This document shows positions 1 through 64,000 of a stretch of 64,000 nt of DNA, one piece after another. The DNA is from a virus: IMG/VR virus record IMGVR_UViG_3300032799_000664, positions 1 through 64,000 of that record; one strand, given 5' to 3'. Each line of letters starts with the position of its first letter. The stretch's first letter is position 1. Made by a program: the position numbers and the translations under genes. The notes beneath the pieces were generated by a model. That model was not told the DNA's origin and searched no databases. It saw only the letters and a program-made list of their open reading frames with translations.

Positions 1-122
1 ACTTCCTCGCACTCGCTGCGCAGCCGCGCGTTCTCGGCTGCCAATCGTGGAACTTCGCGCAGGGCATTGCACCTCGGGCAGTCGCACCCCGGACGGCAGA
101 ACCATGCGGATACCTCGCTCAT
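1..122 (-). CDS. Partial Cys-rich, coiled-coil protein (runs off left edge)
   Basis: Only the first 40 codons are visible; the gene continues past the left edge. The N-terminus carries a tight cysteine cluster (C-x3-C-x-C-x2-C, reading CRPGCDCPRC), a likely metal site. A helical stretch rich in Leu, Glu, Ala and Arg (LAAENARLRSECEE) follows and could form a coiled coil. The ATG at 122 overlaps the stop of the upstream gene in an ATGA arrangement, which supports the start and suggests coupled translation. Function unknown. Confidence 0.6.
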   Translation of the reverse strand, partial: MSEVSAWFCRPGCDCPRCNALREVPRLAAENARLRSECEE

Positions 123-301
123 CGCTTCTTCTCCAAGAAGACGTCGCGCAGGTACGTGACGTCGTACACCTTGAGGATACGGTGCTTGACGCCCCCTCTG
201 GCTTCACACTTTACGGCTGCACGGACCGCCGCCACTGCCGTTCGGTGCTTCGAGCACACCGTGTCGCCGTAGATGGTCCAGAACTCCAGCTTCGGTTTCA
301 T
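119..301 (-). CDS. Small basic protein, unknown function
   Basis: A 60-aa protein with a basic C-terminus (FLEKKR), one CxKH pair (TVCSKHR) and a second cysteine about 15 residues later. There is no signal peptide or membrane segment. It sits in a chain of minus-strand genes: its ATG overlaps the stop of the 298-633 gene by four bases and its stop overlaps the next start in the same way. I do not recognise a family. Confidence 0.6.
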   Translation of the reverse strand: MKPKLEFWTIYGDTVCSKHRTAVAAVRAAVKCEARGGVKHRILKVYDVTYLRDVFLEKKR

Positions 302-633
302 TTCGTGGGCTCCTTCGCTGACCCAGTGCGCTCACGTTCCCGTTCTCGTCGATGCGAAGCCCGATTCGCTTCACGCTCAACCTCAGCTTGGCGTTCGACG
401 TCTTCGTCGGTGTGCTGGTCGCAGACCGCGGCGTCGCCGAGCAGCCCCGAGAACCGCCAGCCCGACTTCGGCTGCAGTTGGCCATCGGGACCGACGATGT
501 GCACGACGCGAATGGCCGATGAGGTCATGCCGAAGATACCCGCCAAGCCGGGCGGCGCCAACACGATGAGGCACTGGGTGACCCGCTTGCAGCCGGGCAT
601 GTCGCAGCGCAAGACACCTTCGACGCTGATCAT
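298..633 (-). CDS. Cys-containing small protein, unknown function
   Basis: A 111-aa protein. An N-terminal C-x4-C (CDMPGC) and a later CDQH could bind a metal. The last third is highly charged (Glu/Arg repeats) and probably helical. The ATG at 633 follows a GAAGGAG ribosome-binding site. It is the first gene of a short coupled chain ending at the left edge. About 160 bases without a gene separate it from the 794 gene upstream. Function unknown. Confidence 0.6.
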   Translation of the reverse strand: MISVEGVLRCDMPGCKRVTQCLIVLAPPGLAGIFGMTSSAIRVVHIVGPDGQLQPKSGWRFSGLLGDAAVCDQHTDEDVERQAEVEREANRASHRRERERERTGSAKEPTK

Positions 634-793
634 GTGAGCTCCTTCGTCGCAGCTACGCTGGTACGGAGATCGGGGAGATCCGCGCGTGACTACCTTACCC
701 CGTAGGGTGAGCTGGCCCAGTAAACGTCATCTGACTGAACCAGCGCTGTCGACGTGACGCCGACGGTCATGCTGAGACACCTGCGACGAACCG

Positions 794-1021
794 CTACCAC
801 AGATGCAAGGGCTGATGCGCGCGCTCGCCCACGACGTTCAAGTGGCGAATCTCTTCGGGCACGTGATGACTCTCGCTCTCGACGTGGCTGAAGCCGACGC
901 CGTCGGGCGTGTCGATCTTGTAGCAGAGGACCGGTCCCTCGAGCGGCTTCTTGCAGAAGTAGCAGTGCAGCTTCTCGATGACGACATGCCGCTTCTTCTT
1001 CTCTGCGGTGGGCTTTCCCAT
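794..1021 (-). CDS. Small zinc-finger-like protein
   Basis: A 75-aa protein with a basic N-terminus (KPTAEKKKRH), then CYFCKKPLEG and a following cysteine, with two or three histidines near the middle (VESESHHVPEEIRH). The Cys/His content suggests one zinc site. The ATG at 1021 has a strong AGGAGGGGAG upstream. It overlaps a weaker open frame beginning at 1128. Function unknown. Confidence 0.55.
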   Translation of the reverse strand: MGKPTAEKKKRHVVIEKLHCYFCKKPLEGPVLCYKIDTPDGVGFSHVESESHHVPEEIRHLNVVGERAHQPLHLW

Positions 1022-1128
1022 GATTGTTGCTTATCTCCCCTCCTGACCCAGCCACGGCGGTTCTCCGCCATGACCGCAGCATGCCAGCACCGGAACGCCA
1101 GCCACGTGTCCTCATCATAGGGCTCCAT
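838..1128 (-). CDS. Doubtful overlapping ORF; first ~38 codons look genuine
   Basis: The frame opens at ATG 1128 behind a very good AAAGGAG site and a GGTACAAGAAC element. Residues 1-38 (MEPYDEDTWLAFRCWHAAVM...) look like real protein. After the start of the 794-1021 gene the reading becomes Ser/Arg/Thr-rich, as expected for a shadow of that gene. It may be a short gene whose end was lost, a leader peptide, or a gene with a long overlap. Confidence 0.3.
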   Translation of the reverse strand: MEPYDEDTWLAFRCWHAAVMAENRRGWVRRGDKQQSWESPPQRRRSGMSSSRSCTATSARSRSRDRSSATRSTRPTASASATSRARVITCPKRFAT

Positions 1129-1145
1129 GGCAGGGCTCCTTTCAA

Positions 1146-1156
1146 GTTCTTGTACC
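1146..1156 (-). promoter_or_regulatory. Promoter-like GGTACAAGAAC element
   Basis: On the minus strand this reads GGTACAAGAAC, 17 bases before the start codon at 1128. It resembles the elements at 5286, 5985 and 14097 (GGTAT(C/A)AG plus GAAG). I infer a -10-like role; no -35 box is clear. Confidence 0.3.
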
Positions 1157-1167
1157 GGAGACCGACG

Positions 1168-1494
1168 CTATTTCTCGAACACGTCGCGGTACGGCCCCAG
1201 CTTCTTCAGCTGGCGCAACCCCTCCACGCTCACGACACAGCCGCTGTCGAGGTCATCGATGAACAGCTCGCTCTGCCAGCGGAACGGGTCGCAGTAACAG
1301 CAGTGGTCACTGCGACCGCCGAAGAACGCCGCGCCGTTCGTGTTGGGACAGGCGAAGACGGTGAAGCTCGTCGTGGAGCCCGGCACCAGGAACGTCACCC
1401 GGTCACAGGAGATGCACCCCGCGCTGTGCGAAGGATGGTCCCGGTAGTGGCCGGCGAAGCACGACAGGCTGAGCGGGCAGCGGTCGCAGGTCAT
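1168..1494 (-). CDS. Cys-rich paralogue family, member 1
   Basis: A 108-aa protein starting with the family signature MTCDRCPLSLSCFAG (C-x2-C-P-x4-C). A second pair (CISC) follows, then a single Cys-Pro (FACP), then CCYC followed by DPFRW, giving eight or more cysteines in the family order. This suggests two metal sites in a small soluble domain. It is the leftmost member, about 5 kb from the next, and it borders the AT-rich leader. Function unknown. Confidence 0.75.
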   Translation of the reverse strand: MTCDRCPLSLSCFAGHYRDHPSHSAGCISCDRVTFLVPGSTTSFTVFACPNTNGAAFFGGRSDHCCYCDPFRWQSELFIDDLDSGCVVSVEGLRQLKKLGPYRDVFEK

Positions 1495-2247
1495 CGCCAG
1501 CCTTGTACCACGACAACACGTGACGTTACGTAGCGCTGCACTACAACTCTACGACATAAAACTACAGGTAGGCAAGACCCGCCGCGCGCCCCCTCACCTG
1601 CACCGGCCCCCAGGTGTGCGAACAGTGGAGACTGATTGGCCCCTGACTTGCTGCGGTGAACTCCGCTGCGATGAGCTTAGCTGCCTAGAATCACTGAACA
1701 ACGACACTAACTCACACTGAGGCAATTTACCTACGTTTGCAGAGAATCAGCGTTCTCTTCGTTATTACTGTATGGCGTCCCCTACGAAATCTCCAATCCT
1801 AATTGCACTGCTTCTTCTATATTCATCTCATCTCTTATACTTATCTCTTAGAAGTTATTGTATAGCTGAGCTGCGCGGTGGGGAGACCTCACACACACGC
1901 GACCCTTTGCTTCACTGTGTTCCATCGGTCAGGTGCTATGATTCCTTATATTCACTTATCAATACAACCTCTTACTATCCCTTTGCTGTACGGTGTTCGG
2001 GCGGCGCGGTTGGTGAAAGTGGACGATACCTACACTGCATACATTTACCTCTATCTCCTACTCCGCTATGTCTTCGATTTCTCGTTTATAGGTCCTTCTA
2101 TATGTAGTCTCGCCACCGTTGAGCGCCCCCGAACGTCGTTTTTTACTCCTGTGACGTTGATTCTACTTTACTTTCGGTGTCCAATCGCTTTTAATGTTGG
2201 TGACCGCGATTCTCAACACCCTCAGATTCGTTGCCCAAGGAGTCCAG
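1495..2247. promoter_or_regulatory. AT-rich, pyrimidine-skewed leader between divergent genes
   Basis: This 750-base stretch has no convincing gene. It separates the minus-strand gene ending its upstream side at 1494 from the plus-strand gene at 2248. Composition departs sharply from the GC-rich surroundings: 1801-1860 has 18 G or C in 60 bases. The plus strand is strongly C+T-rich from about 1770 to 2110. Several TATA-like words occur (TATACT near 1836, TATAGC at 1861, TATAGG near 2087). It could hold divergent promoters or a replication or unwinding site. Which one cannot be told from sequence alone. Confidence 0.5.
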
Positions 2248-4998
2248 ATGCGTGATTATTCTCGCTTTCCCAGCGACACACTCACAAGTGTCTCCTCGCA
2301 CACGCGTGCATTGTACGGACTACTTCAGCACGTGCGCAACGCCAGCTACGCCATCCCTGAGACCGGGCCGACCGGACGCTGGCTCTCTGCCGAGCGCAAC
2401 CTGGGCCTCATCTACTGGCCCCACCTCCTCGAGAACCCGCGCAGCTGGCGCAAGCTCAGCGCGGCGCTCTACATGCCGGTCGAGATGGAGCGCGACCTGC
2501 TTCAGCAAGGCTTCCTGTTCGCGCCCACTGCCGCGCTGGCCGACGAAGCGCAGGCGTGGTGGCTCCAGCACCTCCGCAAGCGGGCTGAGGCGCTCCTGGG
2601 GCCGCTGCAGCTGCCGGGGAACGCGCCCGAGGCTATCAGTGCCATCCACACCTACTCCGCCCTGGACCCCGCGTTGCACGGCGACCCGGCGTTGCACGAC
2701 CCGGACAACTACACCGTCTTCCGCCGCATCTCCGATCACCAGGAGAAATTCCTCCAGCGGGTCATCGTCCGGCCGCCGCTCGATCTCAGCGAGTTCCTGC
2801 CACACAGCACGGCGCTGCCGGCGCCCCTGGTGGCGCTCTTCTACGCCTGGCACACTCTCTGCGAGCGGCACGTCTTGAACTTCGACCCGCACGAGATCGG
2901 CATCGACTTCGTGCGCACCGGCTGCTTCATCGTCAACTGGCGGCGTTTCGCCGCATCGCCGTACTGGCCCCGCCACCTGCGGCAGCTCGATGCGCTCGAA
3001 CGCAATGAGAGCGTCGAGATCGCTCGGCGCCGGCTGTACCAACGGCTGGGGTTGCGGGAAGGCCCGCTGCACCGGGGCCGCACCACGTCGTTCTTCACCG
3101 ACTGTGTGCCGGCGCCGTCGGACGTTGATCGCATGCTCCGCGAGTTGCCGAAGTACTGCAGCATCGCTGCGGGGCTGCCGGCGCTCGATGTAGTGCAAGT
3201 GCGGCGCCTCTTCGGTCGCGAGTTGCCGTCTCCGGGTCTCGAGTTGGCTCTCGAAAGCCGCTTGCTCGACTTCAACGAGCATGGGCTGCCCCAGAACTGC
3301 ACGCTTATCGATCCGCTGATGCTGTTGCGAGAACCGGGTCTCTTCAAAGGCGCCTGGCACCTCCAACATCTCCAGCTACAACAGCAGCGCGTGCGCCAGC
3401 GCATTCGCCGGCGGGTCGAGACTGAACAGCTCGGCCATCCCCCGACGCCGTCGCAGGTCCACGTACGGGTGCTGCGCTTCCGCCCCGCGGATTGGCTCGA
3501 TGACTTCGTCGAAGAGCCGTTGCGCACGCAGTTGAAGCTGCAGCGCAATCAACCCGGCACGGACCAGGCGCCGTGTCCGTGGTGGTTCGACAACGACCAC
3601 GTCGAGAACATCTACGCCGTGCGCAGCCGCGGGCAGTGGACTTTCACCCGCCCCCCGAGCTTGGCTGACGCCCCTGACTGTGAGCGCTTCGTCTGGCGCA
3701 AGGTGCTGCTCGAACGCCACCTCTTCGAGAGCGAGCATCTCATGGCGGCGCTGGGCAGTGACGCGGAGCGCGTCGCCTACGTGCGCCAGATGGACCGCGC
3801 TGAAGTACTGCAAGAAGCCACTGACCAGCAGCTGCTGGCCTACGCCAAGGCGGGCGTGCGCAGCGCCTATGAGGTCACGGGTAAGATCAGCACGTATCAG
3901 CGTCGATTGCTGGGTAAGCAGCGCGCTGATGCGCACAACCGTGAGACCGGCATGGACGGCCGCATGTGGTACCACCACGGGGTCGTGCGAGCGCCGGAGC
4001 AGCAGATGCCCAACCCCAACGACTACCGGCGCATCGTCCACGTGGTCATCCCCGACGGCAAAGAACAGACCTCGGACCCGACCATCGAAGAACGCCACTT
4101 CTTCACCGAGCTGGCCATCGCCAGCTTCGAACAGCACGCCCGTTCTAGCATGCGGGCGTTGCAGGACACCGAAGCTGATGGACTCCCCAGCGCGGGTGAC
4201 GCCGTCCAAGCTGCTGTGAACAGCACCGAGTCTGTGCATCGCGATGAAGATCGCGCCTATCGCGAGAACTATCAGGGCATGGCCGCCTACGTGCTGGCCT
4301 GGGCACGCTTCTGTCGCCACGTGCTGTGCTATCCCGAAACCGCTGATGAAGGCGGTGTCGGTCCGCTGGGAGTCTGGCCGTTGGCCGCAGCTACAGTGAC
4401 GCCGGAGCCAGAATGCGTCGTTCTCGGTGACCTGCCGGCCATGCCCGATGAAGAAGTCGAGCGTCAGCGTTGGACACCATGGCAAGACCACACGCTGCTG
4501 ACCAGCTACCAGCAGTTCCCAGCGCTGGACCCGACGATCCGCAGTAATCTGGCGCGCTACCTGGGCCGCGATGACGATACCTGGACCCCGCGGCTGCGGA
4601 CCTTGCGGCGCTACCTGGCACCGTTGTTCCCCCCGTCCCACGCGCTCATCGCCGGCCTGGAGCGTTGTCTCATCACCACCATCGGTGAAGTCCAGCACGT
4701 CGCCCACTCGCTGCCACTCGACGATGCCACGGCGCGCCGCTTGATTCTCAGCTACGGCCTCGCCCGGGCGCTGAAGCTGCACCAGCAGTTCGGCTTCAAT
4801 CCGCGGGTGCCGCCCCCGCCGCTGCGCTTCGCGCGGCGACTACCCGACGCCGCTTTGCTCGCGATCGAGCTGCCCCGCGACTACACCCGCCGCTCCTGGC
4901 GGCCCATCGTCATCGCCCTGGCCAAGGCGGCGGCGAAGCTGCCAGCTAAACAAACGCCGGCGTCTCGTGAAGACGACGCCGACGCCGCCACCAACTGA
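2248..4998 (+). CDS. Large protein of unknown function (916 aa)
   Basis: The start at ATG 2248 is chosen over an upstream in-frame Met because AAGGAG lies a few bases before it and the upstream DNA is AT-rich non-coding. The protein is soluble-looking, rich in Arg, Leu, Pro and Trp, with no signal peptide, membrane segment or motif I recognise. It is the only plus-strand gene in the left 38 kb and has its own long leader, so it is probably controlled separately. It converges on the 5006-5248 gene with seven bases between stops. Early injected protein, polymerase-associated factor or virion protein are all possible. Confidence 0.8.
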   Translation: MRDYSRFPSDTLTSVSSHTRALYGLLQHVRNASYAIPETGPTGRWLSAERNLGLIYWPHLLENPRSWRKLSAALYMPVEMERDLLQQGFLFAPTAALADEAQAWWLQHLRKRAEALLGPLQLPGNAPEAISAIHTYSALDPALHGDPALHDPDNYTVFRRISDHQEKFLQRVIVRPPLDLSEFLPHSTALPAPLVALFYAWHTLCERHVLNFDPHEIGIDFVRTGCFIVNWRRFAASPYWPRHLRQLDALERNESVEIARRRLYQRLGLREGPLHRGRTTSFFTDCVPAPSDVDRMLRELPKYCSIAAGLPALDVVQVRRLFGRELPSPGLELALESRLLDFNEHGLPQNCTLIDPLMLLREPGLFKGAWHLQHLQLQQQRVRQRIRRRVETEQLGHPPTPSQVHVRVLRFRPADWLDDFVEEPLRTQLKLQRNQPGTDQAPCPWWFDNDHVENIYAVRSRGQWTFTRPPSLADAPDCERFVWRKVLLERHLFESEHLMAALGSDAERVAYVRQMDRAEVLQEATDQQLLAYAKAGVRSAYEVTGKISTYQRRLLGKQRADAHNRETGMDGRMWYHHGVVRAPEQQMPNPNDYRRIVHVVIPDGKEQTSDPTIEERHFFTELAIASFEQHARSSMRALQDTEADGLPSAGDAVQAAVNSTESVHRDEDRAYRENYQGMAAYVLAWARFCRHVLCYPETADEGGVGPLGVWPLAAATVTPEPECVVLGDLPAMPDEEVERQRWTPWQDHTLLTSYQQFPALDPTIRSNLARYLGRDDDTWTPRLRTLRRYLAPLFPPSHALIAGLERCLITTIGEVQHVAHSLPLDDATARRLILSYGLARALKLHQQFGFNPRVPPPPLRFARRLPDAALLAIELPRDYTRRSWRPIVIALAKAAAKLPAKQTPASREDDADAATN

Positions 4999-5005
4999 AG
5001 CCCCG

Positions 5006-5248
5006 TCAGGCCGACGGCGTGTCGCGCGGCCGCACCGGGAACGGCCGCAGCTGCTCGAAATGCTGGGCGCTCGAGCGCAGCACCTCGCCGTTGGAGTAGC
5101 GCACCAGCACGTCGCCACCGATGCACAACTCGGGCTCACCCCGGTCGTCGACTTCGACGACTTCACCCTCGACGGTCATGACCTCGACGACCGCGGTGTC
5201 GCCGTCCCATTCTGTGATGCAGTACGTCCCACCTTGCCGCACCAGCAT
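5006..5248 (-). CDS. Small beta-rich protein, unknown function
   Basis: An 80-aa protein rich in Val, Glu and Asp with alternating hydrophobic residues (DTAVVEVMTVEGEVVEVDD), suggesting a small beta barrel. It begins at ATG 5248 behind GAAAGGAG. Upstream lie a GGTATAAGAAG element and then a CTTTAC-N3-GTAAAG palindrome, a layout expected for a regulated promoter. Function unknown. Confidence 0.6.
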   Translation of the reverse strand: MLVRQGGTYCITEWDGDTAVVEVMTVEGEVVEVDDRGEPELCIGGDVLVRYSNGEVLRSSAQHFEQLRPFPVRPRDTPSA

Positions 5249-5285
5249 TGCGCGCTCCTTTCGTGAGCGTGGGGTTCGGGAACAT

Positions 5286-5296
5286 CTTCTTATACC
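5286..5296 (-). promoter_or_regulatory. Promoter-like GGTATAAGAAG element
   Basis: It reads GGTATAAGAAG on the minus strand, 37 bases before the start at 5248 and 14 bases after the palindrome at 5311. TATAAG is close to a sigma70 -10 box. The palindrome would sit around -30 to -40, where an operator could act. Confidence 0.4.
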
Positions 5297-5310
5297 GAGA
5301 CTGCGGCGCG

Positions 5311-5325
5311 CTTTACGACGTAAAG
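5311..5325. promoter_or_regulatory. Palindrome CTTTAC-GAC-GTAAAG, site 1 of 7
   Basis: A perfect 6+6 base inverted repeat with a three-base centre, identical in its arms to sites at 12751, 23961, 38749, 45675 and 62155. It lies upstream of the 5248 start. A hairpin-forming GCGTCGA...TCGACGC follows at about 5330-5350. Confidence 0.7.
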
Positions 5326-5359
5326 AACACGCGTCGAGAGGGTCGACGCGCGTTGAGGT

Positions 5360-5575
5360 TCAGAAGCGCAGTGGCCGCCAGGGCTCGAGGTAGGGCACTT
5401 CGTGGAGTTCGCGGGGCTCATCTTCGCAGTGCCCTTCGTCGAGGCCATACTGCATGGCCTCTATCCAGGTGAGGGCATCGCTGCGCGACTCCCCGTAGGC
5501 CAGTCGATGATGCTGCAGCGGGCTGCCGAGATGATCGTAGCCGTAGCGGAAAAGAGGCACTTGATAGTAGGGCAT
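5360..5575 (-). CDS. Small acidic protein, unknown function
   Basis: A 71-aa protein starting MPYYQVPLFRYGYDHLG and rich in aromatic and acidic residues; the stretch SDALTWIEAMQYG may be helical. The start at 5575 lies next to the stop of the upstream gene at 5577. No known family recognised. Confidence 0.55.
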   Translation of the reverse strand: MPYYQVPLFRYGYDHLGSPLQHHRLAYGESRSDALTWIEAMQYGLDEGHCEDEPRELHEVPYLEPWRPLRF

Positions 5576-5576
5576 C

Positions 5577-5969
5577 TCAGCTGCCCTGGCAGTTGTTGCA
5601 GCGTTCCCAACCGTCGTACTCGGTGTTGAAGCCATCGGTGGCGCCGCACCAGCTGCATCCCGCCACTCCGAAGAAGGCGTTGCACACCTGGCCGAAGTGC
5701 TCGAATGGCATCGTCTCGGGATCGACGCCCGCCGCGTTGCAGTACGCGATGTAGAACTCGATGGCGTTGTCGGGGTACTTCGCCACTTCGGAGTGGGCGA
5801 ACCAGTTGGCGAAGTTGGGCCGCAGTGGCACTTCGCGCAGCACCCACGCTGCGCCCATGAGTTTCTGGAACTCTCGGTACGCCTTCTCGAGATCGTCGGG
5901 GACGGGGGTCGCCAACGGAATCGAGTGCGGACCCGCGTGGAAGAAGTGCTTCAGCAATCGCACCTTCAT
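5577..5969 (-). CDS. Protein with C-terminal zinc ribbon, unknown function
   Basis: A 130-aa protein. The N-terminal two thirds has a mixed helical character (EKAYREFQKLMGAAWV). The C-terminus has CSWC and CNNC pairs about 15 residues apart, a zinc-ribbon arrangement. The start at ATG 5969 follows AAAGGAGAAC. An upstream extension of the frame runs into hairpin-forming DNA and is not used. A GGTATCAGGAAG element lies 15 bases upstream. Confidence 0.6.
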   Translation of the reverse strand: MKVRLLKHFFHAGPHSIPLATPVPDDLEKAYREFQKLMGAAWVLREVPLRPNFANWFAHSEVAKYPDNAIEFYIAYCNAAGVDPETMPFEHFGQVCNAFFGVAGCSWCGATDGFNTEYDGWERCNNCQGS

Positions 5970-5984
5970 GGCGTTCTCCTTTCT

Positions 5985-5996
5985 CTTCCTGATACC
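5985..5996 (-). promoter_or_regulatory. Promoter-like GGTATCAGGAAG element
   Basis: It reads TTTTTAGGTATCAGGAAG on the minus strand, directly before the ribosome-binding site of the 5969 gene. The 12-base core is identical to the one at 14097-14108. Confidence 0.4.
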
Positions 5997-6002
5997 TAAA
6001 AA

Positions 6003-6590
6003 GCCGCGCGTCTTCGGCCCTCTCGTTCCAAAGGCGCGCGGCACCGCCACCCCGCGGTGAAAGGAGAAGCCCGCGGGGTAGCGGCCCTGCAACCGTTCCT
6101 GCGTTAGCGCGTAGCAGGAGCTCCTGCGGCCGGAAGCGGCAGCCCACTGGAGGCCGAAGGAGCTCCGCGCGGAGCGTTATAGGGCGCCCGACTCGAACCG
6201 CGGACCTCCACAGGAGGTCCGTAGGTTCGAGCCGGCGGACTTCAGCGCTGGCGGCGAAGCCAGAAGCTGCTGAAGTCCGAGCCCGGGCATGTCGTCAGGC
6301 AAGCGTGCAGCCGCCTGGTCGCTGTAGCAGCGACTGAGTGCGCACTTCAGGCACTCACGAACGGTGTGCGTTCCTACGTTTCCGACGGGTGACCCGGATG
6401 TAGAACGTGCTGCTCCTGCGTTGGTTGGCGCCCGTGAGACCGAGTCGGCGAGAGGCAGTACCCTCGCCGACTGGGTCTCGCAGGCAACCAGCCGGACTGG
6501 ATCTGGGGGTAGCGTAGCGGTCCCCCAGATCGAGTCTGGACTCGGCATCACGACGACGTCATGGTCGCCGCGTCGACGTGGCGTCGACAC
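6003..6590. other. Array of about ten long, sequence-diverse hairpins (array 1)
   Basis: The 717 bases between the genes starting at 5969 and ending at 6687 contain no gene but a run of inverted repeats. The main stems are 6003-6010/6035-6042 (8 bp); 6044-6057/6071-6084 (4+9 bp); 6117-6131/6152-6166 (8+4 bp); 6188-6209/6213-6235 (3+8+9 bp); 6236-6252/6259-6279 (11+5 bp); 6318-6324/6328-6334 (7 bp); 6335-6341/6351-6357 (7 bp); 6420-6452/6463-6492 (8+6+10 bp); 6492-6509/6522-6539 (7+10 bp); and 6572-6578/6582-6588 (7 bp). Stems differ in sequence but share a plan: outer arm, one- to three-base interruption, inner arm of 8-10 bp, short loop. No tRNA fold fits. A structured non-coding RNA or a DNA-level element are both possible. 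Confidence 0.6.
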
Positions 6591-6686
6591 CGTCTTGGTG
6601 ATGCTCGAGCAGCGTTGTCGTTGTCAGCGATGTCCATCGCCCACGCCCGCTCCGCGCTGCGTGGTCTGATGATCATCTCCGGTGAT

Positions 6687-6959
6687 TCAAGGCAGTACTA
6701 TGGGCCGTTGCCGCGACCGGGCATAGGCCGCGGGGTCACACTCGGGACAGGTCCACAGTTCATCGTACCAAGCTGATGTGGCAGTCCACGGGCCGTTCGG
6801 TGGACAGGTCAGCATGTAAGGCATCAGCTTCGTTTTGCGACGTTCAGCGATTGGCAGAAAGATGACACCTCGACCGCAACCACCTTGGCAGTAAGTGAAG
6901 CTGTGCAGAACTTCGCCGGCGAAGCAGGTGAGCGACAGCGGGCACTGGTCACAGGTCAT
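6687..6959 (-). CDS. Cys-rich paralogue family, member 2
   Basis: A 90-aa protein beginning MTCDQCPLSLTCFAG. A glycine-rich pair follows (CQGGCGRG), then LTCPP, and a last pair CPEC with DPAAY. This matches the family order of eight cysteines. The gene stands immediately upstream of hairpin array 1 and seven bases after the 6966 gene. Function unknown. Confidence 0.75.
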   Translation of the reverse strand: MTCDQCPLSLTCFAGEVLHSFTYCQGGCGRGVIFLPIAERRKTKLMPYMLTCPPNGPWTATSAWYDELWTCPECDPAAYARSRQRPIVLP

Positions 6960-6965
6960 GGCTTG

Positions 6966-7637
6966 TCAACCGTGCCGCAACGTCATGGTCTGTTCGATGC
7001 GGTTAGCTTCACGTACGCCCCAAGCTAAGACTTGGCGCCACTTCTCTTCGCTGAGGGAATACGCGTCCATGAACGGTTCTCGGCGTATGTGTAACCGGTG
7101 GGCGACGTCCTGCAACGCGCGCCAATCATCGTTGACGGCGAACAGCAGCCGCTGTGGCATACGATAGGTACGCGGTCCGTGAGGACGAATCACGTAGTCG
7201 AAGACTGGTCCCAAGCGAAGATTGGTGACGGTCTCCACTGCCGGTGGCGCTACGCTCCGTGGAGTCCCCGCGGCGGTGCTGAGGGGTGCGCCAAGTCGCA
7301 CGCGCTCTTCCGCTGACATATCTGCTAGGGTTTTCACGTGCCCCGGCGCGCGCACCGGGTCCAGCGCCGCGGTGATGCGCTGGGCGATGACGAACGCCGG
7401 GTCGGCGCCGACTCCGAGACCTATCCCACGACGTTCAGACATGGTCGGCGGTCGAACCGCGATCTCGACATCAGTGAAGTGGCCCGTTTCCGGGTCGCGG
7501 GTATCTTCGCAGACCCGCACGTTGATTTTATTGCTCGGACCAACGCGTCCCAGGCTGGCACCACCGTGGTGCAATCGACCCCGTAGCTTTCGAATCGACT
7601 TTCGAGTCTTCGGTGTTCGTTTATACGTGCGCCTCAT
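6966..7637 (-). CDS. Basic protein of unknown function (223 aa)
   Basis: The N-terminus is very basic (MRRTYKRTPKTRKSIRKLRG), as in nucleic-acid-binding proteins. The middle contains a conserved-looking stretch GIGLGVGADPAFVIAQR, and the C-terminus is helical with several Arg and Trp residues. The start at ATG 7637 overlaps the stop of paralogue 3 by four bases (ATGA). No family recognised. Confidence 0.65.
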   Translation of the reverse strand: MRRTYKRTPKTRKSIRKLRGRLHHGGASLGRVGPSNKINVRVCEDTRDPETGHFTDVEIAVRPPTMSERRGIGLGVGADPAFVIAQRITAALDPVRAPGHVKTLADMSAEERVRLGAPLSTAAGTPRSVAPPAVETVTNLRLGPVFDYVIRPHGPRTYRMPQRLLFAVNDDWRALQDVAHRLHIRREPFMDAYSLSEEKWRQVLAWGVREANRIEQTMTLRHG

Positions 7638-7939
7638 TTCGCTTCTTTCTCGAAGATGCGATCCATCGTTGAGCGTTGCCCTTGGGCGCGGCACTCCTGA
7701 CAGAGCACCGAGTACTCGTAGATCTCGTGCATCGGGTTCGGCATGACGGTGACCGACCCGTACGGCAGGTGCAGTGCCCGCTCCAGCTGTGCCAGATTGC
7801 CGCAGCCATGCCGCGTCACTTGATTCCAATTCTGGTCGTAGAGCACGACACTGCCGCAGTGGTAGCAGATCCCGAGATCGAGGAGCGCGACGTGACCACT
7901 GAAGCACGGCAGCGAGATGGGGCAGCGATCACAGGTCAT
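7634..7939 (-). CDS. Cys-rich paralogue family, member 3
   Basis: A 101-aa protein. The start at ATG 7939 gives the signature MTCDRCPISLPCFSG. A pair CYHC, a lone Cys (HGCGN) and a final CQEC follow. The C-terminus is basic and helical (DRIFEKEAK), like member 1. It is coupled at both ends by four-base overlaps to its neighbours. Confidence 0.75.
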   Translation of the reverse strand: MTCDRCPISLPCFSGHVALLDLGICYHCGSVVLYDQNWNQVTRHGCGNLAQLERALHLPYGSVTVMPNPMHEIYEYSVLCQECRAQGQRSTMDRIFEKEAK

Positions 7940-8232
7940 GGGGACGGCGAGAGCACCCGCACCTGCTTCGCGGGCACCACGAACGTCCCCTGATCGGGAC
8001 GCCAGTAGCCGGCGCAAGGGAAGTCGAGCAGCCAATGCGTGGCCCAGCGGTAGGAGACTGGGTCGCGATTCAAGTTCTCGCCGTTGATCGGGCCGGGCGC
8101 GCGGACTACGGCAGCGCCGGCGACCAGCAGGATGTCGGCGACGAACGTTCCCTCGTGGCCGCAGTAGCGCACGATGGCGCCGACGGCGCCCTGCTTCAGC
8201 CGCGGGGAGAACTTGGGTTTCTTAGCGGTCAT
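7936..8232 (-). CDS. Small SH3-like protein, unknown function
   Basis: A 98-aa protein with a basic start (MTAKKPKFSPRLKQG) and many short beta-like segments (GTFVADILLVAGAAVV, QGTFVVPAKQVRVL). The composition suggests a small beta-barrel fold, but I cannot assign a family. It lies between two cysteine-rich paralogues and is translationally coupled to member 3. Confidence 0.6.
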   Translation of the reverse strand: MTAKKPKFSPRLKQGAVGAIVRYCGHEGTFVADILLVAGAAVVRAPGPINGENLNRDPVSYRWATHWLLDFPCAGYWRPDQGTFVVPAKQVRVLSPSP

Positions 8233-8238
8233 GAATCG

Positions 8239-8499
8239 TCACTCCAGTACTTCGACGTGGTTCTTCTCCCAGCCGAAGAGCTCGCTGGGGTGACAACAGA
8301 CTGGGCACGCCGTCAGCTCATTGATACAGTTCCGGCGCAGAACGTCACAGCGCAGCACCAGGTAGTCGCCATAGGGCGGGTGGGCGCGAATCTGGTCGTG
8401 GAGCTGGATGACCACGCGGTGACAGTTGACACAGACGCTGTAGAGGTGCAGCCGGTCACCGAAGCAGCACAGGCTCACCGGACAGCGATCACAGGTCAC
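8239..8499 (-). CDS. Cys-rich paralogue family, member 4
   Basis: An 86-aa protein. A GTG at 8499 is chosen because it gives VTCDRCPVSLCCFGD, matching the family start, and no ATG is nearby. Later pairs are CVNC, a lone Cys (LRCD) and CPVC. The start lies 11 bases inside the end of member 5, the same overlap as between members 6 and 7. Confidence 0.7.
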   Translation of the reverse strand: MTCDRCPVSLCCFGDRLHLYSVCVNCHRVVIQLHDQIRAHPPYGDYLVLRCDVLRRNCINELTACPVCCHPSELFGWEKNHVEVLE

Positions 8500-8761
8500 G
8501 GAGATCCTCGATGTCGGTTTGATCGACGTGGAGCAGCCACTTCTGCCGCACGTCCATGCACCGGTGACAACCGTTCCAAGCGTCGCCCAGCTCAGCGTCG
8601 CGCTCCGGTGGACAGCGCAGCAGTACGACGCGACCTCGGCCCGTCTCGGGGTTGTCCGGCAATACCACCACCGTGCAACCGCAGACGCGGCACTTTCCCC
8701 GGGAGGTAGGCAGCTGGTCACCCAAGCAGAGCAGTGCGATGGGACACTGGTCGCAGGTCAC
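8489..8761 (-). CDS. Cys-rich paralogue family, member 5
   Basis: A 90-aa protein read from GTG 8761 (VTCDQCPIALLCLGD); the GTG overlaps the stop of the 8758-9033 gene by four bases. A pair CRVCGC, a LRCPP and a CHRC pair follow. The C-terminus QTDIEDLRDL closely matches that of member 7 (DTDVEDLCDV), pointing to a duplication of a two-gene unit. Confidence 0.7.
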   Translation of the reverse strand: MTCDQCPIALLCLGDQLPTSRGKCRVCGCTVVVLPDNPETGRGRVVLLRCPPERDAELGDAWNGCHRCMDVRQKWLLHVDQTDIEDLRDL

Positions 8762-9033
8762 GACGCGGGCACCGCCGTGAACTCGTAGTCCGCGCCGCGG
8801 CCTTCCTTCTGGGCCATCGCCAGGAACTTGGTGAGGCAGGCGGGGCACAGGCTCATCGCGCCGCACTGCCCACCTTTCTCGCTGGGTTTCAGCTCCTTGA
8901 CGATGACGACCGGTGGGTCTTCGCAGCGCTCCATCTGTCGAGGTCCGAGAGTCATGAAAGACCCGCCGCGCCACTCGGCCTGGCAGCGCTTGGGGTCAGG
9001 CGGCGTCAGCTTGGCCTTCTTGGTTTTGGTCAT
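8758..9033 (-). CDS. Four-cysteine zinc-binding-like protein
   Basis: A 91-aa protein. The ATG at 9033 overlaps the stop of member 6. Cysteines are spread as C..C..C and a final CPAC, and the start is basic (MTKTKKAKL). It lacks the CP-x-SL-x-C signature and so is not a member of the paralogue family, although it sits among them. Function unknown. Confidence 0.6.
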   Translation of the reverse strand: MTKTKKAKLTPPDPKRCQAEWRGGSFMTLGPRQMERCEDPPVVIVKELKPSEKGGQCGAMSLCPACLTKFLAMAQKEGRGADYEFTAVPAS

Positions 9034-9317
9034 CGCTTCTCCTTGGGCTGCAACCGTCGCTGGCGTTGCGCTTGGTGCCGTCGCTGGCGGCGTTGTCCTC
9101 GACAGATGTGACACGGGACGTGCATCAGGTGCAACTGCGCCGCCTCCTCGCGACAAGGGAAGCGTCGGTCGACGATGCTCAGGGGTTCGTTATGTCCGTG
9201 GGCGTAGTTGAAGCGGCGCACCACGACGCACTTGCAGACGTTACAGTAGGTCGCAGCGTGGCGGGAGATCGGACCCCCGAGACAGAGCAGTGAGATGGGG
9301 CATTCTTCACACGTCAC
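9030..9317 (-). CDS. Cys-rich paralogue family, member 6
   Basis: A 95-aa protein from GTG 9317 (VTCEECPISLLCLGG). It continues with CNVCKC, a lone Cys (RRFPC) and CHIC. The C-terminus is strikingly basic and Gln-rich (RRQRRHQAQRQRR), as in RNA-binding tails. Its start overlaps the end of member 7 by 11 bases. Confidence 0.7.
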   Translation of the reverse strand: MTCEECPISLLCLGGPISRHAATYCNVCKCVVVRRFNYAHGHNEPLSIVDRRFPCREEAAQLHLMHVPCHICRGQRRQRRHQAQRQRRLQPKEKR

Positions 9318-9657
9318 AGAGATCCTCGACGTCGGTATCGTCCCAGACGTGTCGGTCGTTTTCGTCGATGCGGTTCCCCAGCGAGACGATGCAGTGGGGG
9401 CACCAGCGAAACTCAGCAACCGGGGCACGGCGTCCGTGGGGACAGTGCAGCAGCACCGCGTGTCCGCGAATGGTCTCGGGCACCAGCTCACCGATGGCCG
9501 CGAGCGTCAAGCCGCTCAGGTCACGTACCCGCCACTCGTTGAAGTGAAACGTCGAGATGCTGAGGATCAGCATGGTGCGCCCACAGAGTCCCTTGCAACG
9601 CCGGCGTGGCTGGCCGCGGAGGCAGAGCAGCGAGTAGGGGCACTCGGCGCAGGTCAT
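9307..9657 (-). CDS. Cys-rich paralogue family, member 7
   Basis: A 116-aa protein from ATG 9657 (MTCAECPYSLLCLRG). The second pair is partly changed (CKGLCGR), then LLHCPH and CPHC. The C-terminal acidic end resembles member 5. The ATG overlaps the stop of member 8 (ATGA). Confidence 0.7.
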   Translation of the reverse strand: MTCAECPYSLLCLRGQPRRRCKGLCGRTMLILSISTFHFNEWRVRDLSGLTLAAIGELVPETIRGHAVLLHCPHGRRAPVAEFRWCPHCIVSLGNRIDENDRHVWDDTDVEDLCDV

Positions 9658-9935
9658 TCTGTAGTAGCCTCGCTTGCTAGTCGTCGCTTCTGGAAGCACT
9701 CCGAACAGACCCCGTGGAAACGATCACCAGAGCAGTTCGCCCGCAATTGCTCCAGCCGCTCGCAGTAGAACCACGTCACCCAGACCCGCAGAGTGTCAGG
9801 CAGAGGCGGAATGCCGTGTCCTTCGAGGTAGTGCTGTACCTGGCCGCAGGAGAGGCACACGGCCCGATTCTCGTCGTCCAGCTGTAGTTGCCCGCTGAAG
9901 CACAGCAACGAAGCCGGGCACTGCTCGCAGGTCAT
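9654..9935 (-). CDS. Cys-rich paralogue family, member 8
   Basis: A 93-aa protein starting MTCEQCPASLLCFSG, then CLSC, a lone Cys (WFYCERL), another Cys (RANC) and CSEC. Coupled to the 9932-10252 gene upstream by a four-base overlap. Function unknown. Confidence 0.75.
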   Translation of the reverse strand: MTCEQCPASLLCFSGQLQLDDENRAVCLSCGQVQHYLEGHGIPPLPDTLRVWVTWFYCERLEQLRANCSGDRFHGVCSECFQKRRLASEATTE

Positions 9936-10252
9936 GCCTTGCCGACGGGTTTGTACAGCTGATCGAACGACACGGTATTGCCGAGCTTCTTGGCGATCTC
10001 GACGGCTTCTTCGGCCACCGTCTTCAGGCGCTCTTCGCGCGCTTTGCTCTCCTCGAGCAGCTTCTTGTAGCTTTCGATGATGTGGTTCGCGGTTTCGGCG
10101 AGATCCTTGGCCTGGTTGAAGTCCGCCGTTTGCCCCTGGATGACGCTGATGAGCGTCTCGAGATCATCCGGGCTGAGCACGATCGGCAGTTGCAGGCCAC
10201 GTGCTTCACCGATACGCCGAAAGAGATCGACGATCTTCGGATTGACGATCAC
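9932..10252 (-). CDS. Predicted coiled-coil protein
   Basis: A 106-aa protein, almost entirely helical. From about residue 45 it is rich in Glu, Lys, Ala and Leu with heptad-like spacing (SYKKLLEESKAREERLKTV), consistent with a coiled coil. It has no cysteines, unlike its neighbours. The ATG overlap joins it to the next upstream gene. Function unknown. Confidence 0.65.
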   Translation of the reverse strand: MIVNPKIVDLFRRIGEARGLQLPIVLSPDDLETLISVIQGQTADFNQAKDLAETANHIIESYKKLLEESKAREERLKTVAEEAVEIAKKLGNTVSFDQLYKPVGKA

Positions 10253-10488
10253 GGCTCGACTCCATCCTTGGTCAGCATCACTGCGAGCGGCTCACGCACG
10301 GCGCCCATGGCGGCACAGGCCGAAATGCCGCCCAGGTACTCGGCGCTGATCTGCAACTCCCGGAGGAGCTGAAAGAACGTCTTCAGCGCGACCTCACGGG
10401 TCCGTGCCCGGAGTCCGCGCCGGGCGACCACGATGAGGTCTTCCATTTCGGCACGGAACGTCCCGGGGTCGAACTTCTGGTGGGCCAT
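10249..10488 (-). CDS. Small helical protein, unknown function
   Basis: A 79-aa protein starting MAHQKFDPGTFRAEMEDL at ATG 10488, with a basic helix (VVARRGLRARTREVALK). The start has GAGGAGC upstream. It is coupled to the coiled-coil gene at 9932-10252 by a four-base overlap, so the two may act together. Confidence 0.6.
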   Translation of the reverse strand: MAHQKFDPGTFRAEMEDLIVVARRGLRARTREVALKTFFQLLRELQISAEYLGGISACAAMGAVREPLAVMLTKDGVEP

Positions 10489-10499
10489 CGTGTGCTCCT

Positions 10500-10733
10500 C
10501 TACGACGCGAAGACGTGCCCGGTCCAGGTGAACTGGGGGCAGTCGCACATCGTGGTGGCGTCCGCGGCGATGGCCATGGCGCACGAGCCGTGGCCGTAGG
10601 CCAGGGTGTCGTAGTGCTCCGAACGCAGATGGCCACAGGTGCACTTCTCGTCGATTGACACCTCTTCGTGGCCCCCGACGCGTGCCTTGAGCGTCATGGG
10701 GAACGGGGAGTCTTGCAGGTGCTGCAGCGGCAT
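10500..10733 (-). CDS. Small zinc-binding-like protein (CTCGH motif)
   Basis: A 77-aa protein. It contains CTCGHLRSEH, then GHGSC, then CDCPQF near the end. The pattern CxCGH...H...C...CxCxxF recurs in short phage proteins and probably holds one zinc ion. The start at ATG 10733 follows an AGGAGG. Confidence 0.6.
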   Translation of the reverse strand: MPLQHLQDSPFPMTLKARVGGHEEVSIDEKCTCGHLRSEHYDTLAYGHGSCAMAIAADATTMCDCPQFTWTGHVFAS

Positions 10734-10743
10734 GGGAGGCCTC

Positions 10744-11034
10744 CTAGGCGCTGTGCAGATCGTGGTCATCCAGGTCGAAGTACACCGTCTTGATGATGGG
10801 CACACCGCTGCGCAGGGTCTGCCGGGCACCGGACTTGCAGACAGCGCAGTGCCGAATATCTCGCGGCGAGAGGTGTGCCAATGCACTATCCAGTTGCCGC
10901 ACATTGTCGCAGATGAAGACGTTCGGTCCTGGCAGCCAGACCCGACCACAGTGGAGGCACAGCTTCACCTGCTCAGAGGCGTCGATATGACTCATGAGGC
11001 AGGTCAGCGACAGTGGGCAACGGTCACAGGTCAT
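10744..11034 (-). CDS. Cys-rich paralogue family, member 9
   Basis: A 96-aa protein starting MTCDRCPLSLTCLMS, with CLHC, a lone Cys (VFICD) and CAVC. The C-terminal third is acidic (FDLDDHDLH). The ATG overlaps the stop of member 10 by four bases. Confidence 0.75.
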   Translation of the reverse strand: MTCDRCPLSLTCLMSHIDASEQVKLCLHCGRVWLPGPNVFICDNVRQLDSALAHLSPRDIRHCAVCKSGARQTLRSGVPIIKTVYFDLDDHDLHSA

Positions 11035-11468
11035 AGGTGCTTGTACGTCCTCCCCGGGTGGTCGTGCTTCTTGGCTACGCGACGCGATGGCTGATACCCC
11101 CGTTGAGTATCTCGTGCTAGGTCTTTCAAGCGCTGCTTCTCTGTCTTCTCGGCTTCCCGCTCATGGCGCTGGTGCGTCGCCTGGCGCGCTAGCCGACTGC
11201 GCCACTTCTTGTGCCGCTGACTGTTGGTACAATCTCGGTTACGGACGACCATCAAACGACCGGGCCGTTCATCCCAGTGCAGCGGGTCGCATTCGACGCA
11301 GACTCCCGAGCACCCGCACGGCCGCTGTTTCTCGGGGCAGCGCCAGAAGTACCAGCGTCCGTAATCAGGCAGCATGACGCCGGTCTTGCACCTCTGGCAC
11401 GCGTAGATCTGACCGTCGAGTTCGCCAGCGAAGCAGACAAACGAGAGCGGGCACTGATCACAGGTCAT
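11031..11468 (-). CDS. Cys-rich paralogue family, member 10, with long basic tail
   Basis: A 145-aa protein from ATG 11468 (MTCDQCPLSFVCFAG), with CQRC, WRCP, several further cysteines and CVEC-DPLHW. After the metal-binding part it carries a 60-residue tail rich in Arg, Lys, Gln and Glu, probably helical and able to bind nucleic acid. It is the longest member here apart from a few others and shows that the family accepts extra domains. Confidence 0.7.
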   Translation of the reverse strand: MTCDQCPLSFVCFAGELDGQIYACQRCKTGVMLPDYGRWYFWRCPEKQRPCGCSGVCVECDPLHWDERPGRLMVVRNRDCTNSQRHKKWRSRLARQATHQRHEREAEKTEKQRLKDLARDTQRGYQPSRRVAKKHDHPGRTYKHL

Positions 11469-11752
11469 TTCGTGTAGTCCGTGAACTTCACGCGGCGGTT
11501 GTTCGAGTTGCGCCACTCCTCGGGTTTGCAGTGAGGACAGCCCGCCGAATGGCGCCGACGCCCACATTGCCGGGGCGTCGGACACCAGACGACGTGAATC
11601 AGCGGACGTAGGTCGAAGTCCTCTTCCGCTTCGTACTTCTCATACGTCGGAAAATACTCGATGAACGACAAGCGGCCACACGAGCACTCGTAGGCGTGAA
11701 AAGTACCCGCCCCGAAGCAGATAAGTGCGACGGGGCAGGTCTCGCAGCTCAC
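11465..11752 (-). CDS. Cys-rich paralogue family, member 11
   Basis: A 95-aa protein starting MSCETCPVALICFGA. The second pair is close-set (CSCGR), then VWCP, a Cys, and CPHC followed by KPEEW. The last residues are polar and basic. It is the first gene of a coupled run (members 11 to 9) downstream of the 11760 gene. Confidence 0.7.
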   Translation of the reverse strand: MSCETCPVALICFGAGTFHAYECSCGRLSFIEYFPTYEKYEAEEDFDLRPLIHVVWCPTPRQCGRRRHSAGCPHCKPEEWRNSNNRRVKFTDYTK

Positions 11753-11759
11753 GTGTTGG

Positions 11760-12434
11760 CTACTCCTTGGTGAGGACTTCGATCTTGCCGACGAGGATCT
11801 CGACGCTCGCCGCCACGAACGGTTCCTCGTTCTTCTTCTGCATCTCCTGCAGCACTGCGGGCCAGTTGTCGATGATGAGCTGGTAGGTCGGCGTGGTGCC
11901 GTGGCGTTCCTTCTGGATGCGCATGAGGAGCTTCGTGACTAGCCCGCCGCACAGGTTGACGGTGAGGTCGGTCTCGCCGCGGCCGCGCTTCTCCTGCAAC
12001 GTGACCGAGAAGTCGGTGTCATCGTCGGTATTCGAATCGTCGATCAACGTGGTCAGGTCGCTGATCTTGGTGCTGCGCAACCCTTTGATGGCGCCCGGGT
12101 CGACCTTGAGCTTCTTGAGCCAGTCGACGAATTCCTTCTTGCCGTTGGTGGCGGCGGTGCACCAGTCGCCTCCACTGGACCACTTGCCGCTGCGACGGCC
12201 GTAGTGGTTCTCGCCCGGCATGTACTGCGGGTTGAGGGCACGCTGGAGCTCGATGCCCTCAGGGTACTCCACATCGGCGACCAGGTAGGTCATGCTGGTC
12301 GGCTCGAGCGCGGTGTACGCTCCGCCGGCGTACGATGCATTGCTGTCTCGGAAGATGCGCTTGATGCCGAGCTTCTGCAGCTCCTTGATGAAATCGGCGA
12401 GGCTCTGGAAGGTGATGCGGGTCACGGGGTTCAT
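11760..12434 (-). CDS. Unknown soluble protein (224 aa)
   Basis: It starts MNPVTRITFQSLADFI at ATG 12434 behind AAAGGAC. It contains a central stretch rich in Gly, Tyr and Ser (NHYGRRSGKWSSGGDW) and a well-folded-looking C-terminal half with mixed helices and strands. No family recognised. It follows hairpin array 2 and could be read through it from the collagen-like gene. Confidence 0.65.
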   Translation of the reverse strand: MNPVTRITFQSLADFIKELQKLGIKRIFRDSNASYAGGAYTALEPTSMTYLVADVEYPEGIELQRALNPQYMPGENHYGRRSGKWSSGGDWCTAATNGKKEFVDWLKKLKVDPGAIKGLRSTKISDLTTLIDDSNTDDDTDFSVTLQEKRGRGETDLTVNLCGGLVTKLLMRIQKERHGTTPTYQLIIDNWPAVLQEMQKKNEEPFVAASVEILVGKIEVLTKE

Positions 12435-12499
12435 GCGGGGTCCTTTCGTGGTGCTGCGTTGATCTGCGTGATTCTCTTCTCGCTCCTGAGTTCGTTACG

Positions 12500-12830
12500 A
12501 GCAGGCGCCTCCGGCCTGACCTCGAGATGAGGCAGCCCACATCTCGAGGTTGGCCGGAGGTCGCCAGTGAGCCGACGAGGTGCGGCCCAGATGAGGCAGC
12601 CACCTCAGAATGAGGTGGCAGCCTCATCGGGTGAGCTTGTCCCACGGGGGCAAGCTCAAGCACCGTCGATTCCTCATCTGCGAGCGTGAGCCCGCCATAG
12701 CGACGTGACGTCGCCTGCGTGCGCACGCTGTGGGCACGCTCGAGCGAGTTCTTTACGGGGTAAAGCAGAGCCGCGACGCCCGTAGCCCATGCCCACCGCC
12801 CCTCTTCCGCCGCGGTGAGCATGGACTACG
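12500..12830. other. Array of long hairpins (array 2)
   Basis: The 409 bases between genes at 12434 and 12844 hold no gene. Clear stems are 12504-12528/12541-12565 (4+9+10 bp, 12-base loop); 12586-12607/12611-12631 (3+8+8 bp, GAA loop, symmetrical AG/CA interruption); 12632-12639/12651-12658 (8 bp); 12700-12705/12709-12714 (6 bp); a 12-base palindrome at 12717-12728; and 12781-12799/12812-12830 (5+6+6 bp, 12-base loop). In the last one both mismatches are C/A on the plus strand, so they become U-G pairs in a minus-strand transcript, the direction of the surrounding genes. The 13-mer AGATGAGGCAGCC occurs in both of the first two hairpins. Confidence 0.6.
12751..12765. promoter_or_regulatory. 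Palindrome CTTTAC-GGG-GTAAAG, site 2 of 7
   Basis: A perfect 6+6 inverted repeat inside hairpin array 2, about 320 bases upstream of the 12434 start and 80 bases downstream of the collagen-like gene. It could control the start of a transcript covering the array. Confidence 0.65.
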
Positions 12831-12843
12831 TCGTCGTCCGTCA

Positions 12844-13653
12844 CTATGGGAGCACTGCGCACTGCGCGCTGGTACACACCCGACCCGGGCTGGACCAGTA
12901 GTTGTAGGCCTGGCACTGGCACCAGGCTTTCTGCGTCAGGATGAGCGGGTGCTCGGAGCTATGACTGATCAGCATCGTGTTGCGGTAGTCGGCGCCGCTG
13001 GGCGGGAATACGCGACAGTTACAACTGACCATCAGGTCAGCGGCGTTGAGGCAGTACACTGTGAGGACGCCCGGACCGGCACCGCTGGCGGGAATGTCGA
13101 CGCAACCACTGCCCGGGGCACCGTAGATGTCGTCGCGCGAGAACCCCGGGCCAGTGAGACCGATGGGTCCTTGGGGACCCGTCGGTCCCAGCGGTCCCGT
13201 CGGTCCCTGTGATCCCTGGGCGCCGGTGACGCCGGTGGCACCGGTGGCGCCGGTGGCCCCGGTGGCCCCGGTGACGCCGGTGTCGCCCTTCGGCCCAGCG
13301 GCGCCGGTGAGACCGATGGGTCCCACGGGACCCATCGGTCCCTGTGATCCCGGGGCGCCGGTGGCACCCACGGTCCCGGCGGGTCCCTGCAACCCTTGGG
13401 CGCCGGTAGCGCCGGTGGCGCCGTTGAGACCGACAGGTCCTTGCGGACCTGCCGGTCCTGTTGCTCCCGTCGGACCGGGGTCACCGACGCAGACGCAGTC
13501 GGCGCCGTTGCAGGTGACGACGATGCCACCGTCGCGGGTGGAGTTGCCCGCGTCGGTATCGGTGGGGCCGCCGGCGGTTTCACTGCCGCAGTTGGCGAAG
13601 AGGATGACCGTGAGCAGCGTCATCCAGCACTGCAGGACGTAGTTGCTGCGCAT
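12844..13653 (-). CDS. Collagen-like secreted protein, probable lipoprotein
   Basis: A 269-aa protein. A basic start, a hydrophobic stretch (residues 8-20) and FANC-GSE at 19-22 look like a lipoprotein signal with a non-standard lipobox; Cys22 would be the lipid-bearing residue. Residues 57-170 are about 38 consecutive Gly-X-Y triplets, rich in GPT, GAT and GPQ, which should form a collagen-type triple helix. The last 100 residues hold about eight cysteines and may trimerise. The signal means the protein is exported by the host, so it may alter the cell surface rather than form part of the tail. The ribosome-binding site AAAGGAG overlaps the end of the upstream small gene. Confidence 0.8.
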
Positions 13654-13667
13654 GTATAGTTCTCCTT

Positions 13668-13820
13668 TCAGCCAGTGCAGGTGAGACCGTGGCACGACGC
13701 CACAGTGATCGGTGAGGGCGGGATGACGATGATGACTTCGAGGGTGGGCTCGGCCGCCAGGCCAAAGAGCACGGCGGCCATGACCAGCGCCCACGCCAGC
13801 AGAATCGCGCGGAGGCGCAT
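13668..13820 (-). CDS. Small exported peptide (50 aa)
   Basis: Missed by size-limited gene finding. The ATG at 13820 overlaps the stop of the HTH gene by one base. Residues 1-24 form a classic signal or anchor segment ([20 protein letters not shown]), followed by a short Val/Ile/Pro stretch and two cysteines near the end (SCHGLTC). It sits between the regulator and the collagen-like gene, so the three may form one envelope-directed unit. Confidence 0.5.
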
Positions 13821-14047
13821 CAGGTCGACTCCTGGAAGAGCTGCGCCAGCCCGACGCCGAGGGCCTGGCTGATCTTCAGCAGGTGGTGGATGCGGAGGCT
13901 CGGATCACCGCGCTCCGCCTGGCGCACGGCGCCACAAGGGACCTTGGCGAGCCGTGCCAGCTGCGTCTGATCGAGGCCGCGGAGCTGACGCACACCAGCG
14001 ACATTGTCAGCGACGATGCGCAGCAGCGACGTCTGACGATTACGCAT
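13820..14047 (-). CDS. XRE-type helix-turn-helix regulator
   Basis: A 75-aa protein. Residues 16-70 fit the Cro/C1-type fold: [17 protein letters not shown], then [27 protein letters not shown]. It is a single-domain DNA-binding protein of usual size for phage repressors or activators. It heads the unit that contains the small exported peptide and collagen-like gene. A GGTATCAGGAAG element lies 49 bases upstream, so it may control its own unit. Confidence 0.8.
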
Positions 14048-14096
14048 GGACTACTCCTTTCCTGTGGCGCGGGTGGGGAGAGAGGGCCGCGTCACA

Positions 14097-14108
14097 CTTC
14101 CTGATACC
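14097..14108 (-). promoter_or_regulatory. Promoter-like GGTATCAGGAAG element
   Basis: Identical over 12 bases to the element at 5985-5996. It lies between the 14121 gene and the HTH regulator start at 14047. Confidence 0.4.
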
Positions 14109-14120
14109 GGAAAGGAGGAG

Positions 14121-14420
14121 CTAGTTGCGGTCGCGCTGGCGGGGGCTGCCCAGCGGCTGCATGACCTGCCGCAGGTACGGCAACTCGATCTCGTCGAGGG
14201 CATGGGCGAAGATGCCGGTCACCACTTCACGGGGGATGTGGTCGCTCTGCGCGATGCCCAGCGCCAGGTTGACCAACGCCTTGGTGACAAGGTAGCCCAT
14301 CCAGTGGCTGCGCTTTACCCCGGCGCGCCGCAGCCGATTCGTGACGCCATCGGCCAGGAGCGCCAGCAAAGCGTTGCCGCCGCTATTGACGATTTCAGCT
14401 TCGAGTCCGCTGGGCGCCAC
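14121..14420 (-). CDS. Helical protein of unknown function, start uncertain
   Basis: The frame is open to an ATG at 14702, but that part overlaps paralogue 12 and reads as Ser/Arg/Thr-rich shadow. The coding character seems real from about 14499 (AYDFAGLAEKLEAL). The only standard start inside that span is GTG 14420, giving 99 aa (VAPSGLEAEIVNSGG...), with no strong ribosome-binding site. It has two helical stretches (GNALLALLADGVTNRL, MGYLVTKALVNLALG). Family unknown. Confidence 0.5.
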   Translation of the reverse strand: MAPSGLEAEIVNSGGNALLALLADGVTNRLRRAGVKRSHWMGYLVTKALVNLALGIAQSDHIPREVVTGIFAHALDEIELPYLRQVMQPLGSPRQRDRN

Positions 14421-14499
14421 CAGTTGGGCCGGGGCATCCGGCGCCGGGAGGTGCCAGCACAGGGCTAAGGCTTCGAGTTTCTCGGCGAGCCCGGCGAAG

Positions 14500-14844
14500 T
14501 CATAGGCCCGGTTCGAGGTCGCAGTCGATGATGCGCCAGCGCCGGCGCGCTTTCTGGGTGCCGTCGTCCCACTGCCACGACCAGTAGAGCGGCGAACACC
14601 GCGGGCACGAGTTGCGGGTTGCGCCGATTTGTGCCCGCGCGATGATGAGCTCCGTGTGGGGGTCTTCGTCCGCGAAGTCTTCCGGCCACCTCTTGTCGCC
14701 ATGGGGGTATCCTATCAGGTGCAGGTCCACGGAGTACACGAACAGCCGCTGACAGTTGCGGCAGCGCGTCAGCGGCAGATACTCGCCGAGGCACAGTAGC
14801 GACAGGGGACAGCGCGCACACTGGTTCGAGTTAGTGGATGACAC
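14500..14844 (-). CDS. Cys-rich paralogue family, member 12
   Basis: A 114-aa protein from GTG 14844. The signature is shifted inward: QCARCPLSLLCLGE after eight residues. A pair CRNC and a last CPRC-SPLYW follow; the lone middle Cys is missing. It overlaps the end of member 13 by 14 bases. Confidence 0.65.
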   Translation of the reverse strand: MSSTNSNQCARCPLSLLCLGEYLPLTRCRNCQRLFVYSVDLHLIGYPHGDKRWPEDFADEDPHTELIIARAQIGATRNSCPRCSPLYWSWQWDDGTQKARRRWRIIDCDLEPGL

Positions 14845-15055
14845 GCCAGATAGCTCCCCACGGTGGTGCCCAGCAACAGGGACCACGAACTTTTGCTAGT
14901 AGCTCGCCGGTGTGACGATCACAGGTCTCGAGCAACAATACGACGTTGTTCACGGTATCGATTGCGAGGGGCCGATCACACTCCATGCAACTCGCGAATA
15001 GCCAAGCACCGCCAAGGCACAGCAATGAATGCGGGCAGGCACCGCAGTCGTTCAT
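14831..15055 (-). CDS. Cys-rich paralogue family, member 13 (short)
   Basis: A 74-aa protein starting MNDCGACPHSLLCLGG, then CMEC, a lone Cys (LETCD) and a degenerate last pair (GPCCWAPPWG). It is the shortest member and may be losing its second metal site. The ATG overlaps the stop of member 14. Confidence 0.65.
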   Translation of the reverse strand: MNDCGACPHSLLCLGGAWLFASCMECDRPLAIDTVNNVVLLLETCDRHTGELLAKVRGPCCWAPPWGAIWRVIH

Positions 15056-15471
15056 GGGGCCTCCGCTGGTCGAGGCAAGTAGAACCCCGCCGGAGCTTCG
15101 TCGCAGTCGCGGTACAGCCACCAGCGCTCGCGCTTGCACCACTTGGCATGCGAGAAGATCAAGACGTTGCCGTCTCGACCATGGTGATAGTGGTCGACGC
15201 TGCGAGCGCATCCGGCCACGTTCCCATGCCCGATGGGATCACAGCGGATGCAGCCGCCGAAGTCCAGGTCGCTGATGTCCTTCACCGTCTTATCGGAGTG
15301 CATGAGACGGTATTGGGTGCAGCGCACGGTCACGATGACTCGCTCGTGCATGTTCGGAAACCCGTGGTAGTTGTTGATGCCGCAGACCAGGCCTTTGCAG
15401 CGGGTGCAGTACCGCACGTCGAGCGTGTCGGCGAAGCACAGCAGGGCGACTGGGCACTTCTCGCAGATCAT
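15052..15471 (-). CDS. Cys-rich paralogue family, member 14
   Basis: A 139-aa protein starting MICEKCPVALLCFAD, then CTRC, VRCTQ and CIRC-DPIGH. A C-terminal extension is rich in His, Trp and Arg, with two more cysteines. It is coupled to the zinc-ribbon-like gene 15468-15662 by a four-base overlap. Confidence 0.7.
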   Translation of the reverse strand: MICEKCPVALLCFADTLDVRYCTRCKGLVCGINNYHGFPNMHERVIVTVRCTQYRLMHSDKTVKDISDLDFGGCIRCDPIGHGNVAGCARSVDHYHHGRDGNVLIFSHAKWCKRERWWLYRDCDEAPAGFYLPRPAEAP

Positions 15472-15662
15472 GGTCCGCCGCAGCGAATGCCGCCGATGCC
15501 GGGCTCCGGCCGGCGGCCCCGGAAGCTGCCGGCGCGCACCGTGACTTCACGCTGGCAGGTGGGGCACTGGTAGACGTACACGGTGTACCACGGTGGCTGG
15601 AAGCCCCGCCGCTTCTCGGAACGGACGGGTCGTCGCAGGTCGATGACCGCTTCGCAGGGCAT
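15468..15662 (-). CDS. Small single-CxxC protein
   Basis: A 64-aa protein with one CPTC pair in a beta-like context (TVYVYQCPTCQREVTV), plus a lone N-terminal and C-terminal cysteine. It may be half of a zinc ribbon or a small thiol protein. Linked by overlaps to both neighbours. Confidence 0.55.
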   Translation of the reverse strand: MPCEAVIDLRRPVRSEKRRGFQPPWYTVYVYQCPTCQREVTVRAGSFRGRRPEPGIGGIRCGGP

Positions 15663-15943
15663 CAGCGGTCCTCTTCGTCGGGCTCGCGATCGAAGAACGT
15701 CCCGTCGTTGCTGATCTTGATGAGCGCCCGCCGCACGCAGCGTGGATCGACGGTTTGCTGTTGGATGATCGCGGCTTCGCCGATGGAATCACCATCGGTG
15801 CAGTCAGCGATGACGTCGGCCAGGTCAGCGTGGCCGGAGATCTGGCGATTGCTGTAGGCGGTGAATGTGTAGACCGTCTTCCAGATCGGTAGGCGCAGCG
15901 TATCCTGGGCGCGTAGTCGCTTCCGCTTCTTGGGCTTCGTCAC
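15662..15943 (-). CDS. Small protein of unknown function
   Basis: A 93-aa protein with a basic start (MTKPKKRKRLRAQDT) and acidic end (DREPDEEDR). The middle (ADLADVIADCTDGDSIGEA) looks helical. It overlaps its neighbours by one and four bases. No family recognised. Confidence 0.6.
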   Translation of the reverse strand: MTKPKKRKRLRAQDTLRLPIWKTVYTFTAYSNRQISGHADLADVIADCTDGDSIGEAAIIQQQTVDPRCVRRALIKISNDGTFFDREPDEEDR

Positions 15944-16251
15944 AGTAGGTCCGCTTTCTCGAGGCGCTGGCGGGCTTTGTCCGCGTCGTCGTGGCAGTAC
16001 TGCTTGACGCTCTCGATGAGGTCGTCGTCATCAGGGCACTCCGGGTCGAAGATGACGTTGGGATCCATGAAAATGTACTCCCCGGAGGGGAACTTCAGCT
16101 CGATGTAGAGAAAGACCATCTCGAAGACGTCGTGCGAGTCGAGCCAGGCCTTGTGGATGACCCCCTGCGGCAGGTCGAAATGCTTGACGACGTCGTCGGC
16201 GAACTCGGCGATGAATCGTTCGCAGCGGTTGCCGCGAGAGATGCTACCCAT
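15940..16251 (-). CDS. Acidic protein of unknown function
   Basis: A 103-aa protein with a strongly acidic middle (DPECPDDDDLIESV) and a mixed fold (DVFEMVFLYIELKFPSGEY). It has no metal motif, signal or membrane segment. It ends in the coupled chain leading to 15662. Confidence 0.6.
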   Translation of the reverse strand: MGSISRGNRCERFIAEFADDVVKHFDLPQGVIHKAWLDSHDVFEMVFLYIELKFPSGEYIFMDPNVIFDPECPDDDDLIESVKQYCHDDADKARQRLEKADLL

Positions 16252-16424
16252 TAGAGCTCCTTTTCGATGCTTCGGTCTTCGATGCCCTCATCGCGTATGA
16301 ACTCTTCCTGCTCGGTTTCGCCGTTGTAGGCTTTTTCGCGCGCCTCTTTCAGCGAATCAGCTTTGACGGTGTAGATCTCCGTGCGGACCATGTGTGTGAT
16401 CATCTTGAACTTGAAGATCGGCAT
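16251..16424 (-). CDS. Small protein with a ubiquitin-like-sized fold, unknown
   Basis: A 57-aa protein starting MPIFKFKMITHMVRTEIYTV at ATG 16424 with GGAGG five bases upstream. The pattern of strand, strand, helix (SLKEAREKAYNGE) suits a small phage protein. Its first 68 bases overlap the YkgJ-like gene in another frame, which is unusually long for this region. Confidence 0.5.
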   Translation of the reverse strand: MPIFKFKMITHMVRTEIYTVKADSLKEAREKAYNGETEQEEFIRDEGIEDRSIEKEL

Positions 16425-16767
16425 GCAGCCTCCGTAAACGCCGGCAGTAGTCGTTGCCGGGCTTGAAGACGCGGCAGGCCCGCGGCCGCGCCGGATAGAC
16501 TCGGCAGCGACCTCCGGGCATGAGGAACGGACATGCGATGCGGCTGATCTGGATGAACGTCCGCAGTCCGTCCTGTCCCCGACCATCGATGGTCCGTGTG
16601 AGCAGGTCGAAAGAAGTCTCGTGCTCGAGGTAGCGGTGATCGAACGTACGCATCGACAACTTGAGGAACTTGGCGAGCCGAGAGGCATCCCCAGGCTCGA
16701 GGACGATGGCGTCGAAAGCCTTGCAGCACAGTCCCGGACAGTCCTGACAGCGAATGGCGCGCGTCAT
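16357..16767 (-). CDS. YkgJ-like cysteine-cluster (UPF0153) protein
   Basis: A 136-aa protein. It opens with CQDCPGLCC (CxxCxxxCC) and later has RIACPFLMPGGRCRVYPARP, then a Cys in RACRVF. This matches the CxxCxxCC family, proposed to bind zinc or an Fe-S cluster, with unknown function. The last 23 residues overlap the 16251-16424 gene and read like its shadow, so the protein may once have ended earlier. It shares no CP-x-SL-x-C signature with the paralogues. Confidence 0.65.
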   Translation of the reverse strand: MTRAIRCQDCPGLCCKAFDAIVLEPGDASRLAKFLKLSMRTFDHRYLEHETSFDLLTRTIDGRGQDGLRTFIQISRIACPFLMPGGRCRVYPARPRACRVFKPGNDYCRRLRRLHADLQVQDDHTHGPHGDLHRQS

Positions 16768-17120
16768 TGCCGCGGGCGGAGGCCGTAGTTGCAGAGCAGC
16801 TGCACGACCTCATCGAGCGTATCCATACTCCAGTCCTTGTCCTCCGGCACGTAGAGGATGTCGTAGAGATCGGAGGTCAGCGCGCGGAGCTGCGGCGCCG
16901 AGAGTCCTTGGATGTGCTCATGAACCAGAATCCGCGTGTGGTCCGCCGACTGCCAGGTCTGTTCGATGAGAACGTCGCTGCTGCCGCAGCTCATGCAGAA
17001 GTCGCGATCGGAGGAATAGTAGCCACTGTCGGGCGTCCCCACGACCGGCATCAGCTCATAAACGTGGCCGCAGGCCCCGCAGGTGACTTTGACGACATGC
17101 GGATCAGCGCCGTCGGGCAT
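16764..17120 (-). CDS. Zinc-ribbon protein of unknown function
   Basis: A 118-aa protein from ATG 17120. CGAC and CMSC lie about 30 residues apart at residues 14-46, a clear zinc ribbon. A mixed alpha/beta C-terminus (LTSDLYDILYVPEDKDW) follows. The ATG lies within the end of the upstream gene (17 bases), and its stop overlaps the YkgJ start (ATGA). Confidence 0.6.
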   Translation of the reverse strand: MPDGADPHVVKVTCGACGHVYELMPVVGTPDSGYYSSDRDFCMSCGSSDVLIEQTWQSADHTRILVHEHIQGLSAPQLRALTSDLYDILYVPEDKDWSMDTLDEVVQLLCNYGLRPRQ

Positions 17121-17439
17121 GTCCTTTGGGCGCAGGGTCAGGTCGCTGGGCGGGGTTGGTGTGGAGCTCCCGCCGGAGGTCTTTGAAGATCTTCTCGAAC
17201 TGCGGCCCGTTGTACCCTTTGAAGAGATACTCGAGCTGCGCTTCGGGACCCGCGATGTTGACATTCTCGATCTCCACTTCGGCTCGTTCCTGCACCAGGG
17301 GCGCGAGGTACTCAGTCAGCCACTCCTCGGCGTCGTCGGGATCGAATGCCTCGTGCACGCACTTGAGGATGTCGTGCCGCAGATCTTCGATTTGAAGAAA
17401 CGTCAGTGGCTTGCGCCGTTTGCGTCGCTTGGTCTTCAT
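17104..17439 (-). CDS. Protein of unknown function with basic ends
   Basis: A 111-aa protein starting MKTKRRKRRKPLTFLQ and ending in PAPKGHARRR, with an acidic helical middle (AFDPDDAEEWLTEYLAPLV). The basic ends would suit binding to nucleic acid. No known family recognised. It is overlapped four bases by the 17436 gene. Confidence 0.6.
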   Translation of the reverse strand: MKTKRRKRRKPLTFLQIEDLRHDILKCVHEAFDPDDAEEWLTEYLAPLVQERAEVEIENVNIAGPEAQLEYLFKGYNGPQFEKIFKDLRRELHTNPAQRPDPAPKGHARRR

Positions 17440-17708
17440 CGTGGCACCAGTTGAACGCTGAACTTCTCGCTCAGCCCATCAGCGTGATTGAAGGCACAGT
17501 AGCCCTTCCCGTCGAGAAAGAGGCGATGTTCGATGTCGCCGTGGTGTTGCAGCATGTAAGCGATGTCCTCCTTGCCGTACTGTTCTTCGAGCTCAGAGCG
17601 GGCGTAGGCGATCGCCTGGTCGGGCGTCCAGTCTTCGGGCACCGGATGGACGAGGACGTCGGTGCCCGCGGAGTGCTCGAAGAGGAGAATGGCGAGCTTC
17701 ATCTTCAT
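17436..17708 (-). CDS. Small protein of unknown function
   Basis: A 90-aa protein starting MKMKLAILLFEHSAGTDV at ATG 17708, where it overlaps the stop of member 15. The region DWTPDQAIAYARSELEE looks like a helix after a short beta segment. No metal motif. Confidence 0.6.
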   Translation of the reverse strand: MKMKLAILLFEHSAGTDVLVHPVPEDWTPDQAIAYARSELEEQYGKEDIAYMLQHHGDIEHRLFLDGKGYCAFNHADGLSEKFSVQLVPR

Positions 17709-17968
17709 CGGGACACCTTCTTGCGCCGGCGACGTTGGCGACGCATGATGTCGTCGAGGCGCGTCGGCGTGATGTAGAGGATGTCGCACTCCATCCCGTC
17801 GACGGTCACCCGCAGACTGATGCCCTTGTGACTACGTGTGGGCACGGTTTCGAGATGGAGACGTTCGCGCAGCGAGACCGCGACGCAATCGCCGCAGTAG
17901 CTGTCCAGTTTCTCGCCAAGGCAGGCGATCGTCATGCCGTGCTTGGGACAGGCGATGGCTACGGTCAT
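17705..17968 (-). CDS. Cys-rich paralogue family, member 15 (degenerate)
   Basis: An 87-aa protein. The signature is altered to ACPKHGMTIACLGE, with a His replacing one position, and is followed by a CGDC pair. The later single Cys is kept (MECD), but the final CxxC is gone, replaced by a very basic tail (RRQRRRRKK). It is a diverged member and shows which parts of the family can be lost. Confidence 0.55.
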   Translation of the reverse strand: MTVAIACPKHGMTIACLGEKLDSYCGDCVAVSLRERLHLETVPTRSHKGISLRVTVDGMECDILYITPTRLDDIMRRQRRRRKKVSR

Positions 17969-18156
17969 AGCTTCCTCACGTAGGCTCTGGGATCGAAACG
18001 ATCGGAGGCGCGTAAACCGCGCCTCCTTACGAGATTCACCAGCTGTCGCACTCGTTCTTTACCTATGTGTGCGACCGCGGCAATCTCCGCCAGCGTCGCT
18101 CCGTCCCGGCGCATCTGCGCCATCACGGTGGGAGGGAGGGTGCGCCTGAGCTTCAT
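17965..18156 (-). CDS. Small helix-turn-helix protein
   Basis: A 63-aa protein. Residues 11-45 (MAQMRRDGATLAEIAAVAHI, then GKERVRQLVNLV) match a sigma region-4 or resolvase-type helix-turn-helix. It probably binds DNA as a small regulator. It overlaps the start of member 15 by four bases. Confidence 0.7.
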   Translation of the reverse strand: MKLRRTLPPTVMAQMRRDGATLAEIAAVAHIGKERVRQLVNLVRRRGLRASDRFDPRAYVRKL

Positions 18157-18165
18157 GAAACCTCC

Positions 18166-18507
18166 TCAGTCGTCGTAGACGTACGTAGCCACGTGGGTTA
18201 TCTCGCCAGGCGAAGCGTAGCGGTACTTCCGACGACACGCGCTACAGATGGTGCCCATCTGGTAAAACCTCGACGGATCGCCTTCAATCAGACTACGTGA
18301 AGCACCGACCGCGTCAGGGCAAGCGCGGACGTGGATGTGCCGATGAGCTGCGATTACGCTCGCCGTGGCACTACTGAGTCTGTCGGCGATCTTAGACCAC
18401 GGCTGATCGTAGGACGTCACCTCCCAGTGCTTGCAGTACCAACACTGCCGTCGACGAAGTTGATTCTGCCAGCACAGGATGGTGTCGGGGCAGGTCGCGC
18501 AGGTCAT
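18166..18507 (-). CDS. Cys-rich paralogue family, member 16
   Basis: A 113-aa protein starting MTCATCPDTILCWQN, with CWYC, a lone Cys-Pro (RACPD) and CSAC. The Ser-Leu pair is replaced by Thr-Ile. The mid region is longer than usual. It is coupled to 18504-18773 by a four-base overlap. Confidence 0.7.
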   Translation of the reverse strand: MTCATCPDTILCWQNQLRRRQCWYCKHWEVTSYDQPWSKIADRLSSATASVIAAHRHIHVRACPDAVGASRSLIEGDPSRFYQMGTICSACRRKYRYASPGEITHVATYVYDD

Positions 18508-18773
18508 GGCGGGGTGGCAGGTTCAGCTTCACCTTCGAAGTCCACGAGGTAGTGCAGCTTCACGGGGCGCTTACCGTCGAGGATGCGCTCGATGACGATC
18601 TTCAGCTCAGGTGCGAACTCGACCGTGTCCTGGTTGGTGTCGTTGTAGGCGTCGATGAAGTAGTGGATGAGCTCGAGCTTCTTCTCTGCGGTGCTCAGTG
18701 TCTCGTCTTCGACGAAGAGCATCTTGGTCTGCATGAGCTCGATGAGTTCGTAGTCGCTACGGAGTCTAGCCAT
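18504..18773 (-). CDS. Helical protein of unknown function
   Basis: An 89-aa protein, mainly helical (YELIELMQTKMLFVEDET, KKLELIHYFIDAYND), acidic overall. No cysteines. The start at 18773 overlaps the end of the 18766 gene by eight bases. Function unknown. Confidence 0.6.
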   Translation of the reverse strand: MARLRSDYELIELMQTKMLFVEDETLSTAEKKLELIHYFIDAYNDTNQDTVEFAPELKIVIERILDGKRPVKLHYLVDFEGEAEPATPP

Positions 18774-19170
18774 GGCGGCTCCGGTCGTACTTGGCGCGGC
18801 GTTTCAGCACCGTGCACGCCTTGAGGTACGCGCTGCCCAGATCGACCCACTCTTCGTCGCCACGGGGACAGATGCAGCCTTTACGATCGGCGAAGACGCC
18901 GCCCGTAGCATTGACGGTATCGACGAATTCTTCGAGAGCTTCGAGTGCCCGTGCGTACTCCTGCAATGGCGCCAGCTCATGGGGCGGGTCAGCAACGACT
19001 GCGGTGGTCCAGCGTGTGATTTCGGCCGGTGTTTCGCCGGTGATGAGGCCTTCGTCAAAGAGGTGTTTCGCGGCCGCTTCCAGTTCGGCGAGCATGTCGG
19101 CCGGCTTCAGGCCGTTCAGTTCCACGTCGACATCGAGGGTGAGACGAAACGGCGTCGCTTTCTTCGGCAT
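18766..19170 (-). CDS. Helical protein with a CxC motif, unknown
   Basis: A 134-aa protein, basic at both ends. The middle is helical (MLAELEAAAKHLFDEGL, YARALEALEEFVDTVNA). It carries CICP near residue 105 and one further Cys, so a single metal site is possible. No known family recognised. Confidence 0.6.
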   Translation of the reverse strand: MPKKATPFRLTLDVDVELNGLKPADMLAELEAAAKHLFDEGLITGETPAEITRWTTAVVADPPHELAPLQEYARALEALEEFVDTVNATGGVFADRKGCICPRGDEEWVDLGSAYLKACTVLKRRAKYDRSRHG

Positions 19171-19171
19171 G

Positions 19172-19366
19172 TCACTCCTCCGGCGTCATGTCCTCCGCCG
19201 CGTCATCCGGTCCATAGCCCGAGGACCAGTAGTCCCACAGTGGCTGCTTCGCCAACAGCAGCGTCGTGCGGGCCTCGCCGATCTTGGCCGCGATCTTGGC
19301 ATGGACCTTCTCGAGCCACGTATCGAAGCTGTGGCCGTGACGGACACCGGCGTAGTTCAGAGGCAT
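19172..19366 (-). CDS. Small protein of unknown function
   Basis: A 64-aa protein from ATG 19366 (MPLNYAGVRHGHSFDTWLEK), ending in an acidic tail (DDAAEDMTPEE). Helical middle. It starts inside the last codons of the 19357-19659 gene. Confidence 0.5.
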   Translation of the reverse strand: MPLNYAGVRHGHSFDTWLEKVHAKIAAKIGEARTTLLLAKQPLWDYWSSGYGPDDAAEDMTPEE

Positions 19367-19659
19367 CGAGTCTTGCCCCTTCCCCCGGTGCCGTTGCTGG
19401 GGTGCGCCCACTTCGGCATTGGGCGCTTCTTCTCCAGGACCGCGACGCCCAGGCGCCGGCCGCGGAGGTATTCCTTGGCCAGGATCTGACCGTTGCTGTC
19501 GAGGGTCACGGGTGGTTCGTCCTTGTCGAGGGTCTGATCGACGGTGTCGCCCGGCTTCTCCGTGCCTTCTCGGTAGCCGTGCACGAAGCCGGTCATGAAG
19601 GCCAACGGATCGTGCGAGAAGCCACGTAGTTTGCCGAGGTCAATGTTGAAAGCGATCAT
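19357..19659 (-). CDS. Small protein of unknown function
   Basis: A 100-aa protein starting MIAFNIDLGKLRGFSHDPL with GAAACTCC upstream. Contains many charged turns and a basic end (GRGKTRCL). No metal or membrane motif. Function unknown. Confidence 0.55.
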   Translation of the reverse strand: MIAFNIDLGKLRGFSHDPLAFMTGFVHGYREGTEKPGDTVDQTLDKDEPPVTLDSNGQILAKEYLRGRRLGVAVLEKKRPMPKWAHPSNGTGGRGKTRCL

Positions 19660-19673
19660 CGGAGTTTCCTTCT

Positions 19674-19979
19674 CTAGGAGCGGGGTTTCTCCAAGTGGTC
19701 ACGGTAGAGCTCGAAGCAGTTCTCCGCGTAGATCCGGCCGTCACTACGACGACCGTGGCACCTCTGGGTAGTGATGTAGATGTGCTGTACCTCTGCATTG
19801 CGCTGCCGAAAAACACCACAGATGTACGTCCAGTGGCCGACGTTGAAGAACATGGCATGACAGCTCATGCACTGGCGCAGTCGCGCTTCACGGCGCATCG
19901 ACGGCGTCCACGCTTCACCGAGGCAGATCAGCGAGTAGGGGCAGTACTGGCAGTCAGCCGCGGTGCGTAGCGCGATCAT
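19674..19979 (-). CDS. Cys-rich paralogue family, member 17
   Basis: A 101-aa protein. The signature is set in by nine residues: DCQYCPYSLICLGE. A pair CMSC follows, then single cysteines (ICG, QRCH, ENC) in place of the usual last pair. It touches the 19979-20167 gene with a one-base overlap. Confidence 0.65.
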   Translation of the reverse strand: MIALRTAADCQYCPYSLICLGEAWTPSMRREARLRQCMSCHAMFFNVGHWTYICGVFRQRNAEVQHIYITTQRCHGRRSDGRIYAENCFELYRDHLEKPRS

Positions 19980-20167
19980 CAGAACGTCGTCGGCATCGCC
20001 GGCGGCGGGGACGCCGGTGCCTTCTTCGATACCTTCGGGGCCGCGCCGCCGTGGAAGAAGCGATGCACGATGTCCGCCACGAGCGCTGTGACGCTGACCC
20101 CCCGCTGCTTGGCTTCACGCTGCAGGCGTTGGTACGTCTCACCTTTCACCGAGATGTCCTTCTTCAT
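19979..20167 (-). CDS. Ribbon-helix-helix-like DNA-binding protein
   Basis: A 62-aa protein from ATG 20167. The first 40 residues (MKKDISVKGETYQRLQREAK, then RGVSVTALVADIVHRFF) fit a short strand plus two helices, as in Arc/CopG-type regulators, which act as dimers. A Pro/Lys/Ala tail follows. It probably regulates transcription. Confidence 0.65.
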   Translation of the reverse strand: MKKDISVKGETYQRLQREAKQRGVSVTALVADIVHRFFHGGAAPKVSKKAPASPPPAMPTTF

Positions 20168-20583
20168 GCGTCCTCCAAGGCCGCCTGGGCGACTTCGTCG
20201 AGGTCGATGTACTTGCCGTTCCAGCGCGCCACCCAGCCGCTGCAGATGACGCATTCACCGAGGACCAAGCCCATGGGCAACCGGTTGACGGGGTCCTCCG
20301 TCGTTCGAGGAATTATGTGCGCTTGTTGACGGGTTCGTGCCATCTCTTCGCGTTGCTTCTTCATCAGCTGCTGCCAGCGCCGATTCATGGCCCGATCGAA
20401 CGGTCGTTGCTCGCACTTCAGGGCATACCACAGCCCAGCGATACCCTCGTCGATTTCGCCGTTCTCTGGTACCACTGCAACGACGAAGCGCTTGCAGCGC
20501 GGACACAGTTCTGGGCGGGCTCGAGTGACACCGAGGTGGCCACTCCAGCACGCCAGGCTCAGCGGACACTCGGCGCAGCGCAT
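20164..20583 (-). CDS. Cys-rich paralogue family, member 18
   Basis: A 139-aa protein starting MRCAECPLSLACWSG, with CPRC, LKCEQ and CVIC. Between the third and fourth blocks it has a basic helical insert rich in Arg, Gln and Met (RWQQLMKKQREEMARTRQQ). It is the last member found in the window. Confidence 0.7.
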   Translation of the reverse strand: MRCAECPLSLACWSGHLGVTRARPELCPRCKRFVVAVVPENGEIDEGIAGLWYALKCEQRPFDRAMNRRWQQLMKKQREEMARTRQQAHIIPRTTEDPVNRLPMGLVLGECVICSGWVARWNGKYIDLDEVAQAALEDA

Positions 20584-20584
20584 G

Positions 20585-20914
20585 TCACTTGATCAGCTGG
20601 CACAGCGCGCCGCACGCGGGGCATTGTCCGGCGGGCATCGGTTCACCGGGATGGACGCGCACGTCGAGGTGCTGGATTTCTTCCAGGTTCTCCTCGGCGA
20701 AGACTCGTGTGCAGTCCTGACAGCGTGCCAGCGAGATGGTCTTGGTTTCACTCGCAATGATCCCGAGCCCATCGACATCAGCAGCGCCGAACTCCAATGT
20801 GCTGACCAGTCGATTGAGGGCGGTGCCAATCTTCGTCAGATCGATGCGCTTCGGATCGTAGTGAACATCGAGCAAGAACGTTGTGGTGCACAGCTTACTG
20901 CGCTTCTTCCGCAT
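20585..20914 (-). CDS. Protein with C-terminal zinc ribbon
   Basis: A 109-aa protein from ATG 20914 (MRKKRSKLCTTTFLLDV), with a longer start excluded because it runs through a structured region. A globular N-terminal half precedes two pairs, CQDC and CPAC, about 35 residues apart. A basic start and zinc ribbon suggest nucleic-acid contact. It follows the 217-base gap that carries hairpin 3. Confidence 0.6.
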   Translation of the reverse strand: MRKKRSKLCTTTFLLDVHYDPKRIDLTKIGTALNRLVSTLEFGAADVDGLGIIASETKTISLARCQDCTRVFAEENLEEIQHLDVRVHPGEPMPAGQCPACGALCQLIK

Positions 20915-20965
20915 TGTACCTCTCTCCTCGATGACGTGTTCGATGAACACGCAGCTCTGCACTGT

Positions 20966-21034
20966 GATCCAGAGACGTCCGGGCGGCCGGGCAGAGCGTG
21001 AGCCGGGCCGGGCCGCCCGGAACGTCTCGAGATC
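20966..21034. other. Long GC-rich hairpin (hairpin 3)
   Basis: It lies in the gap between the genes at 20914 and 21132. Arms: GATC 20966-20969/21031-21034, then 20972-20978/21022-21028 (7 bp), one bulged A, 20979-20988/21011-21020 (10 bp) and an inner 3-bp stem. There is no run of T on the minus strand, so it is not a simple terminator. A second small hairpin sits at 21061-21066/21070-21075. The plan resembles arrays 1 and 2. Confidence 0.55.
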
Positions 21035-21131
21035 CCGGTGTCGCAGCTAGTCCTACTGTACCGGCGTGGCGCCGGCGTGCGCGCGTAGCGGCACTCGAGA
21101 GAGGCGATGGCCAGCGTTCTACCTCCGACCA

Positions 21132-23126
21132 TCACCCAGACTTTGACGGGTCTGGGATGAGTGGACCTTCAGGCTTACGCACCGCAGGGACGTACGGCAA
21201 GTCCAGCCGGTTGTGCGGGATCTGCAGCTGCGCGTCGACGTGCGTCTTCTTGGTCGCCAGCCACTCGTCGGCCTTCATCTGCGGGACGCCCCGGCGCATG
21301 AGGATGGCCATGGCTTCGCCGGTGACTTGGCTGGGGTCAGTGAAGATGTCGAAGCCAGCTTCAGTGAGGTCACGTCGCTTTCGGTCACCTAGCGGCAGTG
21401 GTCCACGACGCACGTAGTGCCGGTAGTGAGCGTCGCGATCGAAGCGATGCGACCATTCGCGCGGGATGACCAGGCGAGGCAGCTTCCGAGCGTGGTCTTG
21501 TACCAGCTGCTCTTGGATGGTTACGGTGTAGTAGGGGCGGGGAAGGAACCGCTGCCGCGCCTTCTTCGAGGCCTTTTCGAACTGCAGTCGTTCGCGCAGT
21601 GGCGTCTTTTCTTGCCGCAGGACGATGGTCTGCTTGTCGTTGAGCGCCGCAATGAGCAACGTGAAGATCCAAGGCGTATCACAGTAGTCGTTGCCCGTGA
21701 GTCCTGTGTTGTCGTCCTGATGGGTCGTCCAACCTTGAATCGACTTTCGGAGGTAGAGCGTCGCGAACTTCTCTCCGATTTTCCCGGCTGGAGACTCGGT
21801 GAGGCAGTAGTCGATGATTTCACCGCTCTCAGCCAGCAGTGTGCCGACTAAGCGGTCCGATCCTTCGAACTTGACGCGCCCTTCATCGTCTAGCAGCGCG
21901 CCGCCTTCGCCCCAGCCCACGTAGATCACCGGGAAAGGCAACGGGCCAGGCATAGGTACTTGCGCGGTCAAGCTGCGCGCCGCTTCGCGTAGCACCGGAT
22001 AGTCCGTGGGATCAAAACCAGTGCACGTGGCGAGGTATGCTTGTGCCGCTGGCAGGAGGTGTTCCGTGAGGTCAGCCACCGTCAACTCGTAGATGCGTGC
22101 ATCACGTAGGAGTGCGTAGCTACGTCTCATGTCCTGCAGGGTAGTATTTGACCGAGGATTTCGCTGCCGATACACGTCCTCGGACAACGCCGCGTTGAGC
22201 TGAGCGCCTTCGAGCAGCGTCAGGTAGTTGCCGATGACCCAGTCGTGGTTGCTCTTCTTCGGCGCCGCGGGCTTCTCCTTGAACATCTCTGAGGCGCCCA
22301 GCTCATCGGCGCAATCCATGCACACGTTGTGCGTCCCACTGCCGACCTTCACCGAGTAGTGGTAGCGCGGACCCGTTTTGCCGCAGCGCTCACAGGGTCG
22401 CTTCAGTCGGTTATCGTTCTTCGACTTGACATCGCGGGGCTTGACCGTGACCTTCTCGAAGCGTGGCTTGCCCTGCGTAGCCCACATCGCATCGACGACA
22501 TCCGCCTGACTCAGTGCACCGTCGAGGAACTTCCGCCGGTCTACCTTGACCTGTGTTCCGGGTGGCGACGACAACACCGTCAGATGCGCGGGCAGTGGTC
22601 CGACGAGCGCTTCGTACTTCTCGATCTGCTCTTGGGCCACGGCGTCGCGTTGATCATCCGGTGGGTGCTGCAGCGCTGCCGTCAGGTGTCGGTGCAGTTC
22701 CGTACGCGACAGGTTCAAGTCGTTGAGCGCGGTCTCGATCGAGGCTTGCAAGGGGAACACCTTGCCCCCCACCTGCATCACCTGGAAATCGGAGTAGAAC
22801 ATCTGCCGATTCCGGTCCATCCAGGTGAGCCGCATGAACCACCAGCCCCAGTGGTGCGTCAGGCGCCGGAAAGTGTCGTGCGATTCTGGATCGACGGGCG
22901 CATCCCGGGTGAAGACGGCCTGCTGAGTATGCGCGTCGAGCACCTGATAGCGCCCGCCGGGCCAGATGAGGCGGATGTACTGCGGCAGAGCGACAATCGC
23001 TTCCGCGAGCGGCGAGTCGTAGTCGAGGCCGATGTAGAGCAACGGTTCGAGGGGAATGTCACCGCGGTCCTGGGTCGTAGCCGTGAGCCAGGTGACCCCC
23101 ATCACGTTCGGCGTGACGACTTTCAT
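21132..23126 (-). CDS. Large protein with central zinc ribbon, unknown function
   Basis: A 664-aa protein from ATG 23126, overlapped four bases by the upstream gene. The N-terminal 230 residues are of unknown fold. Around residues 243-272 is CERC...CMDC, a zinc ribbon. The C-terminal half has a beta-rich region (LPFPVIYVGWGEGGALL) and ends with an Arg/His cluster (HYRHYVRRGPLPL). That layout loosely reminds me of the C-terminal part of AcrVA2-like proteins, but this is from memory and uncertain. It is the largest gene in the left minus-strand block. Confidence 0.75.
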   Translation of the reverse strand: MKVVTPNVMGVTWLTATTQDRGDIPLEPLLYIGLDYDSPLAEAIVALPQYIRLIWPGGRYQVLDAHTQQAVFTRDAPVDPESHDTFRRLTHHWGWWFMRLTWMDRNRQMFYSDFQVMQVGGKVFPLQASIETALNDLNLSRTELHRHLTAALQHPPDDQRDAVAQEQIEKYEALVGPLPAHLTVLSSPPGTQVKVDRRKFLDGALSQADVVDAMWATQGKPRFEKVTVKPRDVKSKNDNRLKRPCERCGKTGPRYHYSVKVGSGTHNVCMDCADELGASEMFKEKPAAPKKSNHDWVIGNYLTLLEGAQLNAALSEDVYRQRNPRSNTTLQDMRRSYALLRDARIYELTVADLTEHLLPAAQAYLATCTGFDPTDYPVLREAARSLTAQVPMPGPLPFPVIYVGWGEGGALLDDEGRVKFEGSDRLVGTLLAESGEIIDYCLTESPAGKIGEKFATLYLRKSIQGWTTHQDDNTGLTGNDYCDTPWIFTLLIAALNDKQTIVLRQEKTPLRERLQFEKASKKARQRFLPRPYYTVTIQEQLVQDHARKLPRLVIPREWSHRFDRDAHYRHYVRRGPLPLGDRKRRDLTEAGFDIFTDPSQVTGEAMAILMRRGVPQMKADEWLATKKTHVDAQLQIPHNRLDLPYVPAVRKPEGPLIPDPSKSG

Positions 23127-23947
23127 GTCCCGTTCTTCCGTACCTGTTCTTCGAGTTCCTCGACAGTGGATTTGGCGCCGGCGATGTACCCCGCGGTGTA
23201 GGCGGCTTCGAGGCACTGGCGCGTGCGCTCGGACGTGGTCAGCCGCAGTACCGGCGTGAGGTCCCCGTGCTTGATCTTGTCGACGGGCACGACGTTGATG
23301 CCCTTCTCGTGGAAGCGCGTGCGCGCGTTCGAGATGACGTTCTCCCGTGCCTTGGCCGCAAGCTGCAGGAACTTCGCAACCATTGTGAACGCAACGGCAC
23401 CCACACCCGCTGCTGCTGACGAGTCTGCCAACCCGCTGGCGCTCGGAACCAACGCCGGCGGTGGCACGACTGAGGGCGGCGTGCGGCGCTGCGCCCCAGC
23501 GCTCATGGCTGCCAAGCGCTGCTTGTCAGCTTCGCTCAGCTCGCCCAACATCTCGCGCGCCGTCGCTTCGAAATCAGCCGCTGACTCCGGGTTCATCTCG
23601 GCGGCCATGCCGACAGCTTCTTCGTCAGGTTCAGCCTCAGTCGTGGCGCGCGTGCCGCCACCGTTGGCCAGCTCCGTGATGGTATCCGCCAGCCCGTAGA
23701 AGAGATCGCTGTTGGCCTGCCCCCGGCGGTTCCACTTCTGCAGCCCCGTCCAGATATTCCGGATGGCACTGTCCATCTTCTCCGTGACGTAGTTGTACTG
23801 GGGCGTCTTCATGATGTACTCGAGGGTCGACTTGGTCCGGTCGTGCACCGAGCGGGAGTACTCCGCGGGCAGGATTTCGTCGAGTGCCTCGATGGCTTCG
23901 ATGGTGTTGCGACAAGCACAGACGGCTTCGGCGCGGGTCATCGGCAT
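23123..23947 (-). CDS. Unknown protein with Pro/Ala linker (274 aa)
   Basis: It starts MPMTRAEAVCACRNTIEAIE behind AAAGGAACC. The N-terminal 130 residues are helical, followed by a Pro/Ser/Ala-rich linker (RTPPSVVPPPALVPSASG) and a C-terminal helical domain. A CTTTAC-N3-GTAAAG palindrome lies directly against the ribosome-binding site, so it may be controlled separately from the gene upstream. Function unknown. Confidence 0.7.
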   Translation of the reverse strand: MPMTRAEAVCACRNTIEAIEALDEILPAEYSRSVHDRTKSTLEYIMKTPQYNYVTEKMDSAIRNIWTGLQKWNRRGQANSDLFYGLADTITELANGGGTRATTEAEPDEEAVGMAAEMNPESAADFEATAREMLGELSEADKQRLAAMSAGAQRRTPPSVVPPPALVPSASGLADSSAAAGVGAVAFTMVAKFLQLAAKARENVISNARTRFHEKGINVVPVDKIKHGDLTPVLRLTTSERTRQCLEAAYTAGYIAGAKSTVEELEEQVRKNGT

Positions 23948-23960
23948 GGTCGGTTCCTTT

Positions 23961-23975
23961 CTTTACGCGGTAAAG
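23961..23975. promoter_or_regulatory. Palindrome CTTTAC-GCG-GTAAAG, site 3 of 7
   Basis: Perfect inverted repeat filling the gap between two minus-strand genes. Its proximal edge is 13 bases from the 23947 start codon, next to the AAAGGAA ribosome-binding site. It could act on DNA, or as a 6-bp RNA hairpin with a three-base loop. Confidence 0.7.
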
Positions 23976-23976
23976 C

Positions 23977-24411
23977 CTAACCGGCCTTGCGCCGCTTCTC
24001 CTTCTTCTCCCGCTTGGTGACGCGTTCCTCGGTGAGGAGGTGCTCGTAGTACTCCTCGAAGTGCTTGAGCCCGACGAGGTTGATGCCCGCCTTCTTGGCG
24101 ATGTTGGCCAGCATGAGCGGGTTCCAGCGACCGCTCAGCCGGATCTGCAGCCAGAAGTAGCTGGTGTGGACGTGGTCCGGCATCCAGCACTTGGCTGAAC
24201 CGAGCAGCTCGCTGCGCTCCGCCTCGATGGGCTTGTAGCAGAAGCGCAGCTGGTCCTCGCCGAGGGACAGGAACATGACCGCTTCGCCCTGCTTGAGCTC
24301 GCGCACAATCTCGGCGTTACGTGGCGAGCCACCACGGAACTCCTCGAGCTGCGTCTGACAGCTCTTGTTGAACGAAACCGAAACGACCTGCTTGAGCCGG
24401 ACGTCGATCAC
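23977..24411 (-). CDS. Unknown protein (144 aa)
   Basis: It starts MIDVRLKQVVSVSFNKSC at ATG 24411 and ends in a basic tail (KREKKEKRRKAG). The middle is mixed strand and helix (EAVMFLSLGEDQLRFCYK). It is separated from the 24421 gene by nine bases. No family recognised. Confidence 0.65.
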   Translation of the reverse strand: MIDVRLKQVVSVSFNKSCQTQLEEFRGGSPRNAEIVRELKQGEAVMFLSLGEDQLRFCYKPIEAERSELLGSAKCWMPDHVHTSYFWLQIRLSGRWNPLMLANIAKKAGINLVGLKHFEEYYEHLLTEERVTKREKKEKRRKAG

Positions 24412-24420
24412 GGTGCCCTC

Positions 24421-24912
24421 CTATGGCCACTTCTGGCGGTGCCGCTCCACCAGGTCGTAGGTCAACTCGACCTGACCGGCGGTGTCCTTGGTGATGGTGA
24501 CGCGGACGAGTTCGTTGTGCAGGAGTCCCTGCATCTGCCCGAGGTACTCCGCAGTGAGCCGCTGGATGGAGGTGTAGGGGTGCAGCATCGGCGGGGCCGT
24601 GGCCGCTGCTTGCAGCGCCGCGTTGGCCCGGGCTGCAGTCGCCTTGGCGTCGGGCGGACAGCGCCGATTGCCGTTCTTGTGTGGCTTGCCCATGAGCTTG
24701 GGGTTGCGCGGCTTGAGCTTGAACTGCTGCGCTGTGGCGGAGATGTCACCGGTGGTGCAGCCCAGCTCCTTTTCGATGGTGCTGTAGCTGTCGCCCAGCT
24801 GGTAGCGGTTGGCGATGATCACCCGGTCCTCGTCCATCAACTTCCGGCTCTTCATTGGCAGCCGGACAGTCTTCGGGATCGCCAGGCGAAGGACTTCCTT
24901 CGACTTGGTCAT
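24421..24912 (-). CDS. Helix-turn-helix protein of unknown function
   Basis: A 163-aa protein. Residues 25-65 (DEDRVIIANRYQLGDSYSTI, EKELGCTTGDISATAQQF) read as a helix-turn-helix, with a basic stretch after it. The C-terminal part is helical (LTAEYLGQMQGLLHNELV) and may dimerise. The HTH could recognise DNA as in transposase-like or terminase-small-subunit-like domains. That choice is open. Confidence 0.6.
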   Translation of the reverse strand: MTKSKEVLRLAIPKTVRLPMKSRKLMDEDRVIIANRYQLGDSYSTIEKELGCTTGDISATAQQFKLKPRNPKLMGKPHKNGNRRCPPDAKATAARANAALQAAATAPPMLHPYTSIQRLTAEYLGQMQGLLHNELVRVTITKDTAGQVELTYDLVERHRQKWP

Positions 24913-24935
24913 GCGACTCCTCGTGTGACGGTGAA

Positions 24936-25175
24936 TCAGTGCACGCTACGGTAGGCACGGATGAAGCAGGAGAGTGCTTGCAGCCAGATGAGGATGGTCG
25001 CCGTGGCGCCGAGAACGTGCTGGTTGCCGGCGCACATGGCTGAGAAGACTTGACCACCGAGAAGCAAGACTGCGATTCCCAGGAGCAACCAGAGCACCCG
25101 GCGTCCCCAGCCACGGCGTGGCTGTGGGGTTTCTTCCAAGAGCATCGGCTCTTCACGGATGAGGTGCAGGCTCAT
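24936..25175 (-). CDS. Small membrane protein with two membrane segments
   Basis: A 79-aa protein from ATG 25175. After a polar N-terminus, two hydrophobic segments (LWLLLGIAVLLLGG, about residues 28-45, and TATILIWLQALSCFI, about 56-72) are joined by a short loop with a Cys. The size and layout suit a holin, but it is far from the lysis cassette at 60 kb, so another membrane role is equally possible. Confidence 0.6.
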   Translation of the reverse strand: MSLHLIREEPMLLEETPQPRRGWGRRVLWLLLGIAVLLLGGQVFSAMCAGNQHVLGATATILIWLQALSCFIRAYRSVH

Positions 25176-25217
25176 TCGACGTTGCCCTTTGTTTCGCATG
25201 TGGTGCACGACGAGATC

Positions 25218-25847
25218 TTACAGCGTCTTCTCCGGATCCGTCAGCGTCTCTTCGAGCGTCTTGACAACGTCAACACCATGGACGATGAGCGAGAAGTCTT
25301 CGCCGGCGATCTTGCGCAGCTGCGCAGCAATGCGCTGCAGGCGCTGGTCGCCGAGGACTTGTCGCCGACGCTCGCGTTCTTCAGCTTCCGCGTCGGCCTT
25401 CTCTTGGCGACGTACCGCCCGTTCTTCTTCGAGGAACTGCTTGAGACCGGTGTCCATCATCTCCTGGATGTACTTGTCGAGCTTCTCGAGCTCTTCGTCG
25501 GTGAGCTCTTCATCGACGACGAACCAGCCACCGGAGCGCCCCGAGAAGCCGGAGTCAATCAGCGTACCGCCTTCTTCGAGCGGCTTGCGGCCGATGATGA
25601 ACGGCAGCGCATCGTAGCCGCACTTGCGGCCCTTCTTGTCCTGCGTGTACTCACCAAAGAAGAAACGCCGGGCGTCGTCGATCTCGTTTTCCCAGCTACC
25701 TTCTTCACCTTCGACGCCGAAGTCGTAGTACTTGCAGTTCCACTGGTACTGGCCGTAGGCGCGGTAGCCGCCCTGGAAGTACGAAGAGTGGCCAGGGTTA
25801 CCGCGAATCTGCTTCTGGCCATCGTTGCTGGTCATGACCTGCGTCAT
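25218..25847 (-). CDS. Unknown protein with coiled-coil region (209 aa)
   Basis: The N-terminal 90 residues are rich in Gly, Tyr and Trp (SYFQGGYRAYGQYQW). The C-terminal half is long and helical, rich in Glu and Arg (EEERAVRRQEKADAEAEERE), likely a coiled coil. It touches the 25847 gene with a one-base overlap. No family recognised. Confidence 0.65.
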   Translation of the reverse strand: MTQVMTSNDGQKQIRGNPGHSSYFQGGYRAYGQYQWNCKYYDFGVEGEEGSWENEIDDARRFFFGEYTQDKKGRKCGYDALPFIIGRKPLEEGGTLIDSGFSGRSGGWFVVDEELTDEELEKLDKYIQEMMDTGLKQFLEEERAVRRQEKADAEAEERERRRQVLGDQRLQRIAAQLRKIAGEDFSLIVHGVDVVKTLEETLTDPEKTL

Positions 25848-26308
25848 CAGTTCTTCTGCACGTCGCGCTTACGCATTGCGAAGACGAGCTCCTTGGTGAT
25901 GATGCGGCGCCACGCCTGGCACTTCGCATCTACCATCGTGATGTACTCGCCGAGCGCGTCGCGCTCCAAGCAACTTTTCATCTGTCCGAAGTAGTGCCGC
26001 GCAGTCTCCAGATTGTTCCAGTAGGGGTCGCGGCGATCGTAGGGCGGCGTACCGACGTACGGCTTATCGGCGCGCCAGTAGATGTGCCGGTGATTCAGCC
26101 CGCTGGGACCGAACACGAAGGCTTCCTCCCCGGGACGGATGTTGTGCTGATTGCAGAACTCCAAGCGATCGTCCAAAGCGCGCGTGAGCGTTGAGAGTGT
26201 GATCCCCACCAACATGTGGATAGTCATCTGCCCGTGGCGGAGTTTGACAGAAGCCGCCACACGGTAGTTGGGATTACGAAGGTCGTCGCGCGTTGCCGTC
26301 GTGATCAT
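25847..26308 (-). CDS. Unknown protein (153 aa)
   Basis: It starts MITTATRDDLRNPNYRV. It includes a His/Tyr/Trp-rich middle (LNHRHIYWRADKPYVG) and a basic C-terminus (FAMRKRDVQKN). Its start is next to the 26322 tandem repeat. No family recognised. Confidence 0.6.
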   Translation of the reverse strand: MITTATRDDLRNPNYRVAASVKLRHGQMTIHMLVGITLSTLTRALDDRLEFCNQHNIRPGEEAFVFGPSGLNHRHIYWRADKPYVGTPPYDRRDPYWNNLETARHYFGQMKSCLERDALGEYITMVDAKCQAWRRIITKELVFAMRKRDVQKN

Positions 26309-26321
26309 CGGATTCTCCGTT

Positions 26322-26363
26322 GTTGAGAGCGTTGAGAGCGTTGAGAGCGTTGAGAGCGTTGAA
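26322..26363 (+). repeat. Tandem 9-base repeat GTTGAGAGC, 4.7 copies
   Basis: Four exact copies of GTTGAGAGC and a partial fifth fill the gap between the 26308 start and the 26364 stop. A related word (GCGTTGAGAG) occurs inside the gene nearby at about 26188. It is probably slippage-prone and may vary between strains. Confidence 0.8.
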
Positions 26364-26642
26364 CTACGGTTTCGTCGTAGTTGCTGCCATGCGTTCCTCG
26401 AGTCGCTTCTCGACGTATGTGACCAGCTTCTCGAGATACAGCGCGTAGGGCCGCAGCATCGGGTTGCGATGGATGGCTTCGCGGATGAGCTCGTGGAGCG
26501 CCATCAGCACGGCGACGCTCTCGAGCGTAGCGATGTGCAGGAGCGCGCTGGAAAGCTGCTCGAAGATGGCGCGTGCCCGCAGCTGCGCATCGTACTCGCC
26601 GAAGCGCAGCTGCAGCGCCCGCAGAACATCTCGGGCCGACAT
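26364..26642 (-). CDS. Helical protein of unknown function
   Basis: A 92-aa protein from ATG 26642. It is nearly all helix (SARDVLRALQLRFGEYDAQL, LHIATLESVAVLMALHELI). Its stop borders the tandem repeat. The start overlaps the stop of 26642-26875 by one base (TGATG). Confidence 0.6.
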   Translation of the reverse strand: MSARDVLRALQLRFGEYDAQLRARAIFEQLSSALLHIATLESVAVLMALHELIREAIHRNPMLRPYALYLEKLVTYVEKRLEERMAATTTKP

Positions 26643-26875
26643 CAGCGGTTGCTGGCGGCCCTCGCGGCGCCGCGGCAGGGGGTGCACCACGGCTGCAACC
26701 GGACCACCGGTGCCGAGCCCGGCCGCGGTGTCATGGCTCGCAGCCCGAACTCCGAGATGGCCTTCTTGGTGCTGCAGTGCGGGCAGAGCTTCTTCAGCTC
26801 GTCGCCCTTCTCGTTCAACAGCACCAGCTGAATGCCGTTGATGGACATGCCGTCGATCTTGACCTTGATCTTCAC
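26642..26875 (-). CDS. Zinc-finger-like small protein
   Basis: A 77-aa protein with CPHC at about residue 30 and a second pair CTPC near the end, separated by a Pro/Arg-rich stretch. The start follows a SD-like GGTGAAG at 26876-26885. The two pairs suggest one zinc site. Confidence 0.6.
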   Translation of the reverse strand: MKIKVKIDGMSINGIQLVLLNEKGDELKKLCPHCSTKKAISEFGLRAMTPRPGSAPVVRLQPWCTPCRGAARAASNR

Positions 26876-27180
26876 CGGGAGCCCCCTTCCTTGCGGGTGC
26901 GCATGAACAGCACCGTGCCGACGAGCATGTCACCTTCGAGGAGCTGGCTGCGCACGAGCCGCGTGGCCTTGGCGTTGATAGGCCGGGCCTTCATCTTCCC
27001 GTCCTCATCACACCACAGTTCGTTGTACTTTGTGCCGTTGTAGTCGAGCTTGATGGGCACGAGTTGCACCATGTCGCAGTCGAGTAGCGCATACATCTGC
27101 TCGAGAGTGAACTTGCCGCCCTTGCCTTCGCCCTGTACCTCACGGCGGGTGCCGTCCGTTTCGATGATGAGAGCCATCAT
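26872..27180 (-). CDS. DUF3846-like protein
   Basis: A 102-aa protein. The pattern LEQMYALLDCDMVQLVPI, then ELWCDEDGKMKARPINAKAT, and GDMLVGTVLFM matches what I recall of DUF3846, a small phage and plasmid domain with a conserved Asp-Glu-Asp-Gly and N-x-x-A. Its role is unknown. The start may be either of two adjacent ATGs (27180 or 27177), and the gene overlaps the end of the 27177 gene. Confidence 0.75.
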   Translation of the reverse strand: MMALIIETDGTRREVQGEGKGGKFTLEQMYALLDCDMVQLVPIKLDYNGTKYNELWCDEDGKMKARPINAKATRLVRSQLLEGDMLVGTVLFMRTRKEGGSR

Positions 27181-28043
27181 TTCACCTCCGGGAACTGTTC
27201 GAGCAGCCAACACCCCAGCCAACGCATTTGTTCGATACGTGCGTAGTCCATGGTGTCGTAGTCCATGCCCCACTCGGTGTCGAAGAAGTCGGTGGTCATG
27301 TACTCCTTGAAGTGGTCACAGATATCCGCGTCCGCGTCGGCGTCGAGGTCGTCTGCCGCTTCCTGGACGAGGTTGTAGAGGTCGGTCGTGTTGGCGCAGG
27401 CGTTGGCGAGCAGGGCGTCGACGTTCTGACCGTACTGTCGCCAGTGCGCGAGCAGGGGCGCGTCTGGCTCTTCGGGGTCAGCACCGAACTCGTGTTCATG
27501 CTCCTTGAAGAACGTTACCATCTGCTCACGAGCCTTGCGCGCCTGGAACTCGGCCTTGTGCGTACCCTTGCTGAGCAGGTAATCGGGGTAGGAGTGTCCG
27601 AGCCATTTACCGAACTGCAACACGGTCATCACGTCGCTGGCCTTGTACGTATCGCAGCCACAGTCACCCATGATGTTGACCGCGAAGAGCTGGTTTTCAC
27701 TGTGACCGAGGAGCGTGGCGACGAAGTGGTAGAACCCGGTCTTCTCTTGGCGGAAGCAATAGGACTGGCTGTAGAACGGCGTGATGCGCGTGAAGGCCCA
27801 GTCCTTGGTCGTCTCGAGCAGGTTGTGCAGCTTGGTGCGGTCGGCACATATCTCAGCGAGATGATCGGGTAGCGACAGGACCGGCGTCTCCGTAGACTTC
27901 TCGATGGGGACAAGCTGCCCAACAGTGACTTGCGGCGCGTTGGCTGCTACACGCGTCAGAGACTCCGCGATCTTGTGCACATCCTGCAGCAGCGTTTGTC
28001 CTGCCTTGGATGCAATGAACTTGCCGAGGTGATCGTCGCTCAT
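27177..28043 (-). CDS. Unknown protein (288 aa)
   Basis: A soluble protein with a CGCD motif (MGDCGCDTYKASDV) near the middle and an acidic Asp/Ala stretch (AADDLDADADADICDHF) further on. The C-terminus has several Trp and Met. It overlaps both neighbours by four bases. No family recognised. Confidence 0.65.
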   Translation of the reverse strand: MSDDHLGKFIASKAGQTLLQDVHKIAESLTRVAANAPQVTVGQLVPIEKSTETPVLSLPDHLAEICADRTKLHNLLETTKDWAFTRITPFYSQSYCFRQEKTGFYHFVATLLGHSENQLFAVNIMGDCGCDTYKASDVMTVLQFGKWLGHSYPDYLLSKGTHKAEFQARKAREQMVTFFKEHEHEFGADPEEPDAPLLAHWRQYGQNVDALLANACANTTDLYNLVQEAADDLDADADADICDHFKEYMTTDFFDTEWGMDYDTMDYARIEQMRWLGCWLLEQFPEVK

Positions 28044-28444
28044 GGCTTGGTCTCCGCTTCGAAGTCTTGGCGCTCTGACACCGTGGCCATCCAGTTACGC
28101 ATCCGTTCCGGAATGATTCCCGCCGTGATGGCGGCATCGATGACCTGCACCAGCGTCTTTTCGTAGGTAGTCTCGTCTCGGCCAGTCACCTTGGTGATGT
28201 CGCCGCCGTGCAAGAACAGAGCATATGCCTTGGCGCCCATGCGCTGTGCCACGACCGCCTCGAGCGCCTTGAGCCGATTGGCGAAGTCGCAGTCCTCGCA
28301 GTGCTCATTGGTGATGTGCAGCTGCAGGTAGTGAAGCCGCTGGCGGGCACCGGCAGGGTTGTCGTCGGTATTCTGGGCGAAGCGAACGGTGGCAATACAG
28401 TACCCCGCACGAAATATGTCACTCAGCTTCTCTCTCGAGAGCAC
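28040..28444 (-). CDS. Unknown protein with CxxC (134 aa)
   Basis: It starts MLSREKLSDIFRAGYCIATV and holds HCEDC in the first half, so one metal site or thiol pair is possible. The rest is helical (RLKALEAVVAQRMGAKAYAL). It overlaps the 27177-28043 start by four bases. Confidence 0.6.
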   Translation of the reverse strand: MLSREKLSDIFRAGYCIATVRFAQNTDDNPAGARQRLHYLQLHITNEHCEDCDFANRLKALEAVVAQRMGAKAYALFLHGGDITKVTGRDETTYEKTLVQVIDAAITAGIIPERMRNWMATVSERQDFEAETKP

Positions 28445-28449
28445 TGGGA

Positions 28450-29205
28450 TTACCTCCGATGAAGAGGTGTTTCAAGGACTGCCGCGATAGACCAGTTGAG
28501 ACGCTTACGCCGGCTGTAGAGAGTGGCAGATTTGAAATGAAGACGACGCGCCCAACCCGCTAAGGTCAAGCGCACGTCTCGATACTCTACGTAGATTCCG
28601 CGCCGTGTATTGAAGCGCTGTTGTTGCTGCGTAGCCCAACGACAATTTTCGCGACTGTACGGTCCATCGTTGTTTCGTCGATCAAGCGTTGTATTTATTT
28701 CACCGTGACGGTGCACGTGGCGCAAGTAGCTTCGATACATGTCACGTTTGAACATTGTGAAACTGGTCCAAAGAACGTGTATCCCGCGTCCACCGTAGTT
28801 CTTGTAGGTCGAGTGCCGAGGATTGGTACAGCGAGTTTGCATGCTGGACCAAATACGCCAGAAACGAGTTTGACTCAACCCGTGTCGACGAGCACGGCGT
28901 CCTGTTTCTTCTCGTTGAAGACAGCCACAACTACGTGTGCAACTGTGTCGCAGATGTGCTCCTTGTACCCGTCGCAGAGTGCCGCAGCGACAACGACATT
29001 CCCAGTAGTACTGACCTGAGCCCCGTGCTTTGCCACAACAACGAAGCACGTACCAACGTCCGAAACGTCGACCGGTGAGGTCTTGAAATCGATGTGCTTT
29101 ACCTAGTGGTGTACCAAGGTGCGTTGGGATCAGTGCGGCCTTGTTGATTCTTGCGCATCTCTTTATAGATTTCTTCCCTCCGCTGCGGCGAGATGTAGCT
29201 CTCAT
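28450..29205 (-). CDS. HNH-type homing endonuclease-like protein
   Basis: The frame runs from ATG 29205, which overlaps the neighbouring gene by 107 bases, so the true start may be later, near TPLGKAHRFQDLTGRRFGRW (about residue 32). Typical parts are DLTGRRFGRW, a Cys-rich region (CRCRCG...SCGCL), and the HNH signature LDRRNNDGPYSRENCRWAT near residue 190. These enzymes cut DNA and spread themselves. The DNA of the gene is less GC-rich than its neighbours, which suits recent arrival. Confidence 0.8.
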   Translation of the reverse strand: MRATSRRSGGKKSIKRCARINKAALIPTHLGTPLGKAHRFQDLTGRRFGRWYVLRCCGKARGSGQYYWECRCRCGTLRRVQGAHLRHSCTRSCGCLQREETGRRARRHGLSQTRFWRIWSSMQTRCTNPRHSTYKNYGGRGIHVLWTSFTMFKRDMYRSYLRHVHRHGEINTTLDRRNNDGPYSRENCRWATQQQQRFNTRRGIYVEYRDVRLTLAGWARRLHFKSATLYSRRKRLNWSIAAVLETPLHRR

Positions 29206-29647
29206 CGCACAGTGCTCCTAGATCCCAGCGAAGCGCCCGGCTAGTAGTGACACTCCAGCCATACGTACCGTGGTCCGTGACGCGTTGACTCTGTACGTCA
29301 TACGTCAGTATACACGTCCCGTGATAGTAGAAGCGGATGCGCCGAGTATAGCGGAGGCAGGGGTACTTCGCGATCTCCGCTTCCGTCGCAGACCCTTGGC
29401 TACTGAAGAGATGATCTGGTGGACGAGCTTCGCTGACAGCGTTACAAGCCAGCAACAGGGCGCACATTGCACATTTCTGGATGTCGGGATAGCCGTCCTG
29501 GGGCCACAGTGGCTCATCTATCTCGATGCGGTGGTTACCGTTGCTGCAGTGACCGTTCTGACTCCGTAGCGCTTTGCGCAAATCGCGCGTGCGCGGGGCT
29601 TCGCGCGGTTGGCGATAGCCCGCGTAGTACGACGCGGTGTTGAACAT
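29099..29647 (-). CDS. Unknown Cys-containing protein (182 aa)
   Basis: It starts MFNTASYYAGYRQPREAPR at ATG 29647 behind GGAGACTCC. It contains two spaced cysteine regions (GHCSNGNH, CAMCALLLAC) that could bind a metal. The later part has aromatic-rich strands (RRIRFYYHGTCILTYDV). Its end is overlapped by the HNH gene. Function unknown. Confidence 0.6.
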   Translation of the reverse strand: MFNTASYYAGYRQPREAPRTRDLRKALRSQNGHCSNGNHRIEIDEPLWPQDGYPDIQKCAMCALLLACNAVSEARPPDHLFSSQGSATEAEIAKYPCLRYTRRIRFYYHGTCILTYDVQSQRVTDHGTYGWSVTTSRALRWDLGALCDESYISPQRREEIYKEMRKNQQGRTDPNAPWYTTR

Positions 29648-29678
29648 TGGAGTCTCCTGGGAGAGGGGAGAGGGAGGA

Positions 29679-30350
29679 CTAGGCCTCAAGAGCGCGGACG
29701 ACGTGCAGCGCCATGTAAGCGTCGGCGAGCGCGGTGTGCGCCGCGCCGAACTTCAGGTGCAGCTCGTCACGGGCGGCCGGCGTCAGGACCTCTTCAGCGA
29801 TGGCTCCGAGCTTGTAGCCCTTGCGGCTGCGCCCGGCCCGCACGTCGAGGTAGCGGCATACCCCGATGAGATCGATGATGTGATAGTGCATAGGCCAGCC
29901 GTGACCTTTCAGCGGATGGTCGCGCAGCTGCGTCCATTTCTGGACGTTGAGTTTCAGCGATAACGTCATCAGATACTCACACCACAGCCGCTTGAGGAAG
30001 CCCACATCGAAGCCGACGTTCCAGCCGACGGCGATGACCTGCTTCGGGATTCCATCTTCGGCGAAGTGCTGGGCCAGCCAGTCGAAGAAGCGCTTCCAGG
30101 CTTCGTGCGGCTGGGGCGAAGCCAGGTAGGTCGCCGACGCCGGGTCCACCGCCCAGCCGTGACCGTTGATCTGGATGGCGGTGCCGTCGATGATGGCGCT
30201 TGGTCCGGGGCGAATGTAGCTGTGGAAGACCGCCTCGGGCACCAACTCGAACTTGTCGTCGAGGACTGCGGCTCCGATTTCGAGACAGGCGTGCCGGTTG
30301 GGGTCAAGCCCGGTGGTCTCCGTGTCGACGAGCAAGTAGCGCTGGGTCAT
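29679..30350 (-). CDS. DnaQ-like 3'-5' exonuclease
   Basis: A 223-aa protein of DEDDh type. Exo I reads VDTETTGLDP (residues 7-16), Exo II is in GWNVGFDVGF near residue 115, and Exo III is HTALADAYMAL near residue 205. The family removes nucleotides from 3' ends with two metal ions and would proofread phage DNA replication. The length is normal and no polymerase gene is adjacent. It lies 18 bases downstream of the dNMP kinase. Confidence 0.9.
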   Translation of the reverse strand: MTQRYLLVDTETTGLDPNRHACLEIGAAVLDDKFELVPEAVFHSYIRPGPSAIIDGTAIQINGHGWAVDPASATYLASPQPHEAWKRFFDWLAQHFAEDGIPKQVIAVGWNVGFDVGFLKRLWCEYLMTLSLKLNVQKWTQLRDHPLKGHGWPMHYHIIDLIGVCRYLDVRAGRSRKGYKLGAIAEEVLTPAARDELHLKFGAAHTALADAYMALHVVRALEA

Positions 30351-30368
30351 GAAGGAGTCCTTTCTGTC

Positions 30369-31145
30369 TCAGTGATCGAGGCCATCCAGCAGGTCGTGGA
30401 CGACTCCGCGCAAGTCTTCGAGGGTGCCGTTATTCTCGATGATGCCGTCGACCGCGTCGTCCGGCACGCTACGTTGTTCCAGCTCGGACTGGTGGTTGGG
30501 AATGCCCGGCGCTAGCAGCGCCATAGCGTGTTTCCGCTTCATCCGGAAGACACGACCGCCGGCGTCGTGGATGCCGGCGATCTCGTTCTTCATGCGGACG
30601 TCGTTGATGACAACGTGCAGGGGGGCGTTGTCGAGGGAGTGCTGACGCCAGCGTTGGGCCATGACCACCGGCGGTAGGACGACCGCCAGTGGATCGGCTA
30701 GCGTGGTGCGGTACTCCCGCACAGCCGCGGCACGCTGCAGCGCGAATGTTACGTAGGCGTCAGCTCGGAAGCGCCGTGCCCAATCGCCCAGGTGCTGGAG
30801 CACGTAGCGTGGCGAAACGGGGACCATGACCTGCTCGAGGGGCGCTGCAGTCTTGCAGAAGGCGCAGACCCGCCAGGTAGCCGTGCCGATGTCGACCCCA
30901 TCTGGATCGCGGATGCCTTCGGTACGGCCGCACGTGGGACACTTCGGGAACTTGAAGCGTTCATCGAGTTCAGCGCGCCGTGCACTGGCGCCCCACAGGA
31001 CTTCAGCGTCCCAGCTGAACATCCAGCGAGCGTAGACCTTCATCGGGTCGGCAAAGGCGATGATGTAGCTACGCCCCTCTTGTACCAGAATCCGAGCGAC
31101 CTCGTCCTTGCCGGTGCCAGCCTCGCCGAGGATGCCGAGCAGCAC
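30369..31145 (-). CDS. Deoxynucleoside monophosphate kinase, with zinc-ribbon insert
   Basis: A 258-aa protein. The P-loop is GILGEAGTGKDEVARIL (residues 4-20). The lid-like region YVLQHLGDWARRFRADAYV and the later NDVRMKNEI match phage T4 gp1-type dNMP kinases, which phosphorylate dNMPs to dNDPs. An insertion between about residues 70 and 100 contains CPTC and CAFC pairs, which I do not expect in the family and which may make an extra zinc site. It complements the ribonucleotide reductase. Confidence 0.8.
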   Translation of the reverse strand: MLLGILGEAGTGKDEVARILVQEGRSYIIAFADPMKVYARWMFSWDAEVLWGASARRAELDERFKFPKCPTCGRTEGIRDPDGVDIGTATWRVCAFCKTAAPLEQVMVPVSPRYVLQHLGDWARRFRADAYVTFALQRAAAVREYRTTLADPLAVVLPPVVMAQRWRQHSLDNAPLHVVINDVRMKNEIAGIHDAGGRVFRMKRKHAMALLAPGIPNHQSELEQRSVPDDAVDGIIENNGTLEDLRGVVHDLLDGLDH

Positions 31146-31147
31146 GA

Positions 31148-31405
31148 CTACTTCTTCCCCGTCTTCGTCTTCATCGGGGTCTCCTCTTCCTTCTTCGCAA
31201 GGGGCAGGCCATCAGGACCGTAGAGCTGACCTTCGACGTCGAAGTTGACGATCACCTCTTCGTCCTTGGTGAGCCCGAGCGGCATGCCGGCCTTCATGCG
31301 GGCCTGGACGATGGCCAGTGCCCCCTCGTTCGAGAACTCCTCGTTGTTGCTCTCGACTTCGTAGACTTCGACGTGGTTCTTGACGATCTTCACGATCTTC
31401 TTCAT
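31148..31405 (-). CDS. Small protein of unknown function
   Basis: An 85-aa protein starting MKKIVKIVKNHVEVYEVES, with a basic tail (KKEEETPMKTKTGKK). Alternating hydrophobics suggest beta strands. Its start is four bases inside the gene upstream. No family recognised. Confidence 0.6.
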   Translation of the reverse strand: MKKIVKIVKNHVEVYEVESNNEEFSNEGALAIVQARMKAGMPLGLTKDEEVIVNFDVEGQLYGPDGLPLAKKEEETPMKTKTGKK

Positions 31406-31635
31406 ACGCGCCTCCCGCGTTCAGTGATCCGCCATTGACGACCGTCGTCGCTCCAGACCCGGTGCTGGCTCTTGAGCGTCATGAGTGTGCGATGGACCTC
31501 AGCGAGTCGCTGAGTCTCCCGCTGAAACGTGCTGTAGACCGGTGGCGGAAAGACGCGAGCATAGACCCCTGCGGTACTGGCCGAACCGCCACTCGCCAGA
31601 GCTTGCAGCACCTTCCCGGAAAGGTCCTCAGCCAC
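31402..31635 (-). CDS. Winged-helix-like protein
   Basis: A 77-aa protein. GTG 31635 is preferred because the longer frame overlaps the upstream gene. The second half reads LAEVHRTLMTLKSQHRVW, then SDDGRQWRITERGRRV, which fits a winged helix (wing GRQWRIT). A DNA-binding regulator is likely. Confidence 0.55.
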   Translation of the reverse strand: MAEDLSGKVLQALASGGSASTAGVYARVFPPPVYSTFQRETQRLAEVHRTLMTLKSQHRVWSDDGRQWRITERGRRV

Positions 31636-32239
31636 GGTTGAAGTACTCCCCCGCCTGTTTCGCGTACTGGTCGAAGGCGACGGGACCCCCATCCTCCGGC
31701 GGGAAGCAGATCCGCAGATTGTGGAAGGTCCGCCCCAGAGCGTAGGATGTTTGCGGGTTGCTGAGCCCGAGTTGGTGCTTCTTCATGGTCACGTAGCGTA
31801 CGAAGACTTCAGCGAAAGGCGCCGCGGCGAGAATGCTGGCTTCGTTGAGGCGAGTGGTGGCTGCGGCAGCTACCACCGGCGCCACCACCGGCGTCTTCTT
31901 TTTGGTCTCGACCTGCAGGTCTTCACCGCCCAGGTCGGCCAGTTCATCGAACTGCTCTCCACCGTTGGGATACTCGCTGCGCAGGTTGAGGACCCCGAGA
32001 GCGACGCCGAAGGCCCGATGTGCCAAAGGCACGTCGACATGTGAGCCGACGTAGTTGACGAGGATGTCGCCGAAGTCACACGCCTCGTGGGCCAGTTCCT
32101 GTTCGTAGAGCGCTTGCTGACGCTCGGGGTTCGCGGTTTGGCCCGGCATGACCTTGACGTCTGCGCTTTTGCTGACCCCAAGAAAATTCTTGGCCAGGTC
32201 GTCCATCGTGGGCAGCTTCGTAGGTGGCTTCGTAGTCAT
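31628..32239 (-). CDS. Unknown protein (203 aa)
   Basis: It starts MTTKPPTKLPTMDDLAKNF and has a Val/Ala-rich linker (TPVVAPVVAAAATT) between two folded-looking parts. No cysteines in a metal pattern. The gene overlaps 32236 by four bases. Function unknown. Confidence 0.65.
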   Translation of the reverse strand: MTTKPPTKLPTMDDLAKNFLGVSKSADVKVMPGQTANPERQQALYEQELAHEACDFGDILVNYVGSHVDVPLAHRAFGVALGVLNLRSEYPNGGEQFDELADLGGEDLQVETKKKTPVVAPVVAAAATTRLNEASILAAAPFAEVFVRYVTMKKHQLGLSNPQTSYALGRTFHNLRICFPPEDGGPVAFDQYAKQAGEYFNRG

Positions 32240-32760
32240 GGAGTCCTCTTCGCGGCTTCACGCCGCTTCCACGCTTCCTGCAGGCTCTGTTGCGCCGTAT
32301 CCCAGTTGATGCCGCGCAGGAGATTGACGATGGGCTGGCAGCGCTTCACACATCGCCGCATGTAAAGGACGCATACCGAGGCGTAGCGATGATCACCCCG
32401 CTTGGCACAGCGCACCGACGTACTCAGCACGCGCAGTAGAGCGTCCTCGGCGCGCTGCCGTACCGCTGCTGACACTGCGAACGGCGCGTGGTAGGCGCAG
32501 TAGAACTTCAGCAGTTCAGCTTCGACCTCATGCAGTCGTTGGTCAGTGGCTTCGACTTCACCGGCGTCGTTGAACGGGCGCTGGTACTCGACCGTCGCCG
32601 CCGGGAGTCCGCAGGTATCGCAGTGCGGACTCAGAACTTCGAGCTCGAAGTCCGTCAGGGGACGCGCAGGGAAACGTAGCCCTACCCAGGCGTAGGCAGC
32701 TTCTGCTGGGTGCGCTTCCGCGCCACCAGGTCCTCGTTGGTTGGACGAACGAACGGGCAT
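32236..32760 (-). CDS. Cys-containing protein of unknown function
   Basis: A 174-aa protein. ATG 32760 is the first usable start; it overlaps the previous gene by about 80 bases, so a later start is possible. CDTC occurs near residue 45, then cysteines in FYCAYH, VRCAK and SVCVLYMRRCVKRC. The C-terminal part is basic. A metal-binding role is likely; family unknown. Confidence 0.5.
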   Translation of the reverse strand: MPVRSSNQRGPGGAEAHPAEAAYAWVGLRFPARPLTDFELEVLSPHCDTCGLPAATVEYQRPFNDAGEVEATDQRLHEVEAELLKFYCAYHAPFAVSAAVRQRAEDALLRVLSTSVRCAKRGDHRYASVCVLYMRRCVKRCQPIVNLLRGINWDTAQQSLQEAWKRREAAKRTP

Positions 32761-32969
32761 GCGCTCACGACCTGTCCCTTCTTGACGATGAACGGTTTCG
32801 CCAGCGCTTTCGATGCTACGCGCTCGACTCCCAGCGGAAAGACCTGGCCCGGTCCCTCCTGGAACGGATAGACCGAGCGTTTTGCACACCAGCCCATCTC
32901 GGTATCCTTCCCTCCGGAGCCCAACAGCGGATCGTAGAAGGCGCAACGGCCACACGGCGTGTCGTTCAT
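32682..32969 (-). CDS. Four-cysteine protein
   Basis: A 95-aa protein with PCGRC at residues 5-9, a Cys at about 28 (GWCAK) and one in ACPF near 71. The spacing resembles small cysteine proteins found in phage genomes and would suit zinc or an iron-sulphur cluster. Start at ATG 32969 behind GGAGTC. Confidence 0.6.
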   Translation of the reverse strand: MNDTPCGRCAFYDPLLGSGGKDTEMGWCAKRSVYPFQEGPGQVFPLGVERVASKALAKPFIVKKGQVVSACPFVRPTNEDLVARKRTQQKLPTPG

Positions 32970-33009
32970 CGGAGACTCCTTGGTTCGGTTGCATGATGTA
33001 TAGCTCAGG

Positions 33010-33498
33010 TTACGGAAGCAATGGCCTCAAGCCTAACTCGGCGAGCCGGTCTTTGAAGAGGCGATCACGCCGGCATTCCTGGAGCAGGGCTTGCACCAAT
33101 CGGCGAAAGCCATCAGCAGAGCCTTGCGCAGTGGAGCACCACAACACGCGCTCAGCATCGAACAACACGAAACCCAGTGGCTTGGCTTCAGCCCGGGTCG
33201 CCTGGGTGAAGCCAGCTTCGCGGAGCACCTGGTCAACGGCCGGGTTCTGGGCTACGCGTAGCAGTACGTGCACCGCGGCGTCTGCGTTGATGGCGTCGAG
33301 CACCAATAGGGTATAGTCCTGCCCTGGTGCCCGCAGCATGAATGGTACGGCCTGCTTCAGATCTTGATCGAGCGGGTGATCACTGGACGCGGTGCCGATA
33401 ACGACTTCATCAGCGTTGGCGGGTTCTTCACGAACCGGTCGCCGCTTCCACGGATCCGATTGTCCCGGCGGAATCTTCGGTTTTGCTTTCCGCGCCAT
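33010..33498 (-). CDS. Unknown protein (162 aa)
   Basis: It starts MARKAKPKIPPGQSDPWKRR (basic) and continues with a well-ordered middle (YTLLVLDAINADAAVHVLL) and a C-terminal helix rich in Arg, Leu and Glu. It follows 33501-33758 by two bases. Function unknown. Confidence 0.65.
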   Translation of the reverse strand: MARKAKPKIPPGQSDPWKRRPVREEPANADEVVIGTASSDHPLDQDLKQAVPFMLRAPGQDYTLLVLDAINADAAVHVLLRVAQNPAVDQVLREAGFTQATRAEAKPLGFVLFDAERVLWCSTAQGSADGFRRLVQALLQECRRDRLFKDRLAELGLRPLLP

Positions 33499-33500
33499 GC

Positions 33501-33758
33501 TTATCCCGGGATGGTGAGCTTTGCCGCCCGGCGACCGGTGAGCTGAGGGTCTTCACAATCGACGTGGACGAACTCCAGGTCGGTCCCCAGCATGATGCCG
33601 CGTTCGGTGATGCGCGTCGGATTGTAGGCGTGAGGATCGATCAGGATGTACGCACCCATGACCCGATCACCTACGTGAAACTTGCGCCGACAGCGTGCAC
33701 AGGTATCGTCGGGAACACGCTTCTGCACTAGCTGTTCTTCGGCGGGCGTCAGTCCCAT
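33501..33758 (-). CDS. Zinc-finger-like protein
   Basis: An 85-aa protein from ATG 33758 with GGAGG seven bases upstream. CARC is followed by a basic stretch and VHVDC at the end, so a CxxC/HxxC-type site is possible. Start lies inside the end of the RNase HII gene. Confidence 0.6.
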   Translation of the reverse strand: MGLTPAEEQLVQKRVPDDTCARCRRKFHVGDRVMGAYILIDPHAYNPTRITERGIMLGTDLEFVHVDCEDPQLTGRRAAKLTIPG

Positions 33759-34420
33759 TCCCAACCTCCACCTACGATCTTACGGCGACAAGACAGGATC
33801 GCCGAGACGGGACCATAGCTGCGCCGATGGTACGGCGTCACGCCGAAGCGACGCAAGGCCGTCAGATGCGTCTCCGTAGGGTAGCCATGATTCCGGTTCC
33901 AGCCGTACTGCGGGAACTCCAGGTGTAGTCGCTGGATGGCTTCGAGCTGCGCACTCTTGGCTAACACGGATGCCGCGCTGACTTGCCAGACGGTGACGTC
34001 AGCACGTGGAATCGCGTCGTATTCGAAGTTGCACTCGCCGAACCGAACATGGCCATCGACAATGACTCTGTAGGCAACGGTGTCGCTGTGCAGAAAGCGC
34101 AACCGTTCCAACAGCCGCCTGACCACCATCTGCAACGCCTGGAACTTCGCTTGCTCTGGCCCCTGCCCATCGATAGTCGGTGCTGAGATGCGTTGAATCT
34201 CGTAGCCACAACAGTCGCCGGCCACCGTCTGTGCCATTGGCACGAGCAGCTCGTCCGGCAACTTCTTTGAATCCTTCACCGGCACGAGTCGACCTTTGGG
34301 CGTAGTGACCGTCGGTCGAGCTTGACCTTCGCGGAAAGCTACGGCGGCGGCGACGAGCGGGCCAGCGATGCAGCCATAGCCCGCCTCGTCGACGCCGATG
34401 ATGAAGCGCGGCAGATCCAC
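33749..34420 (-). CDS. rnhB: RNase HII, with one altered catalytic position
   Basis: A 223-aa protein. GVDEAGYGCIAGP supplies the Asp11 and Glu12 pair, VDGHVRF the third acid (Asp122), and SAASVLAKSAQLE with FPQYGWNRNHGYP the rest. The enzyme cleaves RNA in RNA-DNA hybrids, for example to remove primers. In most family members the motif ends in R-D, giving the fourth metal-binding Asp; here that position is Leu159, followed by Glu160. Activity may depend on the shifted Glu. Confidence 0.85.
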   Translation of the reverse strand: MDLPRFIIGVDEAGYGCIAGPLVAAAVAFREGQARPTVTTPKGRLVPVKDSKKLPDELLVPMAQTVAGDCCGYEIQRISAPTIDGQGPEQAKFQALQMVVRRLLERLRFLHSDTVAYRVIVDGHVRFGECNFEYDAIPRADVTVWQVSAASVLAKSAQLEAIQRLHLEFPQYGWNRNHGYPTETHLTALRRFGVTPYHRRSYGPVSAILSCRRKIVGGGWEWD

Positions 34421-34887
34421 TACGCGCTCTTCCCCCGCTTCTTCGACGCCGGCTTCTTCGGCGTCTTCTTCGCCGCCACCGGCTTGGCGGGGATCTTGTA
34501 GCTCCGCCCACAGCAGCTGCGGCGGTCACCAGGCATGCCCACGAGGCGTGCGTGGCACGAGTTGCAGACGATGACGCGGGAACCCTTCGGACGTGGCATT
34601 GCTCTCTCCTTGGCCAGACGGACCAGCACCGGCGGGAAGCGCACAGGTGCGATAGCGAGTAGTTTGGGAAGCGTCAGCTTGAACGCCAGCGCTAACTGGT
34701 AGAGCTGGGCGTAGGTTGCCAGGCTGTGGCCGTACTCGATCGCTGCGTACTGCGATCGTGAGCAGATCATCTGTACGGCCACCTGGCGTTGACTCCAGCC
34801 CCGTCGCAAGCGGAGCTTGCGCAGACCTTTCGCCCAGAGGCGATAGGCCGCCCAGGCGGCATTCCAAGCGCGCTTCTTGTAGTTCAT
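34420..34887 (-). CDS. XRE-type helix-turn-helix protein with C-terminal cysteine region
   Basis: A 155-aa protein. Residues 20-80 match a Cro-like fold (LRLRRGWSQRQVAVQMI, SRSQYAAIEYGHS). After residue 95 a second part begins MPRPKGSRVIVCNSCHARL with CNSC and SCCG pairs and a Lys/Ala/Pro-rich tail. A strong AAGGAG stands in front of that Met, so the second part could also be made as its own short protein. It likely regulates transcription. Confidence 0.65.
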   Translation of the reverse strand: MNYKKRAWNAAWAAYRLWAKGLRKLRLRRGWSQRQVAVQMICSRSQYAAIEYGHSLATYAQLYQLALAFKLTLPKLLAIAPVRFPPVLVRLAKERAMPRPKGSRVIVCNSCHARLVGMPGDRRSCCGRSYKIPAKPVAAKKTPKKPASKKRGKSA

Positions 34888-34893
34888 GCGTAC

Positions 34894-36966
34894 CTATGCC
34901 GCTGCTCGCAGCATCTTGAAGTACTCGAACACCAACTCGCGCCGGGGCGACCAGTTGGGGAATGGCAGTGACTTCACCAGCTGGTAGCCATAACCGCGCC
35001 ACAGCTTCTTCGTGCCGATGTCCTGTGGATCGATCTCGCGATTGCCTCCGACCCAGATACGCACGTCGAGGATAGCCACCACGCCCCGGTCATCTCGAGT
35101 GCGTACCAACCGCCCGGCGGCTTGCTGGACGTCCTGCTGCATCTGCGGGTAGCTCCAGCCCGCGAACCAACCGCTACCCAGGCGTTCGCTCTTGGCCTTA
35201 GTCAGCGGGTCATCCGGTGACGGGAACGGCAGCTTGGGGATGATGACCAGCGACAGTTTCTCGCCCTGGACATCGATGCCCTCGAAGAACGACTTCGAGC
35301 CGAAGAGCACGGCGCGGTCGGTGTGCATGAACTCGTCGAAGACTTCCGGCGCGCGGCGACCGTCACCTTGCGCCAGCAGCGGGTACTCGAGTTCGTACTC
35401 GGTGTCGACGATGCGCCGGATTTCACGCAGGTCGTTCATGGACGAGAAGAGCACCAGTGCGTTGCCCCCTGAAGCACGTACCAGCTGCACTACTTCGTCA
35501 GCTATGGCGTTGTGCCACTTGGGGTCGTCGGGACGTGGCAGATGCTTCGGCAGGTACACTAGCGAACGCTGATAGGGGAACGGCGAAGGTACGCGCACCT
35601 CGTGCTTCGGTTGAAGTCCCAACTCCGCAGCCAGGGCTTCTGTGCTGAGTGTGGCACTGGTGAACAGCACCTTGTTGATACCGGCGAACTTGGGACCAAC
35701 CAGTGGTGCCAGATTCACGGGTTGCCGGAGGATTCGCTTGCGCCCGGTGTTCGTGTCCTCTTGCGAGAGGATGTAGTTGTCGTCGGTTTCGTAGCTATCG
35801 AGAATGGTACGCCGCTTCTCGAAGAGCTTGTCGAGCTGCTTGGTGACCGCGTAGAAGTCATGCAGCGGTGCGGCGTCGCCGTGGTCCCGCTTGTTGAGCA
35901 GATCGATCTGGATAGCTTCGAGATCGACTTCTCCGTCATCTTGTACATGACCCCAACGCGAAGCCATGTAGTCATGCAGCTTGGCCTTCAGCGTCGCCAG
36001 ATCGACCAGGACGGTTTGTCCCGCGGCACCGAGGACACCCACCGGCAGCATCTTCGTCGCGGGCAACTGGGCGAACATCGTAGCCCAGTGATCCTCGATA
36101 GCATCGCGTTCCTTGTCAGCGAGATGCATCACCGCGTCGCGCTGCAACCGATTGATGTAGGAGCGCAGCCAGGTCTCGCTGAGGTCTTGTGAGAAAGCAT
36201 TGCGGATGAACCCCGGCGCGACGTGCGCTTCATCGACCACGAGGATGGTGAACGGACCGATGACTGCCGGTCCGTAGCGGAGCGCATAGCCGAGCAGTGC
36301 GTGGTTGACGACCACGACGTCAACGCCAGGAAGTTCATCGCGACGCCGGCGGTAGCCGCACAACCCTTTGGCACCGTAGCTGCACTTCACGCACTCTTCA
36401 GCGGTGCACGTCGAAGCGGGGAACTCCAGCTGACCCGGAAACGCGTCCAGGTCACCGGTGTGTGACCGGTCAGCCGCCCAGGCCGTCAGCGCACGATGCA
36501 GCTTCTCCTGCCCTTGGGCACGGAAGAGCCCTTCGTTCTTCTCGAGCATGTAGCGACAGACGTAGTTGCTCTTCCCCTTCATGGTGACGAACTGCTTGGG
36601 ACGACCGAGGATACGTTGCAGGAAGGGCAGATCCTTGTTGGCCAGCTGGTCCTGCAGGCTCTTCTTGCCGGTGGCGATGACGATGCGCGTCGGTCGCAGC
36701 ACGGCCGGCACGCCATAGGCGAACGTCTTGCCGATGCCACAGCCGGCCTGGAATACCCCACAAGAGTTGCCAGGTTCGTCCAGCATCTCCTCGAAGGCGC
36801 GAGCGTACTCGACCTGGCCGGGGCGAAGCTCGGCTACCAGTCCCAGCTCAGGTCGACTGAGCAGTTCGATGGCGTCGGGCTGGGCCGGACTGCCACAGCT
36901 CGCACAACGCCCTTCGTTCTGCGCCGCCAGTTCGGCGGGAGTTTCATAGCCGCAGGTACACTTCAC
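34894..36966 (-). CDS. dinG: DinG/XPD-like ATP-dependent DNA helicase
   Basis: A 690-aa superfamily 2 helicase from GTG 36966 with AGGAG six bases upstream. It opens with a zinc ribbon (CTCGYET, CASCG). Walker A is GCGIGKTF near residue 74, DEAH is VVDEAHVAP near residue 244. Cysteines at about 187-202 (CTAEECVKC...GLC) fit the iron-sulphur cluster of this family. Motif VI is QAAGRLVRT. It unwinds 5' overhangs and may serve repair. The N-terminal zinc ribbon is an addition I would not assume for all members. Confidence 0.85.
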   Translation of the reverse strand: MKCTCGYETPAELAAQNEGRCASCGSPAQPDAIELLSRPELGLVAELRPGQVEYARAFEEMLDEPGNSCGVFQAGCGIGKTFAYGVPAVLRPTRIVIATGKKSLQDQLANKDLPFLQRILGRPKQFVTMKGKSNYVCRYMLEKNEGLFRAQGQEKLHRALTAWAADRSHTGDLDAFPGQLEFPASTCTAEECVKCSYGAKGLCGYRRRRDELPGVDVVVVNHALLGYALRYGPAVIGPFTILVVDEAHVAPGFIRNAFSQDLSETWLRSYINRLQRDAVMHLADKERDAIEDHWATMFAQLPATKMLPVGVLGAAGQTVLVDLATLKAKLHDYMASRWGHVQDDGEVDLEAIQIDLLNKRDHGDAAPLHDFYAVTKQLDKLFEKRRTILDSYETDDNYILSQEDTNTGRKRILRQPVNLAPLVGPKFAGINKVLFTSATLSTEALAAELGLQPKHEVRVPSPFPYQRSLVYLPKHLPRPDDPKWHNAIADEVVQLVRASGGNALVLFSSMNDLREIRRIVDTEYELEYPLLAQGDGRRAPEVFDEFMHTDRAVLFGSKSFFEGIDVQGEKLSLVIIPKLPFPSPDDPLTKAKSERLGSGWFAGWSYPQMQQDVQQAAGRLVRTRDDRGVVAILDVRIWVGGNREIDPQDIGTKKLWRGYGYQLVKSLPFPNWSPRRELVFEYFKMLRAAA

Positions 36967-37010
36967 AGGAAGCTCCTGGTGTTGTTTATGCCATGAGCAA
37001 CGGGAGAAAA

Positions 37011-37586
37011 TCAACCACGAAGAAGTAAATACGACTTCCGCGCCACTTCTAGGCCGTATAGCAAGCTGCGCGCCGCCCACTCACCGGAGCGGATGGCATA
37101 GGCAGGATGGTAGGCTGGAACGACGGTGAAGCCTTGTGGATGTATGAACGCGTGGTTCACTTCGTTCTTCACGCGCAGCTTCTCGATGATGTCCCAGGTG
37201 TAACCCTTGAACCAGCCGATGCTGTATCGCCCGAGCGCTACCACCACGAGCGGCGGATGTTCGCGCAGCTGTCGGTCCAGCCAAGGACAGGTCTTCGTCG
37301 AGATTTCATCGGGGGTGAGGATCTTCTCTCGATCGAGCGGATCGCGCCGCACGCACTGCACGGTGTTCATGATGAACGCGGCGGGCGGCGGCACCTGCGC
37401 CTTGATGAGCAAGGCGTCCAGCAAACGACCGGAGCGCCCGACGAAGGCCCGCCCCTCTTCGTCTTCGTCCTTGCCGGGCATCTCCCCGACGATGAGGAAC
37501 TGACTCTTCTCGTTGCCCCGTCCGAGCGCGACGTTCTTGCGCTGCTCATGCAGGGAGCAGAGGGTGCAGTAGCGCAGCGCGTTCAC
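37011..37586 (-). CDS. Family 4 uracil-DNA glycosylase
   Basis: A 191-aa protein, typical in size. GEMPGKDEDEEGRAFVG (residues 34-50) is the catalytic motif, and YHPAYAIR is the HPxY-type motif near residue 155. Cysteines 7, 10, 78 and 100 suit the iron-sulphur cluster of family 4. It removes uracil from DNA. Start is a GTG at 37586, four bases into the gene upstream. It belongs with the helicase and RNase HII as a repair group. Confidence 0.9.
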   Translation of the reverse strand: MNALRYCTLCSLHEQRKNVALGRGNEKSQFLIVGEMPGKDEDEEGRAFVGRSGRLLDALLIKAQVPPPAAFIMNTVQCVRRDPLDREKILTPDEISTKTCPWLDRQLREHPPLVVVALGRYSIGWFKGYTWDIIEKLRVKNEVNHAFIHPQGFTVVPAYHPAYAIRSGEWAARSLLYGLEVARKSYLLLRG

Positions 37587-37837
37587 AGATCGCGCGCCTT
37601 TGCCCCGAGTGCCTCGAGAACCCGGTCCAGCTCGTCACGGCCGTTGGCGATGGCGTGGATGGCCTGCGCCAGCTGGTTCTCGTCGGTGCCGTCTTCGTCG
37701 TACGTCTCGATGATTTCGAAGGCGACGAAGCGTGCCAGACTGTCGCCGTGGTTCTTCTCCGGTTCGTTGAAGTACTGACGTACGAAACTGTCGGGGTACG
37801 CCTGGTCGGCGATGTCGATGAGTTCCTCGAGCTTCAT
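37583..37837 (-). CDS. Small acidic protein, unknown function
   Basis: An 84-aa helical protein (MKLEELIDIADQAYPDSF, LAQAIHAIANGRDELDRVL). It is acidic and lacks cysteines. It is linked by overlaps to the UDG and the 37834 gene, so it may accompany the glycosylase. No family recognised. Confidence 0.6.
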   Translation of the reverse strand: MKLEELIDIADQAYPDSFVRQYFNEPEKNHGDSLARFVAFEIIETYDEDGTDENQLAQAIHAIANGRDELDRVLEALGAKARDL

Positions 37838-38094
37838 TCGCTGTCCTCTTCCTTGAGCAGGTCGGGGTTGTCGCGGGCCGCGACGAGCGCATCGGCGAAG
37901 CCTTGCTTGTAGGCGCAGCCGGCGCAGACGTGCCGGAGTCGACCTTTCTGATTGGCGGGCAGGGTGGCAACAGTGCGCGGCACATCCGTATGCCGCTTGT
38001 CGCAGATGGTCGTGACGCCCCGCTGCGCCACCAGCAGGCAGTCGTCAGAGATGTGCGCCACCAGGCGCGGACCTAGTCGGGAACCATTGGCCAT
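37834..38094 (-). CDS. CxxC protein of unknown function
   Basis: An 86-aa protein from ATG 38094. CAGC lies near residue 59; a lone Cys-Asp-Lys-Arg-His (CDKRHT) precedes it, so one CxxC/CxxH metal site is possible. It ends acidic. Chain-linked to 37583 by overlap. Confidence 0.6.
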   Translation of the reverse strand: MANGSRLGPRLVAHISDDCLLVAQRGVTTICDKRHTDVPRTVATLPANQKGRLRHVCAGCAYKQGFADALVAARDNPDLLKEEDSE

Positions 38095-38105
38095 GTGGAG
38101 CTCCT

Positions 38106-38684
38106 TCAGCTGTTCGGGGGATTCTGTTGCGCGAGAAGACGCGTTGGACGCGGCGAAGGAACGGGCAGTGGCGGCAAGCCGCCGAGGGTACGGAAGCGAT
38201 TCGTATGTTGCGTCACCATCATGACGAAGACTCGGACCCGCGCCTTGCAATTGCCGGTGTTGTAGGCCGACAACATGCGATCGGCGCCACACGTACGCCG
38301 TAGGTGCGCCAGGAGCTCAGCTGCGGCCGGGATCGCTTTCTCCGGATTGAGCGCGTCTTGCAACGTGAACGCGCGACATACCTTACGCAGGCACCGAACA
38401 TTGCGTACGCCGACGCGACCGCCGACTGTGAGCTGAGCGATCCCGGCGGCACCCTTCGGGTTGATCTTCCGCGGCTGAAAGCCGGATTCGTAGAAGAGCA
38501 GCCCCTTAAAGATGAAGGGATTGAGATCCCAGGTACGCGCTGCATCCAGGATGAGCACATCGTAACGGTCGGTCTGCGTGAGCCGGAAGGCGCGTTGCTC
38601 GAATGGTTCAGCGGAGATGACTTCCGTCGGCAACGGCGACGACAGGCGCAACAAGACTGTGAGCAGTTGGATGAGCTGTTGCAT
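38106..38684 (-). CDS. Secreted lytic transglycosylase (SLT-like)
   Basis: A 192-aa protein. Residues 1-25 form a signal-like segment (MQQLIQLLTVLLRLSS). The catalytic core is LLFYESGFQPR (Glu66) and KGAAGIAQLT, as in lysozyme-like transglycosylases that cut peptidoglycan. The C-terminus is Pro/Arg-rich. It is the last gene of the left block and may degrade cell wall at entry or exit. A second such domain lies in the tail block (49558). Confidence 0.8.
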   Translation of the reverse strand: MQQLIQLLTVLLRLSSPLPTEVISAEPFEQRAFRLTQTDRYDVLILDAARTWDLNPFIFKGLLFYESGFQPRKINPKGAAGIAQLTVGGRVGVRNVRCLRKVCRAFTLQDALNPEKAIPAAAELLAHLRRTCGADRMLSAYNTGNCKARVRVFVMMVTQHTNRFRTLGGLPPLPVPSPRPTRLLAQQNPPNS

Positions 38685-38748
38685 TCGTCCTCGGTCCCCC
38701 GGTACAGTGCGGTGTAGGTGTCCGTCTTCGCTGCTATGCTGAAGGCGT

Positions 38749-38763
38749 CTTTACGCCGTAAAG
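38749..38763. promoter_or_regulatory. Palindrome CTTTAC-GCC-GTAAAG, site 4 of 7
   Basis: Perfect inverted repeat between the divergent transglycosylase and the tail operon, 55 bases before the start at 38819. It is placed to control either transcript. Confidence 0.7.
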
Positions 38764-38818
38764 ATGCGAGGGACCGTGACACTCAAGCTCATACCACAAA
38801 ACGGAGGACTCACACAAC

Positions 38819-39511
38819 ATGACAACGCCAGCATCCACACCCACACGCCCCAAGCTCGGTGATTACGTCCGCCCCGGTGATCAACCGCAGAAAGCGAAGA
38901 GCGCAGACGTCGCACCGAAGCCTGCGGAAACGCCACCACCGGCCACGACCGACGAAGACACAACGCAACTGCCCCCTGAAGCCGCGAAGCAGGAACAGGA
39001 AACGAAAAGCCGACTGTCACTCTACGAGGATATGAGTCAGGCGTTGCTGCCGGTGAAGGACTACGCCAAGTTCCTCGAGGAACAGAAGATCGAACAGTCC
39101 AAGGCGGCGGAGATCGTCGACGATCTGCTCACCAAGGGCTATCACGAAGAAGAGTACCCGCTGACGAAGCGCACCAACGTCGTCCTGCGCACGCGAGAGC
39201 ACCTCGACACGCTGCGCCTGCACGCCGCCATCCAAGCTCAGCAGCCGGTCTACCAGGATGTGCAGCAGGAGATCGTCATCCGCTACAACCTGGCCGCGTC
39301 GCTCGCTGCTATCACCGGACCCAACGGACGCCGCTTTTCATTCAGCACCACCGAGACTGAAGAGAAAGAAGCGCACAAGTTCTTCGATGAGCGGCTGCGC
39401 TACATCGAGCGCATGCCCGGAGCGCTGTTCGCCAAGATCAGCATCAAGCTGGCTGAATTCGACCGGCTCATCTTGGCGGTCATGCGTGAAGGAGTCGCCG
39501 AGCATTTCTAG
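38819..39511 (+). CDS. Tail assembly chaperone-like protein
   Basis: A 230-aa protein with a polar, Pro-rich N-terminus (residues 1-65), then a helical C-terminal part. It is the first gene of the tail operon and lies just before the tape measure, the usual place of chaperones such as lambda gpG. It starts at ATG 38819 behind GGAGG. It ends at TAG in CAT-TTC-TAG; a slip of one base back at TTT-C would read on into the next frame. Confidence 0.65.
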   Translation: MTTPASTPTRPKLGDYVRPGDQPQKAKSADVAPKPAETPPPATTDEDTTQLPPEAAKQEQETKSRLSLYEDMSQALLPVKDYAKFLEEQKIEQSKAAEIVDDLLTKGYHEEEYPLTKRTNVVLRTREHLDTLRLHAAIQAQQPVYQDVQQEIVIRYNLAASLAAITGPNGRRFSFSTTETEEKEAHKFFDERLRYIERMPGALFAKISIKLAEFDRLILAVMREGVAEHF

Positions 39512-39561
39512 CCCAGCCGTGGGGCTACGCACGGGCGTCCCTCCGCGCTCGGGGCCTCCCG

Positions 39562-39975
39562 TTGCCGCCTCGCGGCTCAGTGCAGGATCGCATCCTGCAA
39601 GAGACGATTGAGCGCGAGCGCATCGCGTCGTACTACACGACGGTGCACACGGGACGCATGCTGGTGGGGGTTCTGCGAGGGACCGATCTGCGTTTCGTTG
39701 GTCGGTTGGAGGAGGAGCTTGCGCTCGCCATCTTCGGGACCATCTTCAACCCGGAGGAGATCGAACGGCGGCTGCAAGACCTGCAACGAGAATCGCGGAT
39801 GCGACGCGAAGTGGCGCTGCGCGACGCCCGGCTGCTCGAGCGGGTTGCTTCCTTTACGGAGGAGGAGGACAATACGGAACAGCAGCGACGTGCTGCCGCC
39901 TTCGAACAACGGCTCCAAGCCCGTCGTCGAGCTGCCCGCAAGGGGATCGACAAGCCCTGGCAGAAGGATGAGTAG
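39562..39975 (+). CDS. Second tail chaperone frame, probably made by frameshift
   Basis: The frame is open from 39490 to 39975. The first start-like codons (TTG 39562, GTG 39580) have no ribosome-binding site, and the reading upstream of them (LAQPWGYARASLRARG) looks plausible as protein. The end is highly charged and basic (QRLQARRRAARKGIDK). A -1 shift at TTT-C-TAG (about 39505-39511) would fuse it to the previous gene. It ends four bases before the tape measure. Confidence 0.55.
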   Translation: MPPRGSVQDRILQETIERERIASYYTTVHTGRMLVGVLRGTDLRFVGRLEEELALAIFGTIFNPEEIERRLQDLQRESRMRREVALRDARLLERVASFTEEEDNTEQQRRAAAFEQRLQARRRAARKGIDKPWQKDE

Positions 39976-39978
39976 ACA

Positions 39979-42900
39979 GTGGCCGACGCGACCCAGAACC
40001 TGCGCGACATCATCTCCGGGTTCAACAGCATGGCTGCCCAGGTCGGGTTGCTGCCTACTCCCGGCGGTGCTCAAGGCTTCGGTGGACCAGTATCCCAAGC
40101 GTTCCAGCAGACGCCGACCAAGCACCCCGGTCAGGTCGCCCAGGAGATGGCTGACCAGATCCGGTCACAGGTTCAGGTAGCGCAGCAACACAGCCAGGTA
40201 CAGAACCAGTTCGCCGCAGACTTCTCGCAACGACTCCAGCAGATCCAGCAGAACTACCTGCCGCCCCAGATAGCGCAGTACATGGCACAGACGCAAGGGC
40301 GCGGCACGCCCACCATGGGCATGCCAGGTCCCGGCGGCATCCCCAGCCCCATCTACCAGACCCCGGCGGCGATGGCGATGTACCGGCCGGGACTGCCGGC
40401 GAATCAGCTCTTTGCTCCGGGTGGCTTGATGCAGCCCCAGGTTCCACCCGCGGGTTTCAACGCGCCCATGCCGGCGCCGTTCATCCCGCAGCCGTACATG
40501 CCGCTCTTCCCCGGTGGTCCACAGCTGGGTGGCATGCTGCCGCAGATCTTCGGTGGTCAGGCACCGATTGGTCGCTTCGGTGAACCCTGGGCACGCGAAC
40601 AGATGCAGCAGGAGACCATGGGGAACCGCGCCTTCGCTCAGGCGATGGCGGTGACCCCGACGCTCGCCGGTACGATCCCAGGCGCGCTCGGTGGCGCAGC
40701 TCTGGGAGCACGCATCGGTGCTCGCGGTGGTCTAGGCGGCGCGCTCATCGGCGGTGGCATTGGTCTAGTTGGCGGTGGTGTTGGTGGCGCCTTCGCAGCA
40801 GAGCCGCTGGGTCTGACCCGCATCGGTGAAGCTGCGATCGATCCCGCGGTTCGGCAACGCGCCTACGGTCAACAGCTCGAGGAGATGACGCGGCAGTTCG
40901 TAGTCACCGGACCGCAGTTGCATCCGCTGGGACGCGGCTTGACTCAGCGTGCTGCGGTGCAGACCGCCGGCCAGATGCAGCGCATGGTTGAGGGCGGTGA
41001 GATGAGCGAGTTCAACATGCGCGACGTCATGCGCATCACGAACATCGCGGGACAGCGCGGCATGCTCGACATGGCGCAATCAGGTGAGCAGATCTCCGGC
41101 CAGGTGCGCAACATCGCTCGGGCCGTGCGCCAGTTCATGATGATCGTCGAGTCGCCCGACGTGCAGCAAGCCATGCAATCGATGGCCAGCATGCGCGCGA
41201 TGGGACTCTCCATCCCTGAAACGATGGTCGCAGCCCGCAACGCGCAGATGTTCTCGCGCATGGCCGGAACTACGCCGCAAGCACTGATGGACACGGCAGG
41301 CCGGCACGGCGGCATGATGTTCCAGCAGGCCGGGCTCACAGCCGGTCTTGGGGCACAGGCCGGCATGGGCGCCTACGGCATGGCACGGCAAGCGGAAGCC
41401 GTCGGCGCCTACACCCCGCAGCAACTCGCACTCGCCGGTGGTCGCCAGGGCCTAGCCCAGACGATGATGGAAGGCCAAGCGGCGATGCTCAACATGCGCT
41501 ACCCGCTCATGTCGATGCTGACCCGCGGGGCCAAGGGCGAACTGACGATTGATCAGGAACGCATGGAGGCGCTGCAGTCCGGCCGCGTCTCGTTGTCTCA
41601 GCAAGCCTCCGGAGCTGCAACGAACATCTCACGGCTCGCGCAGATGGGCGGCGTTTCGCAGGAGCGGGTGATCTCCGAGTTCACTTCACGACAGCGCGAG
41701 CTGGCTGACGAGATGGGGCGGCGCCTGGGACCGATGGGCATGCAGATGATGCTCATCCGCCAGGGCATGAACGTGCAGCGCGAGTTCGGCGGCAATATCG
41801 GCCTCGGTTCTGCCTTGCAACAGTTGGGAATGGGTGCCCAGCAAGCGCGCGACCTCGAGCTCATGGCGGGGAACCGCGACGTCTGGCGAGCTGCAGCGCA
41901 GCAGGTTCGAGCTGACATCCCGCGCATGCGGCAGGAAGAGATGGAGCGTCGTCAGGGCGTCATCGACGCTGGCGCCGCAGCGACGCGGCGTGAGATGTTC
42001 CGTCCCGTCTACGAAGCTGGTGAACGTCTGGGACGTGTTGGTGGCGGTCTCAACGAGATGGCGCGTGGTTGGCGCACTGACGTCGCCTCATGGTGGACCG
42101 GTGGTGAACGTACAGCCACGGGTGCACAGGTAGTGCGGCCATCCGAGCGGCTGTCCATTGAAGATCAAGGCACTCAGCGTGCTCTCGAGCGCGGCATGAT
42201 GACCGACGAAGGTTACAGTCGCGCTCGCGGTGCTGCGCGGGGTCTTCGTCCTACCCGTGGTGATACACCGCTTACTGTTCGGGAAGAGATCTCAAGCGTC
42301 TACGGTGGCTTGAAAGACGTGCTTCCGCTGGCCGTTGGGGGTGGCTGGGGTAAGGCCATCGCCACTGGTGTCGGTGTATCGCTACTCCCTGAAGCCTCTG
42401 CGGCACAGCAGTCCAACGTGGCACAGTGGGCTAAGGCACGTGGTGGTACCTGGGGACAGGTCGCTGACTACGCTCCCTGGGCGGCCAACATGTTCGCCGC
42501 GGGTGGTCGTGGGAATCGTTGGTGGATGGGCGGTGGTATCAGCGCTGCCGGTAGCCTCATCGAAGAAGCTCGCGGTGAACCATTCGCTGATCAATTGCGG
42601 CGTGAAGCTGAAGATGTGACCAAGCTCGGCGCAGGCATCTCCAAAGGCGTAGGGATGGGCGCCACAGAGATGGCGCGTGCTGAGCAAGCCCAGATAGAAG
42701 GTCTTCGCGCAGGTGCGCGAGGTGGTGCGGGTGGCGGTGAGGTGAACGTCGACACCATGACTTCCATTGTGCAGCGGATGAGCGGTACGATCGCTGCGCG
42801 AGAACGCCTCGGGAAGGTTCAGGGGCTGGGCGCGATCATCCCCTTCGGGGGACGTGCAAAGACCTTGGGTGAAGACGAAGCCAAGCGGCACTTCATCGCT

Positions 42901-43917
42901 GCTGCGAAGCGTGAAGGCATCGATGAAGAAGTAGCGGCGAAGCAGTGGGACAAGGGTGGACGAGAAGTAGTGATGGGCCGCCTGGCAACCGAAGGCGGTG
43001 CTGAAGCACGCGGTGCTTTGACTACGACGCAAGAAGCATCCACCGGTAAACAAGCGCGCAACCTCGAAGAAGCCCAGAAGCAAGCAGAAGAGCAGGCCGA
43101 GACGACGCGCAAGTTCCTCGGTGAAACCGGCACGGCCACGGCTACAGGTGGCATGTTGGGTATGCTGGCCGGTGGTCCACTGGGAGCAGTCGCTGGTGCA
43201 GCGATTGGTCGCGCGACTCGAGTCTCTGCCAAAGGCGTGAAGGGCTTCGAAGAGTTCGCTATCCGTGTCGACGATGACAACCTCATGTTGCTGGCCGCGG
43301 CGCAAGCGCTCGACGATAAAGGCGGCGACGAAGAGTCAGTCACCGCAATTCGCGACGCGGTGAAAGCGCGCGTAGCCAGCAAGCCCGGTGAGTACACCCG
43401 CCTGTTGAAAGAAGCGCGGAAACCCGGGAACCGGCCTGGTGATCCAGACATCCAGCAAGCCTTGCGGCAGTACGGCAAGACGATGGCCAAGCTCGGTGGT
43501 GAAGAACAGCTTGCGGCCACGCGCAAAGTACGCGCCGGTAGTCGCGAAACTCGCGAAGCCGTGGCGCTGCACCGCGGTGCTGCTGCGATTGCAGCTGAAA
43601 CTGGATCGACTACCGAAGCTGTGTTGGAAGAAGCGCAAACCGACAAGACGGCACGGCAGAAGCTCATTCGGCGCGGCTTCGAAGCCGGTGGTGAAGGCAT
43701 TGGTGGCAAGGGTGCTGGTGGTGCGGGTGAACGAGCAGCGCGTGGCCAGGCTGAACGTCTGGAGAAATTTGGCGACGAAGCGGCCAAAGCCGCCGGACTC
43801 AGTGGTCGTGATGTCCAGAATTTCCGCGTCGCGACGGAAGCTCTGCTCAAGAGCACAGAGTACTTGAGTGCATCCGCAGTAGCCCATACAGTGGGTAGAG
43901 CGACTAGGGAGCCATGA
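39979..43917 (+). CDS. Tail tape-measure protein
   Basis: A 1312-aa protein from GTG 39979. Its N-terminus is Gln/Pro/Met-rich (residues 60-180), followed by Gly-rich membrane-like segments (about 230-265: GGALGARIGARGGLGGALI; again near 1070-1090). The middle is mostly helical with Ala, Met, Gln and Arg. Great length, position after the chaperone frames and glycine-zipper segments fit a tape measure, which sets tail length and may enter the host membrane. The length would suggest a tail of the order of a hundred and more nanometres, but no number can be set from here. Confidence 0.85.
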   Translation: MADATQNLRDIISGFNSMAAQVGLLPTPGGAQGFGGPVSQAFQQTPTKHPGQVAQEMADQIRSQVQVAQQHSQVQNQFAADFSQRLQQIQQNYLPPQIAQYMAQTQGRGTPTMGMPGPGGIPSPIYQTPAAMAMYRPGLPANQLFAPGGLMQPQVPPAGFNAPMPAPFIPQPYMPLFPGGPQLGGMLPQIFGGQAPIGRFGEPWAREQMQQETMGNRAFAQAMAVTPTLAGTIPGALGGAALGARIGARGGLGGALIGGGIGLVGGGVGGAFAAEPLGLTRIGEAAIDPAVRQRAYGQQLEEMTRQFVVTGPQLHPLGRGLTQRAAVQTAGQMQRMVEGGEMSEFNMRDVMRITNIAGQRGMLDMAQSGEQISGQVRNIARAVRQFMMIVESPDVQQAMQSMASMRAMGLSIPETMVAARNAQMFSRMAGTTPQALMDTAGRHGGMMFQQAGLTAGLGAQAGMGAYGMARQAEAVGAYTPQQLALAGGRQGLAQTMMEGQAAMLNMRYPLMSMLTRGAKGELTIDQERMEALQSGRVSLSQQASGAATNISRLAQMGGVSQERVISEFTSRQRELADEMGRRLGPMGMQMMLIRQGMNVQREFGGNIGLGSALQQLGMGAQQARDLELMAGNRDVWRAAAQQVRADIPRMRQEEMERRQGVIDAGAAATRREMFRPVYEAGERLGRVGGGLNEMARGWRTDVASWWTGGERTATGAQVVRPSERLSIEDQGTQRALERGMMTDEGYSRARGAARGLRPTRGDTPLTVREEISSVYGGLKDVLPLAVGGGWGKAIATGVGVSLLPEASAAQQSNVAQWAKARGGTWGQVADYAPWAANMFAAGGRGNRWWMGGGISAAGSLIEEARGEPFADQLRREAEDVTKLGAGISKGVGMGATEMARAEQAQIEGLRAGARGGAGGGEVNVDTMTSIVQRMSGTIAARERLGKVQGLGAIIPFGGRAKTLGEDEAKRHFIAAAKREGIDEEVAAKQWDKGGREVVMGRLATEGGAEARGALTTTQEASTGKQARNLEEAQKQAEEQAETTRKFLGETGTATATGGMLGMLAGGPLGAVAGAAIGRATRVSAKGVKGFEEFAIRVDDDNLMLLAAAQALDDKGGDEESVTAIRDAVKARVASKPGEYTRLLKEARKPGNRPGDPDIQQALRQYGKTMAKLGGEEQLAATRKVRAGSRETREAVALHRGAAAIAAETGSTTEAVLEEAQTDKTARQKLIRRGFEAGGEGIGGKGAGGAGERAARGQAERLEKFGDEAAKAAGLSGRDVQNFRVATEALLKSTEYLSASAVAHTVGRATREP

Positions 43918-44123
43918 TGGCCACTTCGCCGCCTTCCCGCCAGCTCACGATGCCTACGCCGCGGAGCTTACTGCGGCTGGCCAACGACAACATCATGAAC
44001 AACTTGCGCCGGCGGCAAGACGCTGATCTGGCCTTGCCGTCGCTCTACAAGCTGGCGTTCGCTGTGGTCTACAACACCGGTGAGATGGCCATCGAGCTCG
44101 GCGACACGCCGCAGGAGCAGTAG
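43914..44123 (+). CDS. Small protein in tail operon, unknown function
   Basis: A 69-aa protein, overlapping the tape-measure stop by four bases. It is polar at the start and helical (LRLANDNIMNNLRRRQDADL). Role unknown, likely a small tail or baseplate component. Confidence 0.7.
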   Translation: MMATSPPSRQLTMPTPRSLLRLANDNIMNNLRRRQDADLALPSLYKLAFAVVYNTGEMAIELGDTPQEQ

Positions 44124-44125
44124 GG

Positions 44126-45088
44126 ATGGGGCTTCCTGGCATCATCCCGGGTGGCGCTGACCTCGACGATTTCGCCGGGCTGCCCTACATCGACGAGAAC
44201 GGGCCACAGACTACCATCGGGGTTTTCTCGCAGTACCCCGGCGCCACGCCGAAGTACGCCATCAACAAGGGGCCACGCGACGCTGAGTACCGCGAGACGA
44301 TGGCACGGCTCTACATAGACATCGGCACCGCGCAAGAACGCCTCAACTTCGTCAAATCCTGCCCTGCGGAATCCCGCCAGCTGGCACAGGTTCTGTGTGG
44401 CGCAGCCAAAGGCGCCGCCGGCGGTACCGGTTTCATCGACTTCCTGTTGACGGATGTCCAAGAGTCCTTTCAGGAGAAAGTGCAAGTCATCGAGTCCCTC
44501 AGCGACAACTTCGTCGTCTACACCTTCGGGCAGAGAGCCCCAACGTTCTCCTACAGCGGTGTTCTCCTCAACACCTACCAGGACGACCAGCGCGTCTGGA
44601 TGTTGCGGATGTATCGCGACATCTTGCGCAGCACCCAACTGGCGCGACGACGCAAGTTGGCGCGGCTACGCTACGACAGCGTCATCGTCTCGGGCATCTT
44701 CACAATGCACAACCAGGGGCTGAGTGCACAGACTCAGACGATGGCATCGTTCCAGTTCCAATTCATCCCGATGCAGTACGTCATCTACACGCCGGCGGCA
44801 GGTACCCCGACGAAGTTGAAGACACCATTCACTGACGGTGGTCCCTACGGCTTGGCGTCGGCTGCGACGCCGGACACCAGCAAGTTGCAAGTCGCAGCAC
44901 CTGCGCCAGAGAAACCAGCGGCTCAGCCAGCTGCGACGCCCACAGCACCGACGCCGATGACGCCACCGACACCGCCGCCGAGTACCCCCAAGCAAGAGTT
45001 GAATCAGCGAACGCAACCGCCACTGAACCCCAGCACGACGATGGCGCCGCCATCTGTACGTGGTGGCAACCCGATGCGCAGGATGTGA
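44126..45088 (+). CDS. Tail tube/baseplate hub-adjacent protein
   Basis: A 320-aa protein. Residues 100-230 (ESLSDNFVVYTFGQRAPTFS, RVWMLRMYRDILRSTQLA) read like the conserved domain of proteins connecting the tail tube to the baseplate, as I remember it from large phages. The last 90 residues are low-complexity Pro/Ala/Thr. It is tightly packed with its neighbours (two bases between). Confidence 0.6.
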   Translation: MGLPGIIPGGADLDDFAGLPYIDENGPQTTIGVFSQYPGATPKYAINKGPRDAEYRETMARLYIDIGTAQERLNFVKSCPAESRQLAQVLCGAAKGAAGGTGFIDFLLTDVQESFQEKVQVIESLSDNFVVYTFGQRAPTFSYSGVLLNTYQDDQRVWMLRMYRDILRSTQLARRRKLARLRYDSVIVSGIFTMHNQGLSAQTQTMASFQFQFIPMQYVIYTPAAGTPTKLKTPFTDGGPYGLASAATPDTSKLQVAAPAPEKPAAQPAATPTAPTPMTPPTPPPSTPKQELNQRTQPPLNPSTTMAPPSVRGGNPMRRM

Positions 45089-45091
45089 CGC

Positions 45092-45859
45092 GTGCCTGCA
45101 GTCGTTTCTGACTACGATCCAGTACCTGACCACTCAGTGGCGCCGACACAGGCAGTCAAGTTTACGCTGACCGGTGCGCCGCTCTTGTCGGCCGTGCTCA
45201 TCAGCGTCAACGACGTCATTATCTATCTCGACGAAGCAGCTCGCAGCGGTTACACCGTCACGCGGACGAGCTTGGGCGGTAGCAGCTATCGGTACGAAAT
45301 CTTGCCACCGGTGGCTTGGCCTTACGACGCGCAGTTGAACGTCAACGTCTTCAGCGATGCGGCGACGCGCTGGACCCTGTGGGTCGACGAAGACCCGACG
45401 TGTTTCGTTGGTCCCCTCAACAGCTTCGAACAGTCCCTGCTACTGCCCTACGATCACTGTGACTCAACGCTGCGTAGCACTGATCAGCTCCGTACCCTGT
45501 TGCTCGATCTGGCCATCGATCGACCCCAGGTGAATCGCGCAGTACGCTGGTTGTTCCTGCGCGCGCACAGCAACGACCTGGCGCCGGTGTTGCGCACACT
45601 GGTACCAACGCCCACGACCAGCGAAGCTACCGTTCGCCTGTGCCGGCAACGGTCGAACCTCGTCGTCGATACGACTTTACGAGGTAAAGCCGGTCTGTTG
45701 CGGGCGGTCATCGGGGAGCTGCAAACGCTGGGGTTGCCGACGATGCACGCTGATCTACTTCACCGCTACAACATCGATGATCCCAACCTGCGAGTACCGA
45801 TGAGCTGCCTGGCCGTCTGTCTCGCGAAAGTGCTCGAGACCGGCGTGCTCGCGGGGTAG
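45092..45859 (+). CDS. Baseplate-region protein, unknown
   Basis: A 255-aa protein starting at GTG 45092. The N-terminal half reads as beta-rich (TRTSLGGSSYRYEILPPVAW), the second half helical. One palindrome site (45675) lies within it. Position between tail and hub genes suggests a baseplate part. Confidence 0.6.
   Translation: MPAVVSDYDPVPDHSVAPTQAVKFTLTGAPLLSAVLISVNDVIIYLDEAARSGYTVTRTSLGGSSYRYEILPPVAWPYDAQLNVNVFSDAATRWTLWVDEDPTCFVGPLNSFEQSLLLPYDHCDSTLRSTDQLRTLLLDLAIDRPQVNRAVRWLFLRAHSNDLAPVLRTLVPTPTTSEATVRLCRQRSNLVVDTTLRGKAGLLRAVIGELQTLGLPTMHADLLHRYNIDDPNLRVPMSCLAVCLAKVLETGVLAG
45675..45689. promoter_or_regulatory. Palindrome CTTTAC-GAG-GTAAAG, site 5 of 7 (inside a gene)
   Basis: A perfect repeat within the coding sequence of the 45092-45859 gene, encoding Leu-Arg-Gly-Lys. 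It is the only copy in a gene and shows that the motif need not be at a promoter. Confidence 0.6.
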
Positions 45860-45868
45860 GCTAGGACC

Positions 45869-48811
45869 ATGGCGGCCTTCCCCGGTCAAGAGAAGTACGA
45901 CCCGCTCACCTACCGCAGTGGCAAGTCGGCGGGCATCCGCACCGTCTTCTCCAGCAACATGCCACACCGGGCACCGTTGCTCTTCTACATCGCAGGCATC
46001 GAGATCCCCATCACCTCAGCCACGGTGAGCTACGGCGTTTGGAAGATCCCCGAGTGTCGCGTCACGCTCTTCCCTGATCCACTTCTGCAACGTCTGGGCG
46101 CTGAAGACCGCGTCCCGGTCGTGCTCTTCTACCTGGACGAGTACCTCGAGCCGGAGAGGCCCACCTGGCGCATGCTTTTCGAAGGCGAGATCGTCGGTTG
46201 GGGCTACAGCAATACGGCGTTGGGTCGCAGCATCGTCATCGACTGCGTGGCTGACATCGCGCTCTACACGCAATTGTTCCTCTACTACATGAGCACCGTG
46301 GCCGGCATCGTCGAAGGTGTGCAGGAGACCGGTAAAGACGGGTCGCTGATCACACAAGCGGTGGCCACCTTTCCCTACGCGCTCTTCTGTCGGGGGCTGC
46401 TCCCGGAAGTCGGCAACGACAAGACGGCACAGGAACAGATCGTCACGCGACCCTACGACCTGATCTACAATTTCATTCGCGCACTGACGTCACCGAAGAT
46501 CCCCGACAAACTGCGATCGCTGCCAGCGATCAATTTCTTCGTACGTTGGATTCGCCGCAACCAGTTCCACAACAAGTTCGTGGCACTGCCCTTCCTCGAA
46601 GAGGTCTGTGACACCGTCGGTAACCAAACGCCGACGCCCAAGGCAGTACAGCCAGTGGGTCTGGCGCCTATCCTGCGGGCCGTGCGTTCGAACTTCGCCG
46701 TCAAAGCGCTGCGTGATCAGATGGCGGCCGAGGCCTCCAAGGTCGCCATCTTCGGGATGATCAAGCAGATCCTCGACATCATGCAGCTGGAGTTGGCCAT
46801 GTTACCGACGCCGGCCTACGTCAAGACCGGCCTGAACGGAGAAATCCTAGGTCCCGGCCCGACCCCGAAGAACTTCTTAGGACAACAGCTCACGGGCGCC
46901 GCCGCCGCACAAGCCGCTAACTCGAAGGCGCAAGGTTTACCCAGTACCTTCTCGACACCGTACTTCATGACGCCCATGGAACCCGGGCGCTTGACCAACT
47001 ACTTCGTCAAGCCGCAATGTCTCTTCTCGCTGGCCCCGGTGTGCAACGTTATCTTCCCCTCGATGGTGCACCAGCTCTCCTATCAGGAGAACTATGCGAC
47101 TCAACCGACGCGCCTCTACGTCGAAGACAACGAGCTGGCCGGCGTCGCGGGTGGGACCGACAAGCCGGAGAGTCTGTTGGTCAATGCAGTGACCGTCGGC
47201 TACCCCCCGGCGATCGACAAGCGCTTGCAGGCGCGCATCGTCAAGGACCCGTTCCTGACGGGGAAGAACATCCTGCTCTATCCCGAGGAGTTCTTCAAAG
47301 GACCAGTCACCTCAGTGGCAGCGGCGCCACCGTGGCTCTTCTACTTCCAAGCCCAGATCCAGAACGAGCCTCTTGGTCCCGAGGGCTTAGGGGCACCTGA
47401 TTCAAAAACCGTGTCACCGCCGAAGGGCGAGCTGTCCCTCACCGAGAAGGATCTCTACCGGTTGTACGCCCAGCACGAGTACTTCCGGCAGCGCTATGAG
47501 AAGCGGGGCGGCGTCATCGAGATCAGTGGCTTCGATCCCTACCCCGTTCCCGGATTCCCGTTGGTGGCGTTCGACGATTTCCAGTCACGACTGCATCTCG
47601 TCGGCTACCTCATGGCGGTCACTCACGCCATCTCCGCTGGGTCAGCGGCAACCTCGCTAAGCTTCAGTTACGGTCGCACGATCTACGAATTCCTGACGGA
47701 CGTCGCCAACGAGATGGATCAACCACAGAATCCAGACCGTAAGAATCTCGCCACAGCGGCTGCGCCACCAGAACCGATTCCGGAGATCCGCGACATTCTG
47801 CAACACGAGTGGCGCGCCGATCAATTCTACCAGCGGTTGCTGTGGCGGCGTACGGAGAGTAGCGCCGAAGGTTCGCGAGCCCAGCCCGCGCCCCGCGCCT
47901 ACCCTTCGGTGTGCCGCATCCGTGACTTGCTGGCATTCGTCAAGCCGGACGGCACCATCGAGCCCATCAAGATCGAGGGTACGAACGAAGAGACGTTGCG
48001 AGAGCAACGGGCCGCGCTGACTACTCAGAAAGCGGCACTGGCGCCGTTGAACAACGATGTGACGTTGGAAGCTCTGGCTCGAGCACGCACCGGTAGCTTG
48101 CAACTCGATCCAGAGAGCATCAAGAAGTCGTTCTCCGAGCTGCGCGGTCCGCTGAATGCGTTGGATCAGATCGAGAAGATAGCTGCGTCCCTGTACCGTC
48201 CAGCACTGGGTCAAGCTGTCACTGACCTCTACGAAGCGTCGTCACAAGGCTTCTTGAGTCTCAAAGACGCTGTGAAGACGCTGATGGCCGAAGTTGATGC
48301 CGCTATCGCAGCTCCACCGGTGACATCCCACAACCTGGCGGGCGCCGCGCAACGCGAGCTCACCCCTACGCCTGGCCTCGAGCCCCTCTTCGACAGTTTC
48401 GATGCCGGGATGAACTACGGTTCACGTCCCATCTGCACGCTGGACGAGTACGTCTCTTTCATCGGCGGCGTGCGTGAAGGCGCTAACGACGAATTCGCGT
48501 ACCAGAACGGCGGTGAAATTCCTTCGGCGCGCTACTACACTCGCATCCGCTACCTCAAAGGAGCAACGCCGGCCGATGTCGCTACGGCTGCGCAGCAGAA
48601 CCTGCCCCCGGATAGCCCCGCAACCCCCATGGGTGGTGCCGGAACCTCCTCGCAAACCGGCGAGAAGGTCCCGCCGGCGGGGGCGGTAGTCAAGAACGAG
48701 ACCGCGGGCGAAGGCGTGCCTCTAACGTTCCCAATGCTCCGAGCGCAGTGGGACGGCATCCTCCTGGCCCATCGAGCGAAGATCTACTCCACGTACAAGC
48801 TCTCCCGCTGA
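45869..48811 (+). CDS. Large baseplate hub-like protein
   Basis: A 980-aa protein starting MAAFPGQEKYDPLTYRSG. The N-terminal 150 residues (VSYGVWKIPECRVTLFPDPL, FEGEIVGWGYSNTALGRS) fit the repeated beta domain of phage baseplate hubs and tail-tip proteins. The middle is helical; the C-terminal part is Pro-rich. It lies between the tube-connecting gene and the wedge genes, as expected for a hub. Length is at the upper end for such proteins. Confidence 0.7.
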   Translation: MAAFPGQEKYDPLTYRSGKSAGIRTVFSSNMPHRAPLLFYIAGIEIPITSATVSYGVWKIPECRVTLFPDPLLQRLGAEDRVPVVLFYLDEYLEPERPTWRMLFEGEIVGWGYSNTALGRSIVIDCVADIALYTQLFLYYMSTVAGIVEGVQETGKDGSLITQAVATFPYALFCRGLLPEVGNDKTAQEQIVTRPYDLIYNFIRALTSPKIPDKLRSLPAINFFVRWIRRNQFHNKFVALPFLEEVCDTVGNQTPTPKAVQPVGLAPILRAVRSNFAVKALRDQMAAEASKVAIFGMIKQILDIMQLELAMLPTPAYVKTGLNGEILGPGPTPKNFLGQQLTGAAAAQAANSKAQGLPSTFSTPYFMTPMEPGRLTNYFVKPQCLFSLAPVCNVIFPSMVHQLSYQENYATQPTRLYVEDNELAGVAGGTDKPESLLVNAVTVGYPPAIDKRLQARIVKDPFLTGKNILLYPEEFFKGPVTSVAAAPPWLFYFQAQIQNEPLGPEGLGAPDSKTVSPPKGELSLTEKDLYRLYAQHEYFRQRYEKRGGVIEISGFDPYPVPGFPLVAFDDFQSRLHLVGYLMAVTHAISAGSAATSLSFSYGRTIYEFLTDVANEMDQPQNPDRKNLATAAAPPEPIPEIRDILQHEWRADQFYQRLLWRRTESSAEGSRAQPAPRAYPSVCRIRDLLAFVKPDGTIEPIKIEGTNEETLREQRAALTTQKAALAPLNNDVTLEALARARTGSLQLDPESIKKSFSELRGPLNALDQIEKIAASLYRPALGQAVTDLYEASSQGFLSLKDAVKTLMAEVDAAIAAPPVTSHNLAGAAQRELTPTPGLEPLFDSFDAGMNYGSRPICTLDEYVSFIGGVREGANDEFAYQNGGEIPSARYYTRIRYLKGATPADVATAAQQNLPPDSPATPMGGAGTSSQTGEKVPPAGAVVKNETAGEGVPLTFPMLRAQWDGILLAHRAKIYSTYKLSR

Positions 48812-48837
48812 CCCTCCAGTTGCAGTAAACTCGGAGC

Positions 48838-49551
48838 ATGGACCTCGGCGAAGTGGGCGGCCGCAAGGCCGAAGACCTGCGCCTGTGGAAGCAGTGGCAG
48901 AAGACCAAGTCAGGCAGCGATCTGCAGGCCCTGCTGAACCAATTGCAGCCGCTCATTGGTCAGCAAGTAGGGCGCTGGTCGGGGATGCTCTCGCGCGACC
49001 TACTGGAGACCCACGCCAAAGTGCTCGCTGTTGATGCGCTCCAGGACTACAACCCACGCATGGGTACGGCGCTGGCGACCCACGTCACCAACCGCCTGCA
49101 GAAGCTGTCACGCCTGACCTACAGCCACGCCCAGGCGGCGCGCCTGCCCGAGCACAAGGCGATCGGCATGGTGAGCTTCCACGCCGCGCAGGGACGCCTG
49201 AAGGACGAGCTCGGCCGAGAACCGACGGCGTCCGAACTCTCTGATCATCTGGGCTGGCCGGAACAGCGCATCACAGAATTTCAGCGTGCCTATGGTCGCC
49301 GAGAGTTGCTCGCTTCTGGCGAGTTCAACCCAGCCACTTTTCCGGTCGCTGACACACAGAATCCACTGGTCGGCTTCGTGTACCACGACATGTCGCCGCA
49401 CCAGCAGCGCCTCTTCGAACACATCACCGGCTATGGCGGCAAGGATGTCCTCTCGAACCAGGAGATCATGAAGAAGTTCGATCTCACACAAGGGCAGTTG
49501 TCGTATCAGAAGCGCAAGCTACTGACGCTCTTCCAGCAAGCCCAGCATTAA
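48838..49551 (+). CDS. Sigma-factor-like protein within the tail operon
   Basis: A 237-aa protein. Residues 66-90 (DALQDYNPRMGTALATHV) resemble sigma region 2, and 120-155 (LKDELGREPTASELSDHLGW) match region 3 (P-T-x-x-E-L). The C-terminal part (SPHQQRLFEHITGYGGKDVL, NQEIMKKFDLTQGQLSYQKR) resembles region 4. A phage sigma would redirect host RNA polymerase to its own promoters. It is placed in a structural operon, with CGGAG before ATG 48838. A structural role cannot be excluded. Confidence 0.65.
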   Translation: MDLGEVGGRKAEDLRLWKQWQKTKSGSDLQALLNQLQPLIGQQVGRWSGMLSRDLLETHAKVLAVDALQDYNPRMGTALATHVTNRLQKLSRLTYSHAQAARLPEHKAIGMVSFHAAQGRLKDELGREPTASELSDHLGWPEQRITEFQRAYGRRELLASGEFNPATFPVADTQNPLVGFVYHDMSPHQQRLFEHITGYGGKDVLSNQEIMKKFDLTQGQLSYQKRKLLTLFQQAQH

Positions 49552-49557
49552 CGAACG

Positions 49558-50721
49558 ATGCCTAGTCAGCCACCACCGGTTCCGTATCAGAACACCGCGC
49601 CGTCAGCGACGACGGCGGTGCAGCAGTACGCGCAGGAGTACCAGAACTACTTTCTGCAGAACCAAACGGCTTACCGCAACATCGTGCTTTCAGCCGACAG
49701 CAAGGCCAATCAGCACACGTGGAAGTTGGCGCAGGTTATGGCACGGGCCATCGAGAGGTACCGTGGCGTGATTCCGTTTGGTTCGCTCATGGCGCGTTGT
49801 CGACGCGAGAGTGGCTTTGACCCCGGGGTCACCGAGAAAGCGCGCTACTCGCAGGGTGAATACGGCGTTGGTCCCTGGGGCATTACGGGTGCGTGGGATA
49901 CCGGCGGCAAACCGTACGGCCTCACCAAGGCTCAAGCCTACGAGCCGAATGCGTCGACCAAAGCAGTCGTCCAACAGATGGTGCCTATTCACGAGTTCAT
50001 CATCACCGTGGCACCTGCGACGAAGCAAGACTTGGTGTTCTACTCGTGGATGCTCTTCTGTAACCACGCTTCGGGACCGGGATACTACGAAGCTGCACGG
50101 CAGTACGTAAAGACCAACGTTGAACCACGGGTACCGCGGAAGAAAGTGATGGTACTAGTTTCTGCAACCCCGGGCCTCGGTGGCAATGTTGCTCGTTGCT
50201 GGAAACGGTTCAACAAGATCACGCTGCAAGGCATGATGGCAACTGCCTGGATGGCCGCCTATGGCTACAGGCTTCCGATTGATCCTGCGACTGGCGAGAA
50301 GACCAAGTACACCATCTACTCTTCTCAGGACGGTGCTTGGCGTTTGATGGTTGGCGCGTTGGATGCTTGCGTCTGGGAACGGCGACGTGATGCTGTCCTC
50401 GCGGGTAAGGTACTGGTCTCTGAAACCCGAGCGATGCTTGCGCAGGCCATCGCGCAAGTGAACAACAGTGGTCAGGGTGCGATCCTCGAAGCTTTCAAAG
50501 CACATGGTGCTGGCTGGTCACGTGCCAATGATGCGGTTCAAGAGACCCGCCAGGACAAGTTCAAAGGTGCCGCACAAGCTGGGGTCGACGTCAAGAATCA
50601 GCAGATGCAGCAGAACGCCAACACCATTCGGCTAGCCAACGCCGCGGAACTCACTGGTCTCCTCGCCCCTGGGGGGACTATCATGGTCTACAACGAAAAG
50701 TCAGGCCTCTGGGAGCCGTGA
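49558..50721 (+). CDS. Tail-associated lytic transglycosylase
   Basis: A 387-aa protein. Residues 65-125 (PFGSLMARCRRESGFDPG, GEYGVGPWGITGAW) match a lysozyme-like fold with Glu84 as the catalytic acid. The rest is mostly helical, likely for attachment to the baseplate. It would cut cell wall during infection. It lies in the baseplate operon, six bases after the sigma-like gene. Confidence 0.75.
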   Translation: MPSQPPPVPYQNTAPSATTAVQQYAQEYQNYFLQNQTAYRNIVLSADSKANQHTWKLAQVMARAIERYRGVIPFGSLMARCRRESGFDPGVTEKARYSQGEYGVGPWGITGAWDTGGKPYGLTKAQAYEPNASTKAVVQQMVPIHEFIITVAPATKQDLVFYSWMLFCNHASGPGYYEAARQYVKTNVEPRVPRKKVMVLVSATPGLGGNVARCWKRFNKITLQGMMATAWMAAYGYRLPIDPATGEKTKYTIYSSQDGAWRLMVGALDACVWERRRDAVLAGKVLVSETRAMLAQAIAQVNNSGQGAILEAFKAHGAGWSRANDAVQETRQDKFKGAAQAGVDVKNQQMQQNANTIRLANAAELTGLLAPGGTIMVYNEKSGLWEP

Positions 50722-51174
50722 GTGGCGATGGCGACCTACGACATCTACCTGCAGGGGAAGACCGAAGAGCACATGACGGGCTTCTCGTCGTTGGTCTTCG
50801 GATTCAACCGTACGATCGCGGTGCGGGGTCCCTACAAGCTGGTGATACAGTGGCTGAAGCGCTTCCTCACAACGAAGGGCAGTGACCCGCTGCGTCCTGA
50901 TGATGGCACCACTTTCCCCAGCCTCATCGGGGCCAACGTCACTTCGATGACCGACGTACGCGACGTCGTCATGCTCTCGATCCAGGACTGCAACGAACAG
51001 ATCTTCGCCGTCCAGCAACTGGCGCCGCCGGATCTCGACGAACAGCTGCTCACGGCGACGCTGGACCGATTCGAAGCAAATGGCGCAGACGGCTTCGATG
51101 CGTGGGTGCGCATCAGCAACGCCGCCGGCCAAGAAATGGTGATCCGGTTGCCGGATCTGGCCGACGCCGCCTAG
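50722..51174 (+). CDS. gp25-like baseplate wedge protein
   Basis: A 150-aa protein. GPYKLVIQWLKRFLTTKGSD with PLRPDDGTTF matches the gp25/W family, which links wedge and sheath in contractile tails and has lysozyme relatives. It starts at GTG 50722 or ATG 50728. It is followed by the J-like protein, the usual order. Confidence 0.8.
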   Translation: MAMATYDIYLQGKTEEHMTGFSSLVFGFNRTIAVRGPYKLVIQWLKRFLTTKGSDPLRPDDGTTFPSLIGANVTSMTDVRDVVMLSIQDCNEQIFAVQQLAPPDLDEQLLTATLDRFEANGADGFDAWVRISNAAGQEMVIRLPDLADAA

Positions 51175-51183
51175 AGGACCCCC

Positions 51184-53217
51184 ATGTCGACGACGGTGAA
51201 TGCACAGGACGTACGGGACGCGGAAACGTTCATCAAGGAGTACCTGGACGACGCCGTTCCCGAAGGCGACTATTCCGACGGCGCCGCGCTCCGCGACTTA
51301 GCCGTGAAGGCGATCGCGGGCACCGTGGCGCTGATGCGCGAGACGGGGCGGCAAATCGACATTCGACAGAGCATCAAGACGATCCTCGAAGTCGACACCA
51401 GTGACGATCCGACGGCCACCGATGACGCGGTCGATGCCTGGGCGGCGAACTGGTTCATTGGTCGTCGCGGCGGCGGCTACGCGCGCATCATGGGCTACGG
51501 TCTCGCCACACAGCGGGCCGATCTCACCATCAAGCGGACTACCCGGTTCTACAAGAGCTCGGACCTACCGTTCCTCCTCGACAACGGGGGCGTGGAGTTG
51601 AACATCCCGGCCGAGCAGCTGACGGCGCTCTTCGATTCCAGCGGCATTATCACCGGCTACCAGTTCAAGGTGCCGCTCGTCGCGCAGACCACCGGCACCG
51701 GGTTCAATGTCGAGCCAGGGCGCTTCTCGTCCTTCGACAACTTCAGCCCCTACGTCACCCAGATCGAGACGCTCACCCGGGCCACCGGGGGCAAGGACAT
51801 CGAGACCACCCCGGATCTCATCGACCGCAGTGGTACGATCGTGGCGACCCGCAACCTGATCAACGCGCGCTCTTGCGATGTGGTGCTCAAGGACGAATAC
51901 GTCGAGATCGCCGCGTTGTCGCTCATCGGGATGGGCGACGTCGAGATGATTCGTGACCGTGAAGTCGAAGCCACGAACGGCATCGAGGTGCACACCGGTG
52001 GCTGCCAGGACATCTTCGTCGCCACTAGTTTGATGGAGACGGCCGTCACCGGCACTGTTGGCGGCAAGTTCCAGCGCCCCGACAACGTCGCCAACGTGTT
52101 CCGCGACCTCACCTACGCACCCTACGACCCCGTCAACAATCCGACGGGGCACAAGTTCATTGACGCTGACCCGGTGACTGGCAAGACCATGACCGCAGGC
52201 ATGGTGCTGCGCGTCTGGGCCGGGCTGCCCGTCAGCGCTCGCGACTTCATCATCCGCGACGTGCAAGCGGCGCAGGTGCTCATCAGCGAACGGACTCCGT
52301 TCCCGGTGCCCACCGATGAGCAGCTGAGCTACGTGACCTGGTCGGTGGGACAGATGATGCCCGACTATCAGGACGTCGTTGGCCAGCAGCTGACCGGCGA
52401 GACTTCCCGGCGCTGGCAAGCCTCCGGCCGCATCACCCTGCCGGGTGGACCGGTCTACCGCATCAAGGACGTCGCTGTTCTGGACTCGACCGACCCCGAT
52501 GCTGACCCCACCGACGGCATGGTACATCTGAACGTCCGCATCAACACGACGCCGACGGAACAGGTGGCGCCGGACAACCAGTACCAGCTGATCGTTCACG
52601 AACCCGCCAACCACCAGTCTGCCCGAAGCTTCATGGAGATCCTGGCCGGACCTGTCGAGGACCTCGACAAGTACGATGGCAAGAGCCTCAAGGTCACCTA
52701 CGACACGCTCGCCATCTTCGACACGCTCGATTACCGCGTCGTGAACCGGCGGGAGAAGATCTCGGCGGCATCGCCACTGGTGAAGGGCTACCACCCACTG
52801 TACCTGAAGTTCGTCGTCGAGTTTTCTCGGCTCCGGAACGCCGACCCGAACGTCATCATCGATGTCGTCGAAGCGGGACGAGCACTGATGGCATTCATCA
52901 ACGCCTTCCCGCCCACCGAGGTCATCGACGTCTCGGTCATCTCGACGCAGCTGCGCACGCTGTATCCTACGGTCATCGGACAGGTCTATCCCTTCACCAT
53001 CGACTACGAAGTCTACATTCCCGATGGCCGCGTGGTCGTGTTCACGACTGCGGAGAAGGTCGAGCTCCCCAGCGACGTCACCAGGCTCCGCGCCCTGCAA
53101 GCGGCGCCGGATGATCTGATCGAGGGACTGTTGAACCCGCTCGAGTACGGTCTCAGTGACGCAGTGGCCGGCTACTACGCGGTCGAGGACGACATCGTTG
53201 TGCGGGAGCGCACCTGA
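51184..53217 (+). CDS. Baseplate J-like (gp6-like) protein
   Basis: A 677-aa protein. DGAALRDLAVKAIAGTVALM near residue 33 and later beta-strand blocks (DRSGTIVATRNLINARS) fit baseplate J/gp6 family proteins that make the ring of the wedges. The length is in the range of longer members. The gene is preceded by the gp25-like gene and followed by a one-base overlap with the next. Confidence 0.8.
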   Translation: MSTTVNAQDVRDAETFIKEYLDDAVPEGDYSDGAALRDLAVKAIAGTVALMRETGRQIDIRQSIKTILEVDTSDDPTATDDAVDAWAANWFIGRRGGGYARIMGYGLATQRADLTIKRTTRFYKSSDLPFLLDNGGVELNIPAEQLTALFDSSGIITGYQFKVPLVAQTTGTGFNVEPGRFSSFDNFSPYVTQIETLTRATGGKDIETTPDLIDRSGTIVATRNLINARSCDVVLKDEYVEIAALSLIGMGDVEMIRDREVEATNGIEVHTGGCQDIFVATSLMETAVTGTVGGKFQRPDNVANVFRDLTYAPYDPVNNPTGHKFIDADPVTGKTMTAGMVLRVWAGLPVSARDFIIRDVQAAQVLISERTPFPVPTDEQLSYVTWSVGQMMPDYQDVVGQQLTGETSRRWQASGRITLPGGPVYRIKDVAVLDSTDPDADPTDGMVHLNVRINTTPTEQVAPDNQYQLIVHEPANHQSARSFMEILAGPVEDLDKYDGKSLKVTYDTLAIFDTLDYRVVNRREKISAASPLVKGYHPLYLKFVVEFSRLRNADPNVIIDVVEAGRALMAFINAFPPTEVIDVSVISTQLRTLYPTVIGQVYPFTIDYEVYIPDGRVVVFTTAEKVELPSDVTRLRALQAAPDDLIEGLLNPLEYGLSDAVAGYYAVEDDIVVRERT

Positions 53218-56200
53218 TGCCGACGTCGCTTGACGATCGTTCCACCTCGTTGCTGCGTGGGCTCAGCGACTTCTGGACCCGCTTCTTCGCAGATACGCCC
53301 ACGCTGGAGGGGTTGTTCAACGCGTCTGAGATCCAGCTATCTCAGGCGTACTTCGACATCCTGCAGTCGTTCCTTGGTATCTCGGTCCAGGACGTACCCC
53401 TCTTTCGCAAGGAGCTGTTCAAGCTCCTGACCATCCGGGAAGATCACGTGACGTTCCGCGAAGCCGCTAACCCGGGCGCTTCTCGCTCCGTCTACGTATT
53501 GGCCGAGGCTATCACCGCGATTCCAGCCCTGCAGAACAAGGTCTTCGCGCCCACTGCCGCACTGGTGCCCAGCACCGACTACGATCTCAACGCGGGGAAC
53601 TACGAGCTGCAGCTGGCCGTGGATCCCACCGGTAGCGTCGGCCGTACGCTCGGAACCAGTGCCGCGGCTTCGCTGTTGACCTATGGCACCGGAGCACTGA
53701 CGCGCTGCTACGTGACCGAGGGAACACCATTCACTGACGCCAAACCCGGCCACTGGGTTCGCCTCCTCAATAGTTCCGCTGGCAACAACCGGACGTACCG
53801 GGTCGCAGAAGTCATCGATGCACAAGCTGTGTTGCTGGCAGGTACCATCACCCTGCCGGACCCCAGCAGCGGATCGCTGCAAGCCACGTTGCTCGATTCT
53901 GAGTTTGCCCCGGTAGCCGGTTTCGCCAAGCGTGCGTTGACCGTCGTCGTAGGCGGTAGTTTCGACGACGCGGCTCGACGACTACGTGACGCAGAGCAGA
54001 GTTCTTGGGCGGCCGACTGGCCGATCGGGCTGGGCATACGCAAGGGCGACATCTTGCGGGTGCTCGACCAGAGTGCGGTGCCGGTGGCGCCAGTCGACTA
54101 CAACATCATCCTGGTACGACACGAACGCTGCTACTTGTCGGCGCAGACCCCACTCTCCAGTAGCACTGGTCCTCAGCTGAACGACGCCGGTCGGACTGTG
54201 ACTGCGGACCCCATCACCGATCGCGTCACGTTGGCTACACACGGCTTTGCGATTGACACGCGGGTGATGTTGACCACGACGGGAACGATGCCCGGCGGGT
54301 TGATTGCAGGGCGCTTCTACTACGTGCGGGAACCGACCAGTGGTGACTTCAAGCTAGCTGCGAACGCGGGTAGCGGCGTCCTCATCGACATCACCAGTGT
54401 GGGCACCGGCACGCTCACCGTCTATGGCACCCAGGACGGCGTCACGCCCCGACTGGTGCGGGACTACGTCATCTTGCGACAACCGCCGAACGCGGAGATG
54501 ATCGAAGAACCGGTGATCTTCACTGAGACAGGCGTTCCTAAGACTGGTGGTGCAGGGCAGCTGATCAACGACTTGCTGTTGGGTCCCTGTCTCTTCGACA
54601 CGGGCGCGGCCTTCGACGCTGGTGACCGACAACGTTTCGTGACGATCTCCGGCAGTGCCACGATCACCTGCACGGCAGACTTGAGCTATGGCAACGTGTT
54701 GACCCGCACTGGCGGGATGCAACAACCGTTCGCCCGTTCGTCTGTCGGCGGTCAAGCAGAGATCACCACAGGTACACAGATCGGCATCTACTTCATTCAG
54801 TCCATCGCCGCAGACGGTAACAGCGTCGTACTCGATGGCAGTCCCTTCACACCAGAACCCGGTGTGTCGGTCGAGATTCAAGTCGTCACGAACAGCGGCA
54901 CGTACCGCATCCGCAAGGTGGGTGGTTCGGGTAAGCACTTGGTGTTGGACCAGCTGTTCGGGTATCCCGACGCCAACAACGGCACGCTCTCCTGGCGCGT
55001 TCACGACGGCTATCAGACTGCACTGGTGCACACCCGCGTGGTGCGTGGCAGTGCTCAGCTCGCTGCCAGCATCGGTGACGCAGACACGGGCGGGGTTCAC
55101 GAACCCCGCTTCAGTGAAGACTACACCGTCGATTACGAAGCCGGCATGCTTCTCCAGATAGGTCGATTGGCGGGGTTGTGGGGCCTCGACGCCACCGACA
55201 AGGTCTGCACGGCTGACGCCGCCACTGACCTCCTAACGGCCACCGGACATGGCTTCAGCGATACCAACGATGTTGTCTTCTGGACGCCAGGTGTCCTGCC
55301 GCAGGGTCTCACCGCCGGGACGAAATACGTGCGCGATGCGGCGCTCAACACGTTCCGCGTAGCTGATACCATCGGTGGTACCGCCATCGACTTGCTCGAC
55401 GCTGGCAGCAGCACGCTGCATGTCCGGCGCGCCGGTGGTCATGCCCTCGTGCTCGCCACGTACACCTGGCTGCAGGAGGTCATACCCGAAGTCACGGCCG
55501 CTACGGCCGCCCTGTACCCCGACGAAACCGAAACTGACGTCGCCGAGATTGCCTTCTGGATCCCTGACGCCCAGTTAGACCTGTTCCGGCTCTACGATAA
55601 CTTCGGCTACCTCATCGGTCGCTTCCAAGCTTCGAGCGAAGCCTACCGGCAGTTCATTCGCGGAGTCTTCCAGCTCTACCTACTGGGACCGACGCTCGAG
55701 CGTATCGAATCGGCACTCAACGTCATCTGTGCGCTGCCGGTAGTTCGTGATGACGGTGAAACGCTGGTGTCCTACGAAGCGGTGGGCACCATCAGTGACG
55801 ACCCCGACCACGCGCGAATCACCACCCGACGTCCCGACGGCAACCTGGCGCGTTACCTATTCCCGGCAGGAACCCCTATCCGGAGCGACATCAGCAGCTA
55901 CGTACCTGGCACCAGTGCAGCGATCTCCTTCTTGTCCTTCGAAGCCTTCACCGAGCTGTTCCAGGTTGTCGATTGGACGGAAGACGCGCTGTGGTGGGAC
56001 AGCATCATCGTGCCACAATCGCTCATGCCAGGTGAATCGACGGCTCGCCGCACAACGGTGCCGGTGCTCTACGAGAACACCATCGGGCAGATCGACGATC
56101 CACACATCGGCGACCCCGGGTTCTTCATCGGGGCTGACGATGATGGCATCGTACCGCCCTGGTCTGTAGCGGGAGGTTGGTCTTCGGGTACGGCGCTGGC

Positions 56201-56960
56201 GTTCCCATTCGCACCTTCATTCGGTGGCGTCGGCGTGTATGTCGCAGCGCCGGCGTTGCGGCGCAAGATGGCCAACGTCGTCGTCGACAAGTACATCAAG
56301 CGGAACTTCTTCTACGTCCACTTCGACGCGGCTCTCTCGGTGCTCTTCCCGTCGGACTTCATCAATGACCTGCGCGACCTGGTGCTGATTGCCAAGCCGG
56401 GCTACACGATGGTCTACGTCGAACCGGCCAGCCACTTTGTCGACGTAATGCAGATGAGCGAACAAGCGTTGATCTTCGCCGGCGATCTGTCGTTAGCAGA
56501 TGCCGCCCCGGTAGGTCCAGAGCGCCCACTCCTCATCGGGGGCCAGTGGAACATCGGTGACAGCTTCCGTCACGAAGCGGCACTGCTGAGCCAGGCGCTA
56601 CTAACGGCCGATGGCGCGAACATTCCGGCGCCGGTGACGCTCGCCCATGACCACCTGACGCTGCAACGCGTCGTCTGCCCCGGAGCCCCGGTTCTGGAAG
56701 ACACCGATTACACCGTGAACTACTTCACCGGAGTAGTCACCCCGATCACCGTCTGGCCCCTCGGCGTCTACACCATCGACTACAGCTACTGGACCATCAC
56801 GCCGGCCGCCAGTGCCGATCCGGCCGATGGTGACACCCCCTACATGATCGGGGGCCAAGAGCTCTGGTTCGGCAACCTCGGAGCCAAGCTCTACGGTGAC
56901 GTGAAGACGCCGGTGTTGACCGAGCAACCCCTACAGATCGCGGCGGTTCCAGCCCCATGA
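53217..56960 (+). CDS. Large baseplate wedge protein (gp7-like place), repeated domain
   Basis: A 1247-aa protein. Two copies of a beta domain lie at about residues 324-402 and 661-740; each includes a T-x-HGF motif and a GL-x-G-x-x-YVR-type segment. The first 150 residues are helical and may bind the J-like protein. Position next to the J protein and size suggest a wedge such as T4 gp7, but I see no direct signature. It overlaps the J gene by one base. Confidence 0.7.
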   Translation: MPTSLDDRSTSLLRGLSDFWTRFFADTPTLEGLFNASEIQLSQAYFDILQSFLGISVQDVPLFRKELFKLLTIREDHVTFREAANPGASRSVYVLAEAITAIPALQNKVFAPTAALVPSTDYDLNAGNYELQLAVDPTGSVGRTLGTSAAASLLTYGTGALTRCYVTEGTPFTDAKPGHWVRLLNSSAGNNRTYRVAEVIDAQAVLLAGTITLPDPSSGSLQATLLDSEFAPVAGFAKRALTVVVGGSFDDAARRLRDAEQSSWAADWPIGLGIRKGDILRVLDQSAVPVAPVDYNIILVRHERCYLSAQTPLSSSTGPQLNDAGRTVTADPITDRVTLATHGFAIDTRVMLTTTGTMPGGLIAGRFYYVREPTSGDFKLAANAGSGVLIDITSVGTGTLTVYGTQDGVTPRLVRDYVILRQPPNAEMIEEPVIFTETGVPKTGGAGQLINDLLLGPCLFDTGAAFDAGDRQRFVTISGSATITCTADLSYGNVLTRTGGMQQPFARSSVGGQAEITTGTQIGIYFIQSIAADGNSVVLDGSPFTPEPGVSVEIQVVTNSGTYRIRKVGGSGKHLVLDQLFGYPDANNGTLSWRVHDGYQTALVHTRVVRGSAQLAASIGDADTGGVHEPRFSEDYTVDYEAGMLLQIGRLAGLWGLDATDKVCTADAATDLLTATGHGFSDTNDVVFWTPGVLPQGLTAGTKYVRDAALNTFRVADTIGGTAIDLLDAGSSTLHVRRAGGHALVLATYTWLQEVIPEVTAATAALYPDETETDVAEIAFWIPDAQLDLFRLYDNFGYLIGRFQASSEAYRQFIRGVFQLYLLGPTLERIESALNVICALPVVRDDGETLVSYEAVGTISDDPDHARITTRRPDGNLARYLFPAGTPIRSDISSYVPGTSAAISFLSFEAFTELFQVVDWTEDALWWDSIIVPQSLMPGESTARRTTVPVLYENTIGQIDDPHIGDPGFFIGADDDGIVPPWSVAGGWSSGTALAFPFAPSFGGVGVYVAAPALRRKMANVVVDKYIKRNFFYVHFDAALSVLFPSDFINDLRDLVLIAKPGYTMVYVEPASHFVDVMQMSEQALIFAGDLSLADAAPVGPERPLLIGGQWNIGDSFRHEAALLSQALLTADGANIPAPVTLAHDHLTLQRVVCPGAPVLEDTDYTVNYFTGVVTPITVWPLGVYTIDYSYWTITPAASADPADGDTPYMIGGQELWFGNLGAKLYGDVKTPVLTEQPLQIAAVPAP

Positions 56961-56996
56961 TCTTCTGTGGTAGCATCCTCATCCAGGAGCGCTGAC

Positions 56997-57533
56997 ATGC
57001 AGCCTCGTGCGCGTGCGCTGAACTTTCGATCGAGCTTGAAGATCATCGGTACGCTGACCATCCACGCTATCGACGTTCGCACCGGCAACGTCGTCTGGAC
57101 GTTCCACAAGCGGAACACCATCGTCTACGACGCCAGCAACATCGTGCGTTCGCTCCTAGCGCAGCGCACGCCGGTCACCGATCCGGCGCCCGCCGAGTAC
57201 TCCTGGGGTTCGATGCGGTTCGGGACCAGTGGTACGGTGCCGACGCGCTACGACACCAACCTGTTGGCCGAAGTTAGCAGCGCGCGCAAACAACTGACCG
57301 ACGCCAAGAAGGTCAACGGCATCACTGGCGAAATCACGTTGCAAGCGACGCTCGACACTGGTGACGCCAACGGCTACACCCTGCGAGAAGCGGGCGTCTT
57401 CACGCAGAGCACGCTGTGGAGTGCCGACGTGGGCGGCACGCTCAAGATGTTCTCCCGGCAGGTGCATCCGGCGTACGAAAAGACCTCCGCGCTCCGGCTG
57501 GAGTACGGCTGGACGATGCAATTTACGGCGTAA
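56997..57533 (+). CDS. Baseplate to fibre connector-like protein
   Basis: A 178-aa protein. It starts at ATG 56997 behind CAGGAG; the upstream extension is not used. Residues 70-130 (WGSMRFGTSGTVPTRYDTN, EITLQATLDTGDANGYTLRE) look like a tail-collar domain. It lies between the large wedge and the fibre genes. Its stop is part of a palindrome. Confidence 0.65.
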   Translation: MQPRARALNFRSSLKIIGTLTIHAIDVRTGNVVWTFHKRNTIVYDASNIVRSLLAQRTPVTDPAPAEYSWGSMRFGTSGTVPTRYDTNLLAEVSSARKQLTDAKKVNGITGEITLQATLDTGDANGYTLREAGVFTQSTLWSADVGGTLKMFSRQVHPAYEKTSALRLEYGWTMQFTA

Positions 57534-57535
57534 AG
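57521..57535. promoter_or_regulatory. Palindrome ATTTAC-GGC-GTAAAG, site 6 of 7 (one base changed)
   Basis: Inverted repeat with A instead of C at the first position. It includes the stop codon of the connector gene and ends 13 bases before the fibre start at 57549, right against the ribosome-binding site AAAAGGG. Confidence 0.6.
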
Positions 57536-57548
57536 AAAAGGGCGAGCA

Positions 57549-59630
57549 ATGCTCTACAACGACGTCGACTTCCGCAACGGCAGTGACACCGGTGAACCGG
57601 AGGCAGCTGCCATCCAGCCCTACAACGACGGCGAACCGGCCGGGCAGGGCATTTTTCGTCGGCCGGTAGAGAATACGCGCAGCCGCAGTGATTTGTTACG
57701 GCAAGTCTTGCGCGAGCATCTCGTCCTGCGCGACTTGCAGCAGGTCTTGCTGGTGGGCGGTGGAACCTTCACGTTCGGCGGGGCCAAGCCGACCTACACC
57801 GGCGTCTTCACGACCACTGCAGATCTCGAGGTTCGTCCGTTCGCCACGCCCGGTGCGGATGCTTCACCCTACACCGTTTCGACGAAGGCTTCAGTGCTCG
57901 TCGGTAGCGTCGACGTCATCAAGTTCGAGTCGAAGTACAAGCAGTGGCAGGACCCCGGTGCCGATCCCGACATCGCTGCCGAAGCGGACATGATCTCGGT
58001 GGAGATCGTGCACACGGGAGTCCTCTCCGTCGCAGTGCAGGGCGCGGCCGGACAGCAGAACAACGTCTACGTCACCATCAACTACGGCACGACCACCTGC
58101 CAGGAAGTCATCGACGCTGTCAACGTGCACACCGGCGCCAACAAGCTGGTCGTGGCTTCACTGGCCAGTGGCACCAACACGAACCCAGCGTCGAAGTTCA
58201 GCACCGCCGAGTGGGGCTCCGACTGGTCAGTGCGCTTCTTGCGCGGGGGCGCCCCAGGACTGCTCCACGTCATCACCTCGGCCGTGCTCGCCACGTTCTT
58301 CGCGGCGCACGTAGACAACCCGCTGCGAAAGGGCGACACCCTCGCGATCTGGTACGACCAGCTCATCGAGCTGAGCCCAGTCGCACCACCGCCCGGTGGC
58401 CGGCTGCAGAGCACCCCCGAGAACAGCAACTACTCGATCCCGGCGGGATCGCTGTTCAACACGCGGCGGGAGCCGGAGAAGATCCCGAACTGCGTTCCGA
58501 TCTGCAAGTGCGTTGACGACAACACCATCATCTTCGTCGACGGTTCGCGCATCACCCGCACGACGGCAGCGACGCTGTGGTGGGACAGCGCGCACCTCGT
58601 CGGTGGTAGCAGCTCGCTTATCAGCATCTCAGGTTGGGCGCGCTTACACACGACGCCATGTCCACACGTACCGCCAACGACGGTGCAGGACGCCCTCGAC
58701 AACGCCGACAAACTATTCGACGTTGCCCTGGATGAAATCGAAGCCGCTCGCGGTGGTGAGACGGACCTGCTCACCAACATCTCGAAGCGCATTCCGCGCG
58801 CTGGTGCCACGGACATCAGCGGTGCACTGATCTCGAACAACAGCAGTGACCTCGGTGGCAGCAGTACACGCTGGGGTACGGCCTACGCCAACAATCTGAA
58901 CTTCGACACCGATCTCACCCCCGGTGCCAGTGCCAAGGTCAACGGTCATCTCATCCCCAAGACCGACAACGCTGATGACTTGGGTGACGGAACCTACGGT
59001 TGGCGCAACTTCTACATCAAGGGCAACATCGTCGGCGGCGTCAACAGTCGTTTCGCTGGCAGCGTGTGGTCACCGAACAGCGACGGCCTCATTAACATGG
59101 GCAGCGGCGTCGCGAAGTGGGGAATCGGCTACTTCGCCAATCTCAAGTCATATCTGGCAACGCCCGCAGCTGACGAAGACGTCATCCGGCTTGCGACCTA
59201 TCGAGAAGGGGCGCAGCGCGTTGCCGATGCGGGCCTCAGTGTCGCTGACGACACGTATGTCAGTCTCGTCGCAGCTGATTGGAACGCGTCAAGTGTCGAC
59301 AAGTTCGACCACGGCAGCTACATCAGCGGGGATGGCATCGCGTTGCCCGCTGACAATCGACGCTGGAAGATTTCGTTGCTAGTCGCGTGGCTGGGAGCAG
59401 CACCAGGCGCCGACTATTTCTTCTCAGCTGCAGTCCGCTTCGCCGGTGCTTTGACACTCATGTCGGTAGTCATTCCGCCGGCCAACGGTGGCTACGGTGT
59501 CACGCTCTACGTGTCGAAAATCATAAAGGCTGCGGCGGCTGGTGAGCTTACAGTTCGCCTGCGCCAGAAGAGTGGCGCTAGCAATACTGCAACGAATGTA
59601 GTCCTCAGTGCAATTCCAACGCTCTACTGA
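57549..59630 (+). CDS. Tail fibre protein
   Basis: A 693-aa protein. The N-terminal 300 residues are mixed. Residues 430-530 hold three short repeats (DLGGSSTRWGTAYANNLNF, NADDLGDGTYGWRNFYIKGN, INMGSGVAKWGIGYFANL) of the type seen in fibre shafts. The C-terminus is beta-rich and probably holds the receptor-binding tip. Its stop meets the stop of the opposite gene directly. Confidence 0.75.
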   Translation: MLYNDVDFRNGSDTGEPEAAAIQPYNDGEPAGQGIFRRPVENTRSRSDLLRQVLREHLVLRDLQQVLLVGGGTFTFGGAKPTYTGVFTTTADLEVRPFATPGADASPYTVSTKASVLVGSVDVIKFESKYKQWQDPGADPDIAAEADMISVEIVHTGVLSVAVQGAAGQQNNVYVTINYGTTTCQEVIDAVNVHTGANKLVVASLASGTNTNPASKFSTAEWGSDWSVRFLRGGAPGLLHVITSAVLATFFAAHVDNPLRKGDTLAIWYDQLIELSPVAPPPGGRLQSTPENSNYSIPAGSLFNTRREPEKIPNCVPICKCVDDNTIIFVDGSRITRTTAATLWWDSAHLVGGSSSLISISGWARLHTTPCPHVPPTTVQDALDNADKLFDVALDEIEAARGGETDLLTNISKRIPRAGATDISGALISNNSSDLGGSSTRWGTAYANNLNFDTDLTPGASAKVNGHLIPKTDNADDLGDGTYGWRNFYIKGNIVGGVNSRFAGSVWSPNSDGLINMGSGVAKWGIGYFANLKSYLATPAADEDVIRLATYREGAQRVADAGLSVADDTYVSLVAADWNASSVDKFDHGSYISGDGIALPADNRRWKISLLVAWLGAAPGADYFFSAAVRFAGALTLMSVVIPPANGGYGVTLYVSKIIKAAAAGELTVRLRQKSGASNTATNVVLSAIPTLY

Positions 59631-59921
59631 TCAAGAGACGTTCTGAGCGACGCTCTCGCCTCCGCCCCCCACCACCTGACACCGGAACTCGACGAACTTC
59701 ATCCGCTGCTTTCCCTGGAAGAACTCGACGATCACGCCGGCCGCGCACTCGCCCTTGACGAGTGGGTTCTCCATGAACGGGTAGAGCTCACGCACGACGA
59801 CGCGATCGTAGAAGGGGTGATTCTCGGGACGGTACTCACCGTAGCCGAGCGAGAGGTAGTACTGCGCGATGTGCTTGAAGACGAAGGTGAGACCGAGACG
59901 CCGTTCCGCGGGGACTTTCAC
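59631..59921 (-). CDS. Small protein of unknown function, lysis block
   Basis: A 96-aa protein from GTG 59921, which overlaps the amidase stop by four bases (GTGA). It is beta-rich with an Arg/Phe/Tyr-rich middle (YYLSLGYGEYRPENHPFYD). It stands last in the lysis cassette. Function unknown. Confidence 0.6.
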   Translation of the reverse strand: MKVPAERRLGLTFVFKHIAQYYLSLGYGEYRPENHPFYDRVVVRELYPFMENPLVKGECAAGVIVEFFQGKQRMKFVEFRCQVVGGGGESVAQNVS

Positions 59922-60928
59922 GCGACCTCGACGACCTGGCAGCCGGGCAGATTCTCGAGGACGTACTGCCAGACCGTGTACATCCCCGGGTCGCACTTAT
60001 TGTTGTCCTGGTGGTAGTGGCCGCAGATACCCTTGAAGCCGCCCACGTTCCACTTGTCGCCGGTCGGCGGGAAGTAGCTGTTGGCGACGCTCTTCCAGAT
60101 CTCTGGCGGGCCGAAGTCACCGAGCTTGCCCTTGTAGGCCGGGAGCTGGCGGGGGATGGGGGTGGCGTCGCAGACCCAGTCCAGCAGCTTGACCAAGCCC
60201 TGGAGCTGAACGGCATAGAAGTCGAGGATCTCGTGCGTGTCTCCGCGCACGAACATCTTGGTGAGCGGCCGGGGCGGCTGGCAGCGCTTGTTGCGCTCCG
60301 GCAGGACGGGGTTGGCGACCTCGACCCCCCAGGCGCGCCGGTTGACCCGGCCGGCGTGCCAACAGGTGGCGTGGGCTGGATCTACCGTCTGCCAGATGGT
60401 GGCGTCGCAGTCCTCCATGAAGAGGACCGAGAGCTTCCGCGAGCGTAGGACGTCGAAGCACTGGTGCGAGTCCATGCAGCCGTCCCAGTGCACGACGAAG
60501 AGGTCGGGGTTGAGCAGAGCCTCGTCGTAGAAGCCCTGGTCGAAGGCGAGGGCGCCCGGCTCATCCGGGGTCACCACTCGGAGCCCTTCGCTGTCGACCT
60601 TGATGCCGTTGATGAGGAAGTAGTCCTTGCCTGGGGGCGCCTCGAAGACGTCGGCCTGGATGGCCTTGTTGGTCTTCGGCCCACAGACGCCGTCCGGCTC
60701 GAACCCGGTGTTGGAGAGCTGCCACTGCCGGATGTCCTCGGCGAACTGAGCGGAGTCCGGGTCAGCCTTCGAGACCTGATCTCCGGCCCAGTCGTCGGCG
60801 AGCTGGTGCCACCAGTAGACGTTCTGGGTGGTGGCGGTGTTGAGCTGCTCCTGCGACAGCGAATCGTCGGAGAGCAGCTCAGCGCGTTTGTGGGAATCGG
60901 TGATGTACGAAGTGTCGAGCCAGCTCAT
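59918..60928 (-). CDS. N-acetylmuramoyl-L-alanine amidase with peptidoglycan-binding domain
   Basis: A 336-aa protein from ATG 60928. Residues 60-95 (QFAEDIRQWQLSNTGFEPDG, VCGPKTNKAIQ) match a PG-binding 1 domain. The amidase domain includes FVVHWDG and, near the end, GHYHQDNNKCDPG with zinc-binding His and Cys, as in amidase family 2. It splits the stem peptide from the sugar strand to lyse the host. No signal peptide, so it relies on a holin. Confidence 0.85.
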   Translation of the reverse strand: MSWLDTSYITDSHKRAELLSDDSLSQEQLNTATTQNVYWWHQLADDWAGDQVSKADPDSAQFAEDIRQWQLSNTGFEPDGVCGPKTNKAIQADVFEAPPGKDYFLINGIKVDSEGLRVVTPDEPGALAFDQGFYDEALLNPDLFVVHWDGCMDSHQCFDVLRSRKLSVLFMEDCDATIWQTVDPAHATCWHAGRVNRRAWGVEVANPVLPERNKRCQPPRPLTKMFVRGDTHEILDFYAVQLQGLVKLLDWVCDATPIPRQLPAYKGKLGDFGPPEIWKSVANSYFPPTGDKWNVGGFKGICGHYHQDNNKCDPGMYTVWQYVLENLPGCQVVEVA

Positions 60929-60929
60929 G

Positions 60930-61688
60930 TCACACGCCCGTGGCCATGCGGACGGTCCAAAAATCGTCGGCCAGCCAGGTCTCGACGTACTTGTAGGGCA
61001 AGTAGCCGAAGCCCTTGTCGCCCCAGGCGGTGCCCCAGCTGTTCTCGAACTTGAGGAGCTTAGTGATGTCGCTGTAGCCGACGAAGAGGACGGCGTGGCC
61101 ACCAACGTAGCCCTCACCCGGCGCTGGGTACTTGACGATGCCGGTCCGGCTCGTCTCCTCGCTCTCGAGGCTCTCGGGACAGGTGAAGCCACCAAGGAGG
61201 GGAAAGCCCTGGGCCAGGCAGACCTTGATCGAGTACAGGCTAGGGCAGCGCCAGTACTGGGTGATGAGATGCTGCTTAGCTTCGGTGATCTGCTTGGGCT
61301 GTGGCGGCTTCTCGAAGTCCTCGGTCTTGTATGGCCAGGTTGCTTCGTGGCAGACCCCATACTTGGCCAGGGTCTTCATCACGTCGCGGTTCTGGGCGCC
61401 TACGTCACCCTCCACATGCTCCATCCAGTGGCGGACAGCGTAGTAGAGGAAGAGGCGGCTGAGCTCGGTCACCGGGCGGCCCAGCTTGATGGCCACGTAC
61501 TCCATCGCCGAGGTGCCGGCGTTGCAGGTACACGAGCCCAGGCTGCTCTGATCCTCGATGCGGGGCAACTTGCCCTTCGAGAGATCGACTTCGCGGGTGA
61601 GCTTGAACCAGGCCATGAGGCCCGGCTTGAACTCCTGGTCACGGAGGTCTCGTCGGTCCTTCTTCCAGCCGGTGAGGTTGTGCTTCAT
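60930..61688 (-). CDS. Papain-like (C1) cysteine peptidase
   Basis: A 252-aa protein from ATG 61688. DQSSLGSCTCNAGTS supplies the oxyanion Gln and catalytic Cys53, GYVGGHAVLFVGY the His and ENSWGTAWGDKGFGYLPY the Asn and its context. No signal peptide or long pro-region is visible. Placed between a lipoprotein and the amidase it probably helps in lysis, either on peptide cross-links or on proteins. One base separates it from the amidase start. Confidence 0.85.
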   Translation of the reverse strand: MKHNLTGWKKDRRDLRDQEFKPGLMAWFKLTREVDLSKGKLPRIEDQSSLGSCTCNAGTSAMEYVAIKLGRPVTELSRLFLYYAVRHWMEHVEGDVGAQNRDVMKTLAKYGVCHEATWPYKTEDFEKPPQPKQITEAKQHLITQYWRCPSLYSIKVCLAQGFPLLGGFTCPESLESEETSRTGIVKYPAPGEGYVGGHAVLFVGYSDITKLLKFENSWGTAWGDKGFGYLPYKYVETWLADDFWTVRMATGV

Positions 61689-61696
61689 GGCCGCCC

Positions 61697-62143
61697 CTAC
61701 TTCTTGAACTCGATGCGGTAGAGCTTCTTGCCGTCCTGGCTCTTGACCTCGCTCAGGTATTTCTGGATACGTATCTGGGCATCGGCCGGCGTGGTCTTCA
61801 TCTTGATGAGGTAGTGGGTGTCGACCGGTCCAGCCTTCATGCTCAGGTTCTGAACCTCTTGGCCGGTCTGCTGCAGGGCGCACGCCAAGGCATCGATGCC
61901 CATTCCCTTGAGCGTGTCGAGCAGGACCATCCAATTGGTGCCGCCGCTGGTGATGATGGCAATGACGGCGGGCAGCAACTCGACGGCCTGGGTCTTGACT
62001 GCCTCGATGGCGCAGTCGATGACCAGGGTGGCGATCTGGCCGGGCTTGCTCTTGCAGTCGCCGCGGAAGACGCAGCAAGAGCTGAGGGTGAGGCAGAAGA
62101 TCGGAACGATGAGCATCAGAGCGAGCTTGCGAATCGGACGCAT
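61697..62143 (-). CDS. Predicted lipoprotein in lysis cassette
   Basis: A 148-aa protein. MRPIRKLALMLIVPIFCLTL and then SSCC give a signal with a lipobox (Leu-Ser-Ser-Cys23). The mature part has a Cys pair, a hydrophobic helix (LLPAVIAIITSGGTNWMVLL) and a polar end. It could be an outer-membrane spanin-like partner. Start at ATG 62143 behind GGAGG, right next to palindrome site 7. Confidence 0.75.
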   Translation of the reverse strand: MRPIRKLALMLIVPIFCLTLSSCCVFRGDCKSKPGQIATLVIDCAIEAVKTQAVELLPAVIAIITSGGTNWMVLLDTLKGMGIDALACALQQTGQEVQNLSMKAGPVDTHYLIKMKTTPADAQIRIQKYLSEVKSQDGKKLYRIEFKK

Positions 62144-62154
62144 GGTCAACCTCC

Positions 62155-62169
62155 CTTTACCAGGTAAAG
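62155..62169. promoter_or_regulatory. Palindrome CTTTAC-CAG-GTAAAG, site 7 of 7
   Basis: Perfect repeat 11 bases before the lipoprotein start, between a terminator and the ribosome-binding site GGAGG. There is no room for a standard promoter between terminator and gene, so the palindrome itself or read-through must serve. Confidence 0.7.
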
Positions 62170-62204
62170 AAAAAAGGGGCGCGACGAATCGCATCAACGC
62201 CCCT
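62169..62204 (-). terminator. Rho-independent terminator
   Basis: On the minus strand an AGGGGCG/CGCCCCT stem (62175-62181 with 62198-62204) is followed by six Ts. It would stop transcription from the NrdJ side before the lipoprotein. Confidence 0.75.
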
Positions 62205-62206
62205 AT

Positions 62207-62240
62207 CCTAGTTGACGAGCTTATCTCATCGTCAACTAGG
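62207..62240. other. 12-bp perfect hairpin
   Basis: CCTAGTTGACGA (62207-62218) pairs with TCGTCAACTAGG (62229-62240) around a ten-base loop. It contains the stop codon of the 62236 gene and stands directly before the terminator on the minus strand, where it may protect the RNA end. Confidence 0.65.
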
Positions 62241-62469
62241 TCTCAACCGGGAAGAACTGGAAATACTCCCACTGAGGACACATGACGGCGTCTTCGGTGG
62301 CCAGCCGGCGCAAGGTGAGTTGGATCTTCTTCGCCTGCTGCTGACACTTGACGCAGACCGTGGCGACGGTCTGCTCACCTTGCCGCATGATGAGTGCCTG
62401 GGAAGCGGCGCTCATGGGGATGGGTTCACGACAGTTGCTGCAATCGGCGTAGTTGTAGTCCTTGGCCAT
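62236..62469 (-). CDS. Zinc-ribbon-like small protein
   Basis: A 77-aa protein from ATG 62469 (MAKDYNYADCSNCREPI). CSNC and CVKC pairs lie about 30 residues apart, and a later Cys (VMCP) follows. The DNA includes half of the 12-bp hairpin at its end. It sits seven bases after NrdJ and may be made with it. Confidence 0.65.
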   Translation of the reverse strand: MAKDYNYADCSNCREPIPMSAASQALIMRQGEQTVATVCVKCQQQAKKIQLTLRRLATEDAVMCPQWEYFQFFPVET

Positions 62470-62476
62470 GGTTTCC

Positions 62477-64000
62477 TCAACCGCAGCCCGCGGCGTAGCC
62501 GCAGGTGGGGCACTTGTGGCAGTTGGCGCCGCTGTGCACCGTGATGGCACCACAGACCGGGCAAGGTGGATTGGCGCCGATGCCGCCCTTCGTGGCGGGA
62601 CGCAGCTCGTGATTCGGCGCATCGGACAGTTCTTCCTTCGGCGTACCGTGGCCGTTGGTCACCGGGTGTTTCAGGAAGATCGCCGCGAGCTTGCGCACCA
62701 CGGCATCGTAGATGCTGTGCGCGTAGCCGATCTCCGGATCGTTGCAGAACCCCGACGGCGCGAACTTGGTGTACGCGAAGCTCTCGACCAGCTTCTCGAG
62801 CGGCACGTCAGCTTGGAGGCACTGCGAGAAGGCGATGGCCCAACCCTTGACTAGACCGCTGACGGTGGATCCCTCCTTGGCCAGCTCGATGAAAATCTCG
62901 CCGGGCATGTCGGTGTCTTCGAACGGCGTCACCAGTGCGTAGCCCTTGATGCCACCGAATTCGAAGCGAATGCGGTGCGCGTTGGACTGGTGATCCTTCA
63001 GTTTGCGCATTCGCTTGGTCCCGAGCACGACTCCGGGACCCTTAGCACCAGTGGTCAGCGGTTGTTCCAGCTTGGAACCATCTCGGTAGACGGTCACGGC
63101 CTTGAGCCCCAGCTTCCACGCATCGAGGAAAGCTTGGCCGACCTGTTCCACGGTGGTCGCGGCAGGAATGTTCATGGTCTTCGAGATGGATCCGGAGAGG
63201 AAAGGTTGCACCGCAGCCGTCATGCGCAGATGCGCATCGAGATTCAGCGTCCGCCCACTCGGAGTCGCGGCCATGGCACAGTCGAATACCGACAGATGCT
63301 TGGACGCTAGGTGCGGGCAACGGTCCAGGTTCTTGTGCTCGCCCAGCCAGGTCAGGATCTTCGCTTGAACCGCCACCGGGTAGTGCAAGGCCGTGAGCGC
63401 CTGGCCAACGCCATCGTTCTCCAGGACGATGATGCCGCCCCCGACAAGCTTCTTCTCCTTGTAGAGGCAGGCTTCCGGCTCCACGCCCGTGGTCTGGCAG
63501 TCCATGAGGAAGCCGATGGTGCCAGTAGGCGCCAGCAATGTCACCTGCGCGTTGCGGAAGCCGTACTCGTCGCCCCAGCTCGTCGCCTGTGACCAGCGCA
63601 TAGTGGATTCGAAGCCGTGTTCCTGTGCCGCTCGCAGGTGACGATCAACGACTTCAAGGTGCGAAGCGCGATTGCGAGCAAAAGCTTCGTAGGACCCGTG
63701 GGCCGCCGCTAGCTGCGCCGAAGTGGCGTAGGCCGTCGCGGTCATCAGCGACGTGATCTCAGCGGCGACGCGTCGTCCCGTGTCGCTGTCGTAGGGCACT
63801 CCGATCGACATGAGATAGGCGCCGAGATTGGCGTAGCCCAGCCCGAGCGGCCGATAGTGACGACTGTTCTCGGCGATCTTGGACGTCGGGTAGAACGCCG
63901 GTTCCACCATGACGTCCTGCGCGATGATGAAGGTCTGGACGGCATGACCGAAGGCGACGTGGTTGAAGGTGCCATCCTCGTTGCGAAACTTCATCAGGTT
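62477..64000 (-). CDS. nrdJ: Class II (adenosylcobalamin) ribonucleotide reductase, C-terminal part
   Basis: At least 507 residues are visible and the frame continues past the right edge. LLAPTGTIGFLMDCQTTGVE and EPEACLYKEKKLVGGG match the active-site barrel region of NrdJ. The end has CPVC and a C-x2-C-x2-C set (CHKCPTCGYAAGCG), typical for thioredoxin-linked or zinc-binding tails of class II enzymes. It makes deoxynucleotides from ribonucleotides using vitamin B12 and suits dNTP supply with the dNMP kinase. Confidence 0.9.
   Translation of the reverse strand, partial: NLMKFRNEDGTFNHVAFGHAVQTFIIAQDVMVEPAFYPTSKIAENSRHYRPLGLGYANLGAYLMSIGVPYDSDTGRRVAAEITSLMTATAYATSAQLAAAHGSYEAFARNRASHLEVVDRHLRAAQEHGFESTMRWSQATSWGDEYGFRNAQVTLLAPTGTIGFLMDCQTTGVEPEACLYKEKKLVGGGIIVLENDGVGQALTALHYPVAVQAKILTWLGEHKNLDRCPHLASKHLSVFDCAMAATPSGRTLNLDAHLRMTAAVQPFLSGSISKTMNIPAATTVEQVGQAFLDAWKLGLKAVTVYRDGSKLEQPLTTGAKGPGVVLGTKRMRKLKDHQSNAHRIRFEFGGIKGYALVTPFEDTDMPGEIFIELAKEGSTVSGLVKGWAIAFSQCLQADVPLEKLVESFAYTKFAPSGFCNDPEIGYAHSIYDAVVRKLAAIFLKHPVTNGHGTPKEELSDAPNHELRPATKGGIGANPPCPVCGAITVHSGANCHKCPTCGYAAGCG

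Follow-up and report, generated by a model that had tools for sequence, protein, structure and literature searches.

Arrays of unrelated hairpins in a clade of large uncultured phages as a candidate class of modular RNA

What could a phage gain from a gap between two genes that is almost filled by long hairpins of differing sequence? The question arises at array 1 (Table 1) in the window, the 64,000-base stretch of DNA analysed here, which comprises bases 1-64000 of G000, a 130,445-base IMG/VR virus record. G000 derives from a large tailed phage; it encodes a reverse transcriptase, a tail sheath, beta-type subunits of RNA polymerase and a terminase that contains a LAGLIDADG element. The DNA of the locus has no match among deposited phages. 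We compared it with its one close relative, G001 (IMGVR_UViG_3300032401_000001, 197,792 bases), which is 88.8% identical over 90% of G000 and shows mosaic tracts, and with more distant relatives collected by terminase searches. The arrays are surrounded by several small genes for Cys-rich proteins (MTCDxCPxSLxCF...), which seem to be paralogues and have short DNA repeats at their starts (window 1451-1494, 6913-6959, 7901-7938, 10996-11034 and others).

When the whole record was folded with correction for GC content, array 1 emerged as the strongest sustained outlier in the 130 kb, and dinucleotide shuffles gave z values of -13.4/-12.3 on the two strands for 5991-6620 and -8.5/-11.9 for 5975-6690. 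These results bear out the initial annotation, which had called the stems too long and too many for chance. Its picture of about ten long hairpins of differing sequence and of a gap nearly filled by inverted repeats is likewise correct: we count about 11 strong domains, and the array reaches ~6681, slightly beyond the 6590 first given. The two hairpins that it singled out are built exactly as described, each with one G/G mismatch and a 10-bp inner arm, and with loops of 10 and 12 nt. Array 2 is also among the strongest record-wide outliers (z -7.3/-9.2 on the two strands, dinucleotide shuffles), and the other strong outlier, 13081-13501, is coding and corresponds to a collagen-like repeat. In the gene for this repeat protein (window 12844-13794, minus strand) the coding DNA holds the near-perfect palindromes GACCGATGGGTCCC/GGGACCCATCGGTC.

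On the minus strand, array 1 ends in a hairpin followed by TTTTT that looks like an intrinsic terminator. By eye this is the sole terminator-like fit in the array (GC-rich stem, T run; 6042-5998); a terminator scan allowing loops of up to 8 nt, a limit that the ~10-nt loop exceeds, lists none. The candidate linker repeat of array 1 is degenerate and does not rise above shuffles. Triloop hairpins of 17 nt (7-bp stem, loop e.g. TTA/TAA) recur in the array of G003 and in others.

Table 1. Positions of the arrays and associated features (window numbering unless another record is named)
Feature	Position	Strand	Description
Array 1	5998-6681		~11 hairpin domains in a non-coding gap; minus-strand genes 5577-5969 and 6687-6959 on either side
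Hairpin	5998-6042	-	Last on the minus strand, then TTTTT; loop ~10 nt; from fold and sequence
Hairpin	6044-6084		One C/A mismatch; C-G pair at the same place in G001
Hairpin	6117-6166		Arms GGAGCTCCTGCGGCC / GGCCGAAGGAGCTCC
Two-storey hairpin	6188-6235		Outer arm of 12 bp and inner arm of 8 bp, with a small internal loop between them
Hairpin	6236-6279		Perfect 11-bp outer arm
Triloop hairpin	6318-6334		7-bp stem; type found again in other arrays
Small hairpin	6335-6357		TGAGTGC / GCACTCA
Largest hairpin	6423-6493		G/G mismatch, 10-bp inner arm, 10-nt loop
Hairpin	6495-6536		G/G-mismatch plan as in 6423-6493; 10-bp inner arm, 12-nt loop
Long imperfect hairpin	6545-6604		Arms of ~30 nt
Imperfect hairpin	6625-6681		Right end of array 1; from fold
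Candidate linker CGTTCCTGCGTT	6094-6105, 6369-6380, 6411-6422	+	Not significant alone
Array 2	12450-12835		Long two-storey hairpins; minus-strand genes 11760-12434 and 12844-13794 on either side
Terminase-side array of window phage	~79.0-79.85 kb of G000		
Retron-type reverse transcriptase	G000 69501-71069 (L005:6501-8069)	-	
Third array	G001 101.06-101.99 kb		Four GTAGCAGACGAG-like linkers between hairpins, spaced 83-88 nt
G003 triloop hairpins	L042:5125-5141, 5353-5369, 5557-5573, 6005-6021		

Neither ARAGORN nor Rfam RF00005 detects a tRNA in the window or in the record, and there is no tmRNA either; the initial annotation had already noted that the stems do not form tRNAs. Degenerate tRNAs are ruled out as well: tRNA models match no array of the window phage or of G001, and the 34 tRNAs and the tmRNA of G001 all lie outside its arrays. 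Rfam yields no match in the window at gathering score, and its GOLLD, ROOL and OLE families yield none at E up to 1 in array 1 of G001 or in array 3. The sole long ORF over array 1 (137 aa, 6177-6590, minus strand) was rejected as a coding sequence, being broken in G001 by two one-base insertions; the same two insertions fall within the 6495-6536 hairpin, at opposite positions of its two arms. Of the 'new non-coding RNA' first suggested, the new non-coding element is supported (no tRNA, no Rfam family, a broken ORF), and its RNA nature is inferred; the RNase decoy and the DNA site, which the initial annotation also proposed, are treated below as alternatives.

Both arrays are present in G001. 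Array 1 is ~97% identical between the two phages and includes 326 consecutive identical nt from 6178, and array 2 is nearly 100% identical, with an exact run of 346 nt from 12457. The DNA around the arrays is ~50-85% identical; of the genes flanking array 1, the left is ~75-90% identical and the right ~50%. Stems, loops and linkers are equally invariant. Strong constraint is the simplest reading of this near-invariance, and recent recombination could account for part of it, since other tracts of 97-98% identity occur in these mosaic genomes.

Arrays of this kind extend well beyond the close pair. In many distant relatives the large terminase gene is immediately followed by a hairpin array, which occupies the gap before a convergent gene, and the window phage has one there too. 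Among 62 records this gap ranges from none to ~1.3 kb; among the 47 gaps that reach 150 nt, 34 fold with z < -3, as do 27 of the 33 that reach 300 nt by our own count, with the proviso that some records are near-duplicates, and so not independent, and that gene ends were taken from open frames and not from curated genes. The array is evidently dispensable in some relatives, because the gap there shrinks to zero. Nor does such a gap follow the terminase gene of Salmonella phage Arash or Vibrio phage D181, the cultured phages whose terminases are nearest. Hairpins of different phages have no evident sequence similarity except between close sisters. The initial annotation had named a lack of conserved pairing in relatives, along with a lack of transcription, as what would count against its case. 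On pairing the outcome was otherwise: arrays 1 and 2 are nearly invariant in G001, and arrays of unrelated sequence occupy a fixed locus in distant relatives.

G001 carries its third array in the same genome region as its tmRNA and tRNA cluster. Beside the tRNA cluster, G001 (L015:5525-6400, 105.5-106.4 kb) and G005 (L054:3120-3540) have a structured stretch in common, with a paired change of GGTCGG/CCGACC to GGTTGG/CCAACC; in G001 it overlaps a weak Y-RNA-like Rfam hit, which at 31.6 bits stays below cut-off. A low-GC distant relative, G006, has a hairpin-rich, apparently non-coding stretch (L060:5650-6700) that overlaps a sub-threshold tRNA match (28.9 bits).

In the best arrays a hairpin of 40-100 nt alternates with a short conserved linker. 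YYACTTCGTTK occurs four times in the terminase-side array of G000 and G001, CAGTTCACTTGG five times in the G003 array with no copy elsewhere in the 69 kb examined, and GGYACTGCTG nine times in the L121 array, to which it is confined in the 100 kb examined. GGTACTGCT is found four times in L117/L118 and about three times in L102 and L122; the hits of a pattern scan for it were mostly single pairs, probably chance or coding, and a linker that pattern scans had proposed in L055 was set aside as a low-complexity coincidence. The differences between related arrays fall at these linkers: compared with L076, L077 has one extra hairpin-plus-linker module between two CTCTACTTCG repeats, and in G001 versus G000/L129 hairpins have been replaced between two intact CCCACTTCGTTT linkers. 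To judge from these differences, modules appear to turn over at linkers.

We then asked whether the hairpins are better understood as RNA or as DNA. By our count, the terminase sense folds better in 15 of 18 terminase-side arrays, which is consistent with RNA that contains G-U pairs; in two of them the strand difference goes beyond composition-matched shuffles (z -3.5 for L121, -3.2 for L140). For arrays 1 and 2 the strand-difference z is about +1, with nearly equal stability on both strands. Consensus folds of terminase-side arrays reach z of -3 to -6 against column-shuffled controls. Covariation, which the initial annotation had put forward as a check, is weakly positive: L076/L077 in the terminase sense have 12 compensatory changes versus 5.4 expected (P 0.017), and in most other tests compensatory change is weak or absent, and mostly non-significant with single-sequence folds. 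L092/L095/L096 gave a stronger-looking compensatory signal, which we discarded because that stretch is mostly coding, with a non-coding gap of only ~180 nt.

The reading that we prefer, to which we assign a probability of a little under two in five, is a modular RNA scaffold or sponge in which hairpins of free sequence act as spacers and linkers as putative binding sites. Each module would consist of a strong hairpin of free sequence, joined in the clearest arrays to a short linker that is conserved and unpaired. The arrays would most likely be transcribed, in gene leaders, in 3' untranslated regions or as separate RNAs; the hairpins would fold at once, shield the RNA and keep the regularly spaced linkers from pairing, and each copy of the linker might bind a protein or another RNA, creating a multivalent platform, sponge or scaffold. 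Recombination at the linkers would then allow modules to be gained, lost or swapped. With its degenerate linkers, array 1 is probably of the same kind; we count it among the linker-type arrays because it shares their hairpin plan and genome context, not a linker. As to a phage-encoded partner protein, we found none of general occurrence, with an RRM protein in G001 only and no RNase III in 22 records. The gene for the RRM RNA-binding protein (L015:3605-3814; G001 103605-103814) lies between the third array and the tmRNA gene (104134-104472, L015 numbering).

Several other explanations deserve consideration. The arrays might be elaborate 3'-end elements, i.e. stacked terminators, exonuclease blocks or insulators that halt (convergent) transcription, perhaps that of the phage's own multisubunit RNA polymerase. 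This would agree with the position of the terminase-side arrays between convergent genes, with the terminator-like hairpin and TTTTT that end array 1 on the minus strand and with the RNA polymerase beta-type subunits that the phage encodes. However, the genes around arrays 1 and 2 lie on the same strand, termination needs far fewer than ten hairpins, some relatives have no gap whatever, and the conserved linkers and loops would be left unexplained, so that we regard this explanation as unlikely, while taking it seriously.

Slightly harder to sustain, and in our judgement quite unlikely, is a DNA-level element: hairpins extruded from single-stranded DNA for packaging, replication or recombination, or small mobile hairpin cassettes inserting at linkers. 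The location beside the terminase, the insertion and swapping of whole modules at linkers and the near-equal stability of arrays 1 and 2 on both strands are all in keeping with it. Yet several of the terminase-side arrays fold better on one strand, a bias that RNA with G-U pairs should show; additional arrays lie far from the terminase, and in two genomes (100 kb and 69 kb examined) the clearest linkers are absent outside their arrays.

It is improbable that the arrays are msd-like hairpins copied into DNA by the retron-type reverse transcriptase of the clade. This enzyme, homologous to retron RTs, is encoded in 23 of 31 clade records, in many of them within a few kilobases of the terminase, and the arrays do consist of long mismatched hairpins; but we treat the idea as a minor rival because G005 has a terminase-side array with no RT detected and several records with an RT lack an array beside the terminase. 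Furthermore, no retron-type RNA was recognised next to the RT, and in the terminase-side arrays an AGC-like motif is confined to the strand that is less favoured. The sequence upstream of the RT in G000 and G001 is apparently conserved coding sequence, with no hairpin array seen; the genes there specify a Cys-rich protein and, as judged by eye from relatives, one that is von Willebrand A-like. Finally, the arrays could offer dsRNA to host RNase III or to a dsRNA sensor of the host, as a decoy or for processing. Stems of ~17-25 bp that are free in sequence and interrupted by small internal loops resemble RNase III sites as generally known and would suit this role, but it leaves conserved linkers or loops unexplained and no phage RNase III was found in the 22 records, and we give it little credence.

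We tentatively suggest, at rather less than an even chance, that the arrays represent a new class of modular phage RNA, built of interchangeable arbitrary hairpins and a conserved linker, with module turnover at the linkers, and located beside the terminase in large uncultured phages of a broad clade, some of which have several arrays. We found no prior description of such arrays in the open literature searched. What is new is the anatomy, namely unrelated hairpins, conserved linkers and module turnover at a fixed locus, and this novelty would fall if the arrays were stacked terminators. If they are functional RNAs, selection would act on many hairpins plus a shared linker and not on any single sequence, and sequence-based family searches would therefore miss them. 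The arrays also mark a fixed locus of hairpin module gain and loss, making turnover, transcription and ligand directly testable in a large uncultured phage clade.

Among known systems, the tRNA arrays of large phages are similar in their array form and module size (60-100 nt), but in the window phage and G001 no array is hit by tRNA models. Like the arrays, retron msr-msd elements have long hairpins with mismatches and occur alongside a retron-type RT encoded in the genome; the arrays differ in having many hairpins per locus, away from the RT, and in a presence that is not tied to it. GOLLD, ROOL and OLE are long, highly structured non-coding RNAs, some of them phage-borne (PMC12286853). Each of these has one conserved fold, whereas the arrays consist of unrelated hairpins and linkers in variable module number. 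In integrons, attC arrays are imperfect two-storey hairpins of free sequence whose modules are gained and lost at short conserved stretches, defined by RYYYAAC/GTTRRRY core sites and used together with an integrase. Two-storey free-sequence hairpins and apparent module gain and loss at conserved stretches are common to both systems, but our arrays have no cassette genes between hairpins and, by eye, their linkers misfit the attC core sites. Sponge RNAs of the CsrB/RsmZ type carry a GGA motif in their hairpin loops; in the arrays, by contrast, the conserved motif is the unpaired linker and the hairpins differ, and the likeness lies in repeated putative binding motifs displayed along a chain of hairpins.
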